DNA of 64,000 bases. Origin: Philodulcilactobacillus myokonensis. Its GTDB lineage: Bacteria > Bacillota > Bacilli > Lactobacillales > Lactobacillaceae. Where the stretch lies: positions 806,001-870,000 of the forward strand of contig NZ_BRPL01000002.1 in assembly GCF_027923585.1 (NCBI RefSeq), given 5' to 3'. The translations under genes and the position numbers were made by a program. The notes beneath the pieces are model-generated. The model saw nothing but the letters and a program-made list of their open reading frames with translations, had not been told where the DNA came from and searched no databases. Below, piece after piece: positions 1-64,000 of this stretch (position 1 is its first letter; each line of letters opens with the position of its first letter).

Positions 1-1692
1 CCGACCCCTGAAGTTATTTTTACCGTCCTACACGCTGGCGGGAAATTTAATCAGAATGATTATAAAACATCCGGTGGTCTTCATGGTGTTGGTGCAAGTG
101 TTGTTAACGCTCTTTCGACTAGTTTAACCGTCACGATTGTCCGTAATGGCAATAAATATCAAGAACATTTTGAAAATGGTGGTCATCCGGTTGGTACTTT
201 GAAAAAAATTGGCCCAACGAATGAACATAGTGGAACGGTTGTCACATTTAAACCGGATAGTAGTATTTTTACTACCACTGTTTTTAATTATGATATTTTG
301 CAGGAACGTCTAAGGGAATCAGCATTTTTATTAAAGGGATTAAAAATCACTTTAGACGATGAACGGGTTCGTCCCAAACGTGAAGATGTTTTTCAATATA
401 ATGATGGAATCAAAGAATTCGTTAAATATTTAAATGAAAATAAGCATACATTAGGAAACGTAATGTACTTTGATGGTAAAGAAAAGGGCATTGAAGTTGA
501 AGTTGCTGCCCAATATAATGATGGCTATACTGAAAATACTTTATCATTCGTTAATAATGTTCGAACTAAAGAAGGTGGAACCCACGAAACCGGATTTAGA
601 AGTGCCTGGACAAAAGCTTTCAATGAATTTGCTAAACGTGAAGGATTACTTAAAGCAAAGGACAAAAGTTTAGATGGAAAAGATGTCAGGGAAGGTCTTT
701 CTGCCATTATTTCATTAAGGGTTCCAGAAGAATTACTTCAATTTGAAGGTCAAACGAAGGAAAAATTAGGAACTCCGGAAGCTCGCTCAGTCGTTGATAG
801 TGTTATTAACCAGAAATTAGGCTACTACCTGATGGAACATGGTGAATTTGCTAGACAACTAGTTAAGAAATCAACTAAGGCTAAAAAAGCACGTGAAGCT
901 GCTAGAAAAGCACGTGAGGAAAGCCTTCATGGTAAAAAGCACCATAAGCAGGAACGTCTATTATCAGGTAAATTAACACCGGCCCAATCTAAAGATACAA
1001 GTGAGAATGAATTGTTCTTAGTCGAAGGTGATTCAGCCGGTGGTTCAGCTAAGCAGGGTCGCGATCGTCGTCATCAAGCCATTTTACCTTTAAGAGGGAA
1101 AGTGCTTAATACTGAGCGTGCTAATTTATCTGATATTATGAAAAATGAAGAAATTAGTACGATGATCTACACGGTTGGCGCTGGTGTTGGATCTGAATTT
1201 AAATTAGCTGATGCTAACTATGATAAGATCATCATCATGACCGATGCGGATGATGATGGTGCCCATATTCAAATTCTTTTATTAACATTCTTCTATAAAT
1301 ACATGCGTCCAATGATTGATGATGGAAGAGTTTACATTGCATTACCACCTTTGTTTAAAATTCAAAAGAAGTCCAATCATAAAGATAAAATTGCCTATGC
1401 ATGGACAAATGAAGAAAGAAATCGTAAAGTAAAGGATTTTGGCAAACATTATTCTGTCCAACGTTTTAAGGGGCTTGGTGAAATGAATGCGGATCAATTA
1501 TGGGAGACCACTATGGATCCAAAACATCGAACTTTAATTCAAGTTCACATTGATGATGCCCAGTTAGCTGAAAAACGAGTTACAACGCTGATGGGGAAGA
1601 AAGTTGCACCCCGCAGAAAATGGATTGAAGACCATGTTCAATTTAATTTAGAAGAAAATGGCAGCATTTTAGATAACACAAATAATAAATAA
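1..1692 (+). CDS. parE: DNA topoisomerase IV subunit B, 5' end outside window
   Basis: ATPase subunit of topoisomerase IV, which with ParC decatenates daughter chromosomes using ATP. The frame is open from base 1, before the first internal ATG (199). The upstream codons read SGGLHGVGASVVNALS, the conserved GHKL ATPase lid, so the gene is cut by the window edge. The transducer domain follows. The TOPRIM motifs are VEGDSAGGSA (about 1021-1050) and TDADDDGAH (about 1240-1266), with the metal-binding acidic residues intact. The C-terminus matches GyrB/ParE (RFKGLGEMNADQLWETTMDP). parC begins 17 bases after the stop, as in other Firmicutes. ParE is preferred over GyrB because the partner is a ParC-length subunit and no recF or dnaN is nearby. 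Confidence 0.96.
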   Translation, partial: PTPEVIFTVLHAGGKFNQNDYKTSGGLHGVGASVVNALSTSLTVTIVRNGNKYQEHFENGGHPVGTLKKIGPTNEHSGTVVTFKPDSSIFTTTVFNYDILQERLRESAFLLKGLKITLDDERVRPKREDVFQYNDGIKEFVKYLNENKHTLGNVMYFDGKEKGIEVEVAAQYNDGYTENTLSFVNNVRTKEGGTHETGFRSAWTKAFNEFAKREGLLKAKDKSLDGKDVREGLSAIISLRVPEELLQFEGQTKEKLGTPEARSVVDSVINQKLGYYLMEHGEFARQLVKKSTKAKKAREAARKAREESLHGKKHHKQERLLSGKLTPAQSKDTSENELFLVEGDSAGGSAKQGRDRRHQAILPLRGKVLNTERANLSDIMKNEEISTMIYTVGAGVGSEFKLADANYDKIIIMTDADDDGAHIQILLLTFFYKYMRPMIDDGRVYIALPPLFKIQKKSNHKDKIAYAWTNEERNRKVKDFGKHYSVQRFKGLGEMNADQLWETTMDPKHRTLIQVHIDDAQLAEKRVTTLMGKKVAPRRKWIEDHVQFNLEENGSILDNTNNK

Positions 1693-1708
1693 GAAGGGAG
1701 TTTTCTTC

Positions 1709-4162
1709 TTGAAGAATGGGCAAAACATCGAGAAATTAACGCTTGAAACGATTATGAGTGAACGTTTTAGCCGTTATTCCAAATCAATTATTCAAGAAAG
1801 AGCTTTACCGGATATTCGTGATGGATTAAAACCAGTTCAAAGGCGAATCCTATATGCCATGAATAAGGACGGTAATACTTTTAATAAAGCTTTTAGAAAG
1901 TCAGCCAAATCAGTCGGAAACGTTATGGGTAACTTTCATCCCCACGGGGATAGCTCAATTTACGAAGCATTAGTTCGAATGAGTCAGGATTGGAAATTAA
2001 GGGAACCGTTAATTGAAATGCACGGAAATAACGGTTCAATGGATGGTGATCCCGCAGCCGCAATGCGATATACTGAAGCCCGCTTAAGTAAAATTGCGAG
2101 TGAAATGTTACGTGACATCGATAAAAATACGGTTCATTGGGTTTTAAACTTTGATGATACCGAATATGAACCCACTGTCTTGCCGTCACGTTTCCCTAAT
2201 TTATTGGTTAATGGTGCAACCGGAATTTCATCCGGATACGCCACTAATATCCCGCCACATAATTTGGGTGAAGTGATTCGGGCATTAATTTATTTACAAA
2301 AGAATCCCGATGCATCATTAGATGATTTAATGCAGTTTATTAAGGGACCTGATTTTCCGACCGGTGGAATTGTTCAGGGACTAGATGGAATTAAAGAAGC
2401 ATATCGAACCGGTTATGGACGGATTGCCGTTCGTTCCAAGACTAAAATTGAGCAGATTCGTGGCGGAAAACAGCAGATTCATGTTTCAGAAATTCCCTAT
2501 GACGTTAATAAACTTCAGCTAGTTAAACAAATTGATGAAATCAGAATTAGTCGTAAGATTGAAGGAATTGCTGAAGTTCGGGATGAAAGTGACCGTAATG
2601 GACTTTCAATCATGATTGAATTAAAACGAAATGCTGATGCCGATGGAATTTTGAATTATTTATTTAAAAATACTGATTTACAAATTTCATATAGTTTTAA
2701 CATGATTGCAATTAATCATATGCGTCCAGAAAGATTACCGTTAAAGACATTCTTACAATCATATCTAGAATTTCAACGGTCTGTCGTTGCCAAGCGAACC
2801 GATTTTGATTTACATAGGGCCCTTGATCGAAAAGAAATTGTTAGTGGTTTAATTAAAGCTATGTCAATTTTAAGTCAAGTCATCAAAGTAATTCGCCACA
2901 GTAAGAATCGCCGTGACGCAAAAGATAATTTAATGAAATCATTTGAATTTTCTGACCGTCAAGCTGAAGCAATTGTTACTTTACAACTATACCGATTAAG
3001 TAATACAGATGTTTCAGCTTTAAAACGTGAAATGGATGATTTGAACGCGCGAATCAATCGTTTCCATCAAATTCTGGACAATCATGATGTTTTAGATACC
3101 GTTTTAAGAAATGAACTACAAAAGATTGAAAAAGAATATAAATCACCACGCCAGACAAAAATTGAAGCAAAAGTTACACCTTTGAAAATTAGCACTGATG
3201 TTACCGTTCCAGATGAAGACGTTGTCGTTTTAGTTAGTCATGATGGTTACTTAAAGCGGAGCAGTATTCGTTCATATAAAGCATCAAATCGAAACGAGAA
3301 TGGATTGAAGCCGGATGATTATCCGATTTTTATGAAAAAATTAAATACCAGAAATTGTCTTTTTATGTTTACTAATAAGGGGCATTTAATTTACCGTCCC
3401 GTTTATGAGATTGCTGATGCAAGGTGGAAGGAAACTGGAGAGCATATTTCACAGACCATTGGATTAGATCATAATGAAGAAATTATTGCAACATATCCAT
3501 TCAAATCTTTAAAAGAAGCGAGTGGGATGTTCTTGATTGCTACTAATGATGGTCATATTAAACGAACCCTAGTAAGCAAACTAAAACCAGGACGTAATTA
3601 TCATAGCCATGCCACGGTTTACCAAAAAATGAAGGCTAATCAATCAATCGTTGTTAATGTTTTGTATCTAAAACCAGATTTACCTAAAACAACCATTTTG
3701 CTAATTTCCAATCAGGGATTAGCCACTAGATACGATCTAGCACAAATTTCCATCACTGGTGCTAGAACCATGGGAGTTAAATCAATGAATTTAAACAATG
3801 GTGATCTAGTTGCTGATGCTCAATTAGTTGATGATCAAGATCAGATTGGAATCATTACCCAAAAGGGCTTTTTTAAAAAATTAGCTGTAAAGGAAATTCC
3901 AATTACAAATCGTGGAACCAAGGGAATGTTAGTTCTAAAGAAATTAAAACGTGATCCACATCAAATTAATGACTTTATCAAAATTAAATTTGATGATGAT
4001 AATCAACCATTTCCACTAAGGGTTTATACCGATCGTAAACGTAGCCATGATATTTTACCGTCCGAATATAATTTAAGTGCCCGGACTAGCAATGGATTTA
4101 ACGTGTTGGATGTTAAAAAGGAAGGCCGTCCGGTTCAAATTACTAATTTATGGTTTAAATAG
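1709..4162 (+). CDS. parC: DNA topoisomerase IV subunit A
   Basis: Breakage-reunion subunit of topoisomerase IV, partner of ParE, 817 residues. Translation starts at TTG 1709, 8 bases after an AGGGAG ribosome site; an ATG would lose the conserved N-terminus. The winged-helix domain carries the catalytic tyrosine in AMRYTEAR (Tyr121). The quinolone-resistance-determining segment HPHGDSSIYEA keeps Ser82 and Glu86, so no classical resistance change is visible. A coiled-coil tower and a beta-pinwheel C-terminal domain follow. The gene forms an operon with parE. No clear terminator follows before ppaC. Confidence 0.96.
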   Translation: MKNGQNIEKLTLETIMSERFSRYSKSIIQERALPDIRDGLKPVQRRILYAMNKDGNTFNKAFRKSAKSVGNVMGNFHPHGDSSIYEALVRMSQDWKLREPLIEMHGNNGSMDGDPAAAMRYTEARLSKIASEMLRDIDKNTVHWVLNFDDTEYEPTVLPSRFPNLLVNGATGISSGYATNIPPHNLGEVIRALIYLQKNPDASLDDLMQFIKGPDFPTGGIVQGLDGIKEAYRTGYGRIAVRSKTKIEQIRGGKQQIHVSEIPYDVNKLQLVKQIDEIRISRKIEGIAEVRDESDRNGLSIMIELKRNADADGILNYLFKNTDLQISYSFNMIAINHMRPERLPLKTFLQSYLEFQRSVVAKRTDFDLHRALDRKEIVSGLIKAMSILSQVIKVIRHSKNRRDAKDNLMKSFEFSDRQAEAIVTLQLYRLSNTDVSALKREMDDLNARINRFHQILDNHDVLDTVLRNELQKIEKEYKSPRQTKIEAKVTPLKISTDVTVPDEDVVVLVSHDGYLKRSSIRSYKASNRNENGLKPDDYPIFMKKLNTRNCLFMFTNKGHLIYRPVYEIADARWKETGEHISQTIGLDHNEEIIATYPFKSLKEASGMFLIATNDGHIKRTLVSKLKPGRNYHSHATVYQKMKANQSIVVNVLYLKPDLPKTTILLISNQGLATRYDLAQISITGARTMGVKSMNLNNGDLVADAQLVDDQDQIGIITQKGFFKKLAVKEIPITNRGTKGMLVLKKLKRDPHQINDFIKIKFDDDNQPFPLRVYTDRKRSHDILPSEYNLSARTSNGFNVLDVKKEGRPVQITNLWFK

Positions 4163-4205
4163 GCTATGATTACTGATTTAATCAACATCGTTTAAATAAT
4201 TATGA

Positions 4206-4211
4206 TATAAT
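4206..4211 (+). promoter_or_regulatory. -10 element upstream of ppaC
   Basis: A perfect TATAAT lies 46 bases before the ppaC start codon. The -35 region is weak (about 4183-4188, CAACAT). It probably gives ppaC its own transcript independent of parEC. Confidence 0.5.
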
Positions 4212-4256
4212 ATACTAAAATAAACATTTAAAATCTAATTAAGGGATGATTCTTAA

Positions 4257-5198
4257 ATGAGTAAAGATAAACAATTTGTCTTTGGACATCAAAATCCAGA
4301 TACTGATGCAATTGCTTCTGCCATCAGTTATTCTTACTTAGAAAATAAACGTGGTGAAAATACAGAAGCGGTTGCTTTAGGTAAACCGAATGATGAAACC
4401 CAATTTGCATTAGATTACTTTGGCGTTAAAGCACCTAGAGTAATCAAATCAGCACTTCCAGAAGTTAATAAAGTGATGTTAGTTGATCATAATGAATCAC
4501 AACAAAGTGTTAGCGACATTGATAAGGTTACCGTTACCCACGTTGTTGATCACCATCGAGTTAATTTTAGTAAACCACAACCAATGTACTATACTGCTAA
4601 ACCTTGGGGTTGCTGCTGCAGTATTATCAAATCATTATTTGATAAATATGGTGTTGAAGTTCCAAAGAAAATTGCTGGAATGATGATGTCAGCTATTATC
4701 TCTGATACTTTATTATTAAAATCACCAACAACAACTCCTTTTGATAAAAAAATTATTAAGGACCTTGCTAAAATTGCTGGTGTTGATGATATTCATGCAT
4801 ATGGCATTAAGGAATTAAAGGCTGGGACTAACGTCGACGATAAAGATGCTAAGACCTTAATTGATACGGATGCTAAGTCATATACCCTTGGTGGCAAATC
4901 AATTCGAATCGCTCAAATTAACGTGGTTGATTTAAATGATATTACAAAACGAAAAGCTGAAGTTAAACAGGCAATGGCTGATGAAAATAAATCTGAAGGT
5001 TATGATTTATTCTTGGGAATGGTTACCGATGTTTTAAACAGTGATTCTGATTTAATTGCTGTTGGTGATCCTAAATTAGCTGTTGAACAAGCATTTAATG
5101 GAAAATTAGATGCTGATGGAATGATGAAAGCACCTGGCGTTGTTTCTAGAAAGAAGCAAGTTGTTCCACCATTAACAAAGGCATTAGGCAAGAAATAA
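4257..5198 (+). CDS. ppaC: Manganese-dependent inorganic pyrophosphatase
   Basis: Family II (DHH superfamily) pyrophosphatase of 313 residues, hydrolysing cytosolic pyrophosphate to phosphate and so pulling biosynthetic reactions forward. Metal-binding motifs are visible: HQNPDTDAIASA near the N-terminus, LVDHNE near residue 79 and the DHH motif VVDHHRV near residue 98. The DHHA2 domain ends with SRKKQVVPPL, typical of the family. The length matches Lactobacillus and Bacillus PpaC (about 310). It has an upstream TATAAT and a downstream terminator, so it is likely monocistronic. Confidence 0.96.
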   Translation: MSKDKQFVFGHQNPDTDAIASAISYSYLENKRGENTEAVALGKPNDETQFALDYFGVKAPRVIKSALPEVNKVMLVDHNESQQSVSDIDKVTVTHVVDHHRVNFSKPQPMYYTAKPWGCCCSIIKSLFDKYGVEVPKKIAGMMMSAIISDTLLLKSPTTTPFDKKIIKDLAKIAGVDDIHAYGIKELKAGTNVDDKDAKTLIDTDAKSYTLGGKSIRIAQINVVDLNDITKRKAEVKQAMADENKSEGYDLFLGMVTDVLNSDSDLIAVGDPKLAVEQAFNGKLDADGMMKAPGVVSRKKQVVPPLTKALGKK

Positions 5199-5214
5199 AT
5201 TAATTTAAGCATTA

Positions 5215-5252
5215 AATAAGACTTCATATTAACTATGAAGCCTTATTTTTTT
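5215..5252 (+). terminator. Rho-independent terminator of ppaC
   Basis: Inverted repeat (AATAAGACTTCAT pairing with ATGAAGCCTTATT, one mismatch) followed by a run of T, 17 bases after the ppaC stop. Confidence 0.85.
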
Positions 5253-5356
5253 ACTTGTAATTAATAAGCATTATATTTGTGTTTTAGTTCAAAATATTTA
5301 TCCTTATAATATAAGTTAATTTAAGCTTTAGTATTATTTCTAAGGGAGGATCATTT

Positions 5357-5785
5357 ATGGACTATCAAAATCAAAAATCTAAATTAAATTCTGAACAGTA
5401 TCAAGTAACACAAAATGGTGCAACTGAAATGCCATATTCGGGTAAATATGATGATTTCTACAAGCCTGGTATTTATGTTGATATTGTCAGTGGAAAACCA
5501 TTGTTTAGTTCCGATACAAAGTATGATGCTGGATGTGGCTGGCCATCATTTACTAAACCAATTAATGATGATGCTTTAAATTCTAAAGTTGATACTTCCC
5601 ATGGAATGGTAAGAAATGAAGTGTTAAGTCGGGATGCTAAATCACATTTAGGCCATGTTTTCCCAGATGGTCCTAAAGATCAAGGTGGCTTAAGATACTG
5701 TATCAATTCTGCTTCTTTAAAATTCATTCCTAAGGATCAAATGGAAGCAAAGGGCTATGGTAAATATTTAAAATTAGTTAAATAG
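5357..5785 (+). CDS. msrB: Peptide-methionine (R)-S-oxide reductase
   Basis: Repairs oxidised methionine by reducing the R-sulfoxide, 142 residues. The motifs [11 protein letters not shown] and, near the C-terminus, [11 protein letters not shown] with the catalytic cysteine are present. The paired CxxC zinc motifs of zinc-type MsrB are absent, which is usual in the lactic acid bacterial form. A strong AAGGGAGGA site precedes the ATG. msrA follows 12 bases later, so both stereospecific repair enzymes are co-transcribed. Confidence 0.95.
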
Positions 5786-5797
5786 GAGGAAGTATTA

Positions 5798-6331
5798 ATG
5801 AAAGATACAGCTATTTTTGCTGGCGGTTGTTTCTGGTGTATGGTGAAGCCATTTGATGAAGTCCCTGGCATTGAAAAAGTTATTTCTGGATATACTGGCG
5901 GACACGTTAAAAATCCAACTTATGAACAAGTTTGCAGTGGGACCACTGGTCATACAGAAGCAGTTAAAATTGTTTTTGATTCAGATAAAATGTCTTACAA
6001 GCACTTAGTGGATATTTACTGGCGACAAACTGACCCAACCGATGCGATGGGACAATTTCAAGATCGTGGTGATAGCTACCGCCCGGTTATTTACGTTAAA
6101 AACGATGAACAAAGAAAGATTGCTGAAGCATCAAAGAAAAAATTACAGAACAGTGGGATGTTTGATGAACCAATTGTAACCAAGATTGAAGATGCTAAGC
6201 CATTTTATCCGGCTGAAGATTATCACCAAGGATTTTACAAAAAGAACCCACTTCGGTTTCAAATGGAAGAAATGGGTGGCAGATCCAATTTTATTAAAAA
6301 CAAGTGGCAAACACATTCCAATAACAAATAG
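5798..6331 (+). CDS. msrA: Peptide-methionine (S)-S-oxide reductase
   Basis: Reduces methionine S-sulfoxide in proteins, 177 residues. The catalytic motif GGCFWCM lies at residues 8-14, and the conserved stretches [19 protein letters not shown] and YRPVIYV follow. The partner msrB lies immediately upstream with a short spacer holding its own AGGAGGA site. A terminator follows. Substrate oxidation damage is expected in an aerotolerant organism that lacks respiration, which fits a dedicated msrBA operon. Confidence 0.95.
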
Positions 6332-6336
6332 AATTC

Positions 6337-6371
6337 AAGCACTAAATTTTTTGATAATTTAGTGCTTTTTA
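6337..6371 (+). terminator. Terminator of msrBA
   Basis: A perfect stem (AAGCACTAAATT pairing with AATTTAGTGCTT) is followed by a T-rich tail just after msrA. Confidence 0.88.
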
Positions 6372-6452
6372 TAATTTAAAATGCAAATCATAGCATGATA
6401 TAGATAATAGTAATATGATTTAGGTGAAAGAGTAAGAAAGGGTGATTAAATT

Positions 6453-6677
6453 ATGGGTGAAGATGTTTTATTTAATCCTGGTAACGCAATTGCTTCTGAT
6501 ATTAATCCAAATGGAATCATTAAAACTGCTCAAATTAAAGCTGATAAAAGGAATCAGAAAAATACGCTGGTAATGGTTAAAGATTCCAAAAATAATAAAC
6601 ATCTTTTGTTTGAAGTTAATGATAAAGAAAAAGATGAAAAGAATAGCAATCATTATAAAGTTGAAAAGAAATTTTAG
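6453..6677 (+). CDS. Small hypothetical protein, 74 residues
   Basis: Not recognised. The ORF has a good ribosome site (AAAGGGTGA) 7 bases before its ATG and is framed by terminators on both sides, so it is probably a real monocistronic gene. The product is soluble, rich in Lys, Asn and Asp, and has a basic, highly charged C-terminal half (DKEKDEKNSNHYKVEKKF) with no membrane segment, cysteine or known motif. It is the last + strand gene before the IS remnant and the dif-like site. Confidence 0.6.
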   Translation: MGEDVLFNPGNAIASDINPNGIIKTAQIKADKRNQKNTLVMVKDSKNNKHLLFEVNDKEKDEKNSNHYKVEKKF

Positions 6678-6693
6678 AATATCAATAAATTAA

Positions 6694-6730
6694 TAAAAAA
6701 GCATCTGTATTAAATTACAGGTGCTTTTTT
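6694..6730 (+). terminator. Terminator after the 74-residue ORF
   Basis: AAAAAAGCATCTGTA pairs with TACAGGTGCTTTTTT around a 6-base loop, giving a stem with runs of A and T on either side that could work in both directions. Confidence 0.85.
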
Positions 6731-6763
6731 ACAAATCATATATAAAATTATTAATTAATGTGT

Positions 6764-6980
6764 TCTTACATCCGAGCATATTTTGCTCATCCATATTCAC
6801 CACATGAATGTGATTATAACGAATATCATAATCATTTACTGTATGAATATTTTCTTTCCTAAGGAAACGAACTTTAAACGAATTTCACTTGATGAAATTA
6901 ATGAACGTCCTAGACGGACTTTAAAATGGAAAAATGCGAACTATAAATTTCAACGTGAAGTTAAAAAACTTTGCTACTAA
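6764..6980 (+). pseudogene. Decayed IS30-family transposase, C-terminal remnant
   Basis: Two adjacent frames together spell the end of an IS30-type DDE transposase. The first (codons from 6764) reads YFAHPYSPHE then NEYHNHLLYEYF, matching the family's YFAxxYSxxE and NENHNGLLREFF block that holds the catalytic glutamate. It then hits a stop. The second frame (from about 6840) continues FFPKETNFKRISLDE and ERPRRTLKW, matching FFPKGTDF and NxRPRKxLxW. A frameshift near 6850 and an internal deletion before NERPRR break it, and the first three quarters of the gene are missing. The 65-codon open frame here is therefore not an independent gene. Confidence 0.82.
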
Positions 6981-6987
6981 AATGTTG

Positions 6988-7012
6988 ATTTGTTGCATTT
7001 CGGCTTGACATG
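6988..7012 (+). mobile_element. Probable right end of the IS30-family remnant
   Basis: Just after the transposase stop the sequence GTTGCATTTCGGCTTGACA resembles the terminal repeat of lactobacillar IS30 elements (a TTGCA...TTGACA layout from family knowledge). The left end is not visible, so the element cannot move by itself. Confidence 0.45.
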
Positions 7013-7028
7013 TAGCCTTACTATATTA

Positions 7029-7056
7029 ACTTCGCATAATATGTATTATGTAAAGT
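7029..7056 (+). other. dif: dif-like XerC/XerD recombination site (chromosome terminus)
   Basis: Twenty-eight bases with the architecture of a bacterial dif site: left arm ACTTCGCATAA (XerC side), 6-base centre TATGTA, right arm TTATGTAAAGT (XerD side). From memory of the B. subtilis dif, 23 of 28 positions agree, including 10 of 11 in the XerD arm. Protein-coding strand changes here: every gene to the left is on + and nearly all to the right are on -, as expected where the two replication forks meet. A XerD gene lies in this window at 43.1-44.0 kb. The site sits in non-coding DNA between the IS30 remnant and a terminator. Confidence 0.85.
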
Positions 7057-7092
7057 AGAAGAATTAACTATCCTCTATTAACAAACTAAACA

Positions 7093-7130
7093 AATCAAAA
7101 AGCTTGGATATAATCCAAGCTTTTTGATTT
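7093..7130 (-). terminator. Terminator of the folT operon
   Basis: AAATCAAAAAGCTTGGAT pairs with ATCCAAGCTTTTTGATTT in a near-perfect stem with a T run, directly after the last gene of the folT unit. It is symmetrical and could also stop + strand readthrough. Confidence 0.88.
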
Positions 7131-7142
7131 AAATATTTAAAT

Positions 7143-7706
7143 TTATCTTTGATATTTTTGAATAATGCTGCAGCATTTTTTAGTTATTTCATTCAAGAAC
7201 TCATGAACTGAATTACCATTATGTATAAATTGGTCAACAGCCTTATCTAACCAATTTTTATACATATCACTAATATGGTTTCTGCCTGATCGATAATTCC
7301 AGAAATTTTTGGGAACAATTTGGCTTGTAATCTTGCTTAATTTTTTAGTTTTCACAACATTGCTAAAATGAACGCTGTCATTAATATCTTCAGCATCATA
7401 ACCAACAATTCCGTTTCTAGATTCATCCAATGGTAATCCAACTGATTTAAGTAAATTGCTTAACGTTTCTGAGCTGCTAGCCATCGTTTGCTGGTTAATA
7501 TGTTCCCAACGTTTAACAAAATTATCTGCCGTAGCAATTCCTAAGGCTGATTCTTTAAGAGCATCTTCAAAACTATAAATGCGATATTGATGGGCAATAT
7601 TTTCACAATCAGCCATGGGTAATACTTTAATTAAGAATATGAGCGTATCTCTATCATTCAAAGCATTAGCTAAAGGCATATTTAAAATTTGACTACTACT
7701 TCTCAA
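7143..7706 (-). CDS. Unrecognised protein downstream of folT
   Basis: Product of about 187 residues that I cannot assign. The start is TTG 7706, because a GAGGAG site lies 9 bases upstream; the longer frame from TTG 7727 has no site. The protein is soluble with mixed charge and no membrane segment or signal peptide. It contains the segments ESALGIATADNFVKRWEHI and NFWNYRSGRNHISDMYKNW and a Cys-Cys pair close to the C-terminus. The chosen start lies 28 bases after the folT stop, with no terminator between, and it shares the folate riboswitch. A link to folate uptake or use is inferred only from that context. Confidence 0.75.
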   Translation of the reverse strand: MRSSSQILNMPLANALNDRDTLIFLIKVLPMADCENIAHQYRIYSFEDALKESALGIATADNFVKRWEHINQQTMASSSETLSNLLKSVGLPLDESRNGIVGYDAEDINDSVHFSNVVKTKKLSKITSQIVPKNFWNYRSGRNHISDMYKNWLDKAVDQFIHNGNSVHEFLNEITKKCCSIIQKYQR

Positions 7707-7734
7707 GTTAACAATCTCCTCTTTCAATCAAAAA

Positions 7735-8262
7735 TTATTTTTGATCGATTGAATTTTTAACTCTTTGGATACTTTGTGCATTGCATATTACATAAATGCA
7801 AAAAATTTGGATGGGAAACTCAGCTACTTCTTTGATTAACCTAATTACTAATAATGAAACTGGCATTTGATGATTAATAATTAGTAACCATAAAGTATTT
7901 AAAAATGCATTTACAATGATAGTCACCAATAATTGAGCAACAATGATTCGCTTCCAGCTAATGTTCTGCCTAGCATAAAAAAAGTAACCATAAATAATTG
8001 CTCCTAAAATTGCGGATACTGTAAATTCAGGGAAATAACCACCACCGCTTAATAGTGTGTTAATAATATCACAAAGGCCGGCGATAATTCCATCCCATAT
8101 TGGGCCATACCACTGACCAATTAATGCTGTAACAATAAATACAAAATCAATTTGCAGAAATTTACTGGAAAATGTAAATCTCGATAATATAAAATTAACA
8201 GCAATTAACATCCCTAAAATTGCAACATCAGATACACTTAACTTCTTCATTTTCCAAATCAT
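7735..8262 (-). CDS. folT: Folate ECF transporter S component
   Basis: Substrate-binding membrane subunit of an energy-coupling-factor transporter for folates, about 175 residues with about six hydrophobic segments. The N-terminal LSVSDVAILGMLIAVNFILS and the GQWYGPIWDGIIAGLCDIIN region are typical of the FolT/QueT-type S component fold. It needs the shared EcfA-EcfA'-EcfT module, encoded elsewhere. The start at ATG 8262 is supported by AGGAG with an 8-base spacer; the alternative Met five codons in has no site. The folate assignment is strengthened by a tetrahydrofolate riboswitch in the leader. folA, thyA and fhs in the same window consume reduced folates. Confidence 0.85.
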   Translation of the reverse strand: MIWKMKKLSVSDVAILGMLIAVNFILSRFTFSSKFLQIDFVFIVTALIGQWYGPIWDGIIAGLCDIINTLLSGGGYFPEFTVSAILGAIIYGYFFYARQNISWKRIIVAQLLVTIIVNAFLNTLWLLIINHQMPVSLLVIRLIKEVAEFPIQIFCIYVICNAQSIQRVKNSIDQK

Positions 8263-8268
8263 TTTGAC

Positions 8269-8287
8269 ATCTCCTAAAATGGAGCTG
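8269..8287 (-). promoter_or_regulatory. Ribosome-site-masking hairpin of folT
   Basis: CTCC (8281-8284 complement) can pair with the GGAG of the folT ribosome site (8271-8274) across a 6-base loop. This is a plausible translation-control platform for the riboswitch upstream. The stem is only four strong pairs, so the role is inferred. Confidence 0.4.
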
Positions 8288-8325
8288 CCACCTTTATATA
8301 ATTTTAAGAGTTAAAAATAATATAA

Positions 8326-8424
8326 TGTGGCGAATGTGAACATAACATCGCAAGATAAACGCCTTTTCGTCCAAAGTCCACATTCCGTTCCAATGGCACT
8401 TAACGCGTTATGTTCTACCCCAAC
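8326..8424 (-). ncRNA. Tetrahydrofolate (THF) riboswitch, folT leader
   Basis: Read on the - strand the leader contains the conserved core CGCGTTAAGTGCC, then GGAATGTGGAC, then CGAAAAGGCG, in the order and spacing of the THF class I riboswitch. A long-range stem is visible: GAACATAAC (8407-8415 complement) pairs perfectly with GTTATGTTC (8338-8346 complement). Known members sit before folT, as here. Binding of THF would lower folT expression. It lies between degV and folT, and no strong promoter is obvious just upstream, so transcription may start within or before degV. Confidence 0.85.
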
Positions 8425-8435
8425 TAAATCATAAG

Positions 8436-9314
8436 TTACTGTTGATCAAATTCTTTATCAAAATCTTTCATCCAACCAATGGCCAAGGCTTTGGCACCTA
8501 AATGGGTCCCAATTACTGGACCAAAGTAACTTTGCTCAACGGTCATGTTCGGATAAATTTGCTGAATGTTTTTTGCCCATACATCACCACCTTTTGGGTC
8601 ATTACCATTAATGATAATAGCTTTAACAGGATAATCAACCTTCTGAACGCTTTGTTTAAAAAGTTCTTCACATCGTTTTAAAGCTCTTTTTCTAGATCTT
8701 ACCTTATCAAAAGCAACGATTTTATCAGTGTGATTATCAAAAGTTAATAACGGTTTGATCCTTAATAAGCTACCAATTAAGGCAGAAGCATTTGAAAGTC
8801 GACCACCCTTAACTAAGTTCTTTAAATCATCGACAATAAAGACTTCATTGATAGTTGACCTTAAACGATTTAATTCATGAATAATTTCATCAACAGAAAG
8901 ATTTTCTTGAGCCATTTTACCAGCCGCCATTGCTAAATAACCCATTAATTTAACAGTGATTTTTGAATCATATGGGATTACTTTAATGTCTTTAATTGAT
9001 TTTGCAACTGATTTTAATTGGTCCAAGAAACCAGAAATGGTACTGGCAAGGTGGATACTAATAACAGCATCATAGCCTTCTTTAGCTAGTTTACGATATA
9101 CTTTAATCACTTCACCCATTGGTGGTTGTGATGTTGTTGGTAATTGATCAGCTTGTTTTAGTTGATCGTAAAAGTCATCTGTACTGATATCAACACCCTC
9201 ATGATAAGTTTTGCCATTAATCACAAGGGGGATTGAAATAACCTTTATATTATAAGCATCCCGCTCCTTATGAGATAAATAAGCAGTGCTATCTGTTACC
9301 ACAGCAATTTTCAT
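8436..9314 (-). CDS. DegV family fatty-acid-binding protein
   Basis: DegV proteins bind a fatty acid in a cleft; some act as FakB carriers that present exogenous fatty acid to the kinase FakA. This copy has 292 residues. Family motifs are the N-terminal VVTDSTAYLS, TSQPPMGE near residue 60, SIHLASTISG near residue 95 and LKNLVKGGRLS near residue 165. The start ATG has an AAAGGGTGA site. It diverges from rqcH across a 126-base promoter region and lies upstream of folT. A second DegV is at 27.2-28.0 kb. No FakA is visible in the window. Confidence 0.88.
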   Translation of the reverse strand: MKIAVVTDSTAYLSHKERDAYNIKVISIPLVINGKTYHEGVDISTDDFYDQLKQADQLPTTSQPPMGEVIKVYRKLAKEGYDAVISIHLASTISGFLDQLKSVAKSIKDIKVIPYDSKITVKLMGYLAMAAGKMAQENLSVDEIIHELNRLRSTINEVFIVDDLKNLVKGGRLSNASALIGSLLRIKPLLTFDNHTDKIVAFDKVRSRKRALKRCEELFKQSVQKVDYPVKAIIINGNDPKGGDVWAKNIQQIYPNMTVEQSYFGPVIGTHLGAKALAIGWMKDFDKEFDQQ

Positions 9315-9398
9315 TAATTGAGTTCACCCTTTTATAATAATTATATATAATATTATAACATCAACATAAAGTAGTAAATATCGATAATGCAAAACTTT

Positions 9399-9407
9399 TG
9401 TTATAAT
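9399..9407 (+). promoter_or_regulatory. Extended -10 promoter of rqcH
   Basis: TGTTATAAT, an extended -10 element (TG, one base, TATAAT), lies 33 bases before the rqcH start. No good -35 is seen, as is common with extended -10 promoters. Confidence 0.55.
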
Positions 9408-9440
9408 GAAGTCCGTTACTATTTTAAGGAGGCAAGTTAT

Positions 9441-11159
9441 ATGTCATTTGACGGATCATTTATTCATTCAATGGTAAACGAATTTAATCAAACTTTAAAT
9501 GGCGGCAGAATTGCTAAAATTAATCAGCCATATGCTAATGACATTATTATGACCATTAGATCACATCGTCATAATTATCATTTATTATTATCAGCTAATC
9601 CGTCATTTGCAAGGGCCCAAATTACAAACGTCCCTTACACCAATCCATCGGTTCCAACTAACTTTACTATGACACTTCGAAAATATCTAAGCGGTGGTGT
9701 TTTAAAACAAATTCACCAGGTTAATAACGATCGTATTATCCATTTTCATTTTACAACTAGAAATGAAATTGGTGATATTGAAGATCTTTTATTAATTGTC
9801 GAAATCATGGCAAGGCACAGTAATATTATTTTAATTAATAATGAATCTAAACGGATCATTGACGCAATTAAGCGGATTGGGTCGGATAAAAACCGGTATC
9901 GAACCATCTTACCAGGTTCTACTTACATTGACCCACCTAAACAGAACCAAATTTCACCATTTCATTTTGATGCTTTTGACCAATTAAATGCATTGATTAG
10001 AAAGTATCCTAACCAGGATGTTTTAGCACACGCCCTTCAACATTTAGTTCAAGGGATTGGCAAGGATACGGCTGAATTTTTAGCTGGGTACTTACATCGT
10101 CCTGGTCAACTGGTTAATAATTTTAATCAATTCTTTAACCATTATGATCATCCCAAACCAACGTTAGTGATTAATAAACGGCATCAATCATCATTTATGG
10201 TCTATCCTTTTATTAATGATTTAGATCATCAAAATAAATCATTTCAGACGCTAAGTGAATTACTAGATTTTTATTATCGTGATAAAACTGAGCGTGAACG
10301 GGTCAAAGAACGTGGTGCAGCTTTAATTCGGGTTGTTAAAAATGAATTAAAAAAGAATCGAAACAAAATTAAAAAACTTAATCGAACTTTAAAATCGGCT
10401 GAACATGCGGATGAATATAAAGTCAAGGGTGAAATTTTAACCACCTATTTGAACCAAATTAAATCTGGGATGAAAGAAATTACCCTACCTAATTTTTATC
10501 AACAGCAAAAGCCAATTAAAATTCAATTATCACTTCAAAAATCTCCTTCTGAAAATTCTCAATGGTATTTTAAACAGTATCGTAAAAAGCAACATGCTCA
10601 AAAATATGTTACTAAACAGCTTAAAAATGCTAATCAAGAGATTGATTATTTTGAAAATATTCGATCCCAAATTGAAATTGCCAATCCGGATGATTTAGAT
10701 GAAATTAAAGAAGAACTAGCTAACGGTGGTTACATCAAGAAGCATCATCAAAAGAAAAATCGTAATCGCCACCGTAGTCATCCAGAACATTTTACATCTG
10801 ATAATGGAATTACCATTTTAGTTGGCAAAAATAATCTTCAAAATGATAAATTAACCATGCGGACTGCTAATAAAAATGACATTTGGATGCATACCCAGAA
10901 GATTCACGGATCACATGTAATCATTAGATCGAACCATCCCGATAATCAAACATTAATTCAAGCTGCAACGTTAGCTGCCTACTTTTCAAAAGCACGTGAA
11001 TCTGCCAACGTTCCAGTTGATTATGTCCCGGTTAAAAATTTATCTAAACCGAATGGTGCTAAACCGGGATTTGTTATTTATCGGCATCAAAAGACGTTAA
11101 GTGTTACGCCTAAAGAATCAGTGATTCAGAAATTACGTTCCAACCAATCTAAAGCTTAA
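9441..11159 (+). CDS. rqcH: NFACT protein RqcH / fibronectin-binding protein FbpA homolog
   Basis: RqcH-type NFACT protein that binds obstructed 50S subunits and recruits tRNA-Ala to add C-terminal alanine tails in ribosome quality control. It is also annotated as fibronectin-binding FbpA. The start is ATG 9441, 8 bases after AAGGAGG, giving 572 residues; the longer upstream frame is untranslated leader. Domains in order: NFACT-N (1 to about 200) with LRKYLSGG and the NNDRIIHF segment holding the conserved Asp-Arg pair, a helical and coiled-coil middle (about 270-430), and C-terminal NFACT-R from about residue 450 (GKNNLQNDKLTMRTANKND, IWMHTQKIHGSHVIIR). It is monocistronic and is one of only four + strand genes after 7 kb. 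Confidence 0.92.
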   Translation: MSFDGSFIHSMVNEFNQTLNGGRIAKINQPYANDIIMTIRSHRHNYHLLLSANPSFARAQITNVPYTNPSVPTNFTMTLRKYLSGGVLKQIHQVNNDRIIHFHFTTRNEIGDIEDLLLIVEIMARHSNIILINNESKRIIDAIKRIGSDKNRYRTILPGSTYIDPPKQNQISPFHFDAFDQLNALIRKYPNQDVLAHALQHLVQGIGKDTAEFLAGYLHRPGQLVNNFNQFFNHYDHPKPTLVINKRHQSSFMVYPFINDLDHQNKSFQTLSELLDFYYRDKTERERVKERGAALIRVVKNELKKNRNKIKKLNRTLKSAEHADEYKVKGEILTTYLNQIKSGMKEITLPNFYQQQKPIKIQLSLQKSPSENSQWYFKQYRKKQHAQKYVTKQLKNANQEIDYFENIRSQIEIANPDDLDEIKEELANGGYIKKHHQKKNRNRHRSHPEHFTSDNGITILVGKNNLQNDKLTMRTANKNDIWMHTQKIHGSHVIIRSNHPDNQTLIQAATLAAYFSKARESANVPVDYVPVKNLSKPNGAKPGFVIYRHQKTLSVTPKESVIQKLRSNQSKA

Positions 11160-11177
11160 ATTTTAAATTAATGATTT

Positions 11178-11217
11178 AAAAAGCACTACCGAATTATATT
11201 GATTCGATAGTGCTTTT
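11178..11217. terminator. Bidirectional terminator between rqcH and carB
   Basis: AAAAGCACTA...TAGTGCTTTT with an inner CGAAT/ATTCG extension forms a symmetrical stem between the convergent genes, serving both. Confidence 0.88.
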
Positions 11218-11219
11218 AA

Positions 11220-13706
11220 TCATTGTTTCGGTTCAATTTTAGCTCCAACAATTTGAGAATCTAGACCATTTTTGGTTCTAACTTTCAATTGCCTAAATGG
11301 AAATTTAGCCACCATTTCTAAATGCTTTTGTTCTTGATGTTCTAACAAATGAATTAGTTTGTTCCGATCCAATTGATGGGTATAGTATTTAATTAATTCA
11401 TGAATCCAATTAATCCCAGTTACTCGATTTAAAAAGACCGTTTCTGTGATTTTAAGTGGTCTGACTCCAATTAAATGGTTTCCATTTTGATTATGAATGA
11501 ATAATGCTTGGACTAATCCATGCCACTCGGAGGATGATTTAATTTCATTTATTGCTTGTGATGTTAAATTTTTAATTACCCTAGAGGACATTTTTAATGG
11601 TGCCATATATTTAAAAATTAATTTTAATTGTTGAGGTTGCTTTAAATTAAATTGAACAGTGGAAATTGGGTGACAATGGTTAGCGGTAACAAAGAAATCA
11701 ATGCCAAATGAAGCTTTAGAGTCCCTTAGCACTCCTGTTTCTTGATCTGGCGGAATAATTGCAATTTTAAAATGACGCTTGCTTAATTCTCGAACTAAAT
11801 AGTGTCGATTGCCAGGGATGAAAATTATTTTGGGTTGCTCTAAATAGATGATATCTAAAATATTACCCAATTGAATGGGTTCAATGTATTGTTTATTGCT
11901 TATTTTAGGACATAGCGAAATAGAATTCGGATTATTATTCATAATAATGGTTTGATATCCCGAATGATGCAATTGAATTAAAGTTTGGGCGGTATAATAA
12001 TCTGCGGCAGTATTTGGCCCTAATTGATTTCCACCACGGCCGATTACTAATGCTGAATCAGATTTAAAACGATGGGATTCATTTTCTTTTTCATAACTAC
12101 TGTAGTATGAAGAACTTGTATTCAGAACTTCGCCTGCTGTTGATTCAATTGCTTTATACGTAGGAATTGAATGACATTTTTGACCTAAATCAAAAATTTT
12201 TTCAATTGGCACATTCCACGTTTCAGCAAGCATTCCGTCCCCAAATCCACTATTATGGGCAGCTTTTACCGTTGATGATCGAAGGGGATGGTTAATAATT
12301 TCATTCTCAACTACCAGTAAATTCCTCAATTTATAAAAATAAAATTGATCAATTTTAGTTAATTCAGCTAATTCTGCCGGACTATAGCCACGCCTTAATG
12401 CTTCAATTAATACTAAAATCCGATTTTGCCTAGGATGAATTAACTGATTAATCATATTATCATCACTTAAATTTTGCATGCTTGGTAAAACATCGCGGGG
12501 ACTAAATTGAGAACTTCTTAACGCTTTTAACATCGCTTCTTCAATCGTTCTACCAATTCCGATTGTTGAACCGACCGATTTCATGACTGTATTCAAATGG
12601 TGACTAGCCTTAGGAACATTGTCAAACGGCCAAAGTGGCATTTTAATCACAACGTGATCTAAAGTTGGTTCCATAATTGGAATCAAGTGGCTATATTTGG
12701 ACGGTAGTGAAACGTGTTCTAACGTTCGCCCCAGGATTAATTGCGAACAGACGGCGGCAATTGGATAGTTAGTGGCTTTAGCTGCTAATGTAATACTACG
12801 GCTAAAACTAGGTGTGATTTTAGTTACAAAGAAACGTTTAGTCGTTGGATCCAATGCAAACTGAACGTGACAAAAGCCAATTACCCTAAGGGCATCCATA
12901 ATTTTAAAAGTAGCATTTCGAATCTTTTGGTATTCAGGATCAGTAATCGTTTGAAATGGTGTAATGATAATTGAATCTCCCGAATGAATTCCTACAGCAT
13001 CGATGTTTTCGAGGCCAGAAATTAAAATCTTTGTCCCCGATTCATCCCGAATCCCAATGGTCTCTAATTCTTTATAACCAACAATACTCTTTTCTACGAT
13101 GCACTGGTGGCTACTAGAATGCTTGAAAAAATTATCTAAAGCATGATCTAATTGGTTAAAATTCTTACAATTTTGACGATACGGGCTGTGGTGCTTTGAT
13201 ACGGGCTTAATAATAACTGGCAAACCGATTTTTCTAGCAATATAAACGGCATTTTCTCTACTGCTAACGATCGTTGATGGAACGATATTTTCATGAATAT
13301 TTTTAATGATTCGTCCCATTTTAATGGGATTATTAATCATAAAAATTGCTAATTGAGATGCACCTAACAATTTAATGCCCTGATTTTTTAAGATATTCTG
13401 ATGAATGAGTTCTTTACAAAGCCTAATTGCATGCAGACCTCCAAGGGTTGGTAAAATTGCATCGGGATGAACTTTTTTAATTAGTTTTAAAACATTGGAA
13501 TAATTAATTTCATTAATAAAAATATCTTGATCAGGTAATAAATCCATTGTTAATGTAAAGGGATTATTATCTAGTAGAACCGTTTCAATATTAAATTTTT
13601 GAAATGTTAAAATGGTTTGAAAAGTTGCAGCATCTAGTTCATTTTCATGGCCAATTGAAGATGGCCCACCGCCGATTATTAACACTTTATGAAATTTAAA
13701 ATTCAT
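11220..13706 (-). CDS. carB: CarB-like protein, probably inactive carbamoyl-phosphate synthase large subunit
   Basis: An 828-residue relative of CarB (normally about 1,060). Residues 1-400 align with the first synthetase half and 400-545 with the oligomerisation domain. Residues 552-672 align with the pre-ATP-grasp part of the second half (ALVIGRGGNQLGP). Key changes by alignment to E. coli CarB: Arg169 is Lys167, the glycine loop GGSGGG is absent, and Glu299, Asn301 and Arg303 are Lys296, Thr298 and Ser300. In the second half about 80 residues of the ATP-grasp are missing, and Glu841 and Asn843 correspond to Gly747 and Arg749. The protein stops where the allosteric MGS-like domain should begin. 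His241 and Gln282 survive. The frame is fully open and overlaps carA by 11 bases. Synthase activity is doubtful. Confidence 0.85.
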   Translation of the reverse strand: MNFKFHKVLIIGGGPSSIGHENELDAATFQTILTFQKFNIETVLLDNNPFTLTMDLLPDQDIFINEINYSNVLKLIKKVHPDAILPTLGGLHAIRLCKELIHQNILKNQGIKLLGASQLAIFMINNPIKMGRIIKNIHENIVPSTIVSSRENAVYIARKIGLPVIIKPVSKHHSPYRQNCKNFNQLDHALDNFFKHSSSHQCIVEKSIVGYKELETIGIRDESGTKILISGLENIDAVGIHSGDSIIITPFQTITDPEYQKIRNATFKIMDALRVIGFCHVQFALDPTTKRFFVTKITPSFSRSITLAAKATNYPIAAVCSQLILGRTLEHVSLPSKYSHLIPIMEPTLDHVVIKMPLWPFDNVPKASHHLNTVMKSVGSTIGIGRTIEEAMLKALRSSQFSPRDVLPSMQNLSDDNMINQLIHPRQNRILVLIEALRRGYSPAELAELTKIDQFYFYKLRNLLVVENEIINHPLRSSTVKAAHNSGFGDGMLAETWNVPIEKIFDLGQKCHSIPTYKAIESTAGEVLNTSSSYYSSYEKENESHRFKSDSALVIGRGGNQLGPNTAADYYTAQTLIQLHHSGYQTIIMNNNPNSISLCPKISNKQYIEPIQLGNILDIIYLEQPKIIFIPGNRHYLVRELSKRHFKIAIIPPDQETGVLRDSKASFGIDFFVTANHCHPISTVQFNLKQPQQLKLIFKYMAPLKMSSRVIKNLTSQAINEIKSSSEWHGLVQALFIHNQNGNHLIGVRPLKITETVFLNRVTGINWIHELIKYYTHQLDRNKLIHLLEHQEQKHLEMVAKFPFRQLKVRTKNGLDSQIVGAKIEPKQ

Positions 13707-14796
13707 CGTTTCTTGAACTCCTCTTATTCATATTAGAAGATATATTTTCTAGAAATTCGTCATATAAATCGACACTGTCGGTTGGCCCGGGTCCGCCATC
13801 CGGTGAGAATTGAACAGAAAAAGCTGGATAATCACGATGCCTTAGCCCTTGGATGGTACGATTAACTAAATCACGATAAGTAACAATTAAGTTACTATTT
13901 TGAATTGATTGGTTATCAACGGAATACTCTTGATTTTGGGAAGCATATAGAACATGGTTAGTGATAATTTCTTTGATTGGATGACTACTATTGTGATAGT
14001 CAATTTTTAATTGATATAAACTAGCATGGTTAGCTAATGCAAATAATTCATGTCCTAATCCCATGGCAAACAATGGAACTCGTTTTTGAACATTTTGAAT
14101 CATTTTAAGGACTGATTTTGGAAGGTCATACGGTGAGCCAGGTCCGGTTGATAAAATAATTCCATCTGGATCTAAATCTAAAATATTCTTGCTATCGACA
14201 TTCCATGGCAAAACAATGGTGTCACAATGGCGTTCTGATAATTGTTTCAAAATACCATGTTTCAATCCAAAATCAATTACAATAATATTTAAACCCGTTC
14301 CAGGATTGGGGTATGGTTTAGGCGTTGCGACCTGTGACACCTGTTGATTCGTTAAAACTGTGGCATTTAATTGATCAAAAGCATGCTGATCAGCAACATC
14401 AACAAGACTAGCCTTCATCGCACCGTGTTTTCTTAAATGATGAGCTAGTTCCCTTGTATCGATGCCACTAATTCCAGGGATGTTCCTCTGTTTCAAAAAA
14501 TCATCAAGTGATAATTTACTAAGTCGATTAGTAGAAATATCTGAATATTCATGGGTTACGACACCCTTAATGCTAGTTGAAATTGATTCATAACTTTTAT
14601 GATTAATTCCAATATTACCAATTGACGGTTGGGTAAAAACAATGATCTGATCATGATAAATGGGATTGGTAATAATTTCTTGATACCCTAGCATGTTAGA
14701 ATTAACAATAATTTTACCAGTAGTGGTTGCCCTTGAGCCAAAAGCTTTTCCTTGGTATGCAGTGCCATCTTCAAGTATTAAATAACGTGTTGCCAT
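13696..14796 (-). CDS. carA: CarA-like protein lacking the glutaminase triad
   Basis: A 366-residue relative of the glutaminase subunit of carbamoyl-phosphate synthase, of normal length. Residues 1-150 match the CarA N-terminal domain (GYQEIITNP, GIDTRELAHHLRKHGAMKA) and 168-350 the class I glutamine amidotransferase fold (STGPGSPYDLP). The nucleophile elbow GICLGHQ reads AMGLGHE, so the catalytic Cys is Gly246. The QYHPEASPGP block reads QFSPDGGPGP, so the His is Ser331 and the Glu is Asp333. All three triad positions are replaced. The codons read clearly as GGA, TCA and GAT. A strong AAAGGAGA site precedes ATG 14796. It follows pyrR by 29 bases and overlaps carB. It cannot hydrolyse glutamine by the known mechanism. 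Confidence 0.9.
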   Translation of the reverse strand: MATRYLILEDGTAYQGKAFGSRATTTGKIIVNSNMLGYQEIITNPIYHDQIIVFTQPSIGNIGINHKSYESISTSIKGVVTHEYSDISTNRLSKLSLDDFLKQRNIPGISGIDTRELAHHLRKHGAMKASLVDVADQHAFDQLNATVLTNQQVSQVATPKPYPNPGTGLNIIVIDFGLKHGILKQLSERHCDTIVLPWNVDSKNILDLDPDGIILSTGPGSPYDLPKSVLKMIQNVQKRVPLFAMGLGHELFALANHASLYQLKIDYHNSSHPIKEIITNHVLYASQNQEYSVDNQSIQNSNLIVTYRDLVNRTIQGLRHRDYPAFSVQFSPDGGPGPTDSVDLYDEFLENISSNMNKRSSRNDEF

Positions 14797-14825
14797 CAGC
14801 TGATCTCCTTTAGTTTAATCACCAG

Positions 14826-15359
14826 TTAATTTTTGATGATTTCTACTAGATCTTTACCATCAATTTCCTTCATGAGCACCCTAATTTTTTCGGACTGAGA
14901 ACTTGGAATATTTTTACCAACAAAATCAGCTCGAATTGGCAACTCGCGATGGCCACGATCAACTAAGACTGCTAAGTGAATTGTTCTAGGTCGGCCTAAT
15001 TCTAAAATGGCACTTAATGCTGCCCGAACAGTCCTTCCAGTATATAAGACATCATCCACTAAAATCACATTTTTCTTTTCGACTGAAATATTGTCGTTAG
15101 TAACTGATACTTTTTTGGGCGATTGTTTATCGTGTTCAATATCATCCCGGTAATTTGTAACATCAATACTTGCTACCGGAATTTTTACGTTCTCTAATTT
15201 TTCCAAACGATTAGCAATTCGCTTTGCAAGAAAAACACCACGGGTTTTGATTCCAATAATTACTAGGTTGTTAACACCTTTATTTTTTTCGATAATTTCG
15301 TATGTAATTCGTGTTAAAGCACGTTGCATTGCCATTTTATTGATTACAATATTTTCCAT
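14826..15359 (-). CDS. pyrR: PyrR, pyrimidine operon attenuator / uracil phosphoribosyltransferase
   Basis: UMP-responsive RNA-binding regulator of pyr operons with weak uracil phosphoribosyltransferase activity, 177 residues (usual length about 180). The PRPP-binding loop [18 protein letters not shown] lies near residue 97, and the [15 protein letters not shown] segment near residue 36 is normal. It is the first gene of pyrR-carA-carB. Its own leader has no recognisable PyrR-binding loop, although it holds a hairpin. The other pyr genes are not in the window, so its targets lie elsewhere or have been lost. Confidence 0.94.
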
Positions 15360-15385
15360 TTGTTATCCTCCTGATGATTATGATT

Positions 15386-15422
15386 AAAAAGGTTACTCAT
15401 ATATCATACATAAGTAACCTTT
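15386..15422 (-). terminator. Terminator-like hairpin in the pyrR leader
   Basis: A perfect 10-bp stem (AAAGGTTACT with AGTAACCTTT) is followed by a short T run on the - strand, 27 bases before pyrR. It could end rluD transcripts or attenuate pyrR. It begins about where transcription from the TATAAT just upstream would start, so a classic antiterminator leader does not fit in front of it. Confidence 0.7.
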
Positions 15423-15432
15423 AATTAATTTT

Positions 15433-15461
15433 ATTATATTCTATCATGAAACAATACAAAA
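15433..15461 (-). promoter_or_regulatory. Candidate pyrR promoter
   Basis: TATAAT (15433-15438 complement) with a weak TTTTGT 17 bases upstream (15456-15461 complement). A TTGACA at 15467-15472 is too far from it to be its -35. Confidence 0.45.
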
Positions 15462-15475
15462 TCAGTTGTCAAATT

Positions 15476-16384
15476 TTAATTAGAAAATTCTTTTCTTAAG
15501 TGGTCTAAAGTTTCCTGAAAAATTTTAGGTAGTGGCGCATGAAATAGCATCTCTTGATTTGTGATTGGATGTTTAAATCCTAATGTATTTGCGTGTAAAA
15601 ATTGACCATGCCCTTTAATTGTTTTTCTTGGCCCATACAGTGGATCTCCAACTAAGGGATGTCCAATGTATTTCATATGAACCCTAATTTGATGAGTTCT
15701 TCCCGTTTCTAATCGACACTTAACTAATGTATAACGATTAAACCGTTCTAAGACTTTAAAGTGGGTAACAGCTTGTCGCCCATCAGCAACCACCGCCTGC
15801 ATTTTGCGATTCTTTTTTGATCGTCCCAGTGGTGCATCAATCACCCCACCGTTTTCTTTAATATTACCATGGACTAAAGCAATATAACTTCTAATATTGC
15901 TTTTATCTTTTAATTGCTTTGATAAAGATTGGTGAGCGTTATTATTTTTGGCAACCATCAGTAGTCCCGATGTATCCTTATCAATCCGGTGAACAATTCC
16001 AGGACGAAAAGTTCCGTTAATATTTGATAACGGCGTATGATAAAGTAACGCATTCACTAAAGTATGATCCGGATGACCGGGTGCTGGATGAACGACCATC
16101 CCCTGTGGCTTATTTACAACTATGACGTCATTATCCTCGTAAACGATATCTAAGGGAATTTTTTCAGGTTTTAAATTTAATTTTTTAGGTTCTAATAATT
16201 TAACTTGAATTTGATCACCATTGTTCACTTTATAATTTGGTTTTTCAATTTGATTATTCACCAAAATTTGATTTTGATCAATTAATTTCTTGATTCTTGA
16301 ACGACTCAATTTAGGAAATTGGTTTGAAATAACTTTATCCAAGCGTCCATTTTGAGTTGTTATTTGTAAATGCAATTGACGCAT
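15476..16384 (-). CDS. rluD: 23S rRNA pseudouridine synthase, RluD family
   Basis: Isomerises uridines of large-subunit rRNA; RluA/RluD family, 302 residues (B. subtilis YlyB type). An N-terminal S4 RNA-binding domain spans about residues 13-75. The catalytic motif is HRIDKDTSGLLMVAKN near residue 133, with the active Asp. The conserved GRTHQIRVHMKYIGHPLVGDPLYG follows. It is translated 9 bases after lspA, in the same order as in B. subtilis and lactobacilli (lspA-rluD-pyrR). Confidence 0.94.
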   Translation of the reverse strand: MRQLHLQITTQNGRLDKVISNQFPKLSRSRIKKLIDQNQILVNNQIEKPNYKVNNGDQIQVKLLEPKKLNLKPEKIPLDIVYEDNDVIVVNKPQGMVVHPAPGHPDHTLVNALLYHTPLSNINGTFRPGIVHRIDKDTSGLLMVAKNNNAHQSLSKQLKDKSNIRSYIALVHGNIKENGGVIDAPLGRSKKNRKMQAVVADGRQAVTHFKVLERFNRYTLVKCRLETGRTHQIRVHMKYIGHPLVGDPLYGPRKTIKGHGQFLHANTLGFKHPITNQEMLFHAPLPKIFQETLDHLRKEFSN

Positions 16385-16393
16385 TTAATGATT

Positions 16394-16834
16394 TTACTCC
16401 TTTATAATTGCAATAATTAAAATTAAAACTCCAATCGTTAAACAACTATCAGCAATATTAAAAACTGGAAAATTGATGAAATCAAGTTGAAACATATCAA
16501 CGACGTATCCTTGAATAAAACGGTTGATTAGATTTCCAATGGTTCCAGCAATAATCATCGATAATGATAACGTATAAATAAAATGACGACGATATTTAAA
16601 AAGATAGTATGCCAGAATAAATAAAACAACTGCGGCAATAATTTCAAAAAGCCAATTTTGCCCTGTTAAAATGCTCCATGCAGCCCCACTGTTGTGAAGG
16701 TTAGTAAGTGAAACCACGTGATGAATTAAAGGAATTGTCTGATTTAAAGTCAAATGAACCGTAACTAATTCCTTTACCCATTGATCAATTCCAATTAAGG
16801 CAAATATGAAAATAACTGCGTAGATAATTGGCAT
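16394..16834 (-). CDS. lspA: Lipoprotein signal peptidase (signal peptidase II)
   Basis: Membrane aspartic protease that removes signal peptides from diacylglyceryl prolipoproteins, 146 residues. Four hydrophobic segments are visible. Conserved blocks include NSGAAWSIL, GNLINRFIQGYVVDMF with the first catalytic Asp, and FPVFNIADSCLTIG with the second. Its usual rluD partner follows directly. The start codon is ATG 16834. Confidence 0.94.
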   Translation of the reverse strand: MPIIYAVIFIFALIGIDQWVKELVTVHLTLNQTIPLIHHVVSLTNLHNSGAAWSILTGQNWLFEIIAAVVLFILAYYLFKYRRHFIYTLSLSMIIAGTIGNLINRFIQGYVVDMFQLDFINFPVFNIADSCLTIGVLILIIAIIKE

Positions 16835-16864
16835 AGTTGTCCCCGTTTCATTAAAAATTTATTT

Positions 16865-18523
16865 TTAAAATAATCCCTTAATTTTACCATTTTTATCAAT
16901 ATCCATATCTAAAGCTGCTGGATGGGATGGTAATCCTGGCATTGTTAAGACTTTTCCAGTTAAAATAACAATGAAACCGGCACCTAACTTTGGTTCGATT
17001 CCCCTAACGTGAATCTTAAAATGCTTGGGATTACCTAATAATTTTGCATTATCAGTTAATGAATACTGTGTTTTAGCGATACATAGTGGTAACTTATCCC
17101 AACCTAATTTTTCTAGTTGTTTAATCTGCCTTTTAGCTTTATAACTTAATTCGACGCCATCACCACCATAGATATTTTTAACAATGGCATTTAATTTATC
17201 CATAATTGAATCACTATCATGGTAAAGTGGTTTAAATTGACTTGGTCGATCACATGCGGCAACGACCGCTTTAGCTAATTGTTCGGCTCCAGCGCCACCT
17301 TTAGACCAAACATTGGTTTCGTATGATTTGACGTCAAGTTGATTAATATATTCTTCTAATAAATTAATTTCTTTATCAGTATCACTTGTGAAACGATTAA
17401 TGGCAACGATCACTGGTTTGCCATATTGCTGCATACTATGGATATGATGAGCTAAATTATCTGCACCACGTTTTAATGCGCCAGTATTTTCGTAATTTAA
17501 ATCATTCTTATTCATGCCACCATTTAATTTTAATGCACGAACTGTGGCAACAATGACAACGGCATCTGGATATTTACCTAATTTTTTAGATGTAATATCC
17601 ATAAATTTTTCGCCACCAAGATCGGATCCAAAACCAGCTTCAGTAATCGCATAATCTGCTGTATTTAAAGCTGCATTAGTAGCTAAGATACTATTACAAC
17701 CATGGGCAATGTTTGCGAATGGTCCACCATGAACGAAGGTAGGAGTATGTTCTAAAGTTTGAACTAAATTAGGTTTAATTGCATCTTTTAACAGTAAAGT
17801 AATCGCCCCGGTAACTCCCAAATCTTTAACAGTGACTGGCTTTCTATCATAAGTATAGCCAATTAAAATTTTACTTACTTTTTGTTTTAAATCCATTAAA
17901 TTATTGCTTAAACATAGAATGGCCATTAATTCACTTGCAACCGTGATATTAAATCCATCTTCTCTTGGAACACCGGAAGTGGGTCCACCTAATCCAATCA
18001 CAGCATGTCTAAGTTCACGGTCATTAATGTCAACGACCCGTTTCCATGTAATTCTCCTTGGATCTAAATTTAGTTGATTACCATGGTGAATATGATTATC
18101 AATTAATGCTGATAAAGTATCGTTTGCTTCTGTTAAAGCATGGAGATCTCCAGTGAAATGTAAATTAATATCTTCCATTGGGATAACTTGGGCGTGTCCA
18201 CCACCAGTTGCACCACCTTTTATACCCATTACTGGTCCTAGAGAAGGCTCTCTTAACGCAATTGCGGTTTTATATTTTAGCCGGTTTAGGGCATCCCCCA
18301 AACCGATTGTAACCGTCGTTTTGCCTTCTCCGGCAGCCGTTGGGTTAATGGAAGTCATTAGAATTAATTTTCTTTTAGTATTTTGATTTTTGATTGGTAA
18401 TTTAACTTTAGCTTTATAATCACCATATAATTCAATTTGGGATCTAGATAAATTTAATTTTTGAGCAATCTTTTCTATTGGCTCAATATCACTATCTTGA
18501 GAAATTTCAATATCTGTTTTCAT
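16865..18523 (-). CDS. fhs: Formate-tetrahydrofolate ligase
   Basis: Forms 10-formyl-THF from formate, THF and ATP, feeding purine and initiator formyl-Met-tRNA synthesis, 552 residues (family about 556). The ATP-binding loop [18 protein letters not shown] lies near residue 62. The blocks [22 protein letters not shown] and the C-terminal [12 protein letters not shown]-like stretch ([16 protein letters not shown]) are intact. It lies upstream of lspA, with the EbsA-like gene upstream. Together with folA, thyA and folT it is one of four one-carbon or folate genes in this window. Confidence 0.96.
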
Positions 18524-18545
18524 TTAAATGATTGCTCCTTATTTA

Positions 18546-18932
18546 TTAATTATGACTTTGAATAATCGTTTTTAATTCAATCACTGAATTAGAGGATAAT
18601 GTTAAGTTTAATTTATGATCATTGATATTAATTGTTAATGAATTTCTCCTAGCTTGATTGACTTTAACTTGATTTAAATTAACCACCATCCATTTTGGAT
18701 TTAATACTTTTCCAATTATCATTTGATTATTATTAATTGTAATTCTTCTAAATCTAATTTGACTAAATGCAACAACAACAAATAAAATAAAAAAGAATGA
18801 CGTAATCCACTGATAATGAGTAATTTCCAGCCAAAAAATAATTCCTAACAATAGTATAATGAACGTCCAGCTCCAGATGATAATAATATTAAGTGGGGAT
18901 GGTTGGTATAAAAAATGACGATGTTCTGACAA
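18546..18932 (-). CDS. EbsA-like small membrane protein
   Basis: A 128-residue protein with two hydrophobic segments (about 14-34 and 43-60) and a C-terminal cytoplasmic domain with beta-strand character (about 61-125), resembling a bacterial PH-like fold. Size, topology and position beside an RNase HI-like gene resemble lactobacillar EbsA-family proteins. That assignment is from gene-context memory and is tentative. It starts at TTG and lies 22 bases upstream of fhs. Only 33 bases separate it from the divergent RNase HI-like gene. Confidence 0.6.
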   Translation of the reverse strand: MSEHRHFLYQPSPLNIIIIWSWTFIILLLGIIFWLEITHYQWITSFFFILFVVVAFSQIRFRRITINNNQMIIGKVLNPKWMVVNLNQVKVNQARRNSLTININDHKLNLTLSSNSVIELKTIIQSHN

Positions 18933-18965
18933 TTAATAAATCACTTCCCAAAGAAGGTCTTTTAA

Positions 18966-19367
18966 ATGTATAAACTTTATACGGATGCGGCAGCTTTATA
19001 TCATCAAAATAAAACCGCCGCCGGAATTTTAATCATTCATAATCATAAACAATTACAAATCAAAAAACATTTAAAATCTTTAGACAATCATTCAGCAGAA
19101 TTTGAAGCCTGCTTAGATGGATTTAAGATTTTAAAACATCTTGTTAATAGAAACCATGACTATAATTCATTTATATTATACTATACCGATAGTAAAATTG
19201 TATATCAAAGTTTACTAAAACAATACGCCAAACATTATCAAAAATTTGTTGATCAAATTTTAATTCAGCAAAATCAATTCAATGATGTTTTTAATAATTG
19301 GATTCCAGATACAAAAAATGAAGGTGCTCATCAATTAGCTCAACAAGCCCTTCATAGTTTTAAATGA
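18966..19367 (+). CDS. RNase HI-like protein with a substituted catalytic residue
   Basis: A 133-residue RNase H fold protein, which would cleave RNA in RNA-DNA hybrids if active. Three acidic positions are visible: Asp7 (LYTDAA), Glu45 (SAEFEAC) and Asp75 (YYTDSKIV). The fourth, normally Asp in a GADQLA or NxxxDxLA block, reads GAHQLAQQAL, giving His122. B. subtilis has comparable RNase HI-like proteins of low or no activity (YpeP, YpdQ), so function is uncertain. The RNase HII gene (rnhB) is also present at 23.7-24.4 kb. AGAAGG sits 8 bases before the ATG. It lies convergent to the flavoprotein gene, with only 2 bases between. Confidence 0.8.
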   Translation: MYKLYTDAAALYHQNKTAAGILIIHNHKQLQIKKHLKSLDNHSAEFEACLDGFKILKHLVNRNHDYNSFILYYTDSKIVYQSLLKQYAKHYQKFVDQILIQQNQFNDVFNNWIPDTKNEGAHQLAQQALHSFK

Positions 19368-19369
19368 TT

Positions 19370-20473
19370 TTATTTAAAATATTTATTAATTGGTTTTTCA
19401 TAATAATTAAAATCTAGTTTTTGATCAGATAAGATTTGTTTAGCAAGGAATTTACCGATAATTGGCCCAGTTGTTAATCCTGACGATCCCAAAGCACCGC
19501 CCATTAATAAATGATCATGACCTGGGATGATTCCAAAAAATGGACCATAATCGCTTGAATAAGCTCTTGTGCCTACCTTAGTTTTCATAACATTTGAACC
19601 ATCTAACCCATTGATTATTTTTTTAGCACTATTTAATAGTTTTTGTTTAGCATTATTAGTTGGTTTTAAATCGAATGTTTTATCATCTTCATGAGTTGCA
19701 CCAATTATAATCTTTCCATTAGAAAATGGTAAAACATCATATTCCCCCTCTGGCATAAGAACAGGCATATCCTTCTTAAATTGATTGTGGATAGATAACT
19801 CAATCAATTGTCCTTTCTGTGCTCGAATGTCAGCTAATACGTTAATATGTTGTAGTGTTTTTTTAGTCCAAGCACCAGCAGCAACAATGATGTTATCAAA
19901 TTTTTCAATATGATTTTGAAATTTAATTTGTTGATCGGAAACTAAAGTTGCTTCTCCACATTTTAAATTAACAATTTGTTCAGGAATTTGTTTTAATAAA
20001 TGATTTGAAAATTTAGCACCATCAATTTTACCACCACCCTTAATAATAATTCCGGGTAATGTTTTGGATAGAAAAGGAAGCATATTTTTAACATCAGATG
20101 ATGATAAATATTGAATGGATTTCATTGCGGGTGCTTCTTGCATCCGTTTTTGCCCTAATTGATAAAGTTCACTTAACTTTTTCTTTGTATCACGTGTGAT
20201 AATTGTTCCACATTGATTATATACATCAGTTGGCATGTGAGTTTCACGTGCTAATTTTGGAATTAAATCTGCACCACGTCTGGCTAAATGATACCATTGT
20301 TGATTCCTTCTTTTTGATACCCATGGAGAAATTATTCCGGCTGCAGCTTTTGTTGCTTGTCCCCTTCTTTTATCAAAAATGGTAATTTTTATATTTGATG
20401 AAAACATTTTATATAAATAATATGCAGTAGTGCTTCCAATAATGCCTTGTCCGATTATTGCTATTTTTTTCAT
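19370..20473 (-). CDS. FAD-dependent amino acid oxidase-like flavoprotein (DAO family)
   Basis: A 367-residue flavoprotein of the DAO/DadA/ThiO family, expected to oxidise an amino acid or amine. The N-terminal Rossmann motif IIGQGIIGSTTAYYL and the AAAGIISPWVSKRR segment bind FAD. IVAAGAWTKKTL lies mid-protein. The C-terminal SSDYGPFFGIIPGHDHLLMG and GSSGLTTGPIIGKFLA complete the FAD site. The substrate cannot be told. It lies just downstream of topA behind a terminator, in the place where trmFO often stands in lactobacilli, but it is not TrmFO. Confidence 0.85.
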   Translation of the reverse strand: MKKIAIIGQGIIGSTTAYYLYKMFSSNIKITIFDKRRGQATKAAAGIISPWVSKRRNQQWYHLARRGADLIPKLARETHMPTDVYNQCGTIITRDTKKKLSELYQLGQKRMQEAPAMKSIQYLSSSDVKNMLPFLSKTLPGIIIKGGGKIDGAKFSNHLLKQIPEQIVNLKCGEATLVSDQQIKFQNHIEKFDNIIVAAGAWTKKTLQHINVLADIRAQKGQLIELSIHNQFKKDMPVLMPEGEYDVLPFSNGKIIIGATHEDDKTFDLKPTNNAKQKLLNSAKKIINGLDGSNVMKTKVGTRAYSSDYGPFFGIIPGHDHLLMGGALGSSGLTTGPIIGKFLAKQILSDQKLDFNYYEKPINKYFK

Positions 20474-20531
20474 TTTTATTTTTCCTTTTTTATTGTTTTG
20501 TTAAAGTAACTTTTGACTATTTACTTATAAT

Positions 20532-20561
20532 AAAAAAATTATTCTAAAAAGAATAATTTTT
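20532..20561 (-). terminator. Terminator of topA
   Basis: AAAAATTATTC and GAATAATTTTT form an AT-rich stem with a T run immediately after the topA stop. Confidence 0.75.
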
Positions 20562-20562
20562 A

Positions 20563-22680
20563 TTATTTTTGAATTGGTTCTTCATAGTCTCCATTAGGAC
20601 AAACGACCTGCGTCCCATGTTTAAATACTTTTTCAACTAAATATTTCCCATCTTTAGGACAATTTCTGCCAATCGGTTTATCCCATGAAACGAAATCACA
20701 CTTAGGAAATCTAGAACAACCGTAGAATTTCCGGTTCCGTTTTGATTTTCTTTCAATAACTTCACCAATTTTGCACTTAGGACATTTTACGCCAATTTTT
20801 TGAACAATTGCTTCAGTATTTCTACAATCTGGAAATCTAGAACAAGCATAAAATTTACCATATCGCCCCATTTTAATTACCATGGGAGCTCCACAAATTT
20901 TGCAGTTAAATCCGGCTAATTTATCTTTAATTTGAACATTTTCCATGTTTTTTTCAGCATGATTAACTTCATTTGAAAATGGATGGTAAAAAGTATCAAT
21001 AACTTTAATCCAATTTTGCTTCTTTTCTTCAATATCATCTAATTTATTCTCTAAGTCAGCGGTAAAATCAATATTAATAATATCTGGAAAGTATTCTTCA
21101 ATAATTTTATTAACAATTTCACCTAATTCAGTTGGAACAAATCGTTGCCCGACCAATTTAACATAGTAACGTTTTTGGATTGTCGCTAAAGTCGGCGCAT
21201 ACGTTGACGGCCTTCCGACGCCGTTTCCTTCCAACATTTTAATTAAATTAGCTTCACTATAACGAGCTGGTGGTTGGGTAAAGTGTTGATCAGGATGGAT
21301 TTGATCAATTGTTACCAAATCATCTTTAGTCAAGTCAGGTAAAATATTGTCTTTTTCATTATTAACAGAATATACCTTCAAAAATCCTGGAAAAACCATT
21401 TTTAGTCCATTAGCCTTAAATTTAACGTTATTTTGTTCCATCATAACGGACATTGTATGCATAATGGCCGGTGTCATTTGACTTGCAACAAAACGTTTCC
21501 AGATTAATTGATATAATCTAAACTGATCTCTTGTTAAATACTTTTTCAAACTAGTAGGAGTTCTAAAAACAGAAGTTGGTCTAATTGCTTCATGGGCATC
21601 CTGCGCACCTTCTGGCAATTTACCTTTAATTGGTTTAGTGGCAGCATATTCAGCACCATATTCTTTATGTAAGAACGTTGATGCTTCATGTTTAGCGATA
21701 ACAGAGATTCTTGTTGAATCAGTTCGCATATAGGTAATTAATCCTTGATTACCTTCTTTACCAATATTAATTCCTTCGTATAATTGTTGAGCCGCCATCA
21801 TTGTTTTTCCAGTTCGAAATTTCAATTGACGGTTAGCGGCTTGCTGCATTGTACTTGTAGTAAACGGTGGCTGTGGCTGTCTTTTTCTCTGTCTTTTAGT
21901 AACTTTAGTAACCTTCAAAGGTTTTTTTTGATTAAGTTGCTTTAAAATTGCTTGAACTTGATCATTATTATGAATAGTTGCTTTTTTAGAAGTTAAACTA
22001 AAAAATTCTGCATCGAATTTTTTAGCACCTTTTTTCATTTTGCTGTTGATTGTCCAATATTCCTTGGGCTTGAACTTTTTAATTTCATTTTCACGTTTAA
22101 TAATCAACCATAACGCGATTGATTGAACCCTACCGGCACTTAAACCACGTTTTACTTTTTTCCATAATAATGGTGAAATTGAATAGCCGACTAATCGATC
22201 CAAAATTCGCCTAGCTTGCTGTGAATCAACTAAATTCATATCAATTGAACGTGGGTGTTTAAATGAACGTTTGACAGCATCTTTCGTAATCTCATTAAAT
22301 GTTACTCGATTTTTATCCTTAACATTCAACCCTAATAAATGTGATAAATGCCATGCAATCGATTCCCCTTCACGATCGGGATCAGAAGCTAAATAGATTT
22401 TTTTTGCTTTTTTAGCCTCTGAACGGAGCATTTTAATTGTATCTCCTTTACCACGGATCGAAATGTAATGAGGTTGATAATCATTGTCAATATCAACCCC
22501 CATTTTGCTTCTTGGTAAATCCCTAACATGACCTTTACTTGCAATAACACGGTAAGTTCTACCTAAATATTTTTGAATGGTTTTAGCTTTTGCAGGTGAT
22601 TCTACAATTACTAATTTCTTTCTATTTTTAGTTCTGCTTCTGCGTGTTTTTGATTTTGAAATTTTAGCTTTTGTTGGCAT
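20563..22680 (-). CDS. topA: DNA topoisomerase I
   Basis: Type IA topoisomerase relaxing negative supercoils, 705 residues from ATG 22680. An AGGGA site lies 8 bases before this ATG, and the upstream TTG overlaps that site, so it is rejected. The TOPRIM domain has [13 protein letters not shown] near residue 25 and SDPDREGES near residue 100. The catalytic Tyr is in [10 protein letters not shown] near residue 315. Three C-terminal zinc-ribbon modules ([24 protein letters not shown]) carry most of the expected cysteines. It is the last gene of the ypmR-ypmS-yozE-rbgA-rnhB-dprA-topA series. Confidence 0.96.
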
Positions 22681-22765
22681 TAAATAATCCCTCAATCAAT
22701 TTAAATTAATTTTAAGTTTTATAATTCTTAAATCTACCATATAATATTGCAGTTTTTTTAACGTG

Positions 22766-23635
22766 TCAATAATTAAAATCTTCTAAAACGTCTTGAGGTT
22801 TAGAAACAGGTTTCGCACCAGCAGCAATTAATTCATTACAACCAACTGAACATAAACTTGTGATTGGTCCCGGAATGGCCATTACATTCCGATTGTTTTG
22901 AAGTGCTAAATTAGCTGTAATCAAGCTTCCTGAGCGATGCTTGGCTTCAACTACCAAAATACTATCAATTAATCCAGCTAAAATTCGATTCCGCTCAGGA
23001 AAATGATACCTAGCTACTCCCGTTCCCAATGGATACTCACTTATTAATAGATGATGCTTGCCAATATAATTTTGAAGATTTTGATTTTGAATTGGATAAT
23101 ATTGATCCAAGCCCGTTCCAATCACGGCAATTGTATTGCCACCATAAGAAATTGCACATTGATGACTTAAACAATCGACACCGCGAGCTAGTCCCGAAAC
23201 AATACAAATTTTTTTCTTAATCACTGAAGGTAAAATCAGTCTCAAAGCATCAATCGAATAGCTAGTATTTTGCCGCGATCCAACAACTGATAGTAGTCTC
23301 TGGTGTACCAATTCAAAATTTCCTGAATAAAATAAAATATTCGGCGGCAAATAACTTTCCTTTAATCTTTCCGGATAATGCGGATTTAAAATTGAAATCC
23401 ATTTTGTCTGGGATTGATTCCGATTCATTTCATCTAATAACCGCCTGCTTTTAAAATCATTTTTAAAAATAATTTGAAAACGATGATTAATTTGAGCAAT
23501 TTTAATAATCAATCCAGGATTAATCCGTTTAAAATCGCTTTTAGAATGTGTTAACCATTGGTAAAATCGATTTTCGCCGTGGATTCCAATCCCCTTACAT
23601 AATCTTAATTTTAAAAGTAATTGTTCAAGTTCCAT
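22766..23635 (-). CDS. dprA: DNA-processing protein DprA
   Basis: Binds incoming single-stranded DNA during natural transformation and loads RecA, 289 residues. The Rossmann-like domain shows VVGSRQNTSYS, CIVSGLARGVDCLSHQCAI and AVIGTGLDQYYP. The Arg-Asn-rich FPERNRILAGL and KHRSGSLITANLALQNNR segments complete the site. AAAGGAG precedes the ATG by 10 bases. It is located between rnhB and topA, as in B. subtilis. Its presence alone does not show competence. Confidence 0.95.
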   Translation of the reverse strand: MELEQLLLKLRLCKGIGIHGENRFYQWLTHSKSDFKRINPGLIIKIAQINHRFQIIFKNDFKSRRLLDEMNRNQSQTKWISILNPHYPERLKESYLPPNILFYSGNFELVHQRLLSVVGSRQNTSYSIDALRLILPSVIKKKICIVSGLARGVDCLSHQCAISYGGNTIAVIGTGLDQYYPIQNQNLQNYIGKHHLLISEYPLGTGVARYHFPERNRILAGLIDSILVVEAKHRSGSLITANLALQNNRNVMAIPGPITSLCSVGCNELIAAGAKPVSKPQDVLEDFNY

Positions 23636-23679
23636 CCCTAATCAGCTCCTTTAGGGATACTTCCGTAAAATTTCTTAAA

Positions 23680-24441
23680 TTATTTTAAAAGATTACATAT
23701 TGGAGCAAAAGTTTTACGATGAATCGGCGTAATGCCATATTTTTTGATTGCATCTAAATGTTCCTTCGTCCCATAACCAGCATTATGCTGAAAATCATAT
23801 TCAGGATATTTTTTCCCATATTGACACATCAATTGATCACGATAGACCTTAGCAATAATACTAGCAGCAGCAACACTAATACTTCTAGCATCCCCTTTAA
23901 CAATACTTAATTGTGGAATATTGGAATTAATTTTCATTGCATCAACAATTAATTGATTAGGGGTAATTGTTAATCCCTCAACAGATTTTTTCATCGCAAT
24001 TAAATCTGCTTGGTATATATTAACCTGATCAATTAATTGATTAGATGAAACAGCAATTTTATAATCCAACGCTTTCGCCTTAATTAAAGGTGCTAATTTT
24101 AATCTTTTCTTAGGTGATAATTGTTTTGAATCATTAACCTGATATAAATTAAAATTGTGTGGCAAAATAACTGCACATGTAACAACGGGGCCAGCAAGTG
24201 GTCCACGTCCAACTTCATCAACCCCTGCAACGTTACTTTTCCCTTCATCCCAAAAGTGCTTTTCAAATTTAAATCGTTTTTTAAATTCTAATTTAACCTG
24301 ATTCATTTTTAAGATTTGGTTTCTACGGCGTTTAATAACCTGTTGAACACCCTTCCTAGGATCATTTTGATACTTAGTAAAAGTATCATCAGATAATTGA
24401 TTAATTGTAGAAAAAAGGGTTTTGATTTCTTTAATTGTCAT
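23680..24441 (-). CDS. rnhB: Ribonuclease HII
   Basis: Cleaves RNA in RNA-DNA hybrids and removes misincorporated ribonucleotides, 253 residues. The catalytic motif VAGVDEVGRGPLAGPVVTC supplies the Asp-Glu pair. LIVDAMKI and AAASIIAKVYRDQLM supply the other acidic residues. The N-terminal 60 residues are the extension usual for Bacillus and Lactobacillus RnhB. The ATG overlaps the rbgA stop, so the two are translationally coupled. Confidence 0.96.
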   Translation of the reverse strand: MTIKEIKTLFSTINQLSDDTFTKYQNDPRKGVQQVIKRRRNQILKMNQVKLEFKKRFKFEKHFWDEGKSNVAGVDEVGRGPLAGPVVTCAVILPHNFNLYQVNDSKQLSPKKRLKLAPLIKAKALDYKIAVSSNQLIDQVNIYQADLIAMKKSVEGLTITPNQLIVDAMKINSNIPQLSIVKGDARSISVAAASIIAKVYRDQLMCQYGKKYPEYDFQHNAGYGTKEHLDAIKKYGITPIHRKTFAPICNLLK

Positions 24442-25303
24442 TATCTAGCCCCGATTTAGCAATTGATAATTCATCAAGCGTAAAATTACCGAGTTTGCCA
24501 CGCCTTGCATCTAAAATTATTCGCATTGATCCACGATTAAAGTCTTGTAGCATTCCTGCATTTTTAGTGATTTTCATTAGAAGATCAACCCGACTTAATT
24601 TTAAGTCATCACCAGTGAGTCGGTAACGTTTGGCTAAATTCTGTTCGGCATGATTTCTAAAGAAATCAATTGCAAATAGAGCAACATCATCTTTAGGATA
24701 CAAATTATCTTTAATTGCTCCAGTTAATGCCAATTTATATGCAATCGATTCATTTTGAAAACGTGGCCATAAAATTCCGGGTGTATCCAATAATTCTAGG
24801 TTGCGGCTAGATTTTAACCATTGTTGCCCCTTAGTAATCCCCGGTCGATTACCTACCTGGGCTGCTCTTCTCTTAATAATCTGATTCAATAACGTTGACT
24901 TTCCAACATTTGGAACCCCAACGCAAATTGCACGAATTGTTTTATTTGCAATTCCCTTGGCGTGATCACTATTAATTTTACTTTTTAAAATTTGTTGAGC
25001 AATTTTAGTAATTTGATTCGAAGTTAGATTATTTTTTGAATCAACAGAAGTTGCGGCATAACCGTGCAATCGAAACCAACGTACCCATGATTGAGTCATT
25101 TCAGTGTCTGCTAAGTCAGCTTTGGTTAAGATTAATAAATGGGGTTTCCCCCGCCCAATTTTCCTAATTTCTGGATTAATTGAGCTATATGGGCATCTTG
25201 CATCAACGAGCTCAAAAATAATATCAGCTAAATGAACATTATTCTGAAATTGATGAAGTGCTTTTGCCATATGGCCTGGAAACCATTGAATATTAGATGA
25301 AAT
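24431..25303 (-). CDS. rbgA: Ribosome biogenesis GTPase RbgA (YlqF)
   Basis: Circularly permuted GTPase required for late 50S subunit assembly, about 290 residues. G motifs appear in permuted order: LTKADL (G4) near residue 62, GVPNVGKSTLLN (G1) near residue 128, RPGITKGQQW (G2) and LLDTPGILWP (G3). The protein must begin close to NIQWFPGHMAKAL. A strong AAGGAGG at 25312-25318 is followed 8 bases later by ATT (25303), with no ATG, GTG or TTG in frame between the site and the conserved block. The TTG at 25351 lies inside yozE with no site. ATT 25303 is therefore taken as the start; see findings. Confidence 0.92.
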   Translation of the reverse strand: MSSNIQWFPGHMAKALHQFQNNVHLADIIFELVDARCPYSSINPEIRKIGRGKPHLLILTKADLADTEMTQSWVRWFRLHGYAATSVDSKNNLTSNQITKIAQQILKSKINSDHAKGIANKTIRAICVGVPNVGKSTLLNQIIKRRAAQVGNRPGITKGQQWLKSSRNLELLDTPGILWPRFQNESIAYKLALTGAIKDNLYPKDDVALFAIDFFRNHAEQNLAKRYRLTGDDLKLSRVDLLMKITKNAGMLQDFNRGSMRIILDARRGKLGNFTLDELSIAKSGLDNDN

Positions 25304-25323
25304 TGAAAAAACCTCCTTAAAAA

Positions 25324-25545
25324 TTAAATTGCGTCTAAATATTCGTGCCAAGCATCATCAAAAATGGTCATGGTAGGGATATAATCAGCATTTTCTTCTA
25401 AATATTTTGAAATTTCATCAAAATTAGTTGACTGCTTTGGAAACGACATATCAAAAAACGCATTGTTGGCAAATTGTGCAATTGGATCGTAACTTCCAGG
25501 GTTTCTTTTTGTCATTAAAAATCGAAAAAAACTAGGTTGTTCCAA
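25324..25545 (-). CDS. YozE family protein (UPF0346)
   Basis: A 73-residue protein of the YozE SAM-like family, a small helical fold of unknown function found in Bacilli. SFFRFLMTKRNP at the start and DEISKYLEENADYIPTMTIFDDAWHEYL at the end are characteristic. It starts at TTG 25545 after AGGAGG with a 7-base spacer. It sits between ypmS and rbgA in the same transcript direction. Confidence 0.88.
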   Translation of the reverse strand: MEQPSFFRFLMTKRNPGSYDPIAQFANNAFFDMSFPKQSTNFDEISKYLEENADYIPTMTIFDDAWHEYLDAI

Positions 25546-25562
25546 TTTAATTCCTCCTTTAA

Positions 25563-26177
25563 TTAATTTGATTTAGGAATTAAAATTTTAAAATCAAAAT
25601 TACCATTGCCTGACATATCAATCTTTTTAGCTTGGTATGAAATTCCATGATAATTATTAATTTGGTTCAAGTCCAATATAACCTGTGCATTATGTCCATC
25701 TAATCCGACCCACTTTGGGATCCGATAATGTTTTGCAACGTATGAGATTACAAACTTAGGTGGTAATTTTAGAGCTCCCATTTGTAGATGATCAGCAATT
25801 AATTTAACGTTCCCGTTTGGTAAAAGATACGGCTTGAGACTCAAAATATAACCAATCTGATTATTTAAGACATTAATATTACCATACACATAGGCTTCAT
25901 TTCCAACAACAAAATGATAATTAATCCTAGAATTATGTTTTGTTTTTTGAATTCGATTTAAATAATAATTTGATAATGCATTAACTTGTTTTTTATTCAA
26001 TTGAATATCAACGGGTTCTTTATTTTTAGCAATTACCCGCCTGGATTCAATTTTTGAAATATCATTAGAATCAGACGAATGAATTTGAGCAAATAAATAT
26101 CCACCTAATCCAATGATTAAAATTAATAACAGTACAAATAACCATTTAAAAATATTTAAATTTTTTTGTTTTTTCAT
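25563..26177 (-). CDS. ypmS: YpmS family membrane-anchored protein (DUF2140)
   Basis: A 204-residue protein with one N-terminal transmembrane anchor (about residues 12-30) and an extracellular beta-rich domain, matching the YpmS/DUF2140 family, whose function is unknown. It follows the ypmR-like lipase gene, a pairing conserved from Bacillus to lactobacilli, suggesting a shared envelope role. No cysteine lipobox is seen. Confidence 0.82.
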   Translation of the reverse strand: MKKQKNLNIFKWLFVLLLILIIGLGGYLFAQIHSSDSNDISKIESRRVIAKNKEPVDIQLNKKQVNALSNYYLNRIQKTKHNSRINYHFVVGNEAYVYGNINVLNNQIGYILSLKPYLLPNGNVKLIADHLQMGALKLPPKFVISYVAKHYRIPKWVGLDGHNAQVILDLNQINNYHGISYQAKKIDMSGNGNFDFKILIPKSN

Positions 26178-26192
26178 GATTATCAGATTTCC

Positions 26193-27065
26193 TTAGTACC
26201 AAAATTGGCTTGATTTAATTGCATCATGAAGCTTATTTGTCATGAAACGGTATCCTTTATCATTGGGATGAAAATGATCCTTAGGCGACAAATCTTGATT
26301 TAACTCACCATTACTGCTGTGCATCAAATCCATTAATTTTAATAAATTATTGCCATTAGCAGCATTTTTAGACATTAACTTCTTACGACTACTATTTGTC
26401 TGATACTGACCATAAGATAAATTATTAATATCTACAAAATACATTTTTTTAAATTGTTTTAAACTGTTGCGCGTCGTTTGATTCCACCGATCTACCGATG
26501 AATTAATTGAAGTCACATTTGGAAAATAAACATAAAATGGGTTATAAATTCCAAAAATATAAACGTTAGCATGGTGGTTATTGGAACGAACCCGTTTTAA
26601 TAACCGGATTAAATTATGTTGATATGCATTCATATTCCGATTAAAATCTTGATTAAATTCATGGTGATTATCAAAAACGCTTGATTCTAATGTCTGCAGT
26701 AAATCATTACCGCCAGCTGTAATCACAATTATATTAGCTTTTTTTAAATGAGATTTAATATTTGCATGTTTCACTAATCTTCGATCAATTTGATTGCTCT
26801 TTTGTCCAGCAATTCCATAATTATAAGTTTTCACTTTAGTATTACCTTGATTAGATAATTGGTTTGCAATCATCGGAACATAGCCACCATGATGAGTTTG
26901 ATCACCAATTCCCTGAGTTAATGAATCGCCTAATGAAACAATTGATATTCTTTTTGGAATGATTCTTTGATGATGGATTTTAAACGGGTGTGAAGCATAA
27001 ACAATTCCGAAAACAACAATAATAAATAAAATTAAACTAGTAAGTATTTTTAAACTTTTTTTCAT
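26193..27065 (-). CDS. SGNH/GDSL-type extracellular hydrolase (YpmR-like)
   Basis: A 290-residue SGNH hydrolase, anchored or exported through an N-terminal hydrophobic segment (about 6-24). The block I serine motif is IVSLGDSLTQGIG near residue 45. TAGGNDLL gives the block III Asn near residue 117. DHFHPNDKGY near residue 269 supplies the catalytic Asp and His. The substrate (lipid, acetyl group or other ester) cannot be told. It heads the operon running to topA, with an extended -10 promoter upstream. Confidence 0.88.
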   Translation of the reverse strand: MKKSLKILTSLILFIIVVFGIVYASHPFKIHHQRIIPKRISIVSLGDSLTQGIGDQTHHGGYVPMIANQLSNQGNTKVKTYNYGIAGQKSNQIDRRLVKHANIKSHLKKANIIVITAGGNDLLQTLESSVFDNHHEFNQDFNRNMNAYQHNLIRLLKRVRSNNHHANVYIFGIYNPFYVYFPNVTSINSSVDRWNQTTRNSLKQFKKMYFVDINNLSYGQYQTNSSRKKLMSKNAANGNNLLKLMDLMHSSNGELNQDLSPKDHFHPNDKGYRFMTNKLHDAIKSSQFWY

Positions 27066-27102
27066 TAAATAACGCTTCCAATAGTAATCATACTTTTAAA
27101 TT

Positions 27103-27111
27103 ATTATAGCA
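27103..27111 (-). promoter_or_regulatory. Extended -10 promoter of the ypmR-topA series
   Basis: TGCTATAAT on the - strand, about 37 bases before the SGNH hydrolase start, downstream of the terminator of the preceding operon. Confidence 0.6.
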
Positions 27112-27132
27112 TAACCAGGGTAATTAACGAGA

Positions 27133-27160
27133 ATAAAAAATAGCCACAGTTAGTGACTAG
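27133..27160 (-). terminator. Terminator after the second degV
   Basis: TAGTCAC and GTGGCTA form a 7-bp stem (one G-T pair) followed by TTTTTT on the - strand, about 20 bases after the degV stop. Confidence 0.78.
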
Positions 27161-27179
27161 AATTCAAATTAACTACCAT

Positions 27180-28037
27180 TTATTTATCAGGACAATTATA
27201 ATACATCAATGCAAAAGCACCAATTCCAGCATGTGTTGCTATAATTGGAACCGTTTCCCGCATTAAAACATGTGAATTAGGAATTATCTCTTGAATTTTA
27301 TTTTTAACTTCATCATCCAATTTGGTCTCTCCAACATAAGAAATCCCAATTTTTTGAATGTGTGGTGTTGATTTCATCTTAGGAAAAATTTTCTTATTAA
27401 AGAAATTTCGAATTGATTTTTCACCACGGCCTTTTGAAAGAATCTTAAAATGACCATTTTTTAAACTTAAAACAATTTTAATATTCAATAAACTTGTAAT
27501 CATCCCAGCAACCGCGTTTAAGCGTCCGCCTTTGACTAAATTCTTCAAATTTAAAACTCCCATGAATAATTCCGTATGATCCTGAACATATTTAACATGG
27601 TTAACAATTGTTTTAACATCAGCACCCTGTGATGCTAGATGACATGCTTCTAAAACTTGAAAAGCAAGTGCCCGGTCGGTTGTTTTACTATCAACAACTG
27701 TAACATCAGTCGAACTTAAATTGGCAGCATTTTGAGCTGTTTTATAAGTTCCGCTAAGCTTACTATAAATATTGATTGAAATTACAGAACTGCCATCCTT
27801 ACCTAGTTGATTAAAGGTATCAAGAAACTTTCCCAATGGTGGTTGACTTGTTTTAGGAAGATTCTTGGCATTTTTCATCTTTTGATAAAATTCATCATTA
27901 GAAATAGTTTCACGTTCAACATAAGTTGTTCCATCAATTACAACGGATAATGGAACAATTGCAATATGATATTTTTTAATTTCTTCATCCGTTAAACCGG
28001 CCGTTGAATCAGTTGCAATTCGAATTTTATTACTCAT
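27180..28037 (-). CDS. DegV family fatty-acid-binding protein (second copy)
   Basis: A 285-residue DegV/FakB-type protein, probable carrier of an exogenous fatty acid. Motifs: IATDSTAGLT at the start, TSQPPLGKF near residue 60, INIYSKLSGTYKTA near residue 94, LKNLVKGGRLN near residue 163 and THAGIGAF near the C-terminus. It is last in the cca-ABC-F-thyA-folA-degV run. It is clearly paralogous to, but diverged from, the copy at 8.4-9.3 kb, so different fatty-acid preferences are plausible. Confidence 0.9.
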   Translation of the reverse strand: MSNKIRIATDSTAGLTDEEIKKYHIAIVPLSVVIDGTTYVERETISNDEFYQKMKNAKNLPKTSQPPLGKFLDTFNQLGKDGSSVISINIYSKLSGTYKTAQNAANLSSTDVTVVDSKTTDRALAFQVLEACHLASQGADVKTIVNHVKYVQDHTELFMGVLNLKNLVKGGRLNAVAGMITSLLNIKIVLSLKNGHFKILSKGRGEKSIRNFFNKKIFPKMKSTPHIQKIGISYVGETKLDDEVKNKIQEIIPNSHVLMRETVPIIATHAGIGAFALMYYNCPDK

Positions 28038-28072
28038 TTTATCAGCAACTCTTTTCCTAGATAAATTATTAT

Positions 28073-28564
28073 TTATTTTACGAAATGATCAAAGCGATAT
28101 GAATAATGATTTTTACCATCTGGTTGATATTTTTTACTTTCGACTAGCTTAAATTGATGATAATTAATTGTTGGCATGTATGTATCACCACTAAAATCGG
28201 CATCAATAAAGGTTTTATAAAGTTCATCGACATAAGGTAATATCAATTTAAAAATATCTGATCCGCCAATCACATCAATCTGCTCATCTTTATGTTCATT
28301 GGCATATTTTAAAAATGATGACAATTGATGAAAAACTAACACATTCCTTGGGACTTTAAAATTTGGGTTCCTTGTAATAACTAAATTTTTACGACGTGGC
28401 AAAGGATGCCCACCAAAGCTATCATAAGTTTTCCTACCAGCTAAAATTGAATGGCCCGTAGTAATTTCTTTAAAATGGTGCATATCAGCAGGAAGATGCC
28501 ACGGCAAGTGATGATGATATCCAATCACGTGGTTTCTTCCTTCAGCCCATACAAATGCAATCAT
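28073..28564 (-). CDS. folA: Dihydrofolate reductase
   Basis: Reduces dihydrofolate to THF with NADPH, 163 residues. The N-terminal FVWAEGRNHVIGYHHHLPWHLPADMHHF holds the substrate-binding region; the usual acidic residue is at the LPADM position. GRKTYDSFGGHPLP and DVIGGSDIFKLIL form the NADPH site. It is preceded by thyA 17 bases upstream. The pair regenerates THF used in dTMP synthesis. Confidence 0.95.
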   Translation of the reverse strand: MIAFVWAEGRNHVIGYHHHLPWHLPADMHHFKEITTGHSILAGRKTYDSFGGHPLPRRKNLVITRNPNFKVPRNVLVFHQLSSFLKYANEHKDEQIDVIGGSDIFKLILPYVDELYKTFIDADFSGDTYMPTINYHQFKLVESKKYQPDGKNHYSYRFDHFVK

Positions 28565-28580
28565 TAAATAACATCCCTTC

Positions 28581-29534
28581 CTAAACAGCTACTGGAGCTT
28601 TAATGGCTGGATAATGATGATAATTAACTACTTTAATATCATATACATCATAATCAAAAATACTCTTTTTATCAGGGTTTAACCATAATTTAGGAGCATC
28701 TTTAGGTGTTCTTTGTAATTGTTCTTTGACTTGTTTAATATGATTAGAATAAATATGAGCATCACCTAAAGTATGAACAAATACACCTGGTTTCAAACCG
28801 ACTTCCTTAGCAATTAATGAGGTTAACAATGCGTAACTAGCAATATTAAATGGAACCCCTAAGAAAATATCACCACTTCTTTGGTAAAGCTGGCAACTTA
28901 ATTTGCCATCATTAACATAAAATTGGAATAGCGTATGACATGGTGGTAATGCCATTGAAGGAACATCTTCAGGATTCCAAGCCGAAACAATTAACCTTCT
29001 TGAAAATGGTGTTTTTTTAATTTTACTAATTACATTTTTAATTTGATCAATATGGCCACCAGTGGTTGTTTTCCAATTACGCCACTGTTTTCCATAAACT
29101 GAACCTAAATCACCAAATTTTTTAGCAAAAGCATCATCATCCAAAATTTGTTGACAAAATTGACGTTTTTCAGATTGATAAATTTTATTAAATTGAGGGT
29201 CTTTAAGATGACGATGTCCAAAATCGGTCATATCCGGTCCGTGATATTCGTCAGAATCGACATATTTTTTAAATGCCCATTCATCCCAAATATGATTCTT
29301 ATGCTGCAACAAGAAACGGATATTAGTATCCCCGTGTAAGAACCATAATAGTTCGCTTTTAATTAAGCCAAACGGAACTTTTTTAGTCGTAAGTAATGGA
29401 AATCCCTTACTTAAATCAAAACGCATCTGATAACCAAAAGTACTAATTGTCCCTGTCCCAGTTCGATCTGCTTTTTTATGACCATGTTCTAAAACATAGC
29501 GTTCCAAATTTAAATATGCATCTTCTAGCATCAT
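28581..29534 (-). CDS. thyA: Thymidylate synthase (ThyA)
   Basis: Methylates dUMP to dTMP using methylene-THF, 317 residues. The catalytic cysteine is in [14 protein letters not shown] near residue 198. [20 protein letters not shown] and the N-terminal [18 protein letters not shown] are conserved. The lengthened middle (about residues 90-140) is typical of the lactobacillar form. It starts 14 bases after the ABC-F gene; folA follows. Confidence 0.96.
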
Positions 29535-29547
29535 TTATCCCCCAATT

Positions 29548-31437
29548 TTAATTTTCTGTAAATTGACTTAAATATTCCCAACGCTTCATTTTTTGATCAG
29601 ATTCGGATTGAACCTTAGATAGTTGTTTTTGAAGCTTAGCTAATTTAGGAAAATCGTTACTATTTTGAGCCATATTTTTCTCAATATCCTGCTTTTTATG
29701 ATCCAATTGATCGATGTCTTTTTCAATTTTTTGATATTCAATCGATTCGGCATAGGTCAGTTTAACTTTTTGTTTTGGTTTTTGATCATTATTCTGTTTA
29801 GAATGTTTCTGCTTTCCATGATTAACATGCTGAGACTGTTGTTTCCGATGGGCTAAAAATTCAGTAAAACGTTCAACATGATTTTCAATCTTGCCATTCC
29901 CATCAAAAATTAAGAGTCGATCAGCAACTTTATCCAAGAAATATCGATCATGAGATACCGTGATGACCGTGCCATTAAAATGTTGAATATAATCTTCTAA
30001 AACGGTTAATGTACTAATATCTAAATCATTGGTTGGTTCATCAAGCAATAAAACATTTGGTTGCTGCATCAATAATTTCAAAAGATAAAGCCGTCTTCTT
30101 TCACCGCCAGAAAGTTTCCGAATCAAAGTTCCGTGCATAAAACGTGGAAATAAGAACCGTTCCAATAGTTCTGAAACGCTGATTTTATTTCCAGCATCAT
30201 CAGTAACATTTTCACCGACTTCTTTTAAATAACTAATAACCCGCTTATCTTCTGGAATCGGTTCCGTCTGTTGTGTATAATACGCTATTTTAACGGTTTC
30301 GCCAACGGTTATGATGCCTGAATCAAGTGGAATTCTTTGGGCAATAACGTTCAGTAAACTAGTTTTACCAGCACCATTTTCACCGCTAATCCCAATTCTT
30401 TCGCCACCTTGAACCAACAAATTAAAGTCTTTTAAAATAACATGTTGTCCTAGTGAAAGATTACCGTGCTTAATCTGAATAACTTTTTTGCCTAAACGTT
30501 GCTGGCCTAACGAAATATCAACTTTTTTATGTTGATTAGATTGTTTTACATCATTCTTTAGTTTATAAAAGCGATTGATTCGAGCCTGTTGCTTGGTGGA
30601 ACGGGCCTTCGCACCTGCATGCATCCAATTTAATTCCTGCTTATATAATCTTTGCTGTTTATGATGCATATTTTGTGCTTGATCAATTCGATCAGCTTTT
30701 TCTTTAACGTAATCCTTATAATTACCCTGGTAATAATAAAGTTTTCCAAAAGATAATTCCCAAATATTATTGACAACTTGATCTAAAAAATAACGATCAT
30801 GGGTAACCAGAATTAGTGCACCTTTGTAATTCGATAAGTACTTTTGGAGCCATTCAACGGATTCTAGATCTAAATGGTTAGTTGGTTCATCCAATAATAG
30901 TAAATCTGGTGATTGGATTAAGACCTGTGCTAACCCGACCCTTCTTTTTTGTCCCCCTGACAATGTTGAAACGGATTGTTCCATATCAGTGATTTTTAAC
31001 TGGGTTAAAATTGTTTTAACATCACTATCAGCGTTCCAAGCATCATCTTCATTCATTTTAGCTTCGGCATTCAGATACTGACGTTCGATTTTTTTATCTT
31101 CTGGATGTTTGGAATACATACCTAATGCATGTTCATATTGACGAATTGTCTTAAAAATGTCTTGACTTCCAGCTAACGCTGCATCTAAAACATTTAAGTT
31201 TTCATCTAATTTTGGATGCTGTTCTAAATAACCAATCGAATATGTTTTAGAGGTAATGATATTTCCAGAGAAATCATGATCAATTCCTGATAAAACATTT
31301 AATAAAGAACTTTTTCCACTGCCATTAGTTCCAATTAATCCGATTCGATCATGTTCATTAATGATGAAACTAAGGTTTGAAAAAAGACTTTTTTCACCGT
31401 AATTTTTATTTAAATCTTCTACACGTAATGTTTGCAT
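29548..31437 (-). CDS. ABC-F family ATP-binding protein (Uup/YfmR-like)
   Basis: A soluble tandem ABC ATPase without membrane segments, about 629 residues, of the ABC-F group that acts on the ribosome E site to ease stalled translation. Two Walker A motifs (GTNGSGKSSLLN, GENGAGKTSLLN) and two signature motifs (LSGGQKRR, LSGGERRR) are present. The linker lies between them, and a charged coiled-coil C-terminal extension (about 530-629) resembles Uup/YfmR. ATG 31437 is preferred over the upstream GTG, which abuts its own ribosome site. It lies between cca and thyA. Antibiotic resistance is not implied. Confidence 0.9.
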   Translation of the reverse strand: MQTLRVEDLNKNYGEKSLFSNLSFIINEHDRIGLIGTNGSGKSSLLNVLSGIDHDFSGNIITSKTYSIGYLEQHPKLDENLNVLDAALAGSQDIFKTIRQYEHALGMYSKHPEDKKIERQYLNAEAKMNEDDAWNADSDVKTILTQLKITDMEQSVSTLSGGQKRRVGLAQVLIQSPDLLLLDEPTNHLDLESVEWLQKYLSNYKGALILVTHDRYFLDQVVNNIWELSFGKLYYYQGNYKDYVKEKADRIDQAQNMHHKQQRLYKQELNWMHAGAKARSTKQQARINRFYKLKNDVKQSNQHKKVDISLGQQRLGKKVIQIKHGNLSLGQHVILKDFNLLVQGGERIGISGENGAGKTSLLNVIAQRIPLDSGIITVGETVKIAYYTQQTEPIPEDKRVISYLKEVGENVTDDAGNKISVSELLERFLFPRFMHGTLIRKLSGGERRRLYLLKLLMQQPNVLLLDEPTNDLDISTLTVLEDYIQHFNGTVITVSHDRYFLDKVADRLLIFDGNGKIENHVERFTEFLAHRKQQSQHVNHGKQKHSKQNNDQKPKQKVKLTYAESIEYQKIEKDIDQLDHKKQDIEKNMAQNSNDFPKLAKLQKQLSKVQSESDQKMKRWEYLSQFTEN

Positions 31438-31456
31438 TATGTTAAACACTCCGAAC

Positions 31457-32671
31457 TTATTTATTCATTCCACTCATTTTCTGTGCTAATTGTATTAATT
31501 TTGCTTTATCATTAGCAACTTTGCCATTTATCACATTACTTTCAATTGTGTTTAAAACTTTACCCAACATTGGACCTGGTTTTAAAATATGATCTTTAAT
31601 TAAAATTTTACCATTAATTTTCAATTGATTCCTAGATGTAATTGGTAAGGATTGATAATCATCTTTAATTTGTTGATGACTCATTCCAAATCCAAGCATG
31701 TCAGCAATATGATTAGCATCACACAGGGCATCATAACCAACTTTAAACATTGTCATTGCATCAAGTTGATTAGATTTCATCCGATTTAGAGCTAAAATAA
31801 TTAGATTAACATTTCGGATCACTTCATTAGATGATTTCCATGCTTTTAAGAGTTGATTAATCTGTTTTTTACGATCATCAAACATGTAAGCAATCAATGC
31901 CCAAACTTGATCTTCATTATCTAATTTTAAATTAGGAATTGAAAGAATTTGATTTAGGTCATGAAAATAACGATTAAACACCGGAACAAATTGATATAAA
32001 TTTGTTTTAAGCATTTGTAATAAACCAACTTTAGGTGCTTGACCCAACATCATTTTAACAAATTCAGAATGAATTCTTTCAACCGCAATTTTCTTCAATA
32101 ACGGGCTATGTTTCTTAATTGCTGCTAATGTTTTAGGTTCAATTCTAAAATTAAGTTTACTTGCAAATCGAACCGCGCGCATCATTCTTAATGCATCCTC
32201 GTTAAACCGTTGGTTCGGATCCCCAACGGCTCGAATTAGACGTTTTTTGATGTCATCCATTCCATGAAATAAATCAGTAACATCACCATTTTCCCTCATT
32301 GCAAAGGCATTAATGGTAAAATCGCGACGTTTCAAATCCTCACTCAATGACCGAACAAAAGTAACATGGTCGGGACGACGGTAATCTTGGTATCCTGATT
32401 CAGTTCTAAAGGTTGTGATTTCATAACCCCGACCGTGATATAAAACCATAACGGTTCCATGTTCAATTCCCGTATCAACGGTCCGATGAAATAAAGATTT
32501 AATTTCCTGTGGGTATGCACTTGATGCAATATCGACATCATGAATATGATCACCTAAAATTGTATCCCTTACACTACCACCAACAAAATAAGCTTGAAAA
32601 CCAGCCTGTTCAACTCTTTGTAAAACTGGTCTTGCTTGAGTAAAATCTTTTGGCAAATGTTTTAATCTCAT
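31457..32671 (-). CDS. cca: CCA-adding tRNA nucleotidyltransferase
   Basis: Adds or repairs the 3' CCA of tRNAs, class II enzyme of 404 residues. The nucleotidyltransferase head has GGSVRDTILG and HDVDIASSAYP with the metal-binding aspartates (about residues 31-49). Then TTFRTESGYQDYRRPDHV and RRDFTINAFAMR follow, and the neck motif EDALRMMRAVRFASKLNF near residue 160. GGAGG precedes ATG 32671 by 7 bases. It heads the run to degV and diverges from the recombinase-like gene. Confidence 0.95.
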   Translation of the reverse strand: MRLKHLPKDFTQARPVLQRVEQAGFQAYFVGGSVRDTILGDHIHDVDIASSAYPQEIKSLFHRTVDTGIEHGTVMVLYHGRGYEITTFRTESGYQDYRRPDHVTFVRSLSEDLKRRDFTINAFAMRENGDVTDLFHGMDDIKKRLIRAVGDPNQRFNEDALRMMRAVRFASKLNFRIEPKTLAAIKKHSPLLKKIAVERIHSEFVKMMLGQAPKVGLLQMLKTNLYQFVPVFNRYFHDLNQILSIPNLKLDNEDQVWALIAYMFDDRKKQINQLLKAWKSSNEVIRNVNLIILALNRMKSNQLDAMTMFKVGYDALCDANHIADMLGFGMSHQQIKDDYQSLPITSRNQLKINGKILIKDHILKPGPMLGKVLNTIESNVINGKVANDKAKLIQLAQKMSGMNK

Positions 32672-32756
32672 ATCAAGACCTCCGTTTGTTTTTGATTTGG
32701 TTTTGTTTTATAATTAGTTAAAGTAACAAATAACAAGTAACAAAAGGATGAAAAAA

Positions 32757-33584
32757 ATGACGACTAATCAATACCCATATCAAAAAAATTTTGAATTATA
32801 TTTAAACCAGCAACATTTAGCGCAAATCACAATTGATGAATATAGTAATACAATGGCCGATTTATTTAATTATTTATCTAATTTTAATGTTGGATATCAA
32901 AGAAATCATCATGTTAACCAATTATTCGATCGTGACATTGAACAATACATGCAAATGTTAGTTATTAAAAGAAAAATTACTAACACTACTTATAATAAAA
33001 TTTTATCTCACATTAATAATTATTTTAAGTATTTATTTACCCATCAATTCACTGATAAATTACCAACATTGAATTTAAAAGGTAAGAATCGAAAAAAGCC
33101 GGAAAGAATTACAATTAAATGGATCACTAACCTACAAACAATTTTAGAAGATTCAAATATTCATCCTTACACCAAGTTAACTTTATTATTAATTAGTAAA
33201 GGATATAGTGTTAAAGAATTTCTTCAACCTAAATTTTACCACGAATTAAAGCTAACTAAATGGAATCAGTACGAAGAAAAGTTCTTGAATCAATTTAAAA
33301 ACTTTATTATCCCCATTCAGCAAAAACAAAATTCTAGAGATATTTTTTTAAAACAGCGTTTTTCAAATGATCCCCATATTACATTGCCTGGTCTTCATAA
33401 ATATCTTAAACCCGATGCCGAATATTTAGGAATTAGCCTCAGTCCAAGTAAATTATTTCAAAGCTATATTATATACTTCATTTTGCATCATCCGAAGTTT
33501 GATCATAATCAATTATCATCAAAATTAAATTTAGATGCAACTTCAGTGATTTATTATCAGCATTTAGCTGAAAAATTCATGTAA
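32757..33584 (+). CDS. Tyrosine-recombinase-like protein without catalytic arginines
   Basis: A 275-residue protein with the layout of a Xer-type recombinase. It has an N-terminal core-binding helical domain (about 8-100; YLNQQHLAQITIDEYSNTM, TYNKILSHINNYFKYLF) and a C-terminal half that can be aligned to the catalytic domain. The active residues are gone: the GLRVSEL arginine is Ser151 (GYSVKEF), and the HKLRHSFATH block reads SPSKLFQSYIIY, with Ser231 and Phe234 in place of His and Arg. A tyrosine remains near 266-267. Strand transfer looks impossible, so a DNA-binding role is possible. Start ATG 32757 has AAAGGA 8 bases upstream; ATG 32748 is too close. It lies between cca and the TPR gene. 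Confidence 0.75.
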   Translation: MTTNQYPYQKNFELYLNQQHLAQITIDEYSNTMADLFNYLSNFNVGYQRNHHVNQLFDRDIEQYMQMLVIKRKITNTTYNKILSHINNYFKYLFTHQFTDKLPTLNLKGKNRKKPERITIKWITNLQTILEDSNIHPYTKLTLLLISKGYSVKEFLQPKFYHELKLTKWNQYEEKFLNQFKNFIIPIQQKQNSRDIFLKQRFSNDPHITLPGLHKYLKPDAEYLGISLSPSKLFQSYIIYFILHHPKFDHNQLSSKLNLDATSVIYYQHLAEKFM

Positions 33585-33587
33585 ATA

Positions 33588-34844
33588 TTAATGATACTCG
33601 TTCAACATTTCAATCATTTCTTGGTCCGTTGGAACTAAATGAACGTACTGCTTTAATAATTTTTTAGTTTCTTTGGGCTTTCCTGCTTCCCTAAAGAATA
33701 AAGCTGCTTGTTTCAGAAAATTAGAATTATCAAAGAAGAATGGTTCGGCGCTTTGGTAATAATCACTTGCTAATTGATAATCATCAGTATTTTGGTATGA
33801 AATTGCCAAATTCCAGTAAATTTGTGGATCCAAATCATTAGTTTGAACATACTGATTTAAGAAATGAATATTATCCTGATAACGCTTCTGGTCTAACAAT
33901 AAATTAGAATATTTTAAAGCAATTGAAATATCATCAGGTGCAATATCATGTGCTCTAATAAAATACTTTTCAGCCTGTTTTTGAAGATTTAATTTCAAAG
34001 AAACATCCGCTGCTTTAACCCATAGTTTTTCATTATACTGATCAACACCTAAACCTTCTTGATAAACCTTTAAGGCATCATCATTATGATGCTGCTTTTC
34101 TAACGCTTCACCTAAATATGGATAAAGTGTTGCATATTGAGAATCAGTATTTCTAAGATCTTTAAAAACTGTTTCGGCATTTTCATAGTCATGCAACTGC
34201 AAGTAAGTAAACGCCAATTCAAATTTAATATTAGAACTCATCTGTGCTGGTTTAATTTGCTTTAGATAACCAATTGCATGGTCAAATTGACCAGCATTTG
34301 CATACGCCATTCCAATCCGCTCCACCAAATTAACGGACGAATAATTCAAAATTCCCTTTTTTAATAAATTAATGTAAAGCGGAATCGATTTAGTAAAATC
34401 ACCACTGCCATAATATAATTCAGCAAGGGCAAACACAATTACATTTTCACCAGGTGCAATCTGATGGGCCTCAATTAATTTTTGCTTACTGATCTCAGGC
34501 AATCCCTGGGTTTGATAAAGATCAGCTGCCACCATTAACGATTTTACGTATGCTGGTGACGTTTTCTTAACCTGACTCAAGTAGTTTAAAGCTAAATCAT
34601 TTTTACCATCACCGATAGCAATATCTGCTAAATTCGTTCTAATTTCATCTTCATCAGGATATTTCTTTAATAAATGTAAATAAATTTTTTTAGATCGGTC
34701 AGTAATCCCGTATCCATATAGTTCTTCAGCTAATGAATATAAATAGTCATCATTGTCTTCATGGAGTGCTAATGAATAATTCTTCTTAAAATTTTTCATA
34801 TCGCCCTTTTTAAGTGCATCCAGTGCTAACTTAGAATAGATCAA
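33588..34844 (-). CDS. Tetratricopeptide repeat protein (YpiA-like)
   Basis: A cytoplasmic protein of about 418 residues built almost wholly of TPR helices; around ten repeats can be followed (for example FAYLQL- and YYQSAEPFFFDN-type units). It matches the YpiA-like TPR protein found beside hup and der in lactobacilli; role unknown, probably a protein-interaction scaffold. The start is TTG 34844, which follows AAAGGAAG by 7 bases; the frame extends upstream without a site. It lies downstream of hup beyond a terminator. Confidence 0.85.
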   Translation of the reverse strand: MIYSKLALDALKKGDMKNFKKNYSLALHEDNDDYLYSLAEELYGYGITDRSKKIYLHLLKKYPDEDEIRTNLADIAIGDGKNDLALNYLSQVKKTSPAYVKSLMVAADLYQTQGLPEISKQKLIEAHQIAPGENVIVFALAELYYGSGDFTKSIPLYINLLKKGILNYSSVNLVERIGMAYANAGQFDHAIGYLKQIKPAQMSSNIKFELAFTYLQLHDYENAETVFKDLRNTDSQYATLYPYLGEALEKQHHNDDALKVYQEGLGVDQYNEKLWVKAADVSLKLNLQKQAEKYFIRAHDIAPDDISIALKYSNLLLDQKRYQDNIHFLNQYVQTNDLDPQIYWNLAISYQNTDDYQLASDYYQSAEPFFFDNSNFLKQAALFFREAGKPKETKKLLKQYVHLVPTDQEMIEMLNEYH

Positions 34845-34892
34845 ATTTACACTTCCTTTATATTTATATTTTATCAAAATTATAATGAATAT

Positions 34893-34940
34893 AAAAAAAG
34901 CCAGTCCGACTACTTAACGTAGCCGTCCTGGCGTTTTGTT
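34893..34940 (-). terminator. Terminator of hup
   Basis: GCCAGGAC and the GTCGGACTGGC arm enclose an imperfect GC-rich stem ending in seven T on the - strand, after the hup stop. Confidence 0.88.
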
Positions 34941-34951
34941 TTAAAAGGAAA

Positions 34952-35227
34952 CTATTTAACAGCATCCTTTAAAGCTTTACCTGGTTTAAATGCAGGTACT
35001 TTGCTTGCAGGAATTTGAATTTCTGCACCAGTTTGTGGGTTTCTGCCCTTACGAGCTGCACGATGACGAACTTCGAAACTACCGAAACCGATTAATTGAA
35101 CCTTTTCACCGGAAGCTAATTTTGATTGAATTGAATCAAAAACAGTGTTTACAGCAGCGGTAGCATCCTTTTTAGTCAAACCAGTTTTAGTAGCAACATC
35201 ACTTACTAATTCTGCCTTGTTTGCCAT
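34952..35227 (-). CDS. hup: Nucleoid protein HU
   Basis: Histone-like DNA-bending protein of 91 residues. [22 protein letters not shown], the [21 protein letters not shown] arm and [17 protein letters not shown] are textbook HU features. It has a GGAGGTG site and its own promoter (TTGTTG or TTGAAA -35 near 35310, -10 TGATAC near 35288) and terminator, so it is monocistronic and probably highly expressed. It is downstream of der. Confidence 0.97.
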
Positions 35228-35338
35228 GGATTTTCACCTCCAAACAATTAGTAGGCATCAATAAATACCATTACTTAATTAAAAGTATCACACGAACGCC
35301 TACATTTCAACAATTTATTAACTTTTTATTTAAAAAAA

Positions 35339-36646
35339 TTACTTTCGGCTTCTTGTAATTAATTTTAATGGAGTTCCTGTGAAGTCAAAACTCTTTCTAA
35401 ATTGATTTTCTAAATAACGTTGGTAAGAAAAATGCATTAGCGTTGGATCATTGACAAAAATCACGATGGTTGGCGGAGCAGATGCAACCTGGGTCGCATA
35501 ATATATTCTCAAACGTTTGGTGCCAGAAGTTGGCGTAGGTGTCATGGAAATTGCATCCATCATGACATCATTTAAATTAGATGAAGTGATTCGCTTTTCA
35601 TGATTATGATAAACTTTGTCAATTAACTTTGGAAGTTGATTCAACCTCTGTTTAGTTAAAGCTGAAACAAAAATAATGGGTGCATATGTTAAATATTTAA
35701 ATTGATACCTAATTGCCCCTTCAAAATTTCTTTGAGTAGCACTTGTTTTATCAACTTGATCCCATTTATTAACGACAATGATAATTCCTTTTCCGGCTTC
35801 ATGGGCATAACCAGCAATTTTTTTATCTTGCTCTCTAATTCCCTCATCAGCATTTAAAACAACTAAAACAACATCACTATCATCAATTGAACGCATCGCC
35901 CTTAAAACACTATATTTTTCGGTATTTTCATATACTTTACCGCGTTTTCTTAATCCAGCAGTATCAATAATTGTATATTTTTGATGATGATCAACAAAAT
36001 GGGTGTTGGTTGCATCTCTAGTTGTTCCCGCTTTTTTAGATACAATCACTCGTTTTTCACCTAAAATAGCATTAACTAATGAAGACTTTCCAACATTTGG
36101 CCGTCCAATTAAACTAAATTTGATTCCATCATTAACATTATCATGGTGATCCTCAGGTAAAACTTTAATTACTTGGTCTAATAAATCACCTAATCCTTTT
36201 CCGTGGGCTCCAGAAATGGGATATGGATCACCTAATCCAAGTGAATAAAAATCATATATATCACTTTGCTGCTTTAAATTATCAATTTTATTAACAGCAA
36301 CAATTACCGGTTTATTAGAATGGTATAAAATTCTAGCAATATGGTCATCACCATCCGTGACACCTTCCTTACCATTCACCATCAAAATAATTACGTCGGC
36401 CTCATCAATCGCAACTTCAGCTTGAGCAGTAATTTGTTTTACAAAGGGAGCATTGCTAATCTCGATTCCTCCCGTATCAATTAAACTAAACTTATGATCA
36501 AGCCAATCAGCATGAGCATAAATTCGATCACGCGTAACACCGGGAGTATCTTCTACAATTGAAATTCTTTGACCCACGATTCGATTAAAAATTGTTGATT
36601 TTCCAACATTAGGATGACCAACAATTGCAACAACGGGTTGACTCAT
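35339..36646 (-). CDS. der: Ribosome-associated GTPase Der (EngA)
   Basis: Tandem-GTPase factor for 50S assembly, 435 residues. First G domain: [12 protein letters not shown] (G1), DTGG (G3), NKID (G4). Second G domain from about residue 178: [29 protein letters not shown]-like domain closes the C-terminus. Its position after rpsA and before hup is conserved. It is preceded by the rpsA terminator and may use a separate promoter (TATAAT-like bases near 36700). Confidence 0.97.
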
Positions 36647-36726
36647 TTTAAACCCTCACTTTCTTTTTACGAATCTGAAAGATATAAATCCTATTTATTA
36701 TAGCATATTTAATTTTATCAAAATAA

Positions 36727-36761
36727 AAAATGTCCTTCTGATAAAACGAAGGGCATTTTTG
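36727..36761 (-). terminator. Terminator of rpsA
   Basis: AAAAATGCCCTTC pairs with GAAGGACATTTTT (one mismatch), followed by T on the - strand, between rpsA and der. Confidence 0.85.
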
Positions 36762-36791
36762 AAATTAATTATAATAAGAACTCGGAATTAA

Positions 36792-38036
36792 TTATTTGTT
36801 GTTTTTATTATTCTTATTTTCTTCTTTTTTTAATTCGTTACCAACGATATCACCTAAAGTAAATCCATTTTCTTCAGTTGGTGCATTGGTTTTAGAATTA
36901 TCGTTAACATTATGCCTAGGTGCTTTATTATTACCATCGTTACGATCAGGTTCAGGTTCTAAAGCACGCATTGATAATGATAGACGATGATTTTCAGGTT
37001 GAACATCTAATACTTTAACTTTAACTTCTTGACCAACTTTTAATACATCACTTGGGGTATTAACATGTTGATGTGAAATTTGTGAAATATGAAGTAAACC
37101 TTCAACACCAGGAATAACTTCAACAAATGCACCAAAGTCTACTAAGCGTTTTACAGTACCAGTAACAATACTGCCCTTTGGAGCTTTTTCTTCAATACTA
37201 TCCCATGGTTCAGGTTCTAAAGCCTTCATTGATAATGAGATTCGACCACGATCTTGATCAATTGACATAACCTTAACTTTAACTTCTTGACCTACTTTTA
37301 ATACATCAGAAGGCTTATCGACATGAGCATAAGAAATTTGTGAAATATGAACAAGTCCATCAATTCCGCCAAGATCAATAAAGGCACCAAAATTAGTTAA
37401 ACGGGCAACTTTTCCTTCAACGGTGTCACCTTCACTAATATTACTCATAACCTTATCCCTTGCTGCTTTTCTGTCTTCTTCGACAATTGCACGGTGAGAT
37501 AAAATCAAGCGATTCTTTTCAGGTACAACTTCAATAATCTTACATTCTAATGTTTGACCTTTAAATTGGTTCAAGTCTCTAACAAAATGATCAGTAATCA
37601 TAGATGCAGGAATAAATCCACGAACGCCAGCATCAACAACTAATCCACCACGAACGGCACGTGATACAGGAACTTTGATTGTTTCTTTAGCATCAGCCTT
37701 AGCTTGAATTTCATCCCAGGCTTTACGTGATTGAACACGACGAATTGAAAGAACGTAACTACCGCCTTCCTTATCGCCACCAATTTTAGTAACAACCAAG
37801 ACCTTGATCTTATCGCCAACTTTAAAAGCATCATTAATATTGTTAATTGGTTTAGATGAAAGTTCCCTTGGAGGTACAACTCCTTCAACACCAGAATCTT
37901 CAATGCCGACAATTAATTGTTTATTATCATCAATTGCTAATACTTCAGCATTAACAACATCACCAACATTTACTTTTTTAACGCTATTCAGAGCGTTCAT
38001 TAATTCCTTGTTTTTATTTCCATCAGTTTCACTCAT
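36792..38036 (-). CDS. rpsA: 30S ribosomal protein S1
   Basis: A four-S1-domain form of 414 residues, as in Gram-positive bacteria (six in E. coli). Domains begin near residues 18, 104, 195 and 282; the last two are close repeats (GAFIDLGGIDGLVHISQIS, GAFVEVIPGVEGLLHISQIS). The tail after 370 is charged and Asn/Lys-rich. It follows cmk by 85 bases, the classical cmk-rpsA pair, and has its own terminator. Confidence 0.95.
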   Translation of the reverse strand: MSETDGNKNKELMNALNSVKKVNVGDVVNAEVLAIDDNKQLIVGIEDSGVEGVVPPRELSSKPINNINDAFKVGDKIKVLVVTKIGGDKEGGSYVLSIRRVQSRKAWDEIQAKADAKETIKVPVSRAVRGGLVVDAGVRGFIPASMITDHFVRDLNQFKGQTLECKIIEVVPEKNRLILSHRAIVEEDRKAARDKVMSNISEGDTVEGKVARLTNFGAFIDLGGIDGLVHISQISYAHVDKPSDVLKVGQEVKVKVMSIDQDRGRISLSMKALEPEPWDSIEEKAPKGSIVTGTVKRLVDFGAFVEVIPGVEGLLHISQISHQHVNTPSDVLKVGQEVKVKVLDVQPENHRLSLSMRALEPEPDRNDGNNKAPRHNVNDNSKTNAPTEENGFTLGDIVGNELKKEENKNNKNNK

Positions 38037-38121
38037 CCAACATTTCCTCCTTGCGACAACTAACTCTAATTGTTATTGTAGCTTAAATAAAATCTAAATT
38101 CCAGTTATTAGATTATGATAA

Positions 38122-38799
38122 TTATAACTTTTGATCAATAATTGTTGAAATTTTATTAACAACTTGTTCAACAGACATTGAGCTAGTGTCAATTTTAATT
38201 GCGTCTTTTGCCATTCTTAATGGTGAAATTTTTCGATGGGAATCTTTATAATCACGATTACTAATTTCTTTTTCTAATTGATCCAAAGAAATATTAATCC
38301 CCATATTCTGATTATCTTTTAGCCTTCGTTTAGCACGTTCTAAAACGCTGGCAACTAAATAAATTTTAACCTGAGCATTTGGAAGAACGGTGGTTCCAAT
38401 ATCTCTTCCATCCATAACAATTCCACCATTATTTGCAATTTTCTGCTGTTTTTTTACTAAATTACTTCTAACATCTTTAATTGCAGCAACAGCTGAAACT
38501 GAGTTAGTAATTTCTTCATTTCTGATCGTTTCAGTAACATTTTTACCATTTAAAAATACTTGTTGACCACCAGGAATGGTTTTAAAGTCAATCACAGTAT
38601 GTTGTAGCAAATCAACGATTGACTGCTCATTATCCAAATCAATTTGATTGTTAATTGCATTTAAAGTAACTGCCCGATACATTGCGCCTGTATCACAATA
38701 AATGTAAGCAAATTTTTTAGCAATCAACTTAGCGACGGTACTTTTACCGGAAGATGCTGGACCATCAATTGCAATTTGTATTTTTTTATTATTCATCAT
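38122..38799 (-). CDS. cmk: Cytidylate kinase
   Basis: Phosphorylates CMP and dCMP, 225 residues. The N-terminal P-loop IDGPASSGKSTVAKLIA, YCDTGAMYRAV, VMDGRDIGTTVLPNAQVKIYL and the lid ERAKRRLKDNQ are standard. Two adjacent ATG codons could both be starts; the first is used. It lies between the LysM gene and rpsA. With weakened de novo carbamoyl phosphate supply, nucleotide salvage enzymes such as this gain weight. Confidence 0.96.
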   Translation of the reverse strand: MMNNKKIQIAIDGPASSGKSTVAKLIAKKFAYIYCDTGAMYRAVTLNAINNQIDLDNEQSIVDLLQHTVIDFKTIPGGQQVFLNGKNVTETIRNEEITNSVSAVAAIKDVRSNLVKKQQKIANNGGIVMDGRDIGTTVLPNAQVKIYLVASVLERAKRRLKDNQNMGINISLDQLEKEISNRDYKDSHRKISPLRMAKDAIKIDTSSMSVEQVVNKISTIIDQKL

Positions 38800-38812
38800 A
38801 ATCCTCCTAAAT

Positions 38813-39436
38813 TTATTTAACTCTTAGTCTTTCTCCAGGATGAATTGAACTAGTCGAAGATAGGTGATTTAATTGCATTAATTGTTGCATTGATATCCCA
38901 GCATTTTCAGCAACACGATAAATTCCTTGACCGGAACCAACGGTTGCATATTCACCATTAGTTGAACTAGAATTTTGTTTATTACTATTATCATTACTGC
39001 TAGAATCATTGCTATTATGACTAGTATTGGAAGTTTTTACAGACGTATCTGAAGCACTGTTTGCATTTTCACTCACATTAGTCGAATAATGCTTTACCGT
39101 TTTTTTTGAATTACTACTACTCTTTTTGCTGATATTTTTAGCATCATTCTCATCATTTCGATGCTTTTTTAAATCTGCTTTTGATGACACTGATGAGGGA
39201 TGTGATTGAGCAACACTGCTGCCCCTGCTATTAGAAATATTTTTAGCAATCCCAAAAAATAACGATACGAGTGCAATCACGATAATAATTGAAACTAGAA
39301 TCACAGTAATTAAATTATTATGATGATTTTCACGATTTAATTTAACCCTTGATAAATGTCCATCATGATTGCGGGCACTATTAAAAGTTTGATCCCAAGG
39401 TTTATTATGATCAAGCTTATTATCATTATGGTTCAA
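38813..39436 (-). CDS. Membrane-anchored LysM protein (YpbE/EbpS-like)
   Basis: A 207-residue single-pass membrane protein: short basic cytoplasmic part (1-40), transmembrane segment (about 42-65), low-complexity Ser/Asn/Lys linker (about 70-155) and a C-terminal LysM peptidoglycan-binding domain (about 160-207; GIYRVAENAGISMQQLMQLN). It is probably held in the membrane with the LysM in the wall. Its position between recQ and cmk is conserved with Bacillus ypbE. The Ser-rich linker uses highly repetitive codons. Confidence 0.9.
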   Translation of the reverse strand: MNHNDNKLDHNKPWDQTFNSARNHDGHLSRVKLNRENHHNNLITVILVSIIIVIALVSLFFGIAKNISNSRGSSVAQSHPSSVSSKADLKKHRNDENDAKNISKKSSSNSKKTVKHYSTNVSENANSASDTSVKTSNTSHNSNDSSSNDNSNKQNSSSTNGEYATVGSGQGIYRVAENAGISMQQLMQLNHLSSTSSIHPGERLRVK

Positions 39437-39497
39437 TTTAACAACCTCCTAAATAACATGTTCCTATTCTAACATTAAAAATATGATTTTTTACCAA

Positions 39498-40955
39498 TTA
39501 TTTTATGTAAAATAAACGGTTAATAATTTGATGCCAATTGAAATCATAAATTGATTTCCTATCTTTATGATTTTTAAATAAACCTAACCGCTTTAAATCA
39601 ATATGATTACAATTCCAATCACAACATTTATAATCATGAGAAGGCACTTGTTCATTAAAGTATCGAAGTAATATTCTCCTTCGGCACCCATTTGTAGAAG
39701 CATAATGCAAAACAAGCCTTAAATTTTTCTGCCGCTCTATTTTACGACATTTAAATAAATTTAATAATTGTTGAATAGAAAAGCGATGCTTCGTATAATA
39801 TTTTAATAACCGTTCCCAATTTTCATTTGATCCGGCGACTGATTTGGGATTTAGATAATAAGCATGAATGAAGTCACTATTTGGCAAACTATTAATTGTT
39901 AAATCATAGGGAATTTGTTCGTCACCATCACAATATAAAATAATCGCAATACTTTGCTTGCCATCCCTTCCAGCACGACCAATTTCTTGGGAATATGATT
40001 CTAAATCACCAGGTAAATGATAATGAATAACATATCTAATATTATTCTTATCGACGCCCATTCCAAAAGCACTGGTAGCACAAATAACATCAATTTGATT
40101 ATTCATAAATTGATGTTGAATTTTATACCTGGTTTCATCATTTAATCCAGAATGATAAGCAGCTGATTTAACATGACAATCATTTTGAATCATCATCGCA
40201 ATTTGATCTGCTTTCTTTCGACTAGAAAAATATATGATTCCAGGTGTTTTCAATTCAGTGACTAATTTTTTAAGAATTCGATTTTTATCTTGAATATCAT
40301 TTGCTAATTTTGCAGATAAATATATATTAGGACGATTAATTGGATAAACCATTGATTTAATGGGGTGAAAATTATCGAAGTTCATTTTATTAATAATATC
40401 TTTTCTTAATCTTTCAGAAGCGGTTGCCGTTAATAACAAAGTCAAAGGATAATTCATTTTCTTCAAAATTGATCCTAGATTTAGATAGGACGGTCTAAAA
40501 TCCGGTCCCCATTGTGATATACAATGAGCTTCATCAATTACTACCAGACCCCAATTAATTTGCATTATTTTTTGCATCACTTTCGGTTTAGAAAACATTT
40601 CAGGTGAAATATAAATATAATTAAATTGATTTAAATGATTTAAATCGTATTCTTTTTCCTGAAATCCAATTAAAGAGCTAATCGCTGCTACTTTCTTTTC
40701 ACCCAAATATTTTAATCGTTGGACCTGATCCTGCATCAAAGATAATAATGGTGACACTATTAATACTGGTCGGTGAGAAACTAAACCATACAATTGATAA
40801 ATTAACGTCTTTCCAGCACCAGTCGGTAAAACGGCCAAAACATTACGATGATTCAATAGTTGATTCAAAACTGATTCTTGACCTAATTTAAAATGATCAA
40901 AATGAAAATGAATTTTTAAAGCATGATTCAACATGACATGATAATTATTCATCAC
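39498..40955 (-). CDS. recQ: RecQ family ATP-dependent DNA helicase (RecS type)
   Basis: 3'-5' DNA helicase used in repair, 485 residues, the short form comparable to B. subtilis RecS (YpbC). Walker A VLPTGAGKTLIYQL, DEAHCISQWGPDFRPSY (II), LLLTATAS (III) and QEIGRAGRDGK (VI) are intact. A zinc-binding tail with clustered cysteines (GCRRRILLRYF, CCDWNC) follows, and no HRDC domain is present. Its start overlaps the end of the YpbB-like gene, indicating coupling. Confidence 0.95.
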   Translation of the reverse strand: MMNNYHVMLNHALKIHFHFDHFKLGQESVLNQLLNHRNVLAVLPTGAGKTLIYQLYGLVSHRPVLIVSPLLSLMQDQVQRLKYLGEKKVAAISSLIGFQEKEYDLNHLNQFNYIYISPEMFSKPKVMQKIMQINWGLVVIDEAHCISQWGPDFRPSYLNLGSILKKMNYPLTLLLTATASERLRKDIINKMNFDNFHPIKSMVYPINRPNIYLSAKLANDIQDKNRILKKLVTELKTPGIIYFSSRKKADQIAMMIQNDCHVKSAAYHSGLNDETRYKIQHQFMNNQIDVICATSAFGMGVDKNNIRYVIHYHLPGDLESYSQEIGRAGRDGKQSIAIILYCDGDEQIPYDLTINSLPNSDFIHAYYLNPKSVAGSNENWERLLKYYTKHRFSIQQLLNLFKCRKIERQKNLRLVLHYASTNGCRRRILLRYFNEQVPSHDYKCCDWNCNHIDLKRLGLFKNHKDRKSIYDFNWHQIINRLFYIK

Positions 40956-41983
40956 AATTTACTCCTAAAAATTTGATAAAGTCTGAAATAAAAGAAATCG
41001 ATTGAATGCCCGTTAAGCGATCGATAATCCCAATCATCAATTGCCCCAGAATAAGTCGATGCTAAGCGGTTCATCATTTGATGATTTAAAAAATGGTGAA
41101 ACGGGAATTTATGCTTGGGGGTACAAATTGCTACTTCCAAAATATGTTCTTGAACCGTTGACATTTTAATATGTCGTTTTTTTTCAACCATATCTAAAGA
41201 TTCTTGCTCTGATAATTGAAATGTTTTAATAGCACTGTCACTTGCTAAATTTCTTTTTAATCCATTTAATATCCCCATCATCATTGGATCATTATCTTTT
41301 ATAATTAAATGAATCATGGCACAAAAAAGATCAAAATTCATCATTTTGATTTCAAAAACAGATTTTTTTAAAGCTAATGATTGTTGGAGATAAGTTTGCC
41401 CCGCTTCATCGTGACCCACAAAAGTACTAGCCATTTGCCAAGCAACTTGGGTTGGTAATTGATTTAACAGCGATTCAATTAAATGTTTAATTTTAGGAAT
41501 TAATTGATGATGTTTATAAGTGTGAAACCATCTTTTTACCATCATGGCATCCTTAAAATCAATTTGAAGTGGATAATATTTTACATTGTGAAAACTAAAT
41601 TCAGATATAATTTGGACAATTAATAAAAAACGGGCGCGAAATCTCTTCACATTGTATTGAAAATTAGCGTTTAACGATTTAGGTGCATAGTAATTAGCTC
41701 TAATTTTATTTTGTTCTAATAAACCGGTTTGAGTTAATAAATATTGATTTTTAAAAGTTGGCTTTAAAAGATTCAATCCTAATAATTGTTTTAAGCTATC
41801 ATGATCTTCATTTAAATCTAATGATTTAAACATCCCAAGTTGATCTAAAATTCCATAACGCATTCCCCAAAACAAAGTTGAAACGGTTTTTCTACCGGTC
41901 AGTATATTTTCAATCACTCTAATACGCCGGGGCTGCTTTTGATTAAAGAATAATAACAAAGAATTTGAATCCAACAGTATCAC
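40952..41983 (-). CDS. YpbB-like helix-turn-helix protein
   Basis: A 343-residue protein of the YpbB family, partner gene of recQ in Bacilli; function unknown, C-terminal helix-turn-helix expected from the family. The GTG start at 41983 overlaps the rluB stop in a GTGA junction, and the stop overlaps recQ ATG. It is a mostly helical, Gln/His-rich protein with no transmembrane segment. Identification rests mainly on order (rluB, this gene, recQ, LysM), which matches Bacillus, and on length. Confidence 0.75.
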   Translation of the reverse strand: MILLDSNSLLLFFNQKQPRRIRVIENILTGRKTVSTLFWGMRYGILDQLGMFKSLDLNEDHDSLKQLLGLNLLKPTFKNQYLLTQTGLLEQNKIRANYYAPKSLNANFQYNVKRFRARFLLIVQIISEFSFHNVKYYPLQIDFKDAMMVKRWFHTYKHHQLIPKIKHLIESLLNQLPTQVAWQMASTFVGHDEAGQTYLQQSLALKKSVFEIKMMNFDLFCAMIHLIIKDNDPMMMGILNGLKRNLASDSAIKTFQLSEQESLDMVEKKRHIKMSTVQEHILEVAICTPKHKFPFHHFLNHQMMNRLASTYSGAIDDWDYRSLNGHSIDFFYFRLYQIFRSKL

Positions 41984-42720
41984 CCATTTTTAAGTTGTTT
42001 TTTAGCCATTTCTTTTAATTTATCAACTTCAAATTTCTTCAATGGACGCCATTGTCCAGCCCTTAATTTATGAAGGGTTAAAAAGCCATATGAAATCCGC
42101 TTTAATTTGGTTACTGGATGGTCAATTGCTTTAAAAATATTTTTAACTTCATGATTTTTTCCTTCATGAAGGGTTACATTAATAATTGAAGTATCTGTTT
42201 TAGAATTAATTTGAACTAATTTAGAATGATCAACCGTTGTCTTGTTACCATTAACAATTACTCCAGTTCGAAGTTTCTTAAAATCATCATTTGATAAAAC
42301 GCCCTTTACCCTCGCAACGTATGTTTTACTAACTTCATATCTTGGGTGGGTCAAAAGATTATCAAAATCACCATCATTAGTCAATAAAAGAACTCCTGAT
42401 GTGTCATAATCAAGTCGACCGACTGGATAAATTCTTTCAGAAACATCTGAAAAGAAATCAACAACGGTCTTTCTGTTTTTATTGTCAGATACAGATGATA
42501 TTACTTGTCTTGGTTTATAAAAAAGAAAATAAACTGGTTCTTCTTTATCAAGTGGAACATCATCCACTTCAATTTCATCTTTATGCGGATTAACCTTTGT
42601 TCCTAAAGTTGTTATCGTTTTGCCATTCACTTTAACACGGCCACTTTGAATAATTTTTTCTGATTTACGTCTTGAAGCGATGCCATCATGCGCCATTACT
42701 TTTTGAAGTCTTTCAGCCAT
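41980..42720 (-). CDS. rluB: 23S rRNA pseudouridine synthase RluB
   Basis: RsuA/RluB-family pseudouridine synthase acting on 23S rRNA, about 246 residues from ATG 42720 (GGAAG 8 bases upstream). The S4 domain is ERLQKVMAHDGIASRRKSEK. The catalytic motif is PVGRLDYDTSGVLLLTNDGDF near residue 100 with the active Asp. HEGKNHEVKNIFKAI is a family block. It overlaps the ribT stop. In related genomes scpA and scpB usually lie just upstream; they are absent here. Confidence 0.95.
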   Translation of the reverse strand: MAERLQKVMAHDGIASRRKSEKIIQSGRVKVNGKTITTLGTKVNPHKDEIEVDDVPLDKEEPVYFLFYKPRQVISSVSDNKNRKTVVDFFSDVSERIYPVGRLDYDTSGVLLLTNDGDFDNLLTHPRYEVSKTYVARVKGVLSNDDFKKLRTGVIVNGNKTTVDHSKLVQINSKTDTSIINVTLHEGKNHEVKNIFKAIDHPVTKLKRISYGFLTLHKLRAGQWRPLKKFEVDKLKEMAKKQLKNG

Positions 42721-43099
42721 TATTATCACTTCCGTTTTTTAATTTTGGATGTTTACGATTCCATTGATTACATAATCGGGCTGTTCTAATCGTCCCAATC
42801 ATCATTTTGTTCGGATACATTTTGTTAACCTCATTTAAAATTGCATTAATATTATTAGGATTCTTATTAATTGGATTTAAAACAATGCGTCGAATTAAAA
42901 CATTATGTTGAAATTCTTCAATGGCAACTAAGCCACCCCAATTATTCGATTGATCCTTCCATAAATATAATGAACGGTTGTCACCATCATGATACCATTT
43001 CATTTCATCTTCCAGATGATTAATAAATTGCATCGTTGGTAAAAGTGAGAGCATATCCATAACTATTTTTTTATATTTATTTTGATATTTAAAAAGCAT
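42713..43099 (-). CDS. ribT: RibT-like GNAT acetyltransferase
   Basis: A 128-residue GNAT-fold protein of the RibT family, so named because it is the last rib operon gene in B. subtilis; its substrate is not firmly known. The N-terminal MLFKYQNKYKKIVMDMLSLLP and the core GGLVAIEEFQHNVLIRRIVLNP match the family. Here it sits between xerD and rluB, the lactobacillar arrangement, without any riboflavin genes. GGAAGTGA precedes ATG 43099. Confidence 0.85.
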   Translation of the reverse strand: MLFKYQNKYKKIVMDMLSLLPTMQFINHLEDEMKWYHDGDNRSLYLWKDQSNNWGGLVAIEEFQHNVLIRRIVLNPINKNPNNINAILNEVNKMYPNKMMIGTIRTARLCNQWNRKHPKLKNGSDNNG

Positions 43100-43121
43100 T
43101 GAAAATCACTTCCAATTAAAT

Positions 43122-44009
43122 TCAAATTTTCGGATGATATTTTTGATAAACTTGATTTAAATGTTTATGGGAAACGTGGGTATAAATTTGGGTTGTCGAT
43201 ATATCTGAATGACCCAATAATTCCTGAACCACCCTTAAATCAGCACCATGTTCTAAAATATGAGTTGCAAATGAGTGCCTTAAAGTATGGGGGGTAACAT
43301 CTTTTTTAATGCCAACCTGTTTAACGTATTTTTTAATTTTCTGCCAAATACTCTGTCGACTTAAATGGTGCCCATGAGCATTCAAAAAAACATATTGACT
43401 TTGTTTTTTTAAAAGTAATTGCGGCCTGCTATGCAATAGATAACGATTTAACCATTTAATTGCAACGTTTCCGATTGGAATAATTCGTTCCTTATCGCCC
43501 TTACCTAAAGTTTGAATTAAATTCATGCTTAAGTGCAGATCATTTAATTTCAAATTAATTAATTCACTAACTCGAAGGCCAGTTGCATACATAACTTCTA
43601 AAATTGCACGATCACGCAAGCCATATTTATTACTTGGATCAGGTGCAGAAAACAATAAGTTAATTTCTCTTTCGGATAAAACGTGTGGCAATGGTATTGC
43701 CCGCTTTGGCATATCAATTTTACTCATTGGATCTTTATCGACATAATTAAATTGAGTTAAATAACGATAAAATTCACGCAATGATGAAATCAAATGAATA
43801 ATTGAATTTCTTGAAATATGATGACGATTTAACTGTGAAATATAATCTAAAATGACATATTGATCAACATCAGATAAGTTTTTAATATGACGTTTTTGAA
43901 AATATTCAATGATTTCACTTAAATCCTGATGATAACTTTTAATGCTATTTTTGGATAAACCACGTTCAACTAATAAATAATGAACATATTTTTCTAAAAT
44001 TTCATTCAA
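43122..44009 (-). CDS. xerD: Site-specific tyrosine recombinase XerD
   Basis: Resolves chromosome dimers at dif with XerC, 295 residues. The full catalytic set is visible: ATGLRVSELINL (Arg), LGKGDKERIIP (Lys), HTLRHSFATHILE (His, Arg), ELLGHSDISTTQIYTH (His, Tyr). The N-terminal SAM-like domain begins YVHYLLVERGLSKNSIKSY. It starts at TTG 44009, with GGTGG 6 bases upstream; no in-frame ATG lies nearby. Its likely target is the dif-like site at 7029-7056. XerC is not in the window. Confidence 0.93.
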   Translation of the reverse strand: MNEILEKYVHYLLVERGLSKNSIKSYHQDLSEIIEYFQKRHIKNLSDVDQYVILDYISQLNRHHISRNSIIHLISSLREFYRYLTQFNYVDKDPMSKIDMPKRAIPLPHVLSEREINLLFSAPDPSNKYGLRDRAILEVMYATGLRVSELINLKLNDLHLSMNLIQTLGKGDKERIIPIGNVAIKWLNRYLLHSRPQLLLKKQSQYVFLNAHGHHLSRQSIWQKIKKYVKQVGIKKDVTPHTLRHSFATHILEHGADLRVVQELLGHSDISTTQIYTHVSHKHLNQVYQKYHPKI

Positions 44010-44030
44010 TTTATACCACCAAATATTTTA

Positions 44031-44912
44031 CTATATTTTTTTATTAATCCCAAGATCAGTCAATTGAATCCCCGACTTAGATTCAGTAATCAAGCGCTGC
44101 TTCAATAAATGGCCAACCGCCCGTTTGAATTGAGCCTTGCTAATTCCAAAAAAAGTTCTAATATCTTCTGGTTTGCTTTTATCAGTATATGGGATTTGAT
44201 GATGATTAGCATGTTGTAAAACAGCTAAAACCATTTCGGCATCATTATCAATTGCCTCATAGGCACGTGGTTTAGTTGATAAGTTTAAAGATCCGTTTTG
44301 ATGAACGCCAATGACTCGTCCATTGACGACTTCACCCATTCTAAGTGGATTTTCAACCTCACTAGGGTGGATAAAACCAAGGTGATATTGATCAGTCATT
44401 ACAATTGTTCCACCCAATTTTAATTCAATCACGGTCGCCCTAACGTTTTTATTCATTGAATGACGATTAGCCGGTAAGGAAATGGCATGAAAAATATCGC
44501 GATCTGCTAATTTACCCCAGATTCTTCCCTTATGATCGTTTTCTAATGCAATCATTAAGTGATCTCCCGCTTTCGGCCATAAGGAATACTTTTGAGGTAA
44601 ATCATCCATTGAAACAGCAATGTCTTTATCTGGTAAACCAATATTAACAAAAACGCCGAAATCATATTTACTTTGGACGACATTACCAAAAGCATAATGA
44701 TCGAATAAAACCTTAGGAATGTTTCGAGTAATTTGATATTTTTTGTTTTCATTTTGATAGGCAAACCCGGTAAAATGAGAGCCTAATTTCATTGGTTTTT
44801 TTATCTCATTTTTATTCAACATAAAGGTAATCCCATTGATTTGAACATAATAATTTTGTTCATTTTCATCAGTAACATTACCTGAAATAATTTTTCCTAA
44901 AATATTTTCCAT
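44031..44912 (-). CDS. cvfB: S1 RNA-binding protein CvfB (YitL)
   Basis: RNA-binding protein of 293 residues with three S1-like domains (about 6-60, 73-130, 150-210) and a C-terminal winged helix (about 225-290), as in S. aureus CvfB, a regulator of virulence and growth genes. FGVFVNIGLPDKDIAVSMDDLP and GGTIVMTDQYHLGFIHPSE are the S1 cores. It lies downstream of pyk and upstream of xerD, as in other lactobacilli. Confidence 0.9.
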   Translation of the reverse strand: MENILGKIISGNVTDENEQNYYVQINGITFMLNKNEIKKPMKLGSHFTGFAYQNENKKYQITRNIPKVLFDHYAFGNVVQSKYDFGVFVNIGLPDKDIAVSMDDLPQKYSLWPKAGDHLMIALENDHKGRIWGKLADRDIFHAISLPANRHSMNKNVRATVIELKLGGTIVMTDQYHLGFIHPSEVENPLRMGEVVNGRVIGVHQNGSLNLSTKPRAYEAIDNDAEMVLAVLQHANHHQIPYTDKSKPEDIRTFFGISKAQFKRAVGHLLKQRLITESKSGIQLTDLGINKKI

Positions 44913-44992
44913 AATTAACCCCGTTTATATATAAAATTATCTTTACTTATCATTCTACATTAGTTTGAAAATTATTTCGAATTTAAATCATA

Positions 44993-45027
44993 AAAAAAGA
45001 TACGCTAAAATTAGCGTATCTTTTTAA
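44993..45027 (-). terminator. Terminator of pyk
   Basis: AAAAGATACGCTAA pairs with TTAGCGTATCTTTT in a perfect stem with T tail, just after pyk. Confidence 0.9.
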
Positions 45028-45047
45028 AATAAGTAATTTAAGTTATA

Positions 45048-46808
45048 TTATAGTGATTTGGTTGCACCTTGATAAACAATTCCACGACGAGAATCAACGG
45101 TAATCATATCACCATCAGAAATTTTTTCAGTAGCATGTGAAGCACTAACAACAACGGGAAGACCCATTGAAATACCAGCAACAGCAGCATATGAAGTTAA
45201 ACCACCGGTTTCAACAACAAGTGCTGAAGCTTTCTTAATAGCAGGCATGTAATCTTTATTAGTATTCTTAGCAACAAGAACGCCACCATCAGTAGCCTTC
45301 TTATTAGCTTCGTCAGCGCTCTTAGCAACGAATGCTTTACCAATAATAGCTTTATCACCAATACCTTGGCCTTGAGTTAACTTAGAACCGATTAATTGAA
45401 CACGGATTAAGTTAGTGGTACCTTTTTCACCAACTGGAGAACCACCAACGGTTAAGATCAAGTCGCCTTCCTTAGCTAAACCAGTTTCTAAGGCTTTCTT
45501 AGAAGCTAAGTCAAACATTTCATTGGCGTTTGATGGCTTATCAGCAACGATTGGATGAACACCCCAGTTAATGGTTAAACCACGACGAGTACGATCATCA
45601 AAAGTAATTGCTAAAATATTAGCATCTGGATGATATTTAGATAACATTCTAGCGGTGTAACCACTACCAGTAACTGTAACAATGGTGTGAATACCTAATT
45701 TCTTAGCCATATCACTAACGGTGTTACCAATAGCTTCAGTAACATCACCATTATTAAATTTAGGAACAAAATTGCCATATTCGTCAAATGCATTTTCAGC
45801 TTTAACATCAATCTTAGACATAGCTTGAACTGCTTTAACTGGGTAAGCACCATTAGCACTTTCACCAGAAAGCATCGTGGCATCAGTACCATCCCAAACG
45901 GCATTAGCAACGTCTGAAACTTCGGCACGTGATGGACGTGGGTTAGCAGCCATTGATGCTAACATTTGAGTAGCAACGATAACTGGTTTGCCAAGTTCGT
46001 TACATCTATGAATCATATGGTTTTGAACCAATGGAACATTTTCAAATGGAATATTAACGGCCATGTCACCACGTGGAACCATTAATCCATCAGAAACCTT
46101 CATGATTGATTCTAAATTATCAATTCCTTCTTGGTTTTCAATTTTAGGGAAAATTTGAACATCTTCCATATGATGTTTATCAAGTAACTTACGGATATCT
46201 AAGATATCTTGTGGTTTACGTGCAAATGATGCAGTGATGAAATTAATGTTCATATTTTCTAAACCAAATTCAATATCATCGGAATCCTTTTCAGTAATTC
46301 CTGGTAAGTTAATGGAAACGCCAGGAGCATCAGCAGTTTTACGTGAACCTAAAACAGCTGGGTTTTGAGCAGTAACGTGTAATTCACGTTTTGAATCATC
46401 TTTACTGTCAATTACAGTATCTAAAATACCATCATCAAAAAGAACATGTCCGCCGACATGAACATCATCATACAAGCCAGTGTATGTGACATTGATTTTA
46501 TCTTTAGTAGTTTTATCAACAGCATCCATAGCAATAACCATTTTATCGCCAGTATGATATTGAATCTTGCCATCAGCATTTTCAGTAGTACGAATTTCAG
46601 CACCCTTGGTATCTAAATCAATACCAACAGTCTTACCAGTACGCTTTTCAGCTTCTTGAACCATGTGGTATCGCTTCAAGTGTTCTGGATGACTACCATG
46701 TGAAAAGTTGAAACGGAAAATATTTGCACCTGCATCAATTAATTTTGAAATTGTGTCAACATCAAAACTTGCAGGACCTAAGGTACTTACGATCTTAGTT
46801 TTTTTCAT
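45048..46808 (-). CDS. pyk: Pyruvate kinase
   Basis: Transfers phosphate from PEP to ADP, the last step of glycolysis and of the phosphoketolase pathway, 586 residues. MKKTKIVSTLGPASFD, FRFNFSHGSHPEH, IFPKIENQEGIDN (active Lys/Glu) and GDMAVNIPFENVP define the core. A C-terminal PEP-utiliser domain (about 480-586) is present, as in Bacillus and Lactobacillus. Its usual phosphohistidine position (TSHAAV) reads TSYAAV. It has its own promoter (46878-46906) and terminator. pfkA, which precedes pyk in homofermenters, is missing. Confidence 0.97.
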   Translation of the reverse strand: MKKTKIVSTLGPASFDVDTISKLIDAGANIFRFNFSHGSHPEHLKRYHMVQEAEKRTGKTVGIDLDTKGAEIRTTENADGKIQYHTGDKMVIAMDAVDKTTKDKINVTYTGLYDDVHVGGHVLFDDGILDTVIDSKDDSKRELHVTAQNPAVLGSRKTADAPGVSINLPGITEKDSDDIEFGLENMNINFITASFARKPQDILDIRKLLDKHHMEDVQIFPKIENQEGIDNLESIMKVSDGLMVPRGDMAVNIPFENVPLVQNHMIHRCNELGKPVIVATQMLASMAANPRPSRAEVSDVANAVWDGTDATMLSGESANGAYPVKAVQAMSKIDVKAENAFDEYGNFVPKFNNGDVTEAIGNTVSDMAKKLGIHTIVTVTGSGYTARMLSKYHPDANILAITFDDRTRRGLTINWGVHPIVADKPSNANEMFDLASKKALETGLAKEGDLILTVGGSPVGEKGTTNLIRVQLIGSKLTQGQGIGDKAIIGKAFVAKSADEANKKATDGGVLVAKNTNKDYMPAIKKASALVVETGGLTSYAAVAGISMGLPVVVSASHATEKISDGDMITVDSRRGIVYQGATKSL

Positions 46809-46877
46809 AAGTAAAATCTCCCCTTTTTATTGAGTAAGAACCAGTATTTCTGTACCTACTCTTATAATCCACTGATA

Positions 46878-46906
46878 ATTGTATCACTTTTATAAAAAGA
46901 TGTCTT
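46878..46906 (-). promoter_or_regulatory. pyk promoter
   Basis: AAGACA (46901-46906 complement), a 17-base spacer, then TACAAT (46878-46883 complement), lying between dnaE and pyk. AAAAGGGGAGA forms a strong ribosome site further on. Confidence 0.65.
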
Positions 46907-46931
46907 TTGTATTGTTTGAATAATTTAAGCT

Positions 46932-49900
46932 TTATTGAAAAATAACATTCTGTTTACCAAGTAGATTCTTTAACTGAAGATTGACTTTTGAATTCATTTG
47001 AATTTTGTATGGGTTTTCTAATAAAAATTTACTATCATCTTTTTCTCGATAAATAATAATTGAATGCTTTCCACGGTAATGACTTATGATTTGATACAGT
47101 TGATTAATAATCATTGATTGATCATGATGAACATCAATCTTCAAATAACAACGCTGATTAATTTTCAAACGTTGATTCAACATATGAGCAACGTTATCAG
47201 CAGGTGCAACTTGATTACAAATAATTTGAAATCCTCTTGATTGATCAACTTGACCGCGGACAAAAATAACAATGCCTTTTTTAAGCCAACCCTGAATATT
47301 TTTATAAGTAGTTGGAAAAATGGTTAAATGAACATTGCCAATTTCGTCACTACCGGTAGCAAAGGCCATTAAATCACCCTTTTTGGTTCTGATTGTCTTT
47401 AACTCGTTTAAGTACAAAATTGTGTTTAAATTTCCAGAAGCGGATGGCAATTCATCAGTTGTTAACGCATGGTATACACTAGCAACTCGTTTAAATCGTT
47501 CAACCGGGTGTCCTGATAGATAAAATCCGAGAAATTGATTTTCCCTCTGTAATTTTTCCTTTAGTGGTAAATCAGGGATGTGCTTAATTTTCGGTTTTAA
47601 TTCTTTAAACAAATTGATTGAATGTCCGCTTAAATTAATGGTTTCAATAAAACTATCAATCGAATGAATTAATTCAGCTCGATTATAACCAAAACAATCT
47701 AACGCGCCAGAAAAAATTAACGGTTTCATTAAATCATTTGTCCGGAAGTGATCCGGCAGTCTGCGAATAAACTGCTCTAAGTTCTTATATTGGCCATGAT
47801 CATGTCGATCCTTAATTATAAAACGCACAAAATCGTTTCTCAATCCATGAATAAACTTTAAGCCAAAGATAATTTGATGATTTTTTAATGTAAACATATC
47901 ACCGCTAAGGTTAACATCCGGACTAATAATTTTAATATCACGTTTCTTAGCTTCCATTAAATATATTTTTATTTTTCTAGCATTATTTAGGGAAGCATTT
48001 AATACAGATGTTATAAATGCTCGGCTATAATGGGCCTTTAAATAAGCTAATTCAAATGCAAATTTACTGTACGCAAATGCGTGGGACTTATTAAATCCAT
48101 AGCTTGCAAATCGATCAATATAATCAAAAGTTTGTTTAGCAACTGCGTTTGAAAAGCCTAATTTTTGAGCACCCTTCATGAATTTTTGACCCATTGAGTC
48201 CATAACCGCACGTTTCTTTTTACTCATTGCACGCCTTAAGATATCAGCTTGCCCTAACGTAAAACCACCCATTGAGGATGCCACTAGCATAACTTGTTCT
48301 TGATAAACAATGATGCCATAAGTTGATCCTAAAATTGATTTTAAAGATTGATCAGGATAAGTGACTTTTTCAAGGTGCTTTTTTCGTTTAATGAACGATG
48401 GAATATTATGCATCGGACCGGGTCGATATAGTGCATCAACTGCAGCAATCAAATTAAAATTATCTGGGTGTAATCTTCTTAAAACCGTTTTAATTCCTTC
48501 CGATTCAAATTGAAAAACACCATTGGTATCGCCCTGTTGAAATAAATTTAGTGTTTTTGGATCATTCAAATTAACCCGATGAATTGGTACCCATTTTCCA
48601 GTATTTTGATGAATAATTTTTAAGATATTACCCATGATGGATAAATTTCTTAAACCCAAAAAATCAATTTTTAATAATCCAATTTCTTCAGTATAATTTT
48701 TTGAATACTGGGTAATGTACATATTATCATTACCATTTTGTAATGGAACGACATCAACTAACGGGTGATCACTTAAAATCAAACCAGCAGCATGGGTTGA
48801 ATAATGCCTTGGCAATCCCTCTAGCTTTAACGCCGTTTTAAATATTAATTGGTTCAATTTATTATCGTGAACAATATTTCTTAAAGCTTGTGATTGTTTA
48901 AATGAATCACTTAAAGAAATATTTAAAACTTTCGGAATGGCACGGCTAAAATGGCTTAATTGATCTGAATCCAAGCTAAACGTTCGACCAACATCACGTA
49001 ATGATTGTTTAGTAGCCATTGTTCCAAACGTAATAATTTGTGAGACCCGTTCGTGTCCATATTTATCATGAACATACTTTAAAACATCATCCCGACGGTC
49101 ATCTGGAATATCCAAATCTATATCAGGCATTTGGGCACGTTCTTTATTTAAAAACCGTTCAAAAAGCAAATGATACCTTAGGGGGTCAACATCTGTAATA
49201 TATAAAGTATATGAAACAAGCGATCCAGCCGCCGAACCACGACCCGCACCAGTCGTAATATTTTGGGTATGAATATAATCCATGATATCCCAAACAATCA
49301 AGAAATAATCATCAAATCCCATATCATGAATAACTGATAGCTCATAGTGCAATCGTTTTCTGTAATCTTTTAAGCGGTTGATATCAATTTGACGCGCCGA
49401 GGCCCTTTTCTTTAATCCTTTTTCACACAGGGATTGTAAATAATGACTAGATGGAATTTGATCAGGGGTCTTAAATCTAGGCAATTCAGTCGGCCGTTTT
49501 TCAATCTTAACATTGCAAGATGAACTAATTGCATTAGTTTCTGCCAAGGCGGCACTTAAATTCTTTTTTTGAAATGTTTTAACCATCATTTGATTGGGCA
49601 TCAACCAATCTTTACCTAATTCCTTACTAGCCCTAATGGGATTAGAAATTCTTTTATCGTTTTCAACTGCTTTTAAGACATTCAATGCAAATAAATCTTC
49701 AGGTTCTAAATAGTAAACGGGAGCTAAAGCAACTAATTTAGTTTTCGTCTTCTTTGCTAATTTTTTTATTTTATCGATGTAAATATCATTATGTTGTAAA
49801 TTAATTCCAATCTTAAATGAATTTGCATCTTGATCAGATTTAATCAAATTAACATATTGGTATGCTAAATCAGTTTGACCACTTTCCAAAAAAGAATTCA

Positions 49901-50294
49901 ATTCACCATTAGTGGTACTAATAACGTATATTCCTGATAATAATTTTTTAATGTCATCCCATTTTAGAATTTGGTTGTCCTTAAGGGTTTGTTTACGGGT
50001 AGAAATTCTGATTAAATTATGATACCCCGTTTGATTTTGGGCTAACAATAACAAATCATATTGTAAGTTATGATTAATTAATCCTGAACATTTTAAGGTC
50101 AGGCCAATAATAGGATGAATACCTGCCCGTTTGCAAGCATCATAAAATTCAACTGATCCATACATGACATTCTTATCCGTTAGTGCAATTGATTGATAGC
50201 CACGTTTAATTGCTGCATCCACAAGTGCATTAATTGAAATGGTACTTTGTAATAAACTATAAGCACTGATTACTTGTAAGGGGGTGTAATCCAT
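46932..50294 (-). CDS. dnaE: DNA polymerase III alpha subunit DnaE
   Basis: Replicative polymerase of the DnaE1/DnaE3-like Gram-positive group that extends primers on the lagging strand beside PolC, 1,120 residues. Domains: PHP (about 1-210), polymerase palm with GRGSAAGSLVSYTL and MPDIDLDIPDDRRDDVL (catalytic Asp residues near 400), fingers with RRAMSKKKRAVMDSMG, helix-hairpin-helix, and a C-terminal OB fold (about 960-1040). GAAAGGAAG precedes ATG 50294. It is followed directly by pyk. Confidence 0.96.
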   Translation of the reverse strand: MDYTPLQVISAYSLLQSTISINALVDAAIKRGYQSIALTDKNVMYGSVEFYDACKRAGIHPIIGLTLKCSGLINHNLQYDLLLLAQNQTGYHNLIRISTRKQTLKDNQILKWDDIKKLLSGIYVISTTNGELNSFLESGQTDLAYQYVNLIKSDQDANSFKIGINLQHNDIYIDKIKKLAKKTKTKLVALAPVYYLEPEDLFALNVLKAVENDKRISNPIRASKELGKDWLMPNQMMVKTFQKKNLSAALAETNAISSSCNVKIEKRPTELPRFKTPDQIPSSHYLQSLCEKGLKKRASARQIDINRLKDYRKRLHYELSVIHDMGFDDYFLIVWDIMDYIHTQNITTGAGRGSAAGSLVSYTLYITDVDPLRYHLLFERFLNKERAQMPDIDLDIPDDRRDDVLKYVHDKYGHERVSQIITFGTMATKQSLRDVGRTFSLDSDQLSHFSRAIPKVLNISLSDSFKQSQALRNIVHDNKLNQLIFKTALKLEGLPRHYSTHAAGLILSDHPLVDVVPLQNGNDNMYITQYSKNYTEEIGLLKIDFLGLRNLSIMGNILKIIHQNTGKWVPIHRVNLNDPKTLNLFQQGDTNGVFQFESEGIKTVLRRLHPDNFNLIAAVDALYRPGPMHNIPSFIKRKKHLEKVTYPDQSLKSILGSTYGIIVYQEQVMLVASSMGGFTLGQADILRRAMSKKKRAVMDSMGQKFMKGAQKLGFSNAVAKQTFDYIDRFASYGFNKSHAFAYSKFAFELAYLKAHYSRAFITSVLNASLNNARKIKIYLMEAKKRDIKIISPDVNLSGDMFTLKNHQIIFGLKFIHGLRNDFVRFIIKDRHDHGQYKNLEQFIRRLPDHFRTNDLMKPLIFSGALDCFGYNRAELIHSIDSFIETINLSGHSINLFKELKPKIKHIPDLPLKEKLQRENQFLGFYLSGHPVERFKRVASVYHALTTDELPSASGNLNTILYLNELKTIRTKKGDLMAFATGSDEIGNVHLTIFPTTYKNIQGWLKKGIVIFVRGQVDQSRGFQIICNQVAPADNVAHMLNQRLKINQRCYLKIDVHHDQSMIINQLYQIISHYRGKHSIIIYREKDDSKFLLENPYKIQMNSKVNLQLKNLLGKQNVIFQ

Positions 50295-50437
50295 ATTCAG
50301 CTTCCTTTCTCACTTTATTAACATTATAACAAATAATAATTTATCAATATTAAATAACCACTTTTTCTTTTTTAAATTATCATTTTAAGTTATAATATGT
50401 GCAGGAATTATTAATACAAATAAATGGAGATGTTAAT

Positions 50438-50626
50438 ATGCGTTGGATTATTCAGAATATCACCGCAATGTTTTATGCATTTCTTTTCGGAGATATCATT
50501 GGATACATTGGTAATCAATTACTAGGTTTACAATACAGTAATCTAGAATTTGGTATCATTTTTGCCCTCATTACATTTGTCACAAGTAATTGTGTTATGT
50601 TAATGGCTGACCGTAAGGTTAAATAA
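50438..50626 (+). CDS. DUF2929 family small membrane protein
   Basis: A 62-residue peptide with two hydrophobic segments (about 6-26 and 32-53) and a basic C-terminus (MADRKVK), matching the DUF2929 family found divergent from dnaE in lactobacilli; function unknown. The start is ATG 50438 after TGGAGA with 7 bases spacing. The longer upstream frame is rejected because it overlaps the promoter area and has no ribosome site. Confidence 0.8.
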   Translation: MRWIIQNITAMFYAFLFGDIIGYIGNQLLGLQYSNLEFGIIFALITFVTSNCVMLMADRKVK

Positions 50627-50636
50627 TTTATATTAG

Positions 50637-50677
50637 TAAAAGAGCCCCTGGATATTTATTGTTCAGGGACTCTTTTA
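50637..50677. terminator. Bidirectional terminator between the DUF2929 gene and clpB
   Basis: AAAAGAGCCCCTG pairs with CAGGGACTCTTTT (one mismatch) between convergent genes, with A and T runs on both sides. Confidence 0.88.
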
Positions 50678-50697
50678 TTTTGATTAAATTAAGTTGT

Positions 50698-53289
50698 TTA
50701 GACGTTGAACGTCAAATGATCACCATCTAAATCTATTTTTACAGTTTGTTGGGGATTAATTTTTTCAGCAATAATTTTCTTTGCCAAAGGTGTTTCAACA
50801 TAATTAGTGACAAATCTTGCTAAGGGTCTTGCACCGTATTGCGGTTGATATGCCTTTTTTGCAATCCACTGTTTAGCTTGATCACTAATTTTAATTCCAA
50901 TATTTTGATTAGCAAGTCGTTTAGCAACCTGTCTAATTAATTTATGATCAACAATTTTTTCCATATCATTCAATGAAAGTGGTTTGAATTCAATAATATC
51001 ATCAATTCGATTCAAAAATTCCGGTTTAAAACTGGCCTTCAAAAGTTGATTAACTTTCTTTTTAGCATCATCATTAATGTTTCCATTTTTGTCAGTGCCT
51101 TTAAGCAAAATATCTGATCCTAAATTAGATGTCATAATGATAATGGTATTCTTAAAATCAACGGTTCGGCCTTGACTATCAGTCAATCTTCCATCATCCA
51201 AAACTTGCAATAGAATATTAAAAACATCCGGATGAGCCTTTTCAATTTCATCTAAAAGGACAATTGAATATGGATTTCTTCTAACCGCATCCGTTAATTG
51301 ACCGCCATTTTCATAGCCAACGTATCCTGGAGCAGCCCCGACTAATCTGGAAACGGACTCTTTTTCCATGTATTCAGACATGTCAATTCTAACCATTTGA
51401 TTTTCTGAATCAAATAAATTTTCAGCTAATGATTTTGCTAGTTCAGTTTTTCCAACCCCAGTTGGTCCTAAGAATAAGAATGATCCTAAAGGCCGACTTG
51501 GATCTTGCAGACCTGCTCTTGAACGAATCACGGCATCCGAAATAGCGTTAACTGCTTGGTCTTGTCCGATTACCCGCTTATGAAGATTATCGGCAAGATG
51601 TAATAATTTTTCACGCTCGCCGCGCACTAAACGAGCAACGGGAATCCCAGTCTGTTCACTTACCACCGATGCGATTTCATTACTGGTTACTGATTCACTG
51701 ACTAACCAATCTTGATGGGGCTTTTCTTTTGATGCCATCTGTTTTAACTGTTTTTGTAACTTTGGAATCGTTCCATGTTGTAAAACAGCAGCTCGATTAA
51801 AATCATAGTGACTTTCAGCTTGCTTTAAATCATTTTTGGCTTGATTAAGTTTCTTGCGCTTATCACCAAGTTGGTTTATGGCATCTTTTTCACTCTGCCA
51901 ACGTGCATTTAATTGGTGAACCTTTTCCTTTTTATTTGCAATTTGTGGTTTCAATTCGGCCAATCGCTTCTTAGATGCATCGTCAACTTCCTTTTTTAAA
52001 GCAGTTTGTTCAACCCGCATCCTTACTAATTGTCGATTGGCTTGATCTAATTGAGTGGGTTTTGAATTCAATTCAACACTGATTGTAGCTGAAGCTTCAT
52101 CAACTAAATCGATCGCCTTATCAGGTAAATAACGGTCAGTAATATAACGATCAGATAATTTAGCAGCTGCTACTAATGCATTATCATGAATTCGAACGCC
52201 ATGGTGAATTTCTAAGCTCTCTTTTAATCCTCTTAAAATTGTAATGGTATCGTCAATTGACGGTTCTTTGACCATAATTCTTTGGAACCGGCGTTCTAGT
52301 GCTTTATCCTTTTCTAAATACTTACGGTATTCATCTAATGTCGTGGCACCAATCAAGTGAAGTTCACCACGGGCTAACATTGGTTTCAATAAATTACCGG
52401 CATCCATACTACCTTCGCTTTTACCAGCACCCACAATATTATGAATCTCATCAATAAACATGATAATTTTGCCGTCAGATTTTTTAACGGCATTTAAAAC
52501 GGATTTTAACCGTTCTTCAAATTGCCCACGGTACTTAGCACCGGCAATTAATGATCCCATATCTAATTCAAAGAGTGATTTATTTTTTAAATTTTCTGGA
52601 ACATCATTAACTGCCATTCGTTTAGCTAATCCTTCTACAATTGCAGTTTTTCCAACCCCTGGATCACCTAAAAGAATGGGGTTATTCTTAGTCATTCTGG
52701 ATAAAATTCTGATGACATCCCAAATTTCAGTGTCCCTTCCAATTACAGGGCCTAATTTACCATTACGGGCTTCTTTAACTAAATCAACCCCATATTTTTT
52801 TAATGGTTGAAAATTACTGTCCTTCGTTTTAGTATTCACTTTTTCACCCCCGCGGATTTTTTTAACTTCACTTAAAACTTTCTTTTCAGATAATCCCTTT
52901 GATTTTAAATTGTCAGTCAATGGAACATTGTCTAACTGCATTAAAGCAATCACTAAGGTGTCAACGGCAATGTAAGAATCACCTAACTTCTTTTTAATTA
53001 ATTCAGCATGCTGAATTAGTTGATACATATTTTTTGAAATTGTTGATCCATACTTAACGCTATTACCACTGACAGTTGGAATTTGATTTAATTCTTGATC
53101 AATTGTTTGATCAATTTGTTTAATGTCCAGACCCAATGCAGTATAAATTTGTCTTGCCAATTCACCTGGTTGAATTAAGAATTTAAACAGGTGTGGAATA
53201 TCAATTGCCTGATGTTTACGATTGACAGCTACCTTTTGTGCTTGTGCTAAAGCTTGGGTAACCGCTTCTGTAAATTCATCTGGATTCAT
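50698..53289 (-). CDS. clpB: ATP-dependent chaperone ClpB
   Basis: Hsp100 disaggregase that works with DnaK to recover aggregated proteins, about 863 residues from ATG 53289. Order: N-domain (1-150), AAA1 with GDPGVGKTAIVEGLA near residue 205 and IDEIHN, the ClpB-type coiled-coil middle domain (about 405-525), AAA2 with FLGPTGVGKTELAKSLA near residue 600 and LLDEIEKAHPDVF. The long middle domain and absence of a ClpP-binding loop set it apart from ClpC/E. A CtsR operator lies upstream. Confidence 0.95.
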   Translation of the reverse strand: MNPDEFTEAVTQALAQAQKVAVNRKHQAIDIPHLFKFLIQPGELARQIYTALGLDIKQIDQTIDQELNQIPTVSGNSVKYGSTISKNMYQLIQHAELIKKKLGDSYIAVDTLVIALMQLDNVPLTDNLKSKGLSEKKVLSEVKKIRGGEKVNTKTKDSNFQPLKKYGVDLVKEARNGKLGPVIGRDTEIWDVIRILSRMTKNNPILLGDPGVGKTAIVEGLAKRMAVNDVPENLKNKSLFELDMGSLIAGAKYRGQFEERLKSVLNAVKKSDGKIIMFIDEIHNIVGAGKSEGSMDAGNLLKPMLARGELHLIGATTLDEYRKYLEKDKALERRFQRIMVKEPSIDDTITILRGLKESLEIHHGVRIHDNALVAAAKLSDRYITDRYLPDKAIDLVDEASATISVELNSKPTQLDQANRQLVRMRVEQTALKKEVDDASKKRLAELKPQIANKKEKVHQLNARWQSEKDAINQLGDKRKKLNQAKNDLKQAESHYDFNRAAVLQHGTIPKLQKQLKQMASKEKPHQDWLVSESVTSNEIASVVSEQTGIPVARLVRGEREKLLHLADNLHKRVIGQDQAVNAISDAVIRSRAGLQDPSRPLGSFLFLGPTGVGKTELAKSLAENLFDSENQMVRIDMSEYMEKESVSRLVGAAPGYVGYENGGQLTDAVRRNPYSIVLLDEIEKAHPDVFNILLQVLDDGRLTDSQGRTVDFKNTIIIMTSNLGSDILLKGTDKNGNINDDAKKKVNQLLKASFKPEFLNRIDDIIEFKPLSLNDMEKIVDHKLIRQVAKRLANQNIGIKISDQAKQWIAKKAYQPQYGARPLARFVTNYVETPLAKKIIAEKINPQQTVKIDLDGDHLTFNV

Positions 53290-53304
53290 AAATATCACTT
53301 CACT

Positions 53305-53347
53305 TTATAAAAAATACTTATGAGCTATTTATTAGTTCATAAGTATT
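53305..53347 (-). terminator. Hairpin between the Nif3 gene and clpB
   Basis: ATACTTATGA (53338-53347 complement) pairs perfectly with TCATAAGTAT, followed by TTTTTT on the - strand. It probably ends upstream transcripts and overlaps the predicted clpB start region. Confidence 0.65.
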
Positions 53348-53350
53348 CTA
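53345..53350 (-). promoter_or_regulatory. Candidate clpB -10
   Basis: TAGAAT, with TTTTCA about 18 bases upstream, just downstream of the CtsR operator. Confidence 0.45.
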
Positions 53351-53377
53351 TCAAATTTAATTTTTAATTGAAAATAA

Positions 53378-53394
53378 TTTGACCTTTACTGACC
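53378..53394 (-). promoter_or_regulatory. CtsR operator upstream of clpB
   Basis: GGTCAGTAAAGGTCAAA on the - strand: two direct heptads (GGTCAGT, GGTCAAA) separated by three A, matching the CtsR consensus RGTCAAANANRGTCAAA at all but two core bases. It places clpB in the heat-shock CtsR regulon; ctsR itself is not in the window. Confidence 0.82.
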
Positions 53395-53411
53395 AATCAA
53401 AATTAAATTCA

Positions 53412-54212
53412 TTAAATAAACGTAAATGGTTCGGTATTAATTTCCGTTTTAACAATCTCAATGTTCCAATTAAATTCTTGATTCCATTTTTGAAATAATT
53501 CTGCTAATTTTGGAATACAAATGCATTCAATATGATGACCAGGGTCAATTACAGACAAGCCGGATGCAATCATATCATGGGCAGTATGATAAGTCACATC
53601 TCCTGTAATATAAACATCAGCGTGTTTTTTTAATACTTGTGGGTAAAATTCAGAACCACTCCCACCTAAAATGGCAACTTTTTTAATTACTTGGTCTGGA
53701 TGATGAGAAATCAAGCGTAGCCCATTAATGTTAAAAATTTTCTTACATTTTTTAGCAAAATCCATTACTGAAATTGATTTTTTAAGTTCACCAACCCGCC
53801 CCATTGAATAATGATCAGGGTCAAAATGGTTAGGAACAAGTCCCGAAACATGATTTAATCCGACTTGTTGTGCCAGCCAGTCATTCATCCCATGGTTAGC
53901 ACTATCTAAATTAGTGTGAGCTGCGTATACAGTAATATGATGTTTAATAATGTTAGCATACATTTGATTTTGTGGATTAGATAAATCTAAATTTTTGGCC
54001 GGATGAAACATCACTGGATGATGAGCAAAAATAAAATCAACATGCCGTTTAATCGCCTCATCAACAACTTCCGGCCTTACATCTAAAGTTATCATCATCT
54101 TATTCACATTCGCATTAAGCGATCCAATTTGTAACCCAATTGGATCCCATGATTCGGCTAATTGTTTTGGTGCCAATTTTTCAAATTGATCAACAATGGT
54201 CCTAACTTTCAT
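53412..54212 (-). CDS. Nif3-like dinuclear metal center protein (YqfO family)
   Basis: A 266-residue Nif3/DUF34 protein, often noted as a possible GTP cyclohydrolase I type 2 relative, with no settled function. The metal ligands are visible: FAHHPVMFHP near residue 63, AHTNLDSANHGMND near residue 98 and DPGHHIECICIP near residue 222. It is the short form without the central insert of B. subtilis YqfO. It follows trmK by 4 bases, the conserved rpoD-trmK-Nif3 order. Confidence 0.9.
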   Translation of the reverse strand: MKVRTIVDQFEKLAPKQLAESWDPIGLQIGSLNANVNKMMITLDVRPEVVDEAIKRHVDFIFAHHPVMFHPAKNLDLSNPQNQMYANIIKHHITVYAAHTNLDSANHGMNDWLAQQVGLNHVSGLVPNHFDPDHYSMGRVGELKKSISVMDFAKKCKKIFNINGLRLISHHPDQVIKKVAILGGSGSEFYPQVLKKHADVYITGDVTYHTAHDMIASGLSVIDPGHHIECICIPKLAELFQKWNQEFNWNIEIVKTEINTEPFTFI

Positions 54213-54216
54213 TTTA

Positions 54217-54927
54217 TTACCCCCTCGTAATTAGTGACTGAATTAATTTCATTTGAGCCTTAATCATTTGAATTTTAATTTTAGCCTGTTTACTCCTTGC
54301 AAACTTCATTTGATGAATAACACTCTGCATTCTTTGATAAGCATCTTTATATTTTTGTAAAAGTGCACTGGAGTGTTTCTTTAATAGCACTGGTCCAAAA
54401 TATAATTCATCTTCAGTATAGAATGGCTTAGCATGCATTTTGTTTGCAATCAAAATTTCATAAATATGGTGATCATCAACCACAATTTTTTCATCACTAA
54501 TTTGATAGTAATGTTCCATTAGCCATTTTCTTAGGCCGTATTCCCCAATATTGGGTTGTAAAATTAATTTTTCATTGCCATTTATCCGGTGCAATTTAAT
54601 GCCACGTTCTAAAATTCTGTGAATTAAATTACCACCCATTCCAGCAATTGTAATCACATTAATATCATCACTAGGGCGAATTGCATCCAATCCGTCTGCC
54701 AAACGGGGATGAACAATGGAATTAACATTGGCTGAATTAATTTCATATTCAGCATTTTGGAACGGTCCCCTTACCACTTCACCTGCAACTGCAAAATCAA
54801 CCAAATGATTTTGTGCCAAATAAATTGGTAAATAAGCATGATCCGAGCCAATATCGGCTAATCGACTGTTAAGTGGAACTTGATTCGCAACGGTTTGTAA
54901 TCTCTTTGATAGGTGTTTACCGTCCAT
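54217..54927 (-). CDS. trmK: tRNA (adenine22-N1)-methyltransferase TrmK
   Basis: SAM-dependent enzyme making m1A22 in tRNA, about 236 residues. Motif I is RLADIGSDHAYLPIYL, followed by ITIAGMGGNLIHRIL and LILQPNIGEYGLRKWL; the C-terminal helical hairpin is rich in Lys and Gln (about 185-236). ATG 54927 is preferred over the GTG four codons earlier, which abuts TGGAG. It lies downstream of rpoD after a terminator. Confidence 0.92.
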   Translation of the reverse strand: MDGKHLSKRLQTVANQVPLNSRLADIGSDHAYLPIYLAQNHLVDFAVAGEVVRGPFQNAEYEINSANVNSIVHPRLADGLDAIRPSDDINVITIAGMGGNLIHRILERGIKLHRINGNEKLILQPNIGEYGLRKWLMEHYYQISDEKIVVDDHHIYEILIANKMHAKPFYTEDELYFGPVLLKKHSSALLQKYKDAYQRMQSVIHQMKFARSKQAKIKIQMIKAQMKLIQSLITRG

Positions 54928-54949
54928 TTTAATGGACACTCCATTCTAA

Positions 54950-54980
54950 TAAAATAAAAAGGAGCTACTAGAGCTCCTCC
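54950..54980 (-). terminator. Terminator of the dnaG-rpoD unit
   Basis: AGGAGCT pairs with AGCTCCT around a 5-base loop and is followed by TTTTTATTTT on the - strand. Confidence 0.88.
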
Positions 54981-54994
54981 CTATTACTTATTTT

Positions 54995-56110
54995 TTATTG
55001 TAAGAAATCCCTTAGTTGTTTACTACGTGAAGGATGACGTAATTTACGAAGTGCTTTAGCTTCAATTTGTCGAATTCTTTCGCGGGTAACACCAAAGACT
55101 TTGCCAACTTCTTCCAATGTTCTCGTTCTACCATCATCTAAACCAAACCGGAGACGTAAAACATTTTCTTCACGGTCAGTTAAAGTATCTAGAACACTTT
55201 CTAATTGTTCCTTCAATAATTCATAAGCAGCGTGATCGGATGGACTAGTTGCTTCACTATCTTTAATAAAGTCACCTAAGTGGGAATCGTCTTCTTCACC
55301 AATTGGCGTTTCTAATGAAACTGGTTCTTGAGCAATTTTCATGATATTTCTAACTTTGGAAGTTGGAATATCCATTTCTGCGCCAATTTCTTCCGGAAGT
55401 GGTTCTCGTCCTAAATCTTGTAATAATTGTCTTTGAATTCGAATTAACTTATTAATGGTTTCAACCATGTGAACTGGAATTCGGATGGTTCTAGCTTGAT
55501 CGGCAATTGCACGTGTAATGGCCTGTCTAATCCACCATGTTGCGTAGGTTGAAAATTTAAATCCTTTTCGATAATCAAATTTTTCAACGGCCTTCATCAA
55601 GCCCATGTTACCTTCTTGAATTAAATCTAAGAACGACATGCCACGACCAACATAACGTTTAGCAATTGAAACAACCAAACGGAGGTTTGCTTCTGCTAAT
55701 TCTTGTTTAGCTTCCTTATCGCCCTTTTCAATCCTTAAAGCTAATTGAACTTCTTGATCAGCGTTTAACAATGAAACCCGTCCAATTTCTTTTAAGTACA
55801 TTCGAACGGGATCATTAACTTTAACCCCAGTTGGTGAAGATGAAGCGTTCTTTAATTCTTTCTTTGAAACCTGACGAGCAGCTTTTAATGCTCTTGGGTC
55901 TGGTTCACCCTTGGAATCAACAACACTAATTCCAGCATCTTCAACCTTCTCAAGTAATTTATCCATTTGTTTTTCAGTTAATTTGAAAGGAATTGCAATA
56001 CTGTCATTTAAAACATCATAAGTAATATGTCCAATCTTATGGTATTTTTTAGTTAATGCATTAACACTCTTTTTGTATTCTTGCTTATTTGCTGATTTTC
56101 TTTTAGCCAT
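54995..56110 (-). CDS. rpoD: RNA polymerase sigma factor RpoD (sigma A)
   Basis: Primary vegetative sigma factor, 371 residues, the short Gram-positive form. Region 1.2 and 2.1-2.4 span about 95-220 ([53 protein letters not shown]). Region 3 follows. Region 4 ends with [17 protein letters not shown] and [18 protein letters not shown]. It is transcribed with dnaG 11 bases upstream, the classical macromolecular synthesis arrangement without rpsU. Confidence 0.97.
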
Positions 56111-56121
56111 TCAAAAGCCTC

Positions 56122-57957
56122 CTAATAAGGTGTTGCTTCGGTTTTACTTGCTTGCCTTTTTTTCTGTAATTTAATAATCTCTACAACCAATTGAGTTTGT
56201 TTAGCTTCATCTTGCATTTTAGTAGCTGCTTTCAAAGCCTTTTGTTTCCTCTTAATTTGATTTTCAATTGGTGCTTGTTTCATGATTATATTAACATAAT
56301 CGTCAATTTCACCATTAGAAATATGTTTAGATACATCCAACACATCAATTTGAATTACCAATCGCTGCAATTTAGGTTCTTTAAACATATCAACAAAATC
56401 AGCAACCTGATATTGATCGTGATGTTCAAAATAATTTTCAGCAAACATAAAGATGGTTTGATACTGATCATCTGCAAAGCAGAAGCCATCAATGCCCACA
56501 ACCTTTAGCCAAACACTATGATCATGCAACATCCGGTTTAAAAGCATTTGTTCAGCCATTTGAATTTTGTTTAATTTAGGTTGCTTTAATGTCGTTTCTT
56601 TTTGTGGAATTGAAATTTGAGAATTAATGTGATGGTGATAACTATGCTTTTGATGTTTAATCAAATATGGTTTGATTTGAGCTCTTAAATCATCACTCTT
56701 CAAGTGAAATTCTGAAGATAAATTCTGAAGATATAAATCACGCTCAACCGGAGATGGTGAAGAAGCAATTGTCTTTAACGATCGGTTAATGTAAGCAATC
56801 CGATCTTCATCATTATTCAAATTATAGTCATTCTTAAAGAAGCGGAGTTTAAAAGCAATCGTCGATTCACGAGCTGCTCTAACATAATTTTTAAAACGAT
56901 CTTCACCATATTTTTGACGATATTCATCCGGATCAATTCCGCTCGGCATTTGAATAACACCTAACTTTAGCCGGCTTTGGTTAGCCAACATATTAACAGC
57001 ACGGTTAATTGCAGCTTGACCAGGTTTATCACCATCATAGCAAACATAAAGTTGTTTAGTATGTTGCTCAATTTTGCCAATTTGATCTTCAGTTAAACTA
57101 GTTCCCATGGAAGCAATCCCATTTTTAACACCAGATTGATAAGCAGACATAACATCCATGTAACCTTCAAATAAAATTGCTGAATGTTCTTTTCGAATAA
57201 ATTGCTTTGCAATATCAAAATTAAATAGAGTTTTACCCTTGTTAAAAATTGGGGTTTCAGGACTATTCAAATATTTCGGTTCATTTTTACTTGCCTGGAT
57301 TATCCGACCAGAAAAAGCAATGACTTTACCATGTTCATTTTTAATCGGATACATAATTCGATTTGCAAATCGATCAATTAATTGATCATCGTGCGTTTCA
57401 CTAAACAATCCTGATTTGTGCATTGTTTGATAATCAATCTTTTTTTCTTCAAAAAATGGTTTTAGGAGCCGCTTATTAGAAGCAAAGCCAAGCTGATAAT
57501 CATTAATTGTCTGATCCGACAAGCCACGTTGATGTAAATAATCTAATGCTTTTTGCCCCAATTCAGTGTTCATTAAAACATGATGATAAAGCTGGGTTGC
57601 CTTGGCATATAGATCCATCATTTTAGAAATTTCCGGATTAGTTTGAACTCGTTGTTTAGCAGTATAATTTTGCGGTAATTTGATTCCTTGCATTTTAGCA
57701 ACTTCTTGAACCGCTTCAGGAAATGAAACATGTTTATATTCCATTATGAATTTAAAAACATTTCCACCACGTCCACAGCTAAAGCAATGAAAAATTTGTT
57801 TATTTTCAGAAACAGAAAAAGACGGCGTATTTTCAGGCTGAAATGGACAAAGTCCAAACAAATTCTTGCCAGTCTTTTTTAATTGAACATATTGACCAAT
57901 AACATCAGCAATATCAGTATTTTCTCTGACATTTTCAATTACATTTTCAGGGATCAT
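56122..57957 (-). CDS. dnaG: DNA primase
   Basis: Synthesises RNA primers at the fork, about 611 residues from ATG 57957 (AAGGTGA 7 bases upstream). The N-terminal zinc motif reads CPFQ...HCFSCGRGG: Cys37, Gln40, Cys58 and Cys61, where the family has His at position 40. The TOPRIM core shows ILFEGYMDVMSAYQSG near residue 260 and VCYDGDKPGQAA near residue 310, with intact acidic residues. A DnaB-interacting C-terminal domain follows (about 450-611). It is followed by rpoD. Confidence 0.95.
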   Translation of the reverse strand: MIPENVIENVRENTDIADVIGQYVQLKKTGKNLFGLCPFQPENTPSFSVSENKQIFHCFSCGRGGNVFKFIMEYKHVSFPEAVQEVAKMQGIKLPQNYTAKQRVQTNPEISKMMDLYAKATQLYHHVLMNTELGQKALDYLHQRGLSDQTINDYQLGFASNKRLLKPFFEEKKIDYQTMHKSGLFSETHDDQLIDRFANRIMYPIKNEHGKVIAFSGRIIQASKNEPKYLNSPETPIFNKGKTLFNFDIAKQFIRKEHSAILFEGYMDVMSAYQSGVKNGIASMGTSLTEDQIGKIEQHTKQLYVCYDGDKPGQAAINRAVNMLANQSRLKLGVIQMPSGIDPDEYRQKYGEDRFKNYVRAARESTIAFKLRFFKNDYNLNNDEDRIAYINRSLKTIASSPSPVERDLYLQNLSSEFHLKSDDLRAQIKPYLIKHQKHSYHHHINSQISIPQKETTLKQPKLNKIQMAEQMLLNRMLHDHSVWLKVVGIDGFCFADDQYQTIFMFAENYFEHHDQYQVADFVDMFKEPKLQRLVIQIDVLDVSKHISNGEIDDYVNIIMKQAPIENQIKRKQKALKAATKMQDEAKQTQLVVEIIKLQKKRQASKTEATPY

Positions 57958-57989
57958 TGCCAAATCAAATCACCTTCTCTGCAATCACC

Positions 57990-57995
57990 ATTATA
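57990..57995 (-). promoter_or_regulatory. -10 of dnaG
   Basis: TATAAT 33 bases before the dnaG start, immediately after the glyS terminator; no clear -35. Confidence 0.5.
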
Positions 57996-58034
57996 TTTAA
58001 AAGTCGCACCCTATTCACATAAAGTGCGACTTCT
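57996..58034 (-). terminator. Terminator of glyQS
   Basis: AAGTCGCAC pairs with GTGCGACTT and is followed by TTTT on the - strand, about 60 bases after glyS. Confidence 0.86.
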
Positions 58035-58091
58035 AATTTCAACATTCAATTACAACAATTAAATTTTACCATAGACCAATCATTTATCCAA

Positions 58092-60170
58092 CTATTTAAC
58101 AATTAATTTATCTAAATCAGCAAACCATAAAATTAAATTGGTTAAAATCACCATCTGTTTTAGATGATTATTCTTAATTTCAGAATTTTTATCCATAATC
58201 ATTGTTTGTTCAAAATAATCGGAAATTGGCCGTTTTAAGTTAGATAATCGTTGATAAATTTCATTTGGCATTAAATGATAATATCCATTCTTTACCTCGT
58301 CAACAGCTTGATTCAATTTCTTTTCAGAATCATTCTGAAATAAATTAGGATCAACATTTAATTCATCTGGTTTAAAATTAGCCTTATTTGAAATTCGCAT
58401 TACACGGGTCAAAGATTCAATTGACAATTTAAAGTCGGAATCATTTTGATGTTGATTTAAAACATCGGCACTGTCCAAAATAAATAGAATATCAGGATTA
58501 TGACCATTAACAACTGATTCGATAATATCATGGTGTATTTTTTCAGATTGAAGTAATTTAACGATTCGATCCTTAATAAAATCAATCACATTGTTAATCT
58601 GAGATTTTTGATCAAGCTGAACATCAAATTCATCTGCCGTTTCAGCTTTAATAAATGAATTCAATAAATCATTTAAATTCAAGTGCCAAGATTCACGTCT
58701 AATAATTCTAACAATTCCAATTGCTTGACGCCTTAATGCGTAGGGATCATTAGAACCACTTGGAATCATCCCGGCCGAGAAGAAAGTTAAAATACTATCG
58801 AATTTATCCGCAAGCGCTAGGGTTGCACCAACTTTAGATTGTGGTAATTCACCATCAGATGAAATCGGCATGTATTGTTCACGAATTGCCCTAGCGACTT
58901 CATCATTTTCACCCTTTAATTGGGCATACTTTGCTCCAATCACACCTTGTAATTCAGCAAATTCCCCCACCATTTCGGTTACTAAATCAAATTTATAAAT
59001 TTGAGAGGCACGCTTTAAATTTTTTAATTGAGTTGAATCTAATCCGACATGTTTGCCAATAATTTGTGAAATGTGTTCAACCCGTTGCATTTTTTCATAC
59101 ATAGTTGAAATTCTATCATGAAAACTAACCCGTTTTAAACGGTTAACAAAGTAGTCAATCGATTTATTCATATCATTATGATAGAAGAACATTGCATCAT
59201 CTAAGCGAGCCGTTAATACCTTTTCATTTCCAGCAATTACATTTTCAATATAGTCACTATTTCCATTACGAGCGGAAACAAAGTAAGGTAATAATTTACC
59301 ATTTTGATCCTCAACGTAGAAGAAACGTTGATTATCACGCATTGAAGTAATCAAAACGGAAGCGGGCAATTCTAAATAACGACGGTTGAAACTACCGGCA
59401 AAAATAGTTGGCCATTCAACTAAATTATTAACTTCTTCTAATAAATTAGGATCAACCTTAATTTGCCAATGATGTTTTTTAGCTAAATCGTGAATTTGAT
59501 TAACAATCAATTGTTTACGTTTTTTAGCATCAGCAATTACATATTGTTGTTTTAAATCATCTTCATAGTCGGAAACTTTTTTAATTGCAACATCATGACC
59601 TAAAAAACGGTGTCCACGGGTTATCCGATTAGCCTTAACATCAAGAATTGAAAAGGGAATTACCTGATCATCTAAAATGGATACAATCCATCTAATTGGT
59701 CTAACGTATTCTAAATGATAAACATTCCACTTCATCATGGTTGGGAATGTCATATCGGTAATCACTTTTTTCATCCCGGACAAAACATCTTGAACCGGTT
59801 TACCAGGAATATGCTTATTGACAAAAACATAGTCGGTTCCCTTAACATTTTTAAATTGAATATCATCAGGGGTTAATCCTTGACCACGGGTGAAACCAAT
59901 TGCTGCTTTAGTCCAATTACCCTTATCATCCTGAGCAATTTTCTTTGATGGTCCCTTAACTGATTTATTAATATCAGGCTGTTTATCACTTAATCCTAAA
60001 ATTTGAATGGTTAAACGTCTCGGGGTCGAAAATGGTTTAATTGAATCAAAAGTAATCCGTTGTTGCTTTAAATAATCACCTGCTCGTTTAATTAATTGCT
60101 TTATACTTGGTGTCACTACATGCGCAGGCATTTCTTCCAAACCAATTTCTAATAAATATTCATGAGTCAT
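58092..60170 (-). CDS. glyS: Glycine-tRNA ligase beta subunit
   Basis: tRNA-binding subunit of the alpha2beta2 glycyl-tRNA synthetase, 692 residues. The N-terminus EYLLEIGLEEMPAHVV, PFSTPRRLTI, the FPTMMKWN block and GSNDPYALRRQAIGIVRI (HD-like region) are characteristic. It begins 2 bases after the glyQ stop region, so the two are tightly coupled. Expression is controlled by the upstream T-box. Confidence 0.96.
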   Translation of the reverse strand: MTHEYLLEIGLEEMPAHVVTPSIKQLIKRAGDYLKQQRITFDSIKPFSTPRRLTIQILGLSDKQPDINKSVKGPSKKIAQDDKGNWTKAAIGFTRGQGLTPDDIQFKNVKGTDYVFVNKHIPGKPVQDVLSGMKKVITDMTFPTMMKWNVYHLEYVRPIRWIVSILDDQVIPFSILDVKANRITRGHRFLGHDVAIKKVSDYEDDLKQQYVIADAKKRKQLIVNQIHDLAKKHHWQIKVDPNLLEEVNNLVEWPTIFAGSFNRRYLELPASVLITSMRDNQRFFYVEDQNGKLLPYFVSARNGNSDYIENVIAGNEKVLTARLDDAMFFYHNDMNKSIDYFVNRLKRVSFHDRISTMYEKMQRVEHISQIIGKHVGLDSTQLKNLKRASQIYKFDLVTEMVGEFAELQGVIGAKYAQLKGENDEVARAIREQYMPISSDGELPQSKVGATLALADKFDSILTFFSAGMIPSGSNDPYALRRQAIGIVRIIRRESWHLNLNDLLNSFIKAETADEFDVQLDQKSQINNVIDFIKDRIVKLLQSEKIHHDIIESVVNGHNPDILFILDSADVLNQHQNDSDFKLSIESLTRVMRISNKANFKPDELNVDPNLFQNDSEKKLNQAVDEVKNGYYHLMPNEIYQRLSNLKRPISDYFEQTMIMDKNSEIKNNHLKQMVILTNLILWFADLDKLIVK

Positions 60171-60171
60171 T

Positions 60172-61110
60172 TTATTTATCCCCCTTTTTATTTTTAGAAT
60201 GATCTTTCAAGAGTTCTGCTCGTTTCTTTTCATCCTTAATCAACGGGAAGCCACGTTTCTTTCGTTCAATAACAAACGCTTTTGCAACCGCTCTTGCCAT
60301 TTTTCGAATTCTAGCTAAATATCCAGCTCGTTCAGTTACTGAAACGGCACCCCTTGCGTCAAGCAAGTTAAAGGTATGACTACATTTTAAAATATAATCA
60401 TAAGCGGGATGAACTAGACCTAATTTAATTAAACGGGTAGCTTCTTTTTCATAGGAATTAAACATGTTCAAAAGCATGTTTTGATTACTTTCTTCAAAAC
60501 CATACTTAGAATGTTCATATTCTGGTTCTTTGAAAATATCACCATACTTAACGCCATATCCCCATTCAAGGTCAAAAACACTATTAACATCCTGAACATA
60601 GGATGCTAGTCGTTCTAATCCATATGTAATTTCAGATGCAACTGGATCCATTTCCTGACCACCAACGATTTGGAAATAAGTAAATTGACTGACTTCCATT
60701 CCATCAAGCCAAATTTCCCAGCCAACACCGGCACAACCCATTGAAGGATTAGCCCAATTATCTTCAACAAAGCGAATATCATGTTCTAATGGATTAATAC
60801 CTAACTTTTTTAAACTATTAATGTACAAATCCTGAACATTTTCTGGTGATGGTTTCATCAAAACTTGGAATTGATGGTGTTGATATAAACGGTTCGGATT
60901 TTTTCCATAACGTCCGTCGGCCGGCCTTCTTGATGGTTCAACATAAGCAACATTCCATGGTTCTGGACCAACAGCACGCAAAAACGTGTATGGACTCATG
61001 GTACCGGCACCTTTTTCAGTATCATAAGCTTGCATTAACATGCAGCCCTTCGATGCCCAGTATTCTTGCAATGTTAAAATAATTTCTTGCATTGACAATT
61101 TTTTTGTCAT
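60172..61110 (-). CDS. glyQ: Glycine-tRNA ligase alpha subunit
   Basis: Catalytic subunit of bacterial-type glycyl-tRNA synthetase, 312 residues from ATG 61110, which has AAAGGA 8 bases upstream; the ATG three codons earlier is too close to that site. Blocks [50 protein letters not shown] and [18 protein letters not shown] are near invariant in the family. It is the first gene after the T-box leader. Confidence 0.97.
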
Positions 61111-61139
61111 TACAATCATCCTTTCTTTAGAATTGGAAT

Positions 61140-61386
61140 ACGAAAAAAAGCCCTATGTTATATTAAATCAATTATAGACAGATTTAATATAACATAGGGA
61201 CGATCAACAATCGCGGTTCCACCCTAATTCTAGTTTGTCTAAAAACTAGCAGCTTCGTTCATTTCAGTTCAAAAAGTGCCCTTTGTGATTAAACCAATTG
61301 TTAGCTTCCACCATCCTAACTTCGCTTAAATTGAATTTAACACAATTTATCTTCTATCATCACTGAAAATATTCATTTCAAACAAT
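61140..61386 (-). ncRNA. T-box leader of glyQS
   Basis: The leader carries the diagnostic T-box AGGGTGGAACCGCG (about 61212-61225 complement). A terminator follows: CCCTATGTTATATTAAATC pairs with its complement and is followed by seven T (61147-61200). A stem I is visible, with base pairing GTGAT to ATCAC and the distal GGATGGTGGAAGC region. The loop opposite the specifier side holds GGTTTA, so GGU is a candidate glycine specifier (inferred). Uncharged tRNA-Gly would stabilise the antiterminator and switch on glyQS. Confidence 0.93.
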
Positions 61387-61390
61387 TTTA

Positions 61391-61419
61391 ATATTAGTTT
61401 AATGCCTAACAAATGTCAA
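61391..61419 (-). promoter_or_regulatory. glyQS promoter
   Basis: TTGACA (61414-61419 complement), a 17-base spacer and TAATAT (61391-61396 complement). A second TTGACA lies 7 bases upstream, reaching into the end of recO. Confidence 0.8.
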
Positions 61420-61422
61420 TTG

Positions 61423-62184
61423 TCAAATATGAAAACGATTCATTTGATCCAAAAAATGTTTACTTTTTAAATTTAAACCAACTTCGTTTTTATAAATATC
61501 ATCCAATAGCATTCTTAAATTTTGTTTAACTTGATGATGTACTTTAATACTTCTAATTTGTTTCAAGTTAATAACTGAAAATTTTCGTAAGTAATAAATA
61601 GTTCGTTTATCAAAATGCATTCTTCTTGGATCCATTGAAAAATGATTTTCACAAAGGAGCCCGCCATAAATTTCAGAAAAATCCATTGGTAAATCAGAAC
61701 GACCACAAATAACACAGTGCTTTAATTGGGGAGCAACACCAAATACTGGTAATAATTGAATTTCAAAGATATTAGTTATAATAGCAGGATCAATTCCGTG
61801 ATCAATTAATCGTAACCCATAAAACAATTGATTGAACCACCTAAAAATCGGGGTTGAATCTGGAAAAGCCGCATCAATCAACCCCATAATATATGTCGCA
61901 TAGGCATTTAAATCAATGTTTTGACTAATATTATTATAATGACTGATATCTAAAGCACTAATAATATATGAAAGCCCATTTGGACTTAAATTTCCTGAGT
62001 ACTCTCCGTATGTAAAGGGTAAAATATCAGCAGTCATTTTAAACCGTGGTTTCATTGCACCCCGAACAAAGAACATTTTTTTACCGGCTTCTGCAGTTAA
62101 AAATTTAATCAGTAAATCATGTTCCTTATAGGGCTTTCGATATAATAAAATTCCATGAAAATTAGTATAAATGTGATTACTCAA
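61423..62184 (-). CDS. recO: DNA repair protein RecO
   Basis: Helps load RecA in the RecFOR pathway, 253 residues. The N-terminal OB fold begins FHGILLYRKPYKEHDLLIKF. The C-terminal zinc site CVICGRSD...LLCENH (about residues 147-170) is present. It starts at TTG 62184, with AGGTGA 6 bases upstream. It is 13 bases after era, the conserved era-recO order. Confidence 0.93.
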   Translation of the reverse strand: MSNHIYTNFHGILLYRKPYKEHDLLIKFLTAEAGKKMFFVRGAMKPRFKMTADILPFTYGEYSGNLSPNGLSYIISALDISHYNNISQNIDLNAYATYIMGLIDAAFPDSTPIFRWFNQLFYGLRLIDHGIDPAIITNIFEIQLLPVFGVAPQLKHCVICGRSDLPMDFSEIYGGLLCENHFSMDPRRMHFDKRTIYYLRKFSVINLKQIRSIKVHHQVKQNLRMLLDDIYKNEVGLNLKSKHFLDQMNRFHI

Positions 62185-62197
62185 TTGTGATCACCTA

Positions 62198-63109
62198 CTA
62201 ATAATTAGATTTATGATAGCCTAGTGATTTCAATTCGTTTGAATTATCACGCCAATTAGGCTGTACTTTTACCCATAATTTAAGGAAGACCTTGCTACCT
62301 AATAGATCTTGAATATCTTTTCTAGCAAGCGTTCCAATTTTCTTTAGCATGGAACCCTTGCTGCCAATGATAATTCCCTTTTGACTATTTCGATCAATGA
62401 TAATGGTAGCGTCAATATCTACCATCCCACTATCTCGCTTCTTCATTCTTTCAATGAAAACAGCAACAGAATAAGGAACCTCTTCTTTTGTTAATTGAAA
62501 AATTTTTTCACGAATCAATTCTGATACAATAAAACGTTCAGGATGATCAGTAATTTGATCAGTGGGGTAATATTGAGGACCATGTGGCATGGTTCTTGCC
62601 AATTGATTTAACATTTGTTCAACGTTGTTACCTTGAAGGGCTGAAATTGGGAAAACACCCTTCCAATCAATTGTATTTCGCTTATACGAATCAACAATTG
62701 GAACTAAATCATTTGGATTGATTTGATCAATTTTATTAACAATTAAATAAACCGGTTTTTTAATTGATTTCAATTTATTAATAATAAAGTTATCACCAGC
62801 GCCACGTTTTTCAACAGCACTGACCATAAACAAAATGGCATCAACTTCTCGTAATGCAGATAGTGAAGATTCTTCCATAAAAGTTCCTAATTTATTTTTA
62901 GGTTTTTGAATTCCAGGAGTATCAATAAAAATTAACTGAGCATCTTTGGTTGAATAAACTCCTTGAATTTTGTTTCTAGTTGTCTGAGCTTTATTACTCA
63001 TAATTGCAATTTTTTGGCCAATAATACGGTTCATAAAAGTTGACTTACCAACATTAGGACGTCCAACAATTGCTATAAAACCAGAACGATAATTTGGATT
63101 ATTTTGCAT
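62198..63109 (-). CDS. era: GTPase Era
   Basis: Binds 16S rRNA 3' end and aids 30S maturation, 303 residues. G motifs: [26 protein letters not shown]. The KH domain includes [21 protein letters not shown] near residue 253. GGAGATGACAGT leads to ATG 63109. It lies between dgkA and recO in the standard order, but the cdd gene often found between dgkA and era elsewhere is absent. Confidence 0.96.
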
Positions 63110-63113
63110 ACTG

Positions 63114-63521
63114 TCATCTCCAATTTAAAATTAATTTTATAATGATTGGGATGAAAATAATACAACCGACAACAACAGCAAAAATTGCAGCAATAACGAC
63201 ATTTGCAGCTGCCACATCCTTAATTTTCTTCACTAAATCATTATAATGATTACCAACAATTAAATCACTTGTCCGTTCAAATAAAGTATTTATAATCTCA
63301 GAACTAATCACTGCTAAAATACATAGCAATAACCATAACCAATCGTTTAAATTTATTTTTAAAAGTAGCCCCAATAAGATAACGAGCAAGCCCATTTTAA
63401 TATGAAAACTAAAATTACGTTCCTCAACCCATAAATCACGAAACCCATGAAAGGCATGCCTAAAGGACTGAAAATATGTCTGATTCTTATAAAATGATTG
63501 ATGCTTATCTTTTAAGCCCAT
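63114..63521 (-). CDS. dgkA: Undecaprenol/diacylglycerol kinase family membrane protein
   Basis: Small integral membrane kinase of the DgkA family, in Gram-positive bacteria mainly an undecaprenol kinase recycling the wall lipid carrier. About 135 residues from ATG 63521, overlapping the end of ybeY by 17 bases; the upstream in-frame codons run deeper into ybeY without a ribosome site. Three hydrophobic segments follow [21 protein letters not shown]. The catalytic stretch [16 protein letters not shown] with its Glu residues is present. Confidence 0.9.
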
Positions 63522-63987
63522 ATGAATCCATAATCTTTCTTTGAAGTGGGAACATAACTGCCTCATCCTTTGGCTTCATATGATCGTATCCATTCAAATG
63601 AAGAAAACCATGAACTGATAAGAAACCTAATTCACGTTCATAAGAATGATTCAAAAACTCGGCTTGTTCTTGAACTTTATCAATACAAATAAAAATATCG
63701 CCTAAGTTTTCTGGTAACTCTGCTTTCAACTCTTTAGGCATTTTTAGTGGAATATCATCGTCTGAATCATCTTCAATTGCAAAACTAATGACATCAGTTG
63801 AACGGTCAACATGACGGTATTTTTTATTAATTTCTCTAATTTTATCATTATTAACAAAAGTAACTGACATTTCCGTATTTTCTTTTAATTTTAAGTATTT
63901 GCCAGCGTATTCTAAAACGTTTCTGACAAGATCAACGTGTTTTTTTGAAACGCCATCTTTAGTCTTATCATAAATTTCTAAATCCAT
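63505..63987 (-). CDS. ybeY: Endoribonuclease YbeY
   Basis: Zinc-dependent endoribonuclease in 16S rRNA maturation and ribosome quality control, 160 residues. The metal-binding motif HGFLHLNGYDH lies near residue 125 and the conserved RHVDRSTDVISFA near residue 58. It begins at ATG 63987, 13 bases inside the window edge, so only part of its ribosome site (GGAAGCAGAAGT) is seen. phoH usually lies upstream, beyond the window. Confidence 0.96.
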   Translation of the reverse strand: MDLEIYDKTKDGVSKKHVDLVRNVLEYAGKYLKLKENTEMSVTFVNNDKIREINKKYRHVDRSTDVISFAIEDDSDDDIPLKMPKELKAELPENLGDIFICIDKVQEQAEFLNHSYERELGFLSVHGFLHLNGYDHMKPKDEAVMFPLQRKIMDSYGLKR

Positions 63988-64000
63988 ACTTCTGCTTCCT

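Follow-up and report, generated by a model that had tools for sequence, protein, structure and literature searches.

A probable chromosomal dif site of Philodulcilactobacillus myokonensis and its topoisomerase IV and Xer neighbours in Lactobacillaceae

The dif site and its surroundings

The window analysed here, 64,000 nucleotides at positions 806001–870000 of contig C2 in a four-contig assembly, opens with the topoisomerase IV genes parE and parC (Table 1). The parE frame is open across the left window edge and starts approximately 260 bases outside. Both genes are transcribed towards a 28-bp imperfect palindrome and end 2.87 kb to its left. The AT-rich hairpin to the right of the palindrome is, from its letters, probably a terminator. 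An orphan ORF of 194 amino acids (7143–7727, minus strand) adjoins the palindrome; it gave no weighty match in Pfam, NCBIfam or PHROG, and no homologue in the 40 dif regions described below. Just left of the palindrome, a peptide ending FPKETNFKRISLDEINERPRRTLKWKNA (6762–6977) resembles by eye the C-terminal end of an IS30-type transposase, but it was set aside as a transposon remnant when neither Pfam nor NCBIfam gave a match and tblastn against the same 40 regions returned nothing.

Table 1. Features at and around the palindrome (window coordinates unless a contig is named).
Feature	Position	Strand	Remarks
parE, topoisomerase IV subunit B	1..1692	+	TIGR01058 best family, 737.8 bits for the part in the window; cut-off 899.95 for the whole
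parC, topoisomerase IV subunit A	1709..4162	+	TIGR01061, 970.6 bits; cut-off 813.25
dif site (probable)	7029..7056	+	ACTTCGCATAA-TATGTA-TTATGTAAAGT; unique; conserved in relatives
Putative XerC-side arm of dif	7029..7039		By analogy with B. subtilis
Putative dif centre	7040..7045		By analogy with B. subtilis
Putative XerD-side arm of dif	7046..7056		By analogy with B. subtilis
AT-rich hairpin	7093..7129	.	AATCAAAAAGCTTGGATATAATCCAAGCTTTTTGATT; right of dif; read by eye
XerD tyrosine recombinase, 295 aa	43122..44009	-	TIGR02225, 379.5 bits; cut-off 329.6
XerC-like recombinase	C2:801580-802488		10.5 kb left of dif, outside the window; 326.6 bits, cut-off 335.15; adjoins hslU

The palindrome is almost certainly the chromosomal dif site of a Lactobacillaceae bacterium, judging from its sequence and setting. 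The earlier note on this DNA had placed dif at this position, and the letters are present there as it gave them. Two 11-bp arms with imperfect dyad symmetry flank a 6-bp centre. The site agrees at 23 of 28 positions, on recounting, with ACTTCCTAGAATATATATTATGTAAACT, which is taken here to be the B. subtilis dif sequence; the earlier note had given the same figure. Relative to this sequence, left-arm positions 6, 7 and 9, the centre TATGTA and the G last but one are different. An exact copy of ACTTCCTAGAATATATATTATGTAAACT is present in each of the Bacilli genomes G133 and G186, and the centre TATGTA is shared by G009 only among the other 25 genera aligned. The arms are named after the B. subtilis site, where CodV is placed on the left arm and RipX on the right (PMC5357621).

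No second match to the 28-mer at up to three mismatches occurs in the 64-kb window, where the chance expectation is 0.00. Across the whole assembly (1,672,155 bases), the site is the one match at this threshold, against none for a reversed-pattern control. A single copy is characteristic of an XerCD-type chromosomal dif, and the several equally good sites that would have spoken against the earlier note were not found in the assembly. Read from its sequence, this would be a canonical dif: an ordinary, important site whose value as a discovery is modest.

Position on the chromosome

Cumulative GC skew over C2:792001–870000 reaches its maximum at window position 6723, 306 bp left of dif. Inside the window the skew is +0.115 left of dif and −0.103 right of it, and just left of the window it is weakly positive (0.026). 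Sampled along C2, all 10 stretches taken between 150 and 780 kb have positive skew and all 7 taken between 930 and 1358 kb have negative skew, with values of −0.122 (0–8 kb), −0.026 (74–82 kb) and +0.006 (1407–1415 kb) near dnaA and the contig ends. The dnaA gene lies at C2:77999, 735 kb from dif, or 44% of the 1.67-Mb assembly, a figure that is a share of an unclosed assembly with 257 kb on three other contigs unplaced. With the genome in four contigs, no definite length can be given for the other arm. Within this unclosed assembly, dif lies at the strand-polarity switch opposite the origin.

Gene orientation changes at the same place. All five non-nested ORFs of at least 80 amino acids to the left of dif in the window are on the plus strand, compared with 3 of 50 to its right (6 of 54 with nested ORFs included). 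The earlier note was correct that the left-hand genes in the window are all on the plus strand; its count of four plus-strand genes among more than 50 to the right is replaced by these figures. Beyond the left edge, plsY and a two-gene block are on the minus strand, and the switch is therefore sharp rather than absolute. The claim that dif fixes the terminus and explains the layout of the window is supported by the single site, by the skew turn, with no distant switch observed, and by the distance to dnaA. It is the point of dimer resolution that dif marks, and the fusion of replication forks is not bound to that exact spot, as reported for B. subtilis (PMC13220808).

Xer recombinases, FtsK and the proposed mechanism

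The genome contains three phage-integrase domains, belonging to XerD, a XerC-like protein and a protein on contig C4. XerD is encoded 36.07 kb from dif, in agreement with the 36 kb of the earlier note. XerC was identified with a score slightly below the curated XerC cut-off, in a gene beside hslU. Both Xer proteins carry the catalytic motifs GLRVSE or GIRVSE, H-x-L-R-H and LGH...Y, which in XerD read GLRVSE, HTLRH and LGH...Y. The third tyrosine-recombinase domain (C4:136037–136516, in a 211-aa open frame) is probably that of an integrase. A single FtsK-gamma domain was found at C2:702231 (PF09397, 85 bits).

The genome has no XerS-type match over the cut-off, giving with this model two weaker XerC/D-type matches. 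The best difSL-like score in the window, 15.4, falls inside the background. Consequently, the XerS/difSL module, in which a 31-bp difSL lies beside the XerS gene, was not found in this genome.

On the E. coli and B. subtilis models, a mechanism may be proposed. Once an odd number of crossovers had joined the sister chromosomes as a dimer, a septal FtsK translocase would pump DNA along the arm polarity until both dif copies meet. XerC, bound to the left arm, and XerD, bound to the right, would then exchange strands across the 6-bp centre and so yield two monomers. Binding, the order of strand exchange and FtsK dependence are all presumed here from the same two models.

Conservation of dif and alternative readings

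A degenerate dif pattern, allowing up to two mismatches, matched 109 of 121 Lactobacillaceae genomes, representing 33 of 36 genera; its reversed control matched 2 of 121. The pattern is not always single, because four of the 109 genomes (G021, G029, G045 and G079) have a second, separate and poorer match; in these, the best match was used. Across 26 genera, represented by one genome each, the 28 bp have a high information content; two bases on the left and about five on the right (mostly AGAA/T) are moderately informative, and the sequence beyond these near flanks is poorly so.

The presence of dif follows that of its recombinases. At least two XerC/D-type matches were found in 108 of the 109 dif-bearing genomes versus 2 of the 12 dif-less ones (Fisher p 5.6e-12, a value that ignores the relatedness of the genomes). 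These are non-XerS matches to the XerS model at E ≤1e-20, counted by eye, in a class that lumps XerC, XerD and possible integrases, unsorted per genome. The one dif-bearing genome without two such matches is G042, a draft of 160 contigs. When the 12 dif-less genomes were searched with the XerD model at E ≤1e-40, five gave no match, the four of genus g6 gave one match each, under the cut-off, G103 gave one over the cut-off, and G053 and G060 gave two each. G053, G060 and G103 are draft assemblies of 80–100 contigs, in which gaps may conceal dif or a Xer gene. With G042, G053 and G060 as exceptions, the orthologous site is conserved in relatives and lost with the recombinases. Thus genomes tend to keep both dif and the XerC/D pair or to lose both, and this speaks indirectly for function.

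These data bear on other readings of the palindrome. It lies between convergent gene sets, with terminator-like hairpins discernible by eye on both sides, and might be taken for an inverted repeat that arose by chance, or for a transcription terminator between these genes. That reading is very improbable given the chance expectation of 0.00, the separate hairpin downstream at 7093–7129, and a pattern that recurs in 33 of 36 genera with no conservation of sequence beyond a few flanking bases. It is no more credible that the site is a relic, with dimer resolution taken over by a different system as in XerS-bearing relatives. XerS is indeed present in 33 of 121 family genomes, eight of them without a dif match, but this genome has no XerS over the cut-off, its other candidates are two weaker XerC/D-type matches and the further integrase on C4, and the dif site and both recombinases look intact.

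Xer-using mobile elements could also leave an attachment site of this kind, as a dif module or IMEX. The possible transposase remnant on the left and the orphan ORF without a convincing family on the right would fit such an origin. Against it, the site is present in a single copy, no second dif flanks an insert, the remnant matches neither Pfam nor NCBIfam, and the site sits at the skew turn, as a housekeeping dif does; of the readings considered, this origin is the most improbable.

Topoisomerase IV genes beside dif

The proximity of parC to dif extends across the family and into several other families of Bacilli. In Lactobacillaceae, the two are on one contig in 95 of the 109 dif-bearing genomes, with a gap of at most 10 kb in 43 pairs, at most 15 kb in 70 and at most 25 kb in 81. 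From either side, parC points at dif in 93 of the 95; the exceptions, G016 and G105, are single-contig genomes in which the dif–parC interval appears to span the record ends. Genera g2, g7, g9, g16, g17 and g36 account for 12 of the 14 pairs separated by more than 30 kb.

In a class-wide sample, 67 of 141 genomes matched the dif pattern. Besides the genome studied here, 66 pattern-bearing Bacilli remain. A ParC-type hit was obtained in 49 of these, and in 36 it shares a contig with dif. Eight of these 36 sites were set aside by eye as chance pattern matches, a step that favours linkage because all eight are more than 270 kb from parC. Among the remaining 28 pairs, 17 lie within 25 kb, 26 within 100 kb and all 28 within 200 kb, and parC points at dif in 28/28; with none dropped, 17 of 36 lie within 25 kb. 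In G133 and G186, parC is 2.8–2.9 kb left of the exact 28-mer ACTTCCTAGAATATATATTATGTAAACT, as it is of dif here. Another genome, G207 (family f4, a single contig of 2.62 Mb with a canonical dif at 1264831), has one match to the ParC query, near the contig start and with a GyrA-like score; it may be without a separate topoisomerase IV.

As a control for neighbouring genes, 37 ORFs from within approximately 20 kb of dif in this genome were compared with 40-kb dif-centred regions from 20 Lactobacillaceae genera and 20 other Bacilli, two of the latter cut by contig ends. Because the regions were chosen by hand, with parC near dif throughout the first set and in part of the second, the parC counts are biased, and the other genes form the informative part. 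In the two sets respectively, parC was kept near dif in 20 and 11 regions, parE in 20 and 9, and plsY, which is back to back with parE, in 20 and 8. Counts for the other genes fell more: 18 and 0 each for a DHH-family gene and an aldose-epimerase-like gene (a weak family match), 16 and 2 for xerC (the two at 27–30% identity), 16 and 2 for the NFACT gene, 15 and 0 for hslU, and 15 and 2 for DegV. The msrA gene occurred in 8 and 6 regions, at scattered places. In the sampled sets, parE–parC with plsY therefore outlast the other neighbours. The skew is positive left and negative right of dif in 18/20 Lactobacillaceae and 17/20 other Bacilli regions, with a local skew maximum within 1 kb of dif in 13/20 and 10/20.

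Inherited gene order alone could explain the parEC–dif linkage; selection for late replication of the decatenase genes may be put forward as a hypothesis. No earlier paper on parC–dif linkage was found in a literature search whose scope took in few subscription papers. In E. coli, the topoisomerase IV genes are not known to lie beside dif.

It was expected that the linkage to parC would reveal hidden dif sites in the 12 pattern-less genomes, an expectation that failed; 10 of the 12 are without an XerC/D pair in the count made with the XerS model. A weight-matrix search for a divergent dif near parC found none above background in the 12, a loose pattern search gave in most of them about as many hits as the control, and comparison of palindromes shared past parC in genus g6 yielded no convincing site. 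A degenerate candidate in G031 (C1:500564, 7.5 kb past parC and 210 bp from the local skew maximum) was rejected, as its score of 11.8 is inside the null (95% at 17.1). G031, a single-contig genome of genus g32 and the closest ParC relative, gave no XerD-model match at 1e-40, no XerS-model match at 1e-20 and no dif. It is possibly a lactobacillus without the usual Xer system, or one with a very divergent system.

XerS and difSL-like sites beside dif in relatives

XerS scored over its curated cut-off in 33 of the 121 Lactobacillaceae genomes, from 14 genera; that of G014 has an internal stop and that of G042 is cut by a contig end. XerS and dif occur together in 25 genomes, spread over 11 genera; at least two XerC/D-type matches are present as well in 24 of the 25. 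XerS occurs without a dif match in eight genomes (genus g6 and four others). In 23 genomes the two are on the same contig, and XerS is then at most 1.3 kb from dif in 21 and 6.3 and 15.5 kb away in the other two. The 5′ end of XerS faces dif in 22 of the 23.

A de novo motif search upstream of xerS recovered palindromes such as ACTTTCATTAAAACAGACATTTTAATGA. With the resulting difSL-like matrix, 18 of the 33 XerS genomes score 25 to 36 bits, comprising 16 of the 25 with dif and two of the eight without (G028 and G107). Around dif in those 14 of the 20 Lactobacillaceae that have no XerS, its best hits reached at most 17.5, and this background is the only independent measure because the matrix was trained on the sites that it scored. 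Of the 16 genomes with dif, 15 have the palindrome between dif and xerS and G118 has it on the far side; in G102 it is 0.76 kb from dif and 14.7 kb from xerS. Of the 15 XerS genomes without a matrix hit, G007, G071, G074 and G100 (genera g8 and g13) have another strong palindrome approximately 100 bp upstream of xerS, and the rest have no convincing palindrome upstream.

In two Lactococcus species, the sequence upstream of xerS reads CTTTCCGAAAAACTATAATATTCTTGAAAG, which is identical at 24 of 30 positions to CTTTCATTAAAACTATAATTTTAATGAAAG from several Lactobacillus species. The streptococcal difSL arms (PMC5357621) were also tried as a query beside XerS and were discarded as unconvincing, the best match having 5 mismatches of 21.

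A scan of named relatives covered the best 80 of 449 loci, with flanks of at most 3 kb. In these 80, a difSL-like hit of at least 19 bits was found at 34 loci and dif in the flanks of 20, all 20 of which also had such a hit. Among the same best 80 of 449, dif was found by eye in the flanks of 0/27 Limosilactobacillus loci (2/27 with short flanks). Genus g6, which has XerS and neither dif nor an XerC/D pair, is probably Limosilactobacillus. The loci of L. ultunensis, L. gallinarum and L. kitasatonis, which are relatives of L. helveticus, had neither dif nor a difSL-like site near xerS among the best 80 of 449. In many Lactobacillaceae that also retain two XerC/D-type genes, XerS, often with a difSL-like palindrome, lies within approximately 1 kb of a canonical dif (series L149–L168, L169–L186 and L188–L267).

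Possible transfer of the XerS module

The identities of XerS and ParC are uncorrelated (Spearman 0.09, p 0.26; 171 between-genus pairs from 20 of the 33 XerS genomes). XerS of G094 is 84–87% identical to that of genus g15, and ParC 62–63%. At blastn sensitivity, the DNA common to G094 and g15 runs from the difSL-like site through the end of xerS and no further, and the shared unit is therefore the difSL–xerS module. G094 and three of the four g15 genomes carry this module at most 1 kb from dif. XerS relatives were found in 514 of 72,556 plasmid records (E ≤1e-30), where all 15 among the matches listed are annotated xerS, and in 4 of 50,697 phage records (E ≤1e-20). One of five plasmid xerS loci examined has a difSL-like palindrome upstream (22.8 bits) and four have none. 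Plasmids may have been the source of the XerS module.

From these observations, a wider proposal can be made, with about even chances of being right. The dif zone would be a fixed functional address in Bacilli, with parE–parC staying beside dif and pointing at it through the turnover of other neighbours. Some Lactobacillaceae would have acquired a difSL–xerS module by horizontal transfer, and it would have come to lie within approximately 1 kb of dif because a resolution site can work only in the zone defined by FtsK; two complete dimer-resolution systems would then run in parallel in these genomes. In lineages such as Limosilactobacillus, the process would have reached its end, with XerCD/dif displaced by XerS.

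Comparison with known systems

The system described here shares with B. subtilis dif, CodV (XerC) and RipX (XerD) the 28-bp length, the 11-6-11 layout, the right arm TTATGTAAA, the position at the terminus and the use of two recombinases. It differs in that one FtsK-gamma gene was found, with the SftA and SpoIIIE types not sorted apart. With E. coli dif, XerCD and FtsK it has in common the working principle, two recombinases and a septal translocase with a gamma domain; the letters of E. coli dif differ from those of the P. myokonensis site. The XerS/difSL system of streptococci and lactococci has the same task and terminus position, and adjoins dif in relatives of this genome. It differs in having a single recombinase and a 31-bp site with other arms, and was not found in the P. 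myokonensis genome.

XerS was reportedly taken by Le Bourgeois et al. in 2007 as a landmark of streptococci and lactococci. In the parts of two papers that were consulted, XerS is given for streptococci and lactococci only (PMC5357621, PMC2731167). Kono et al. (2011; PMC3025954) reported XerC, XerD and XerS in L. helveticus, with xerS near the skew shift and dif not found, and regarded this species as a possible intermediate arising from horizontal transfer; no XerS site was found there. Their strain DPC 4571 resembles the relatives studied here in combining XerCD and XerS in one lactobacillus with xerS near the skew shift, and differs in that neither dif nor an XerS site was found in it, whereas 16 of 25 dif- and XerS-bearing genomes here have a difSL-like site. 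The finding of dif, XerS and difSL-like sites together extends the remark of Kono et al. on L. helveticus. As far as the literature search goes, the presence of dif, a difSL-like site and xerS side by side in many genomes is new.

Perspectives

For P. myokonensis, dif anchors the map of the genome, namely its terminus, its arms and its strand layout. The parC–dif and XerS–dif patterns are worth more than dif itself and deserve follow-up. The linkage of topoisomerase IV genes to the terminus is testable by moving the genes, and genomes in which both Xer systems are adjacent make it possible to ask how a chromosome-resolution system is replaced.
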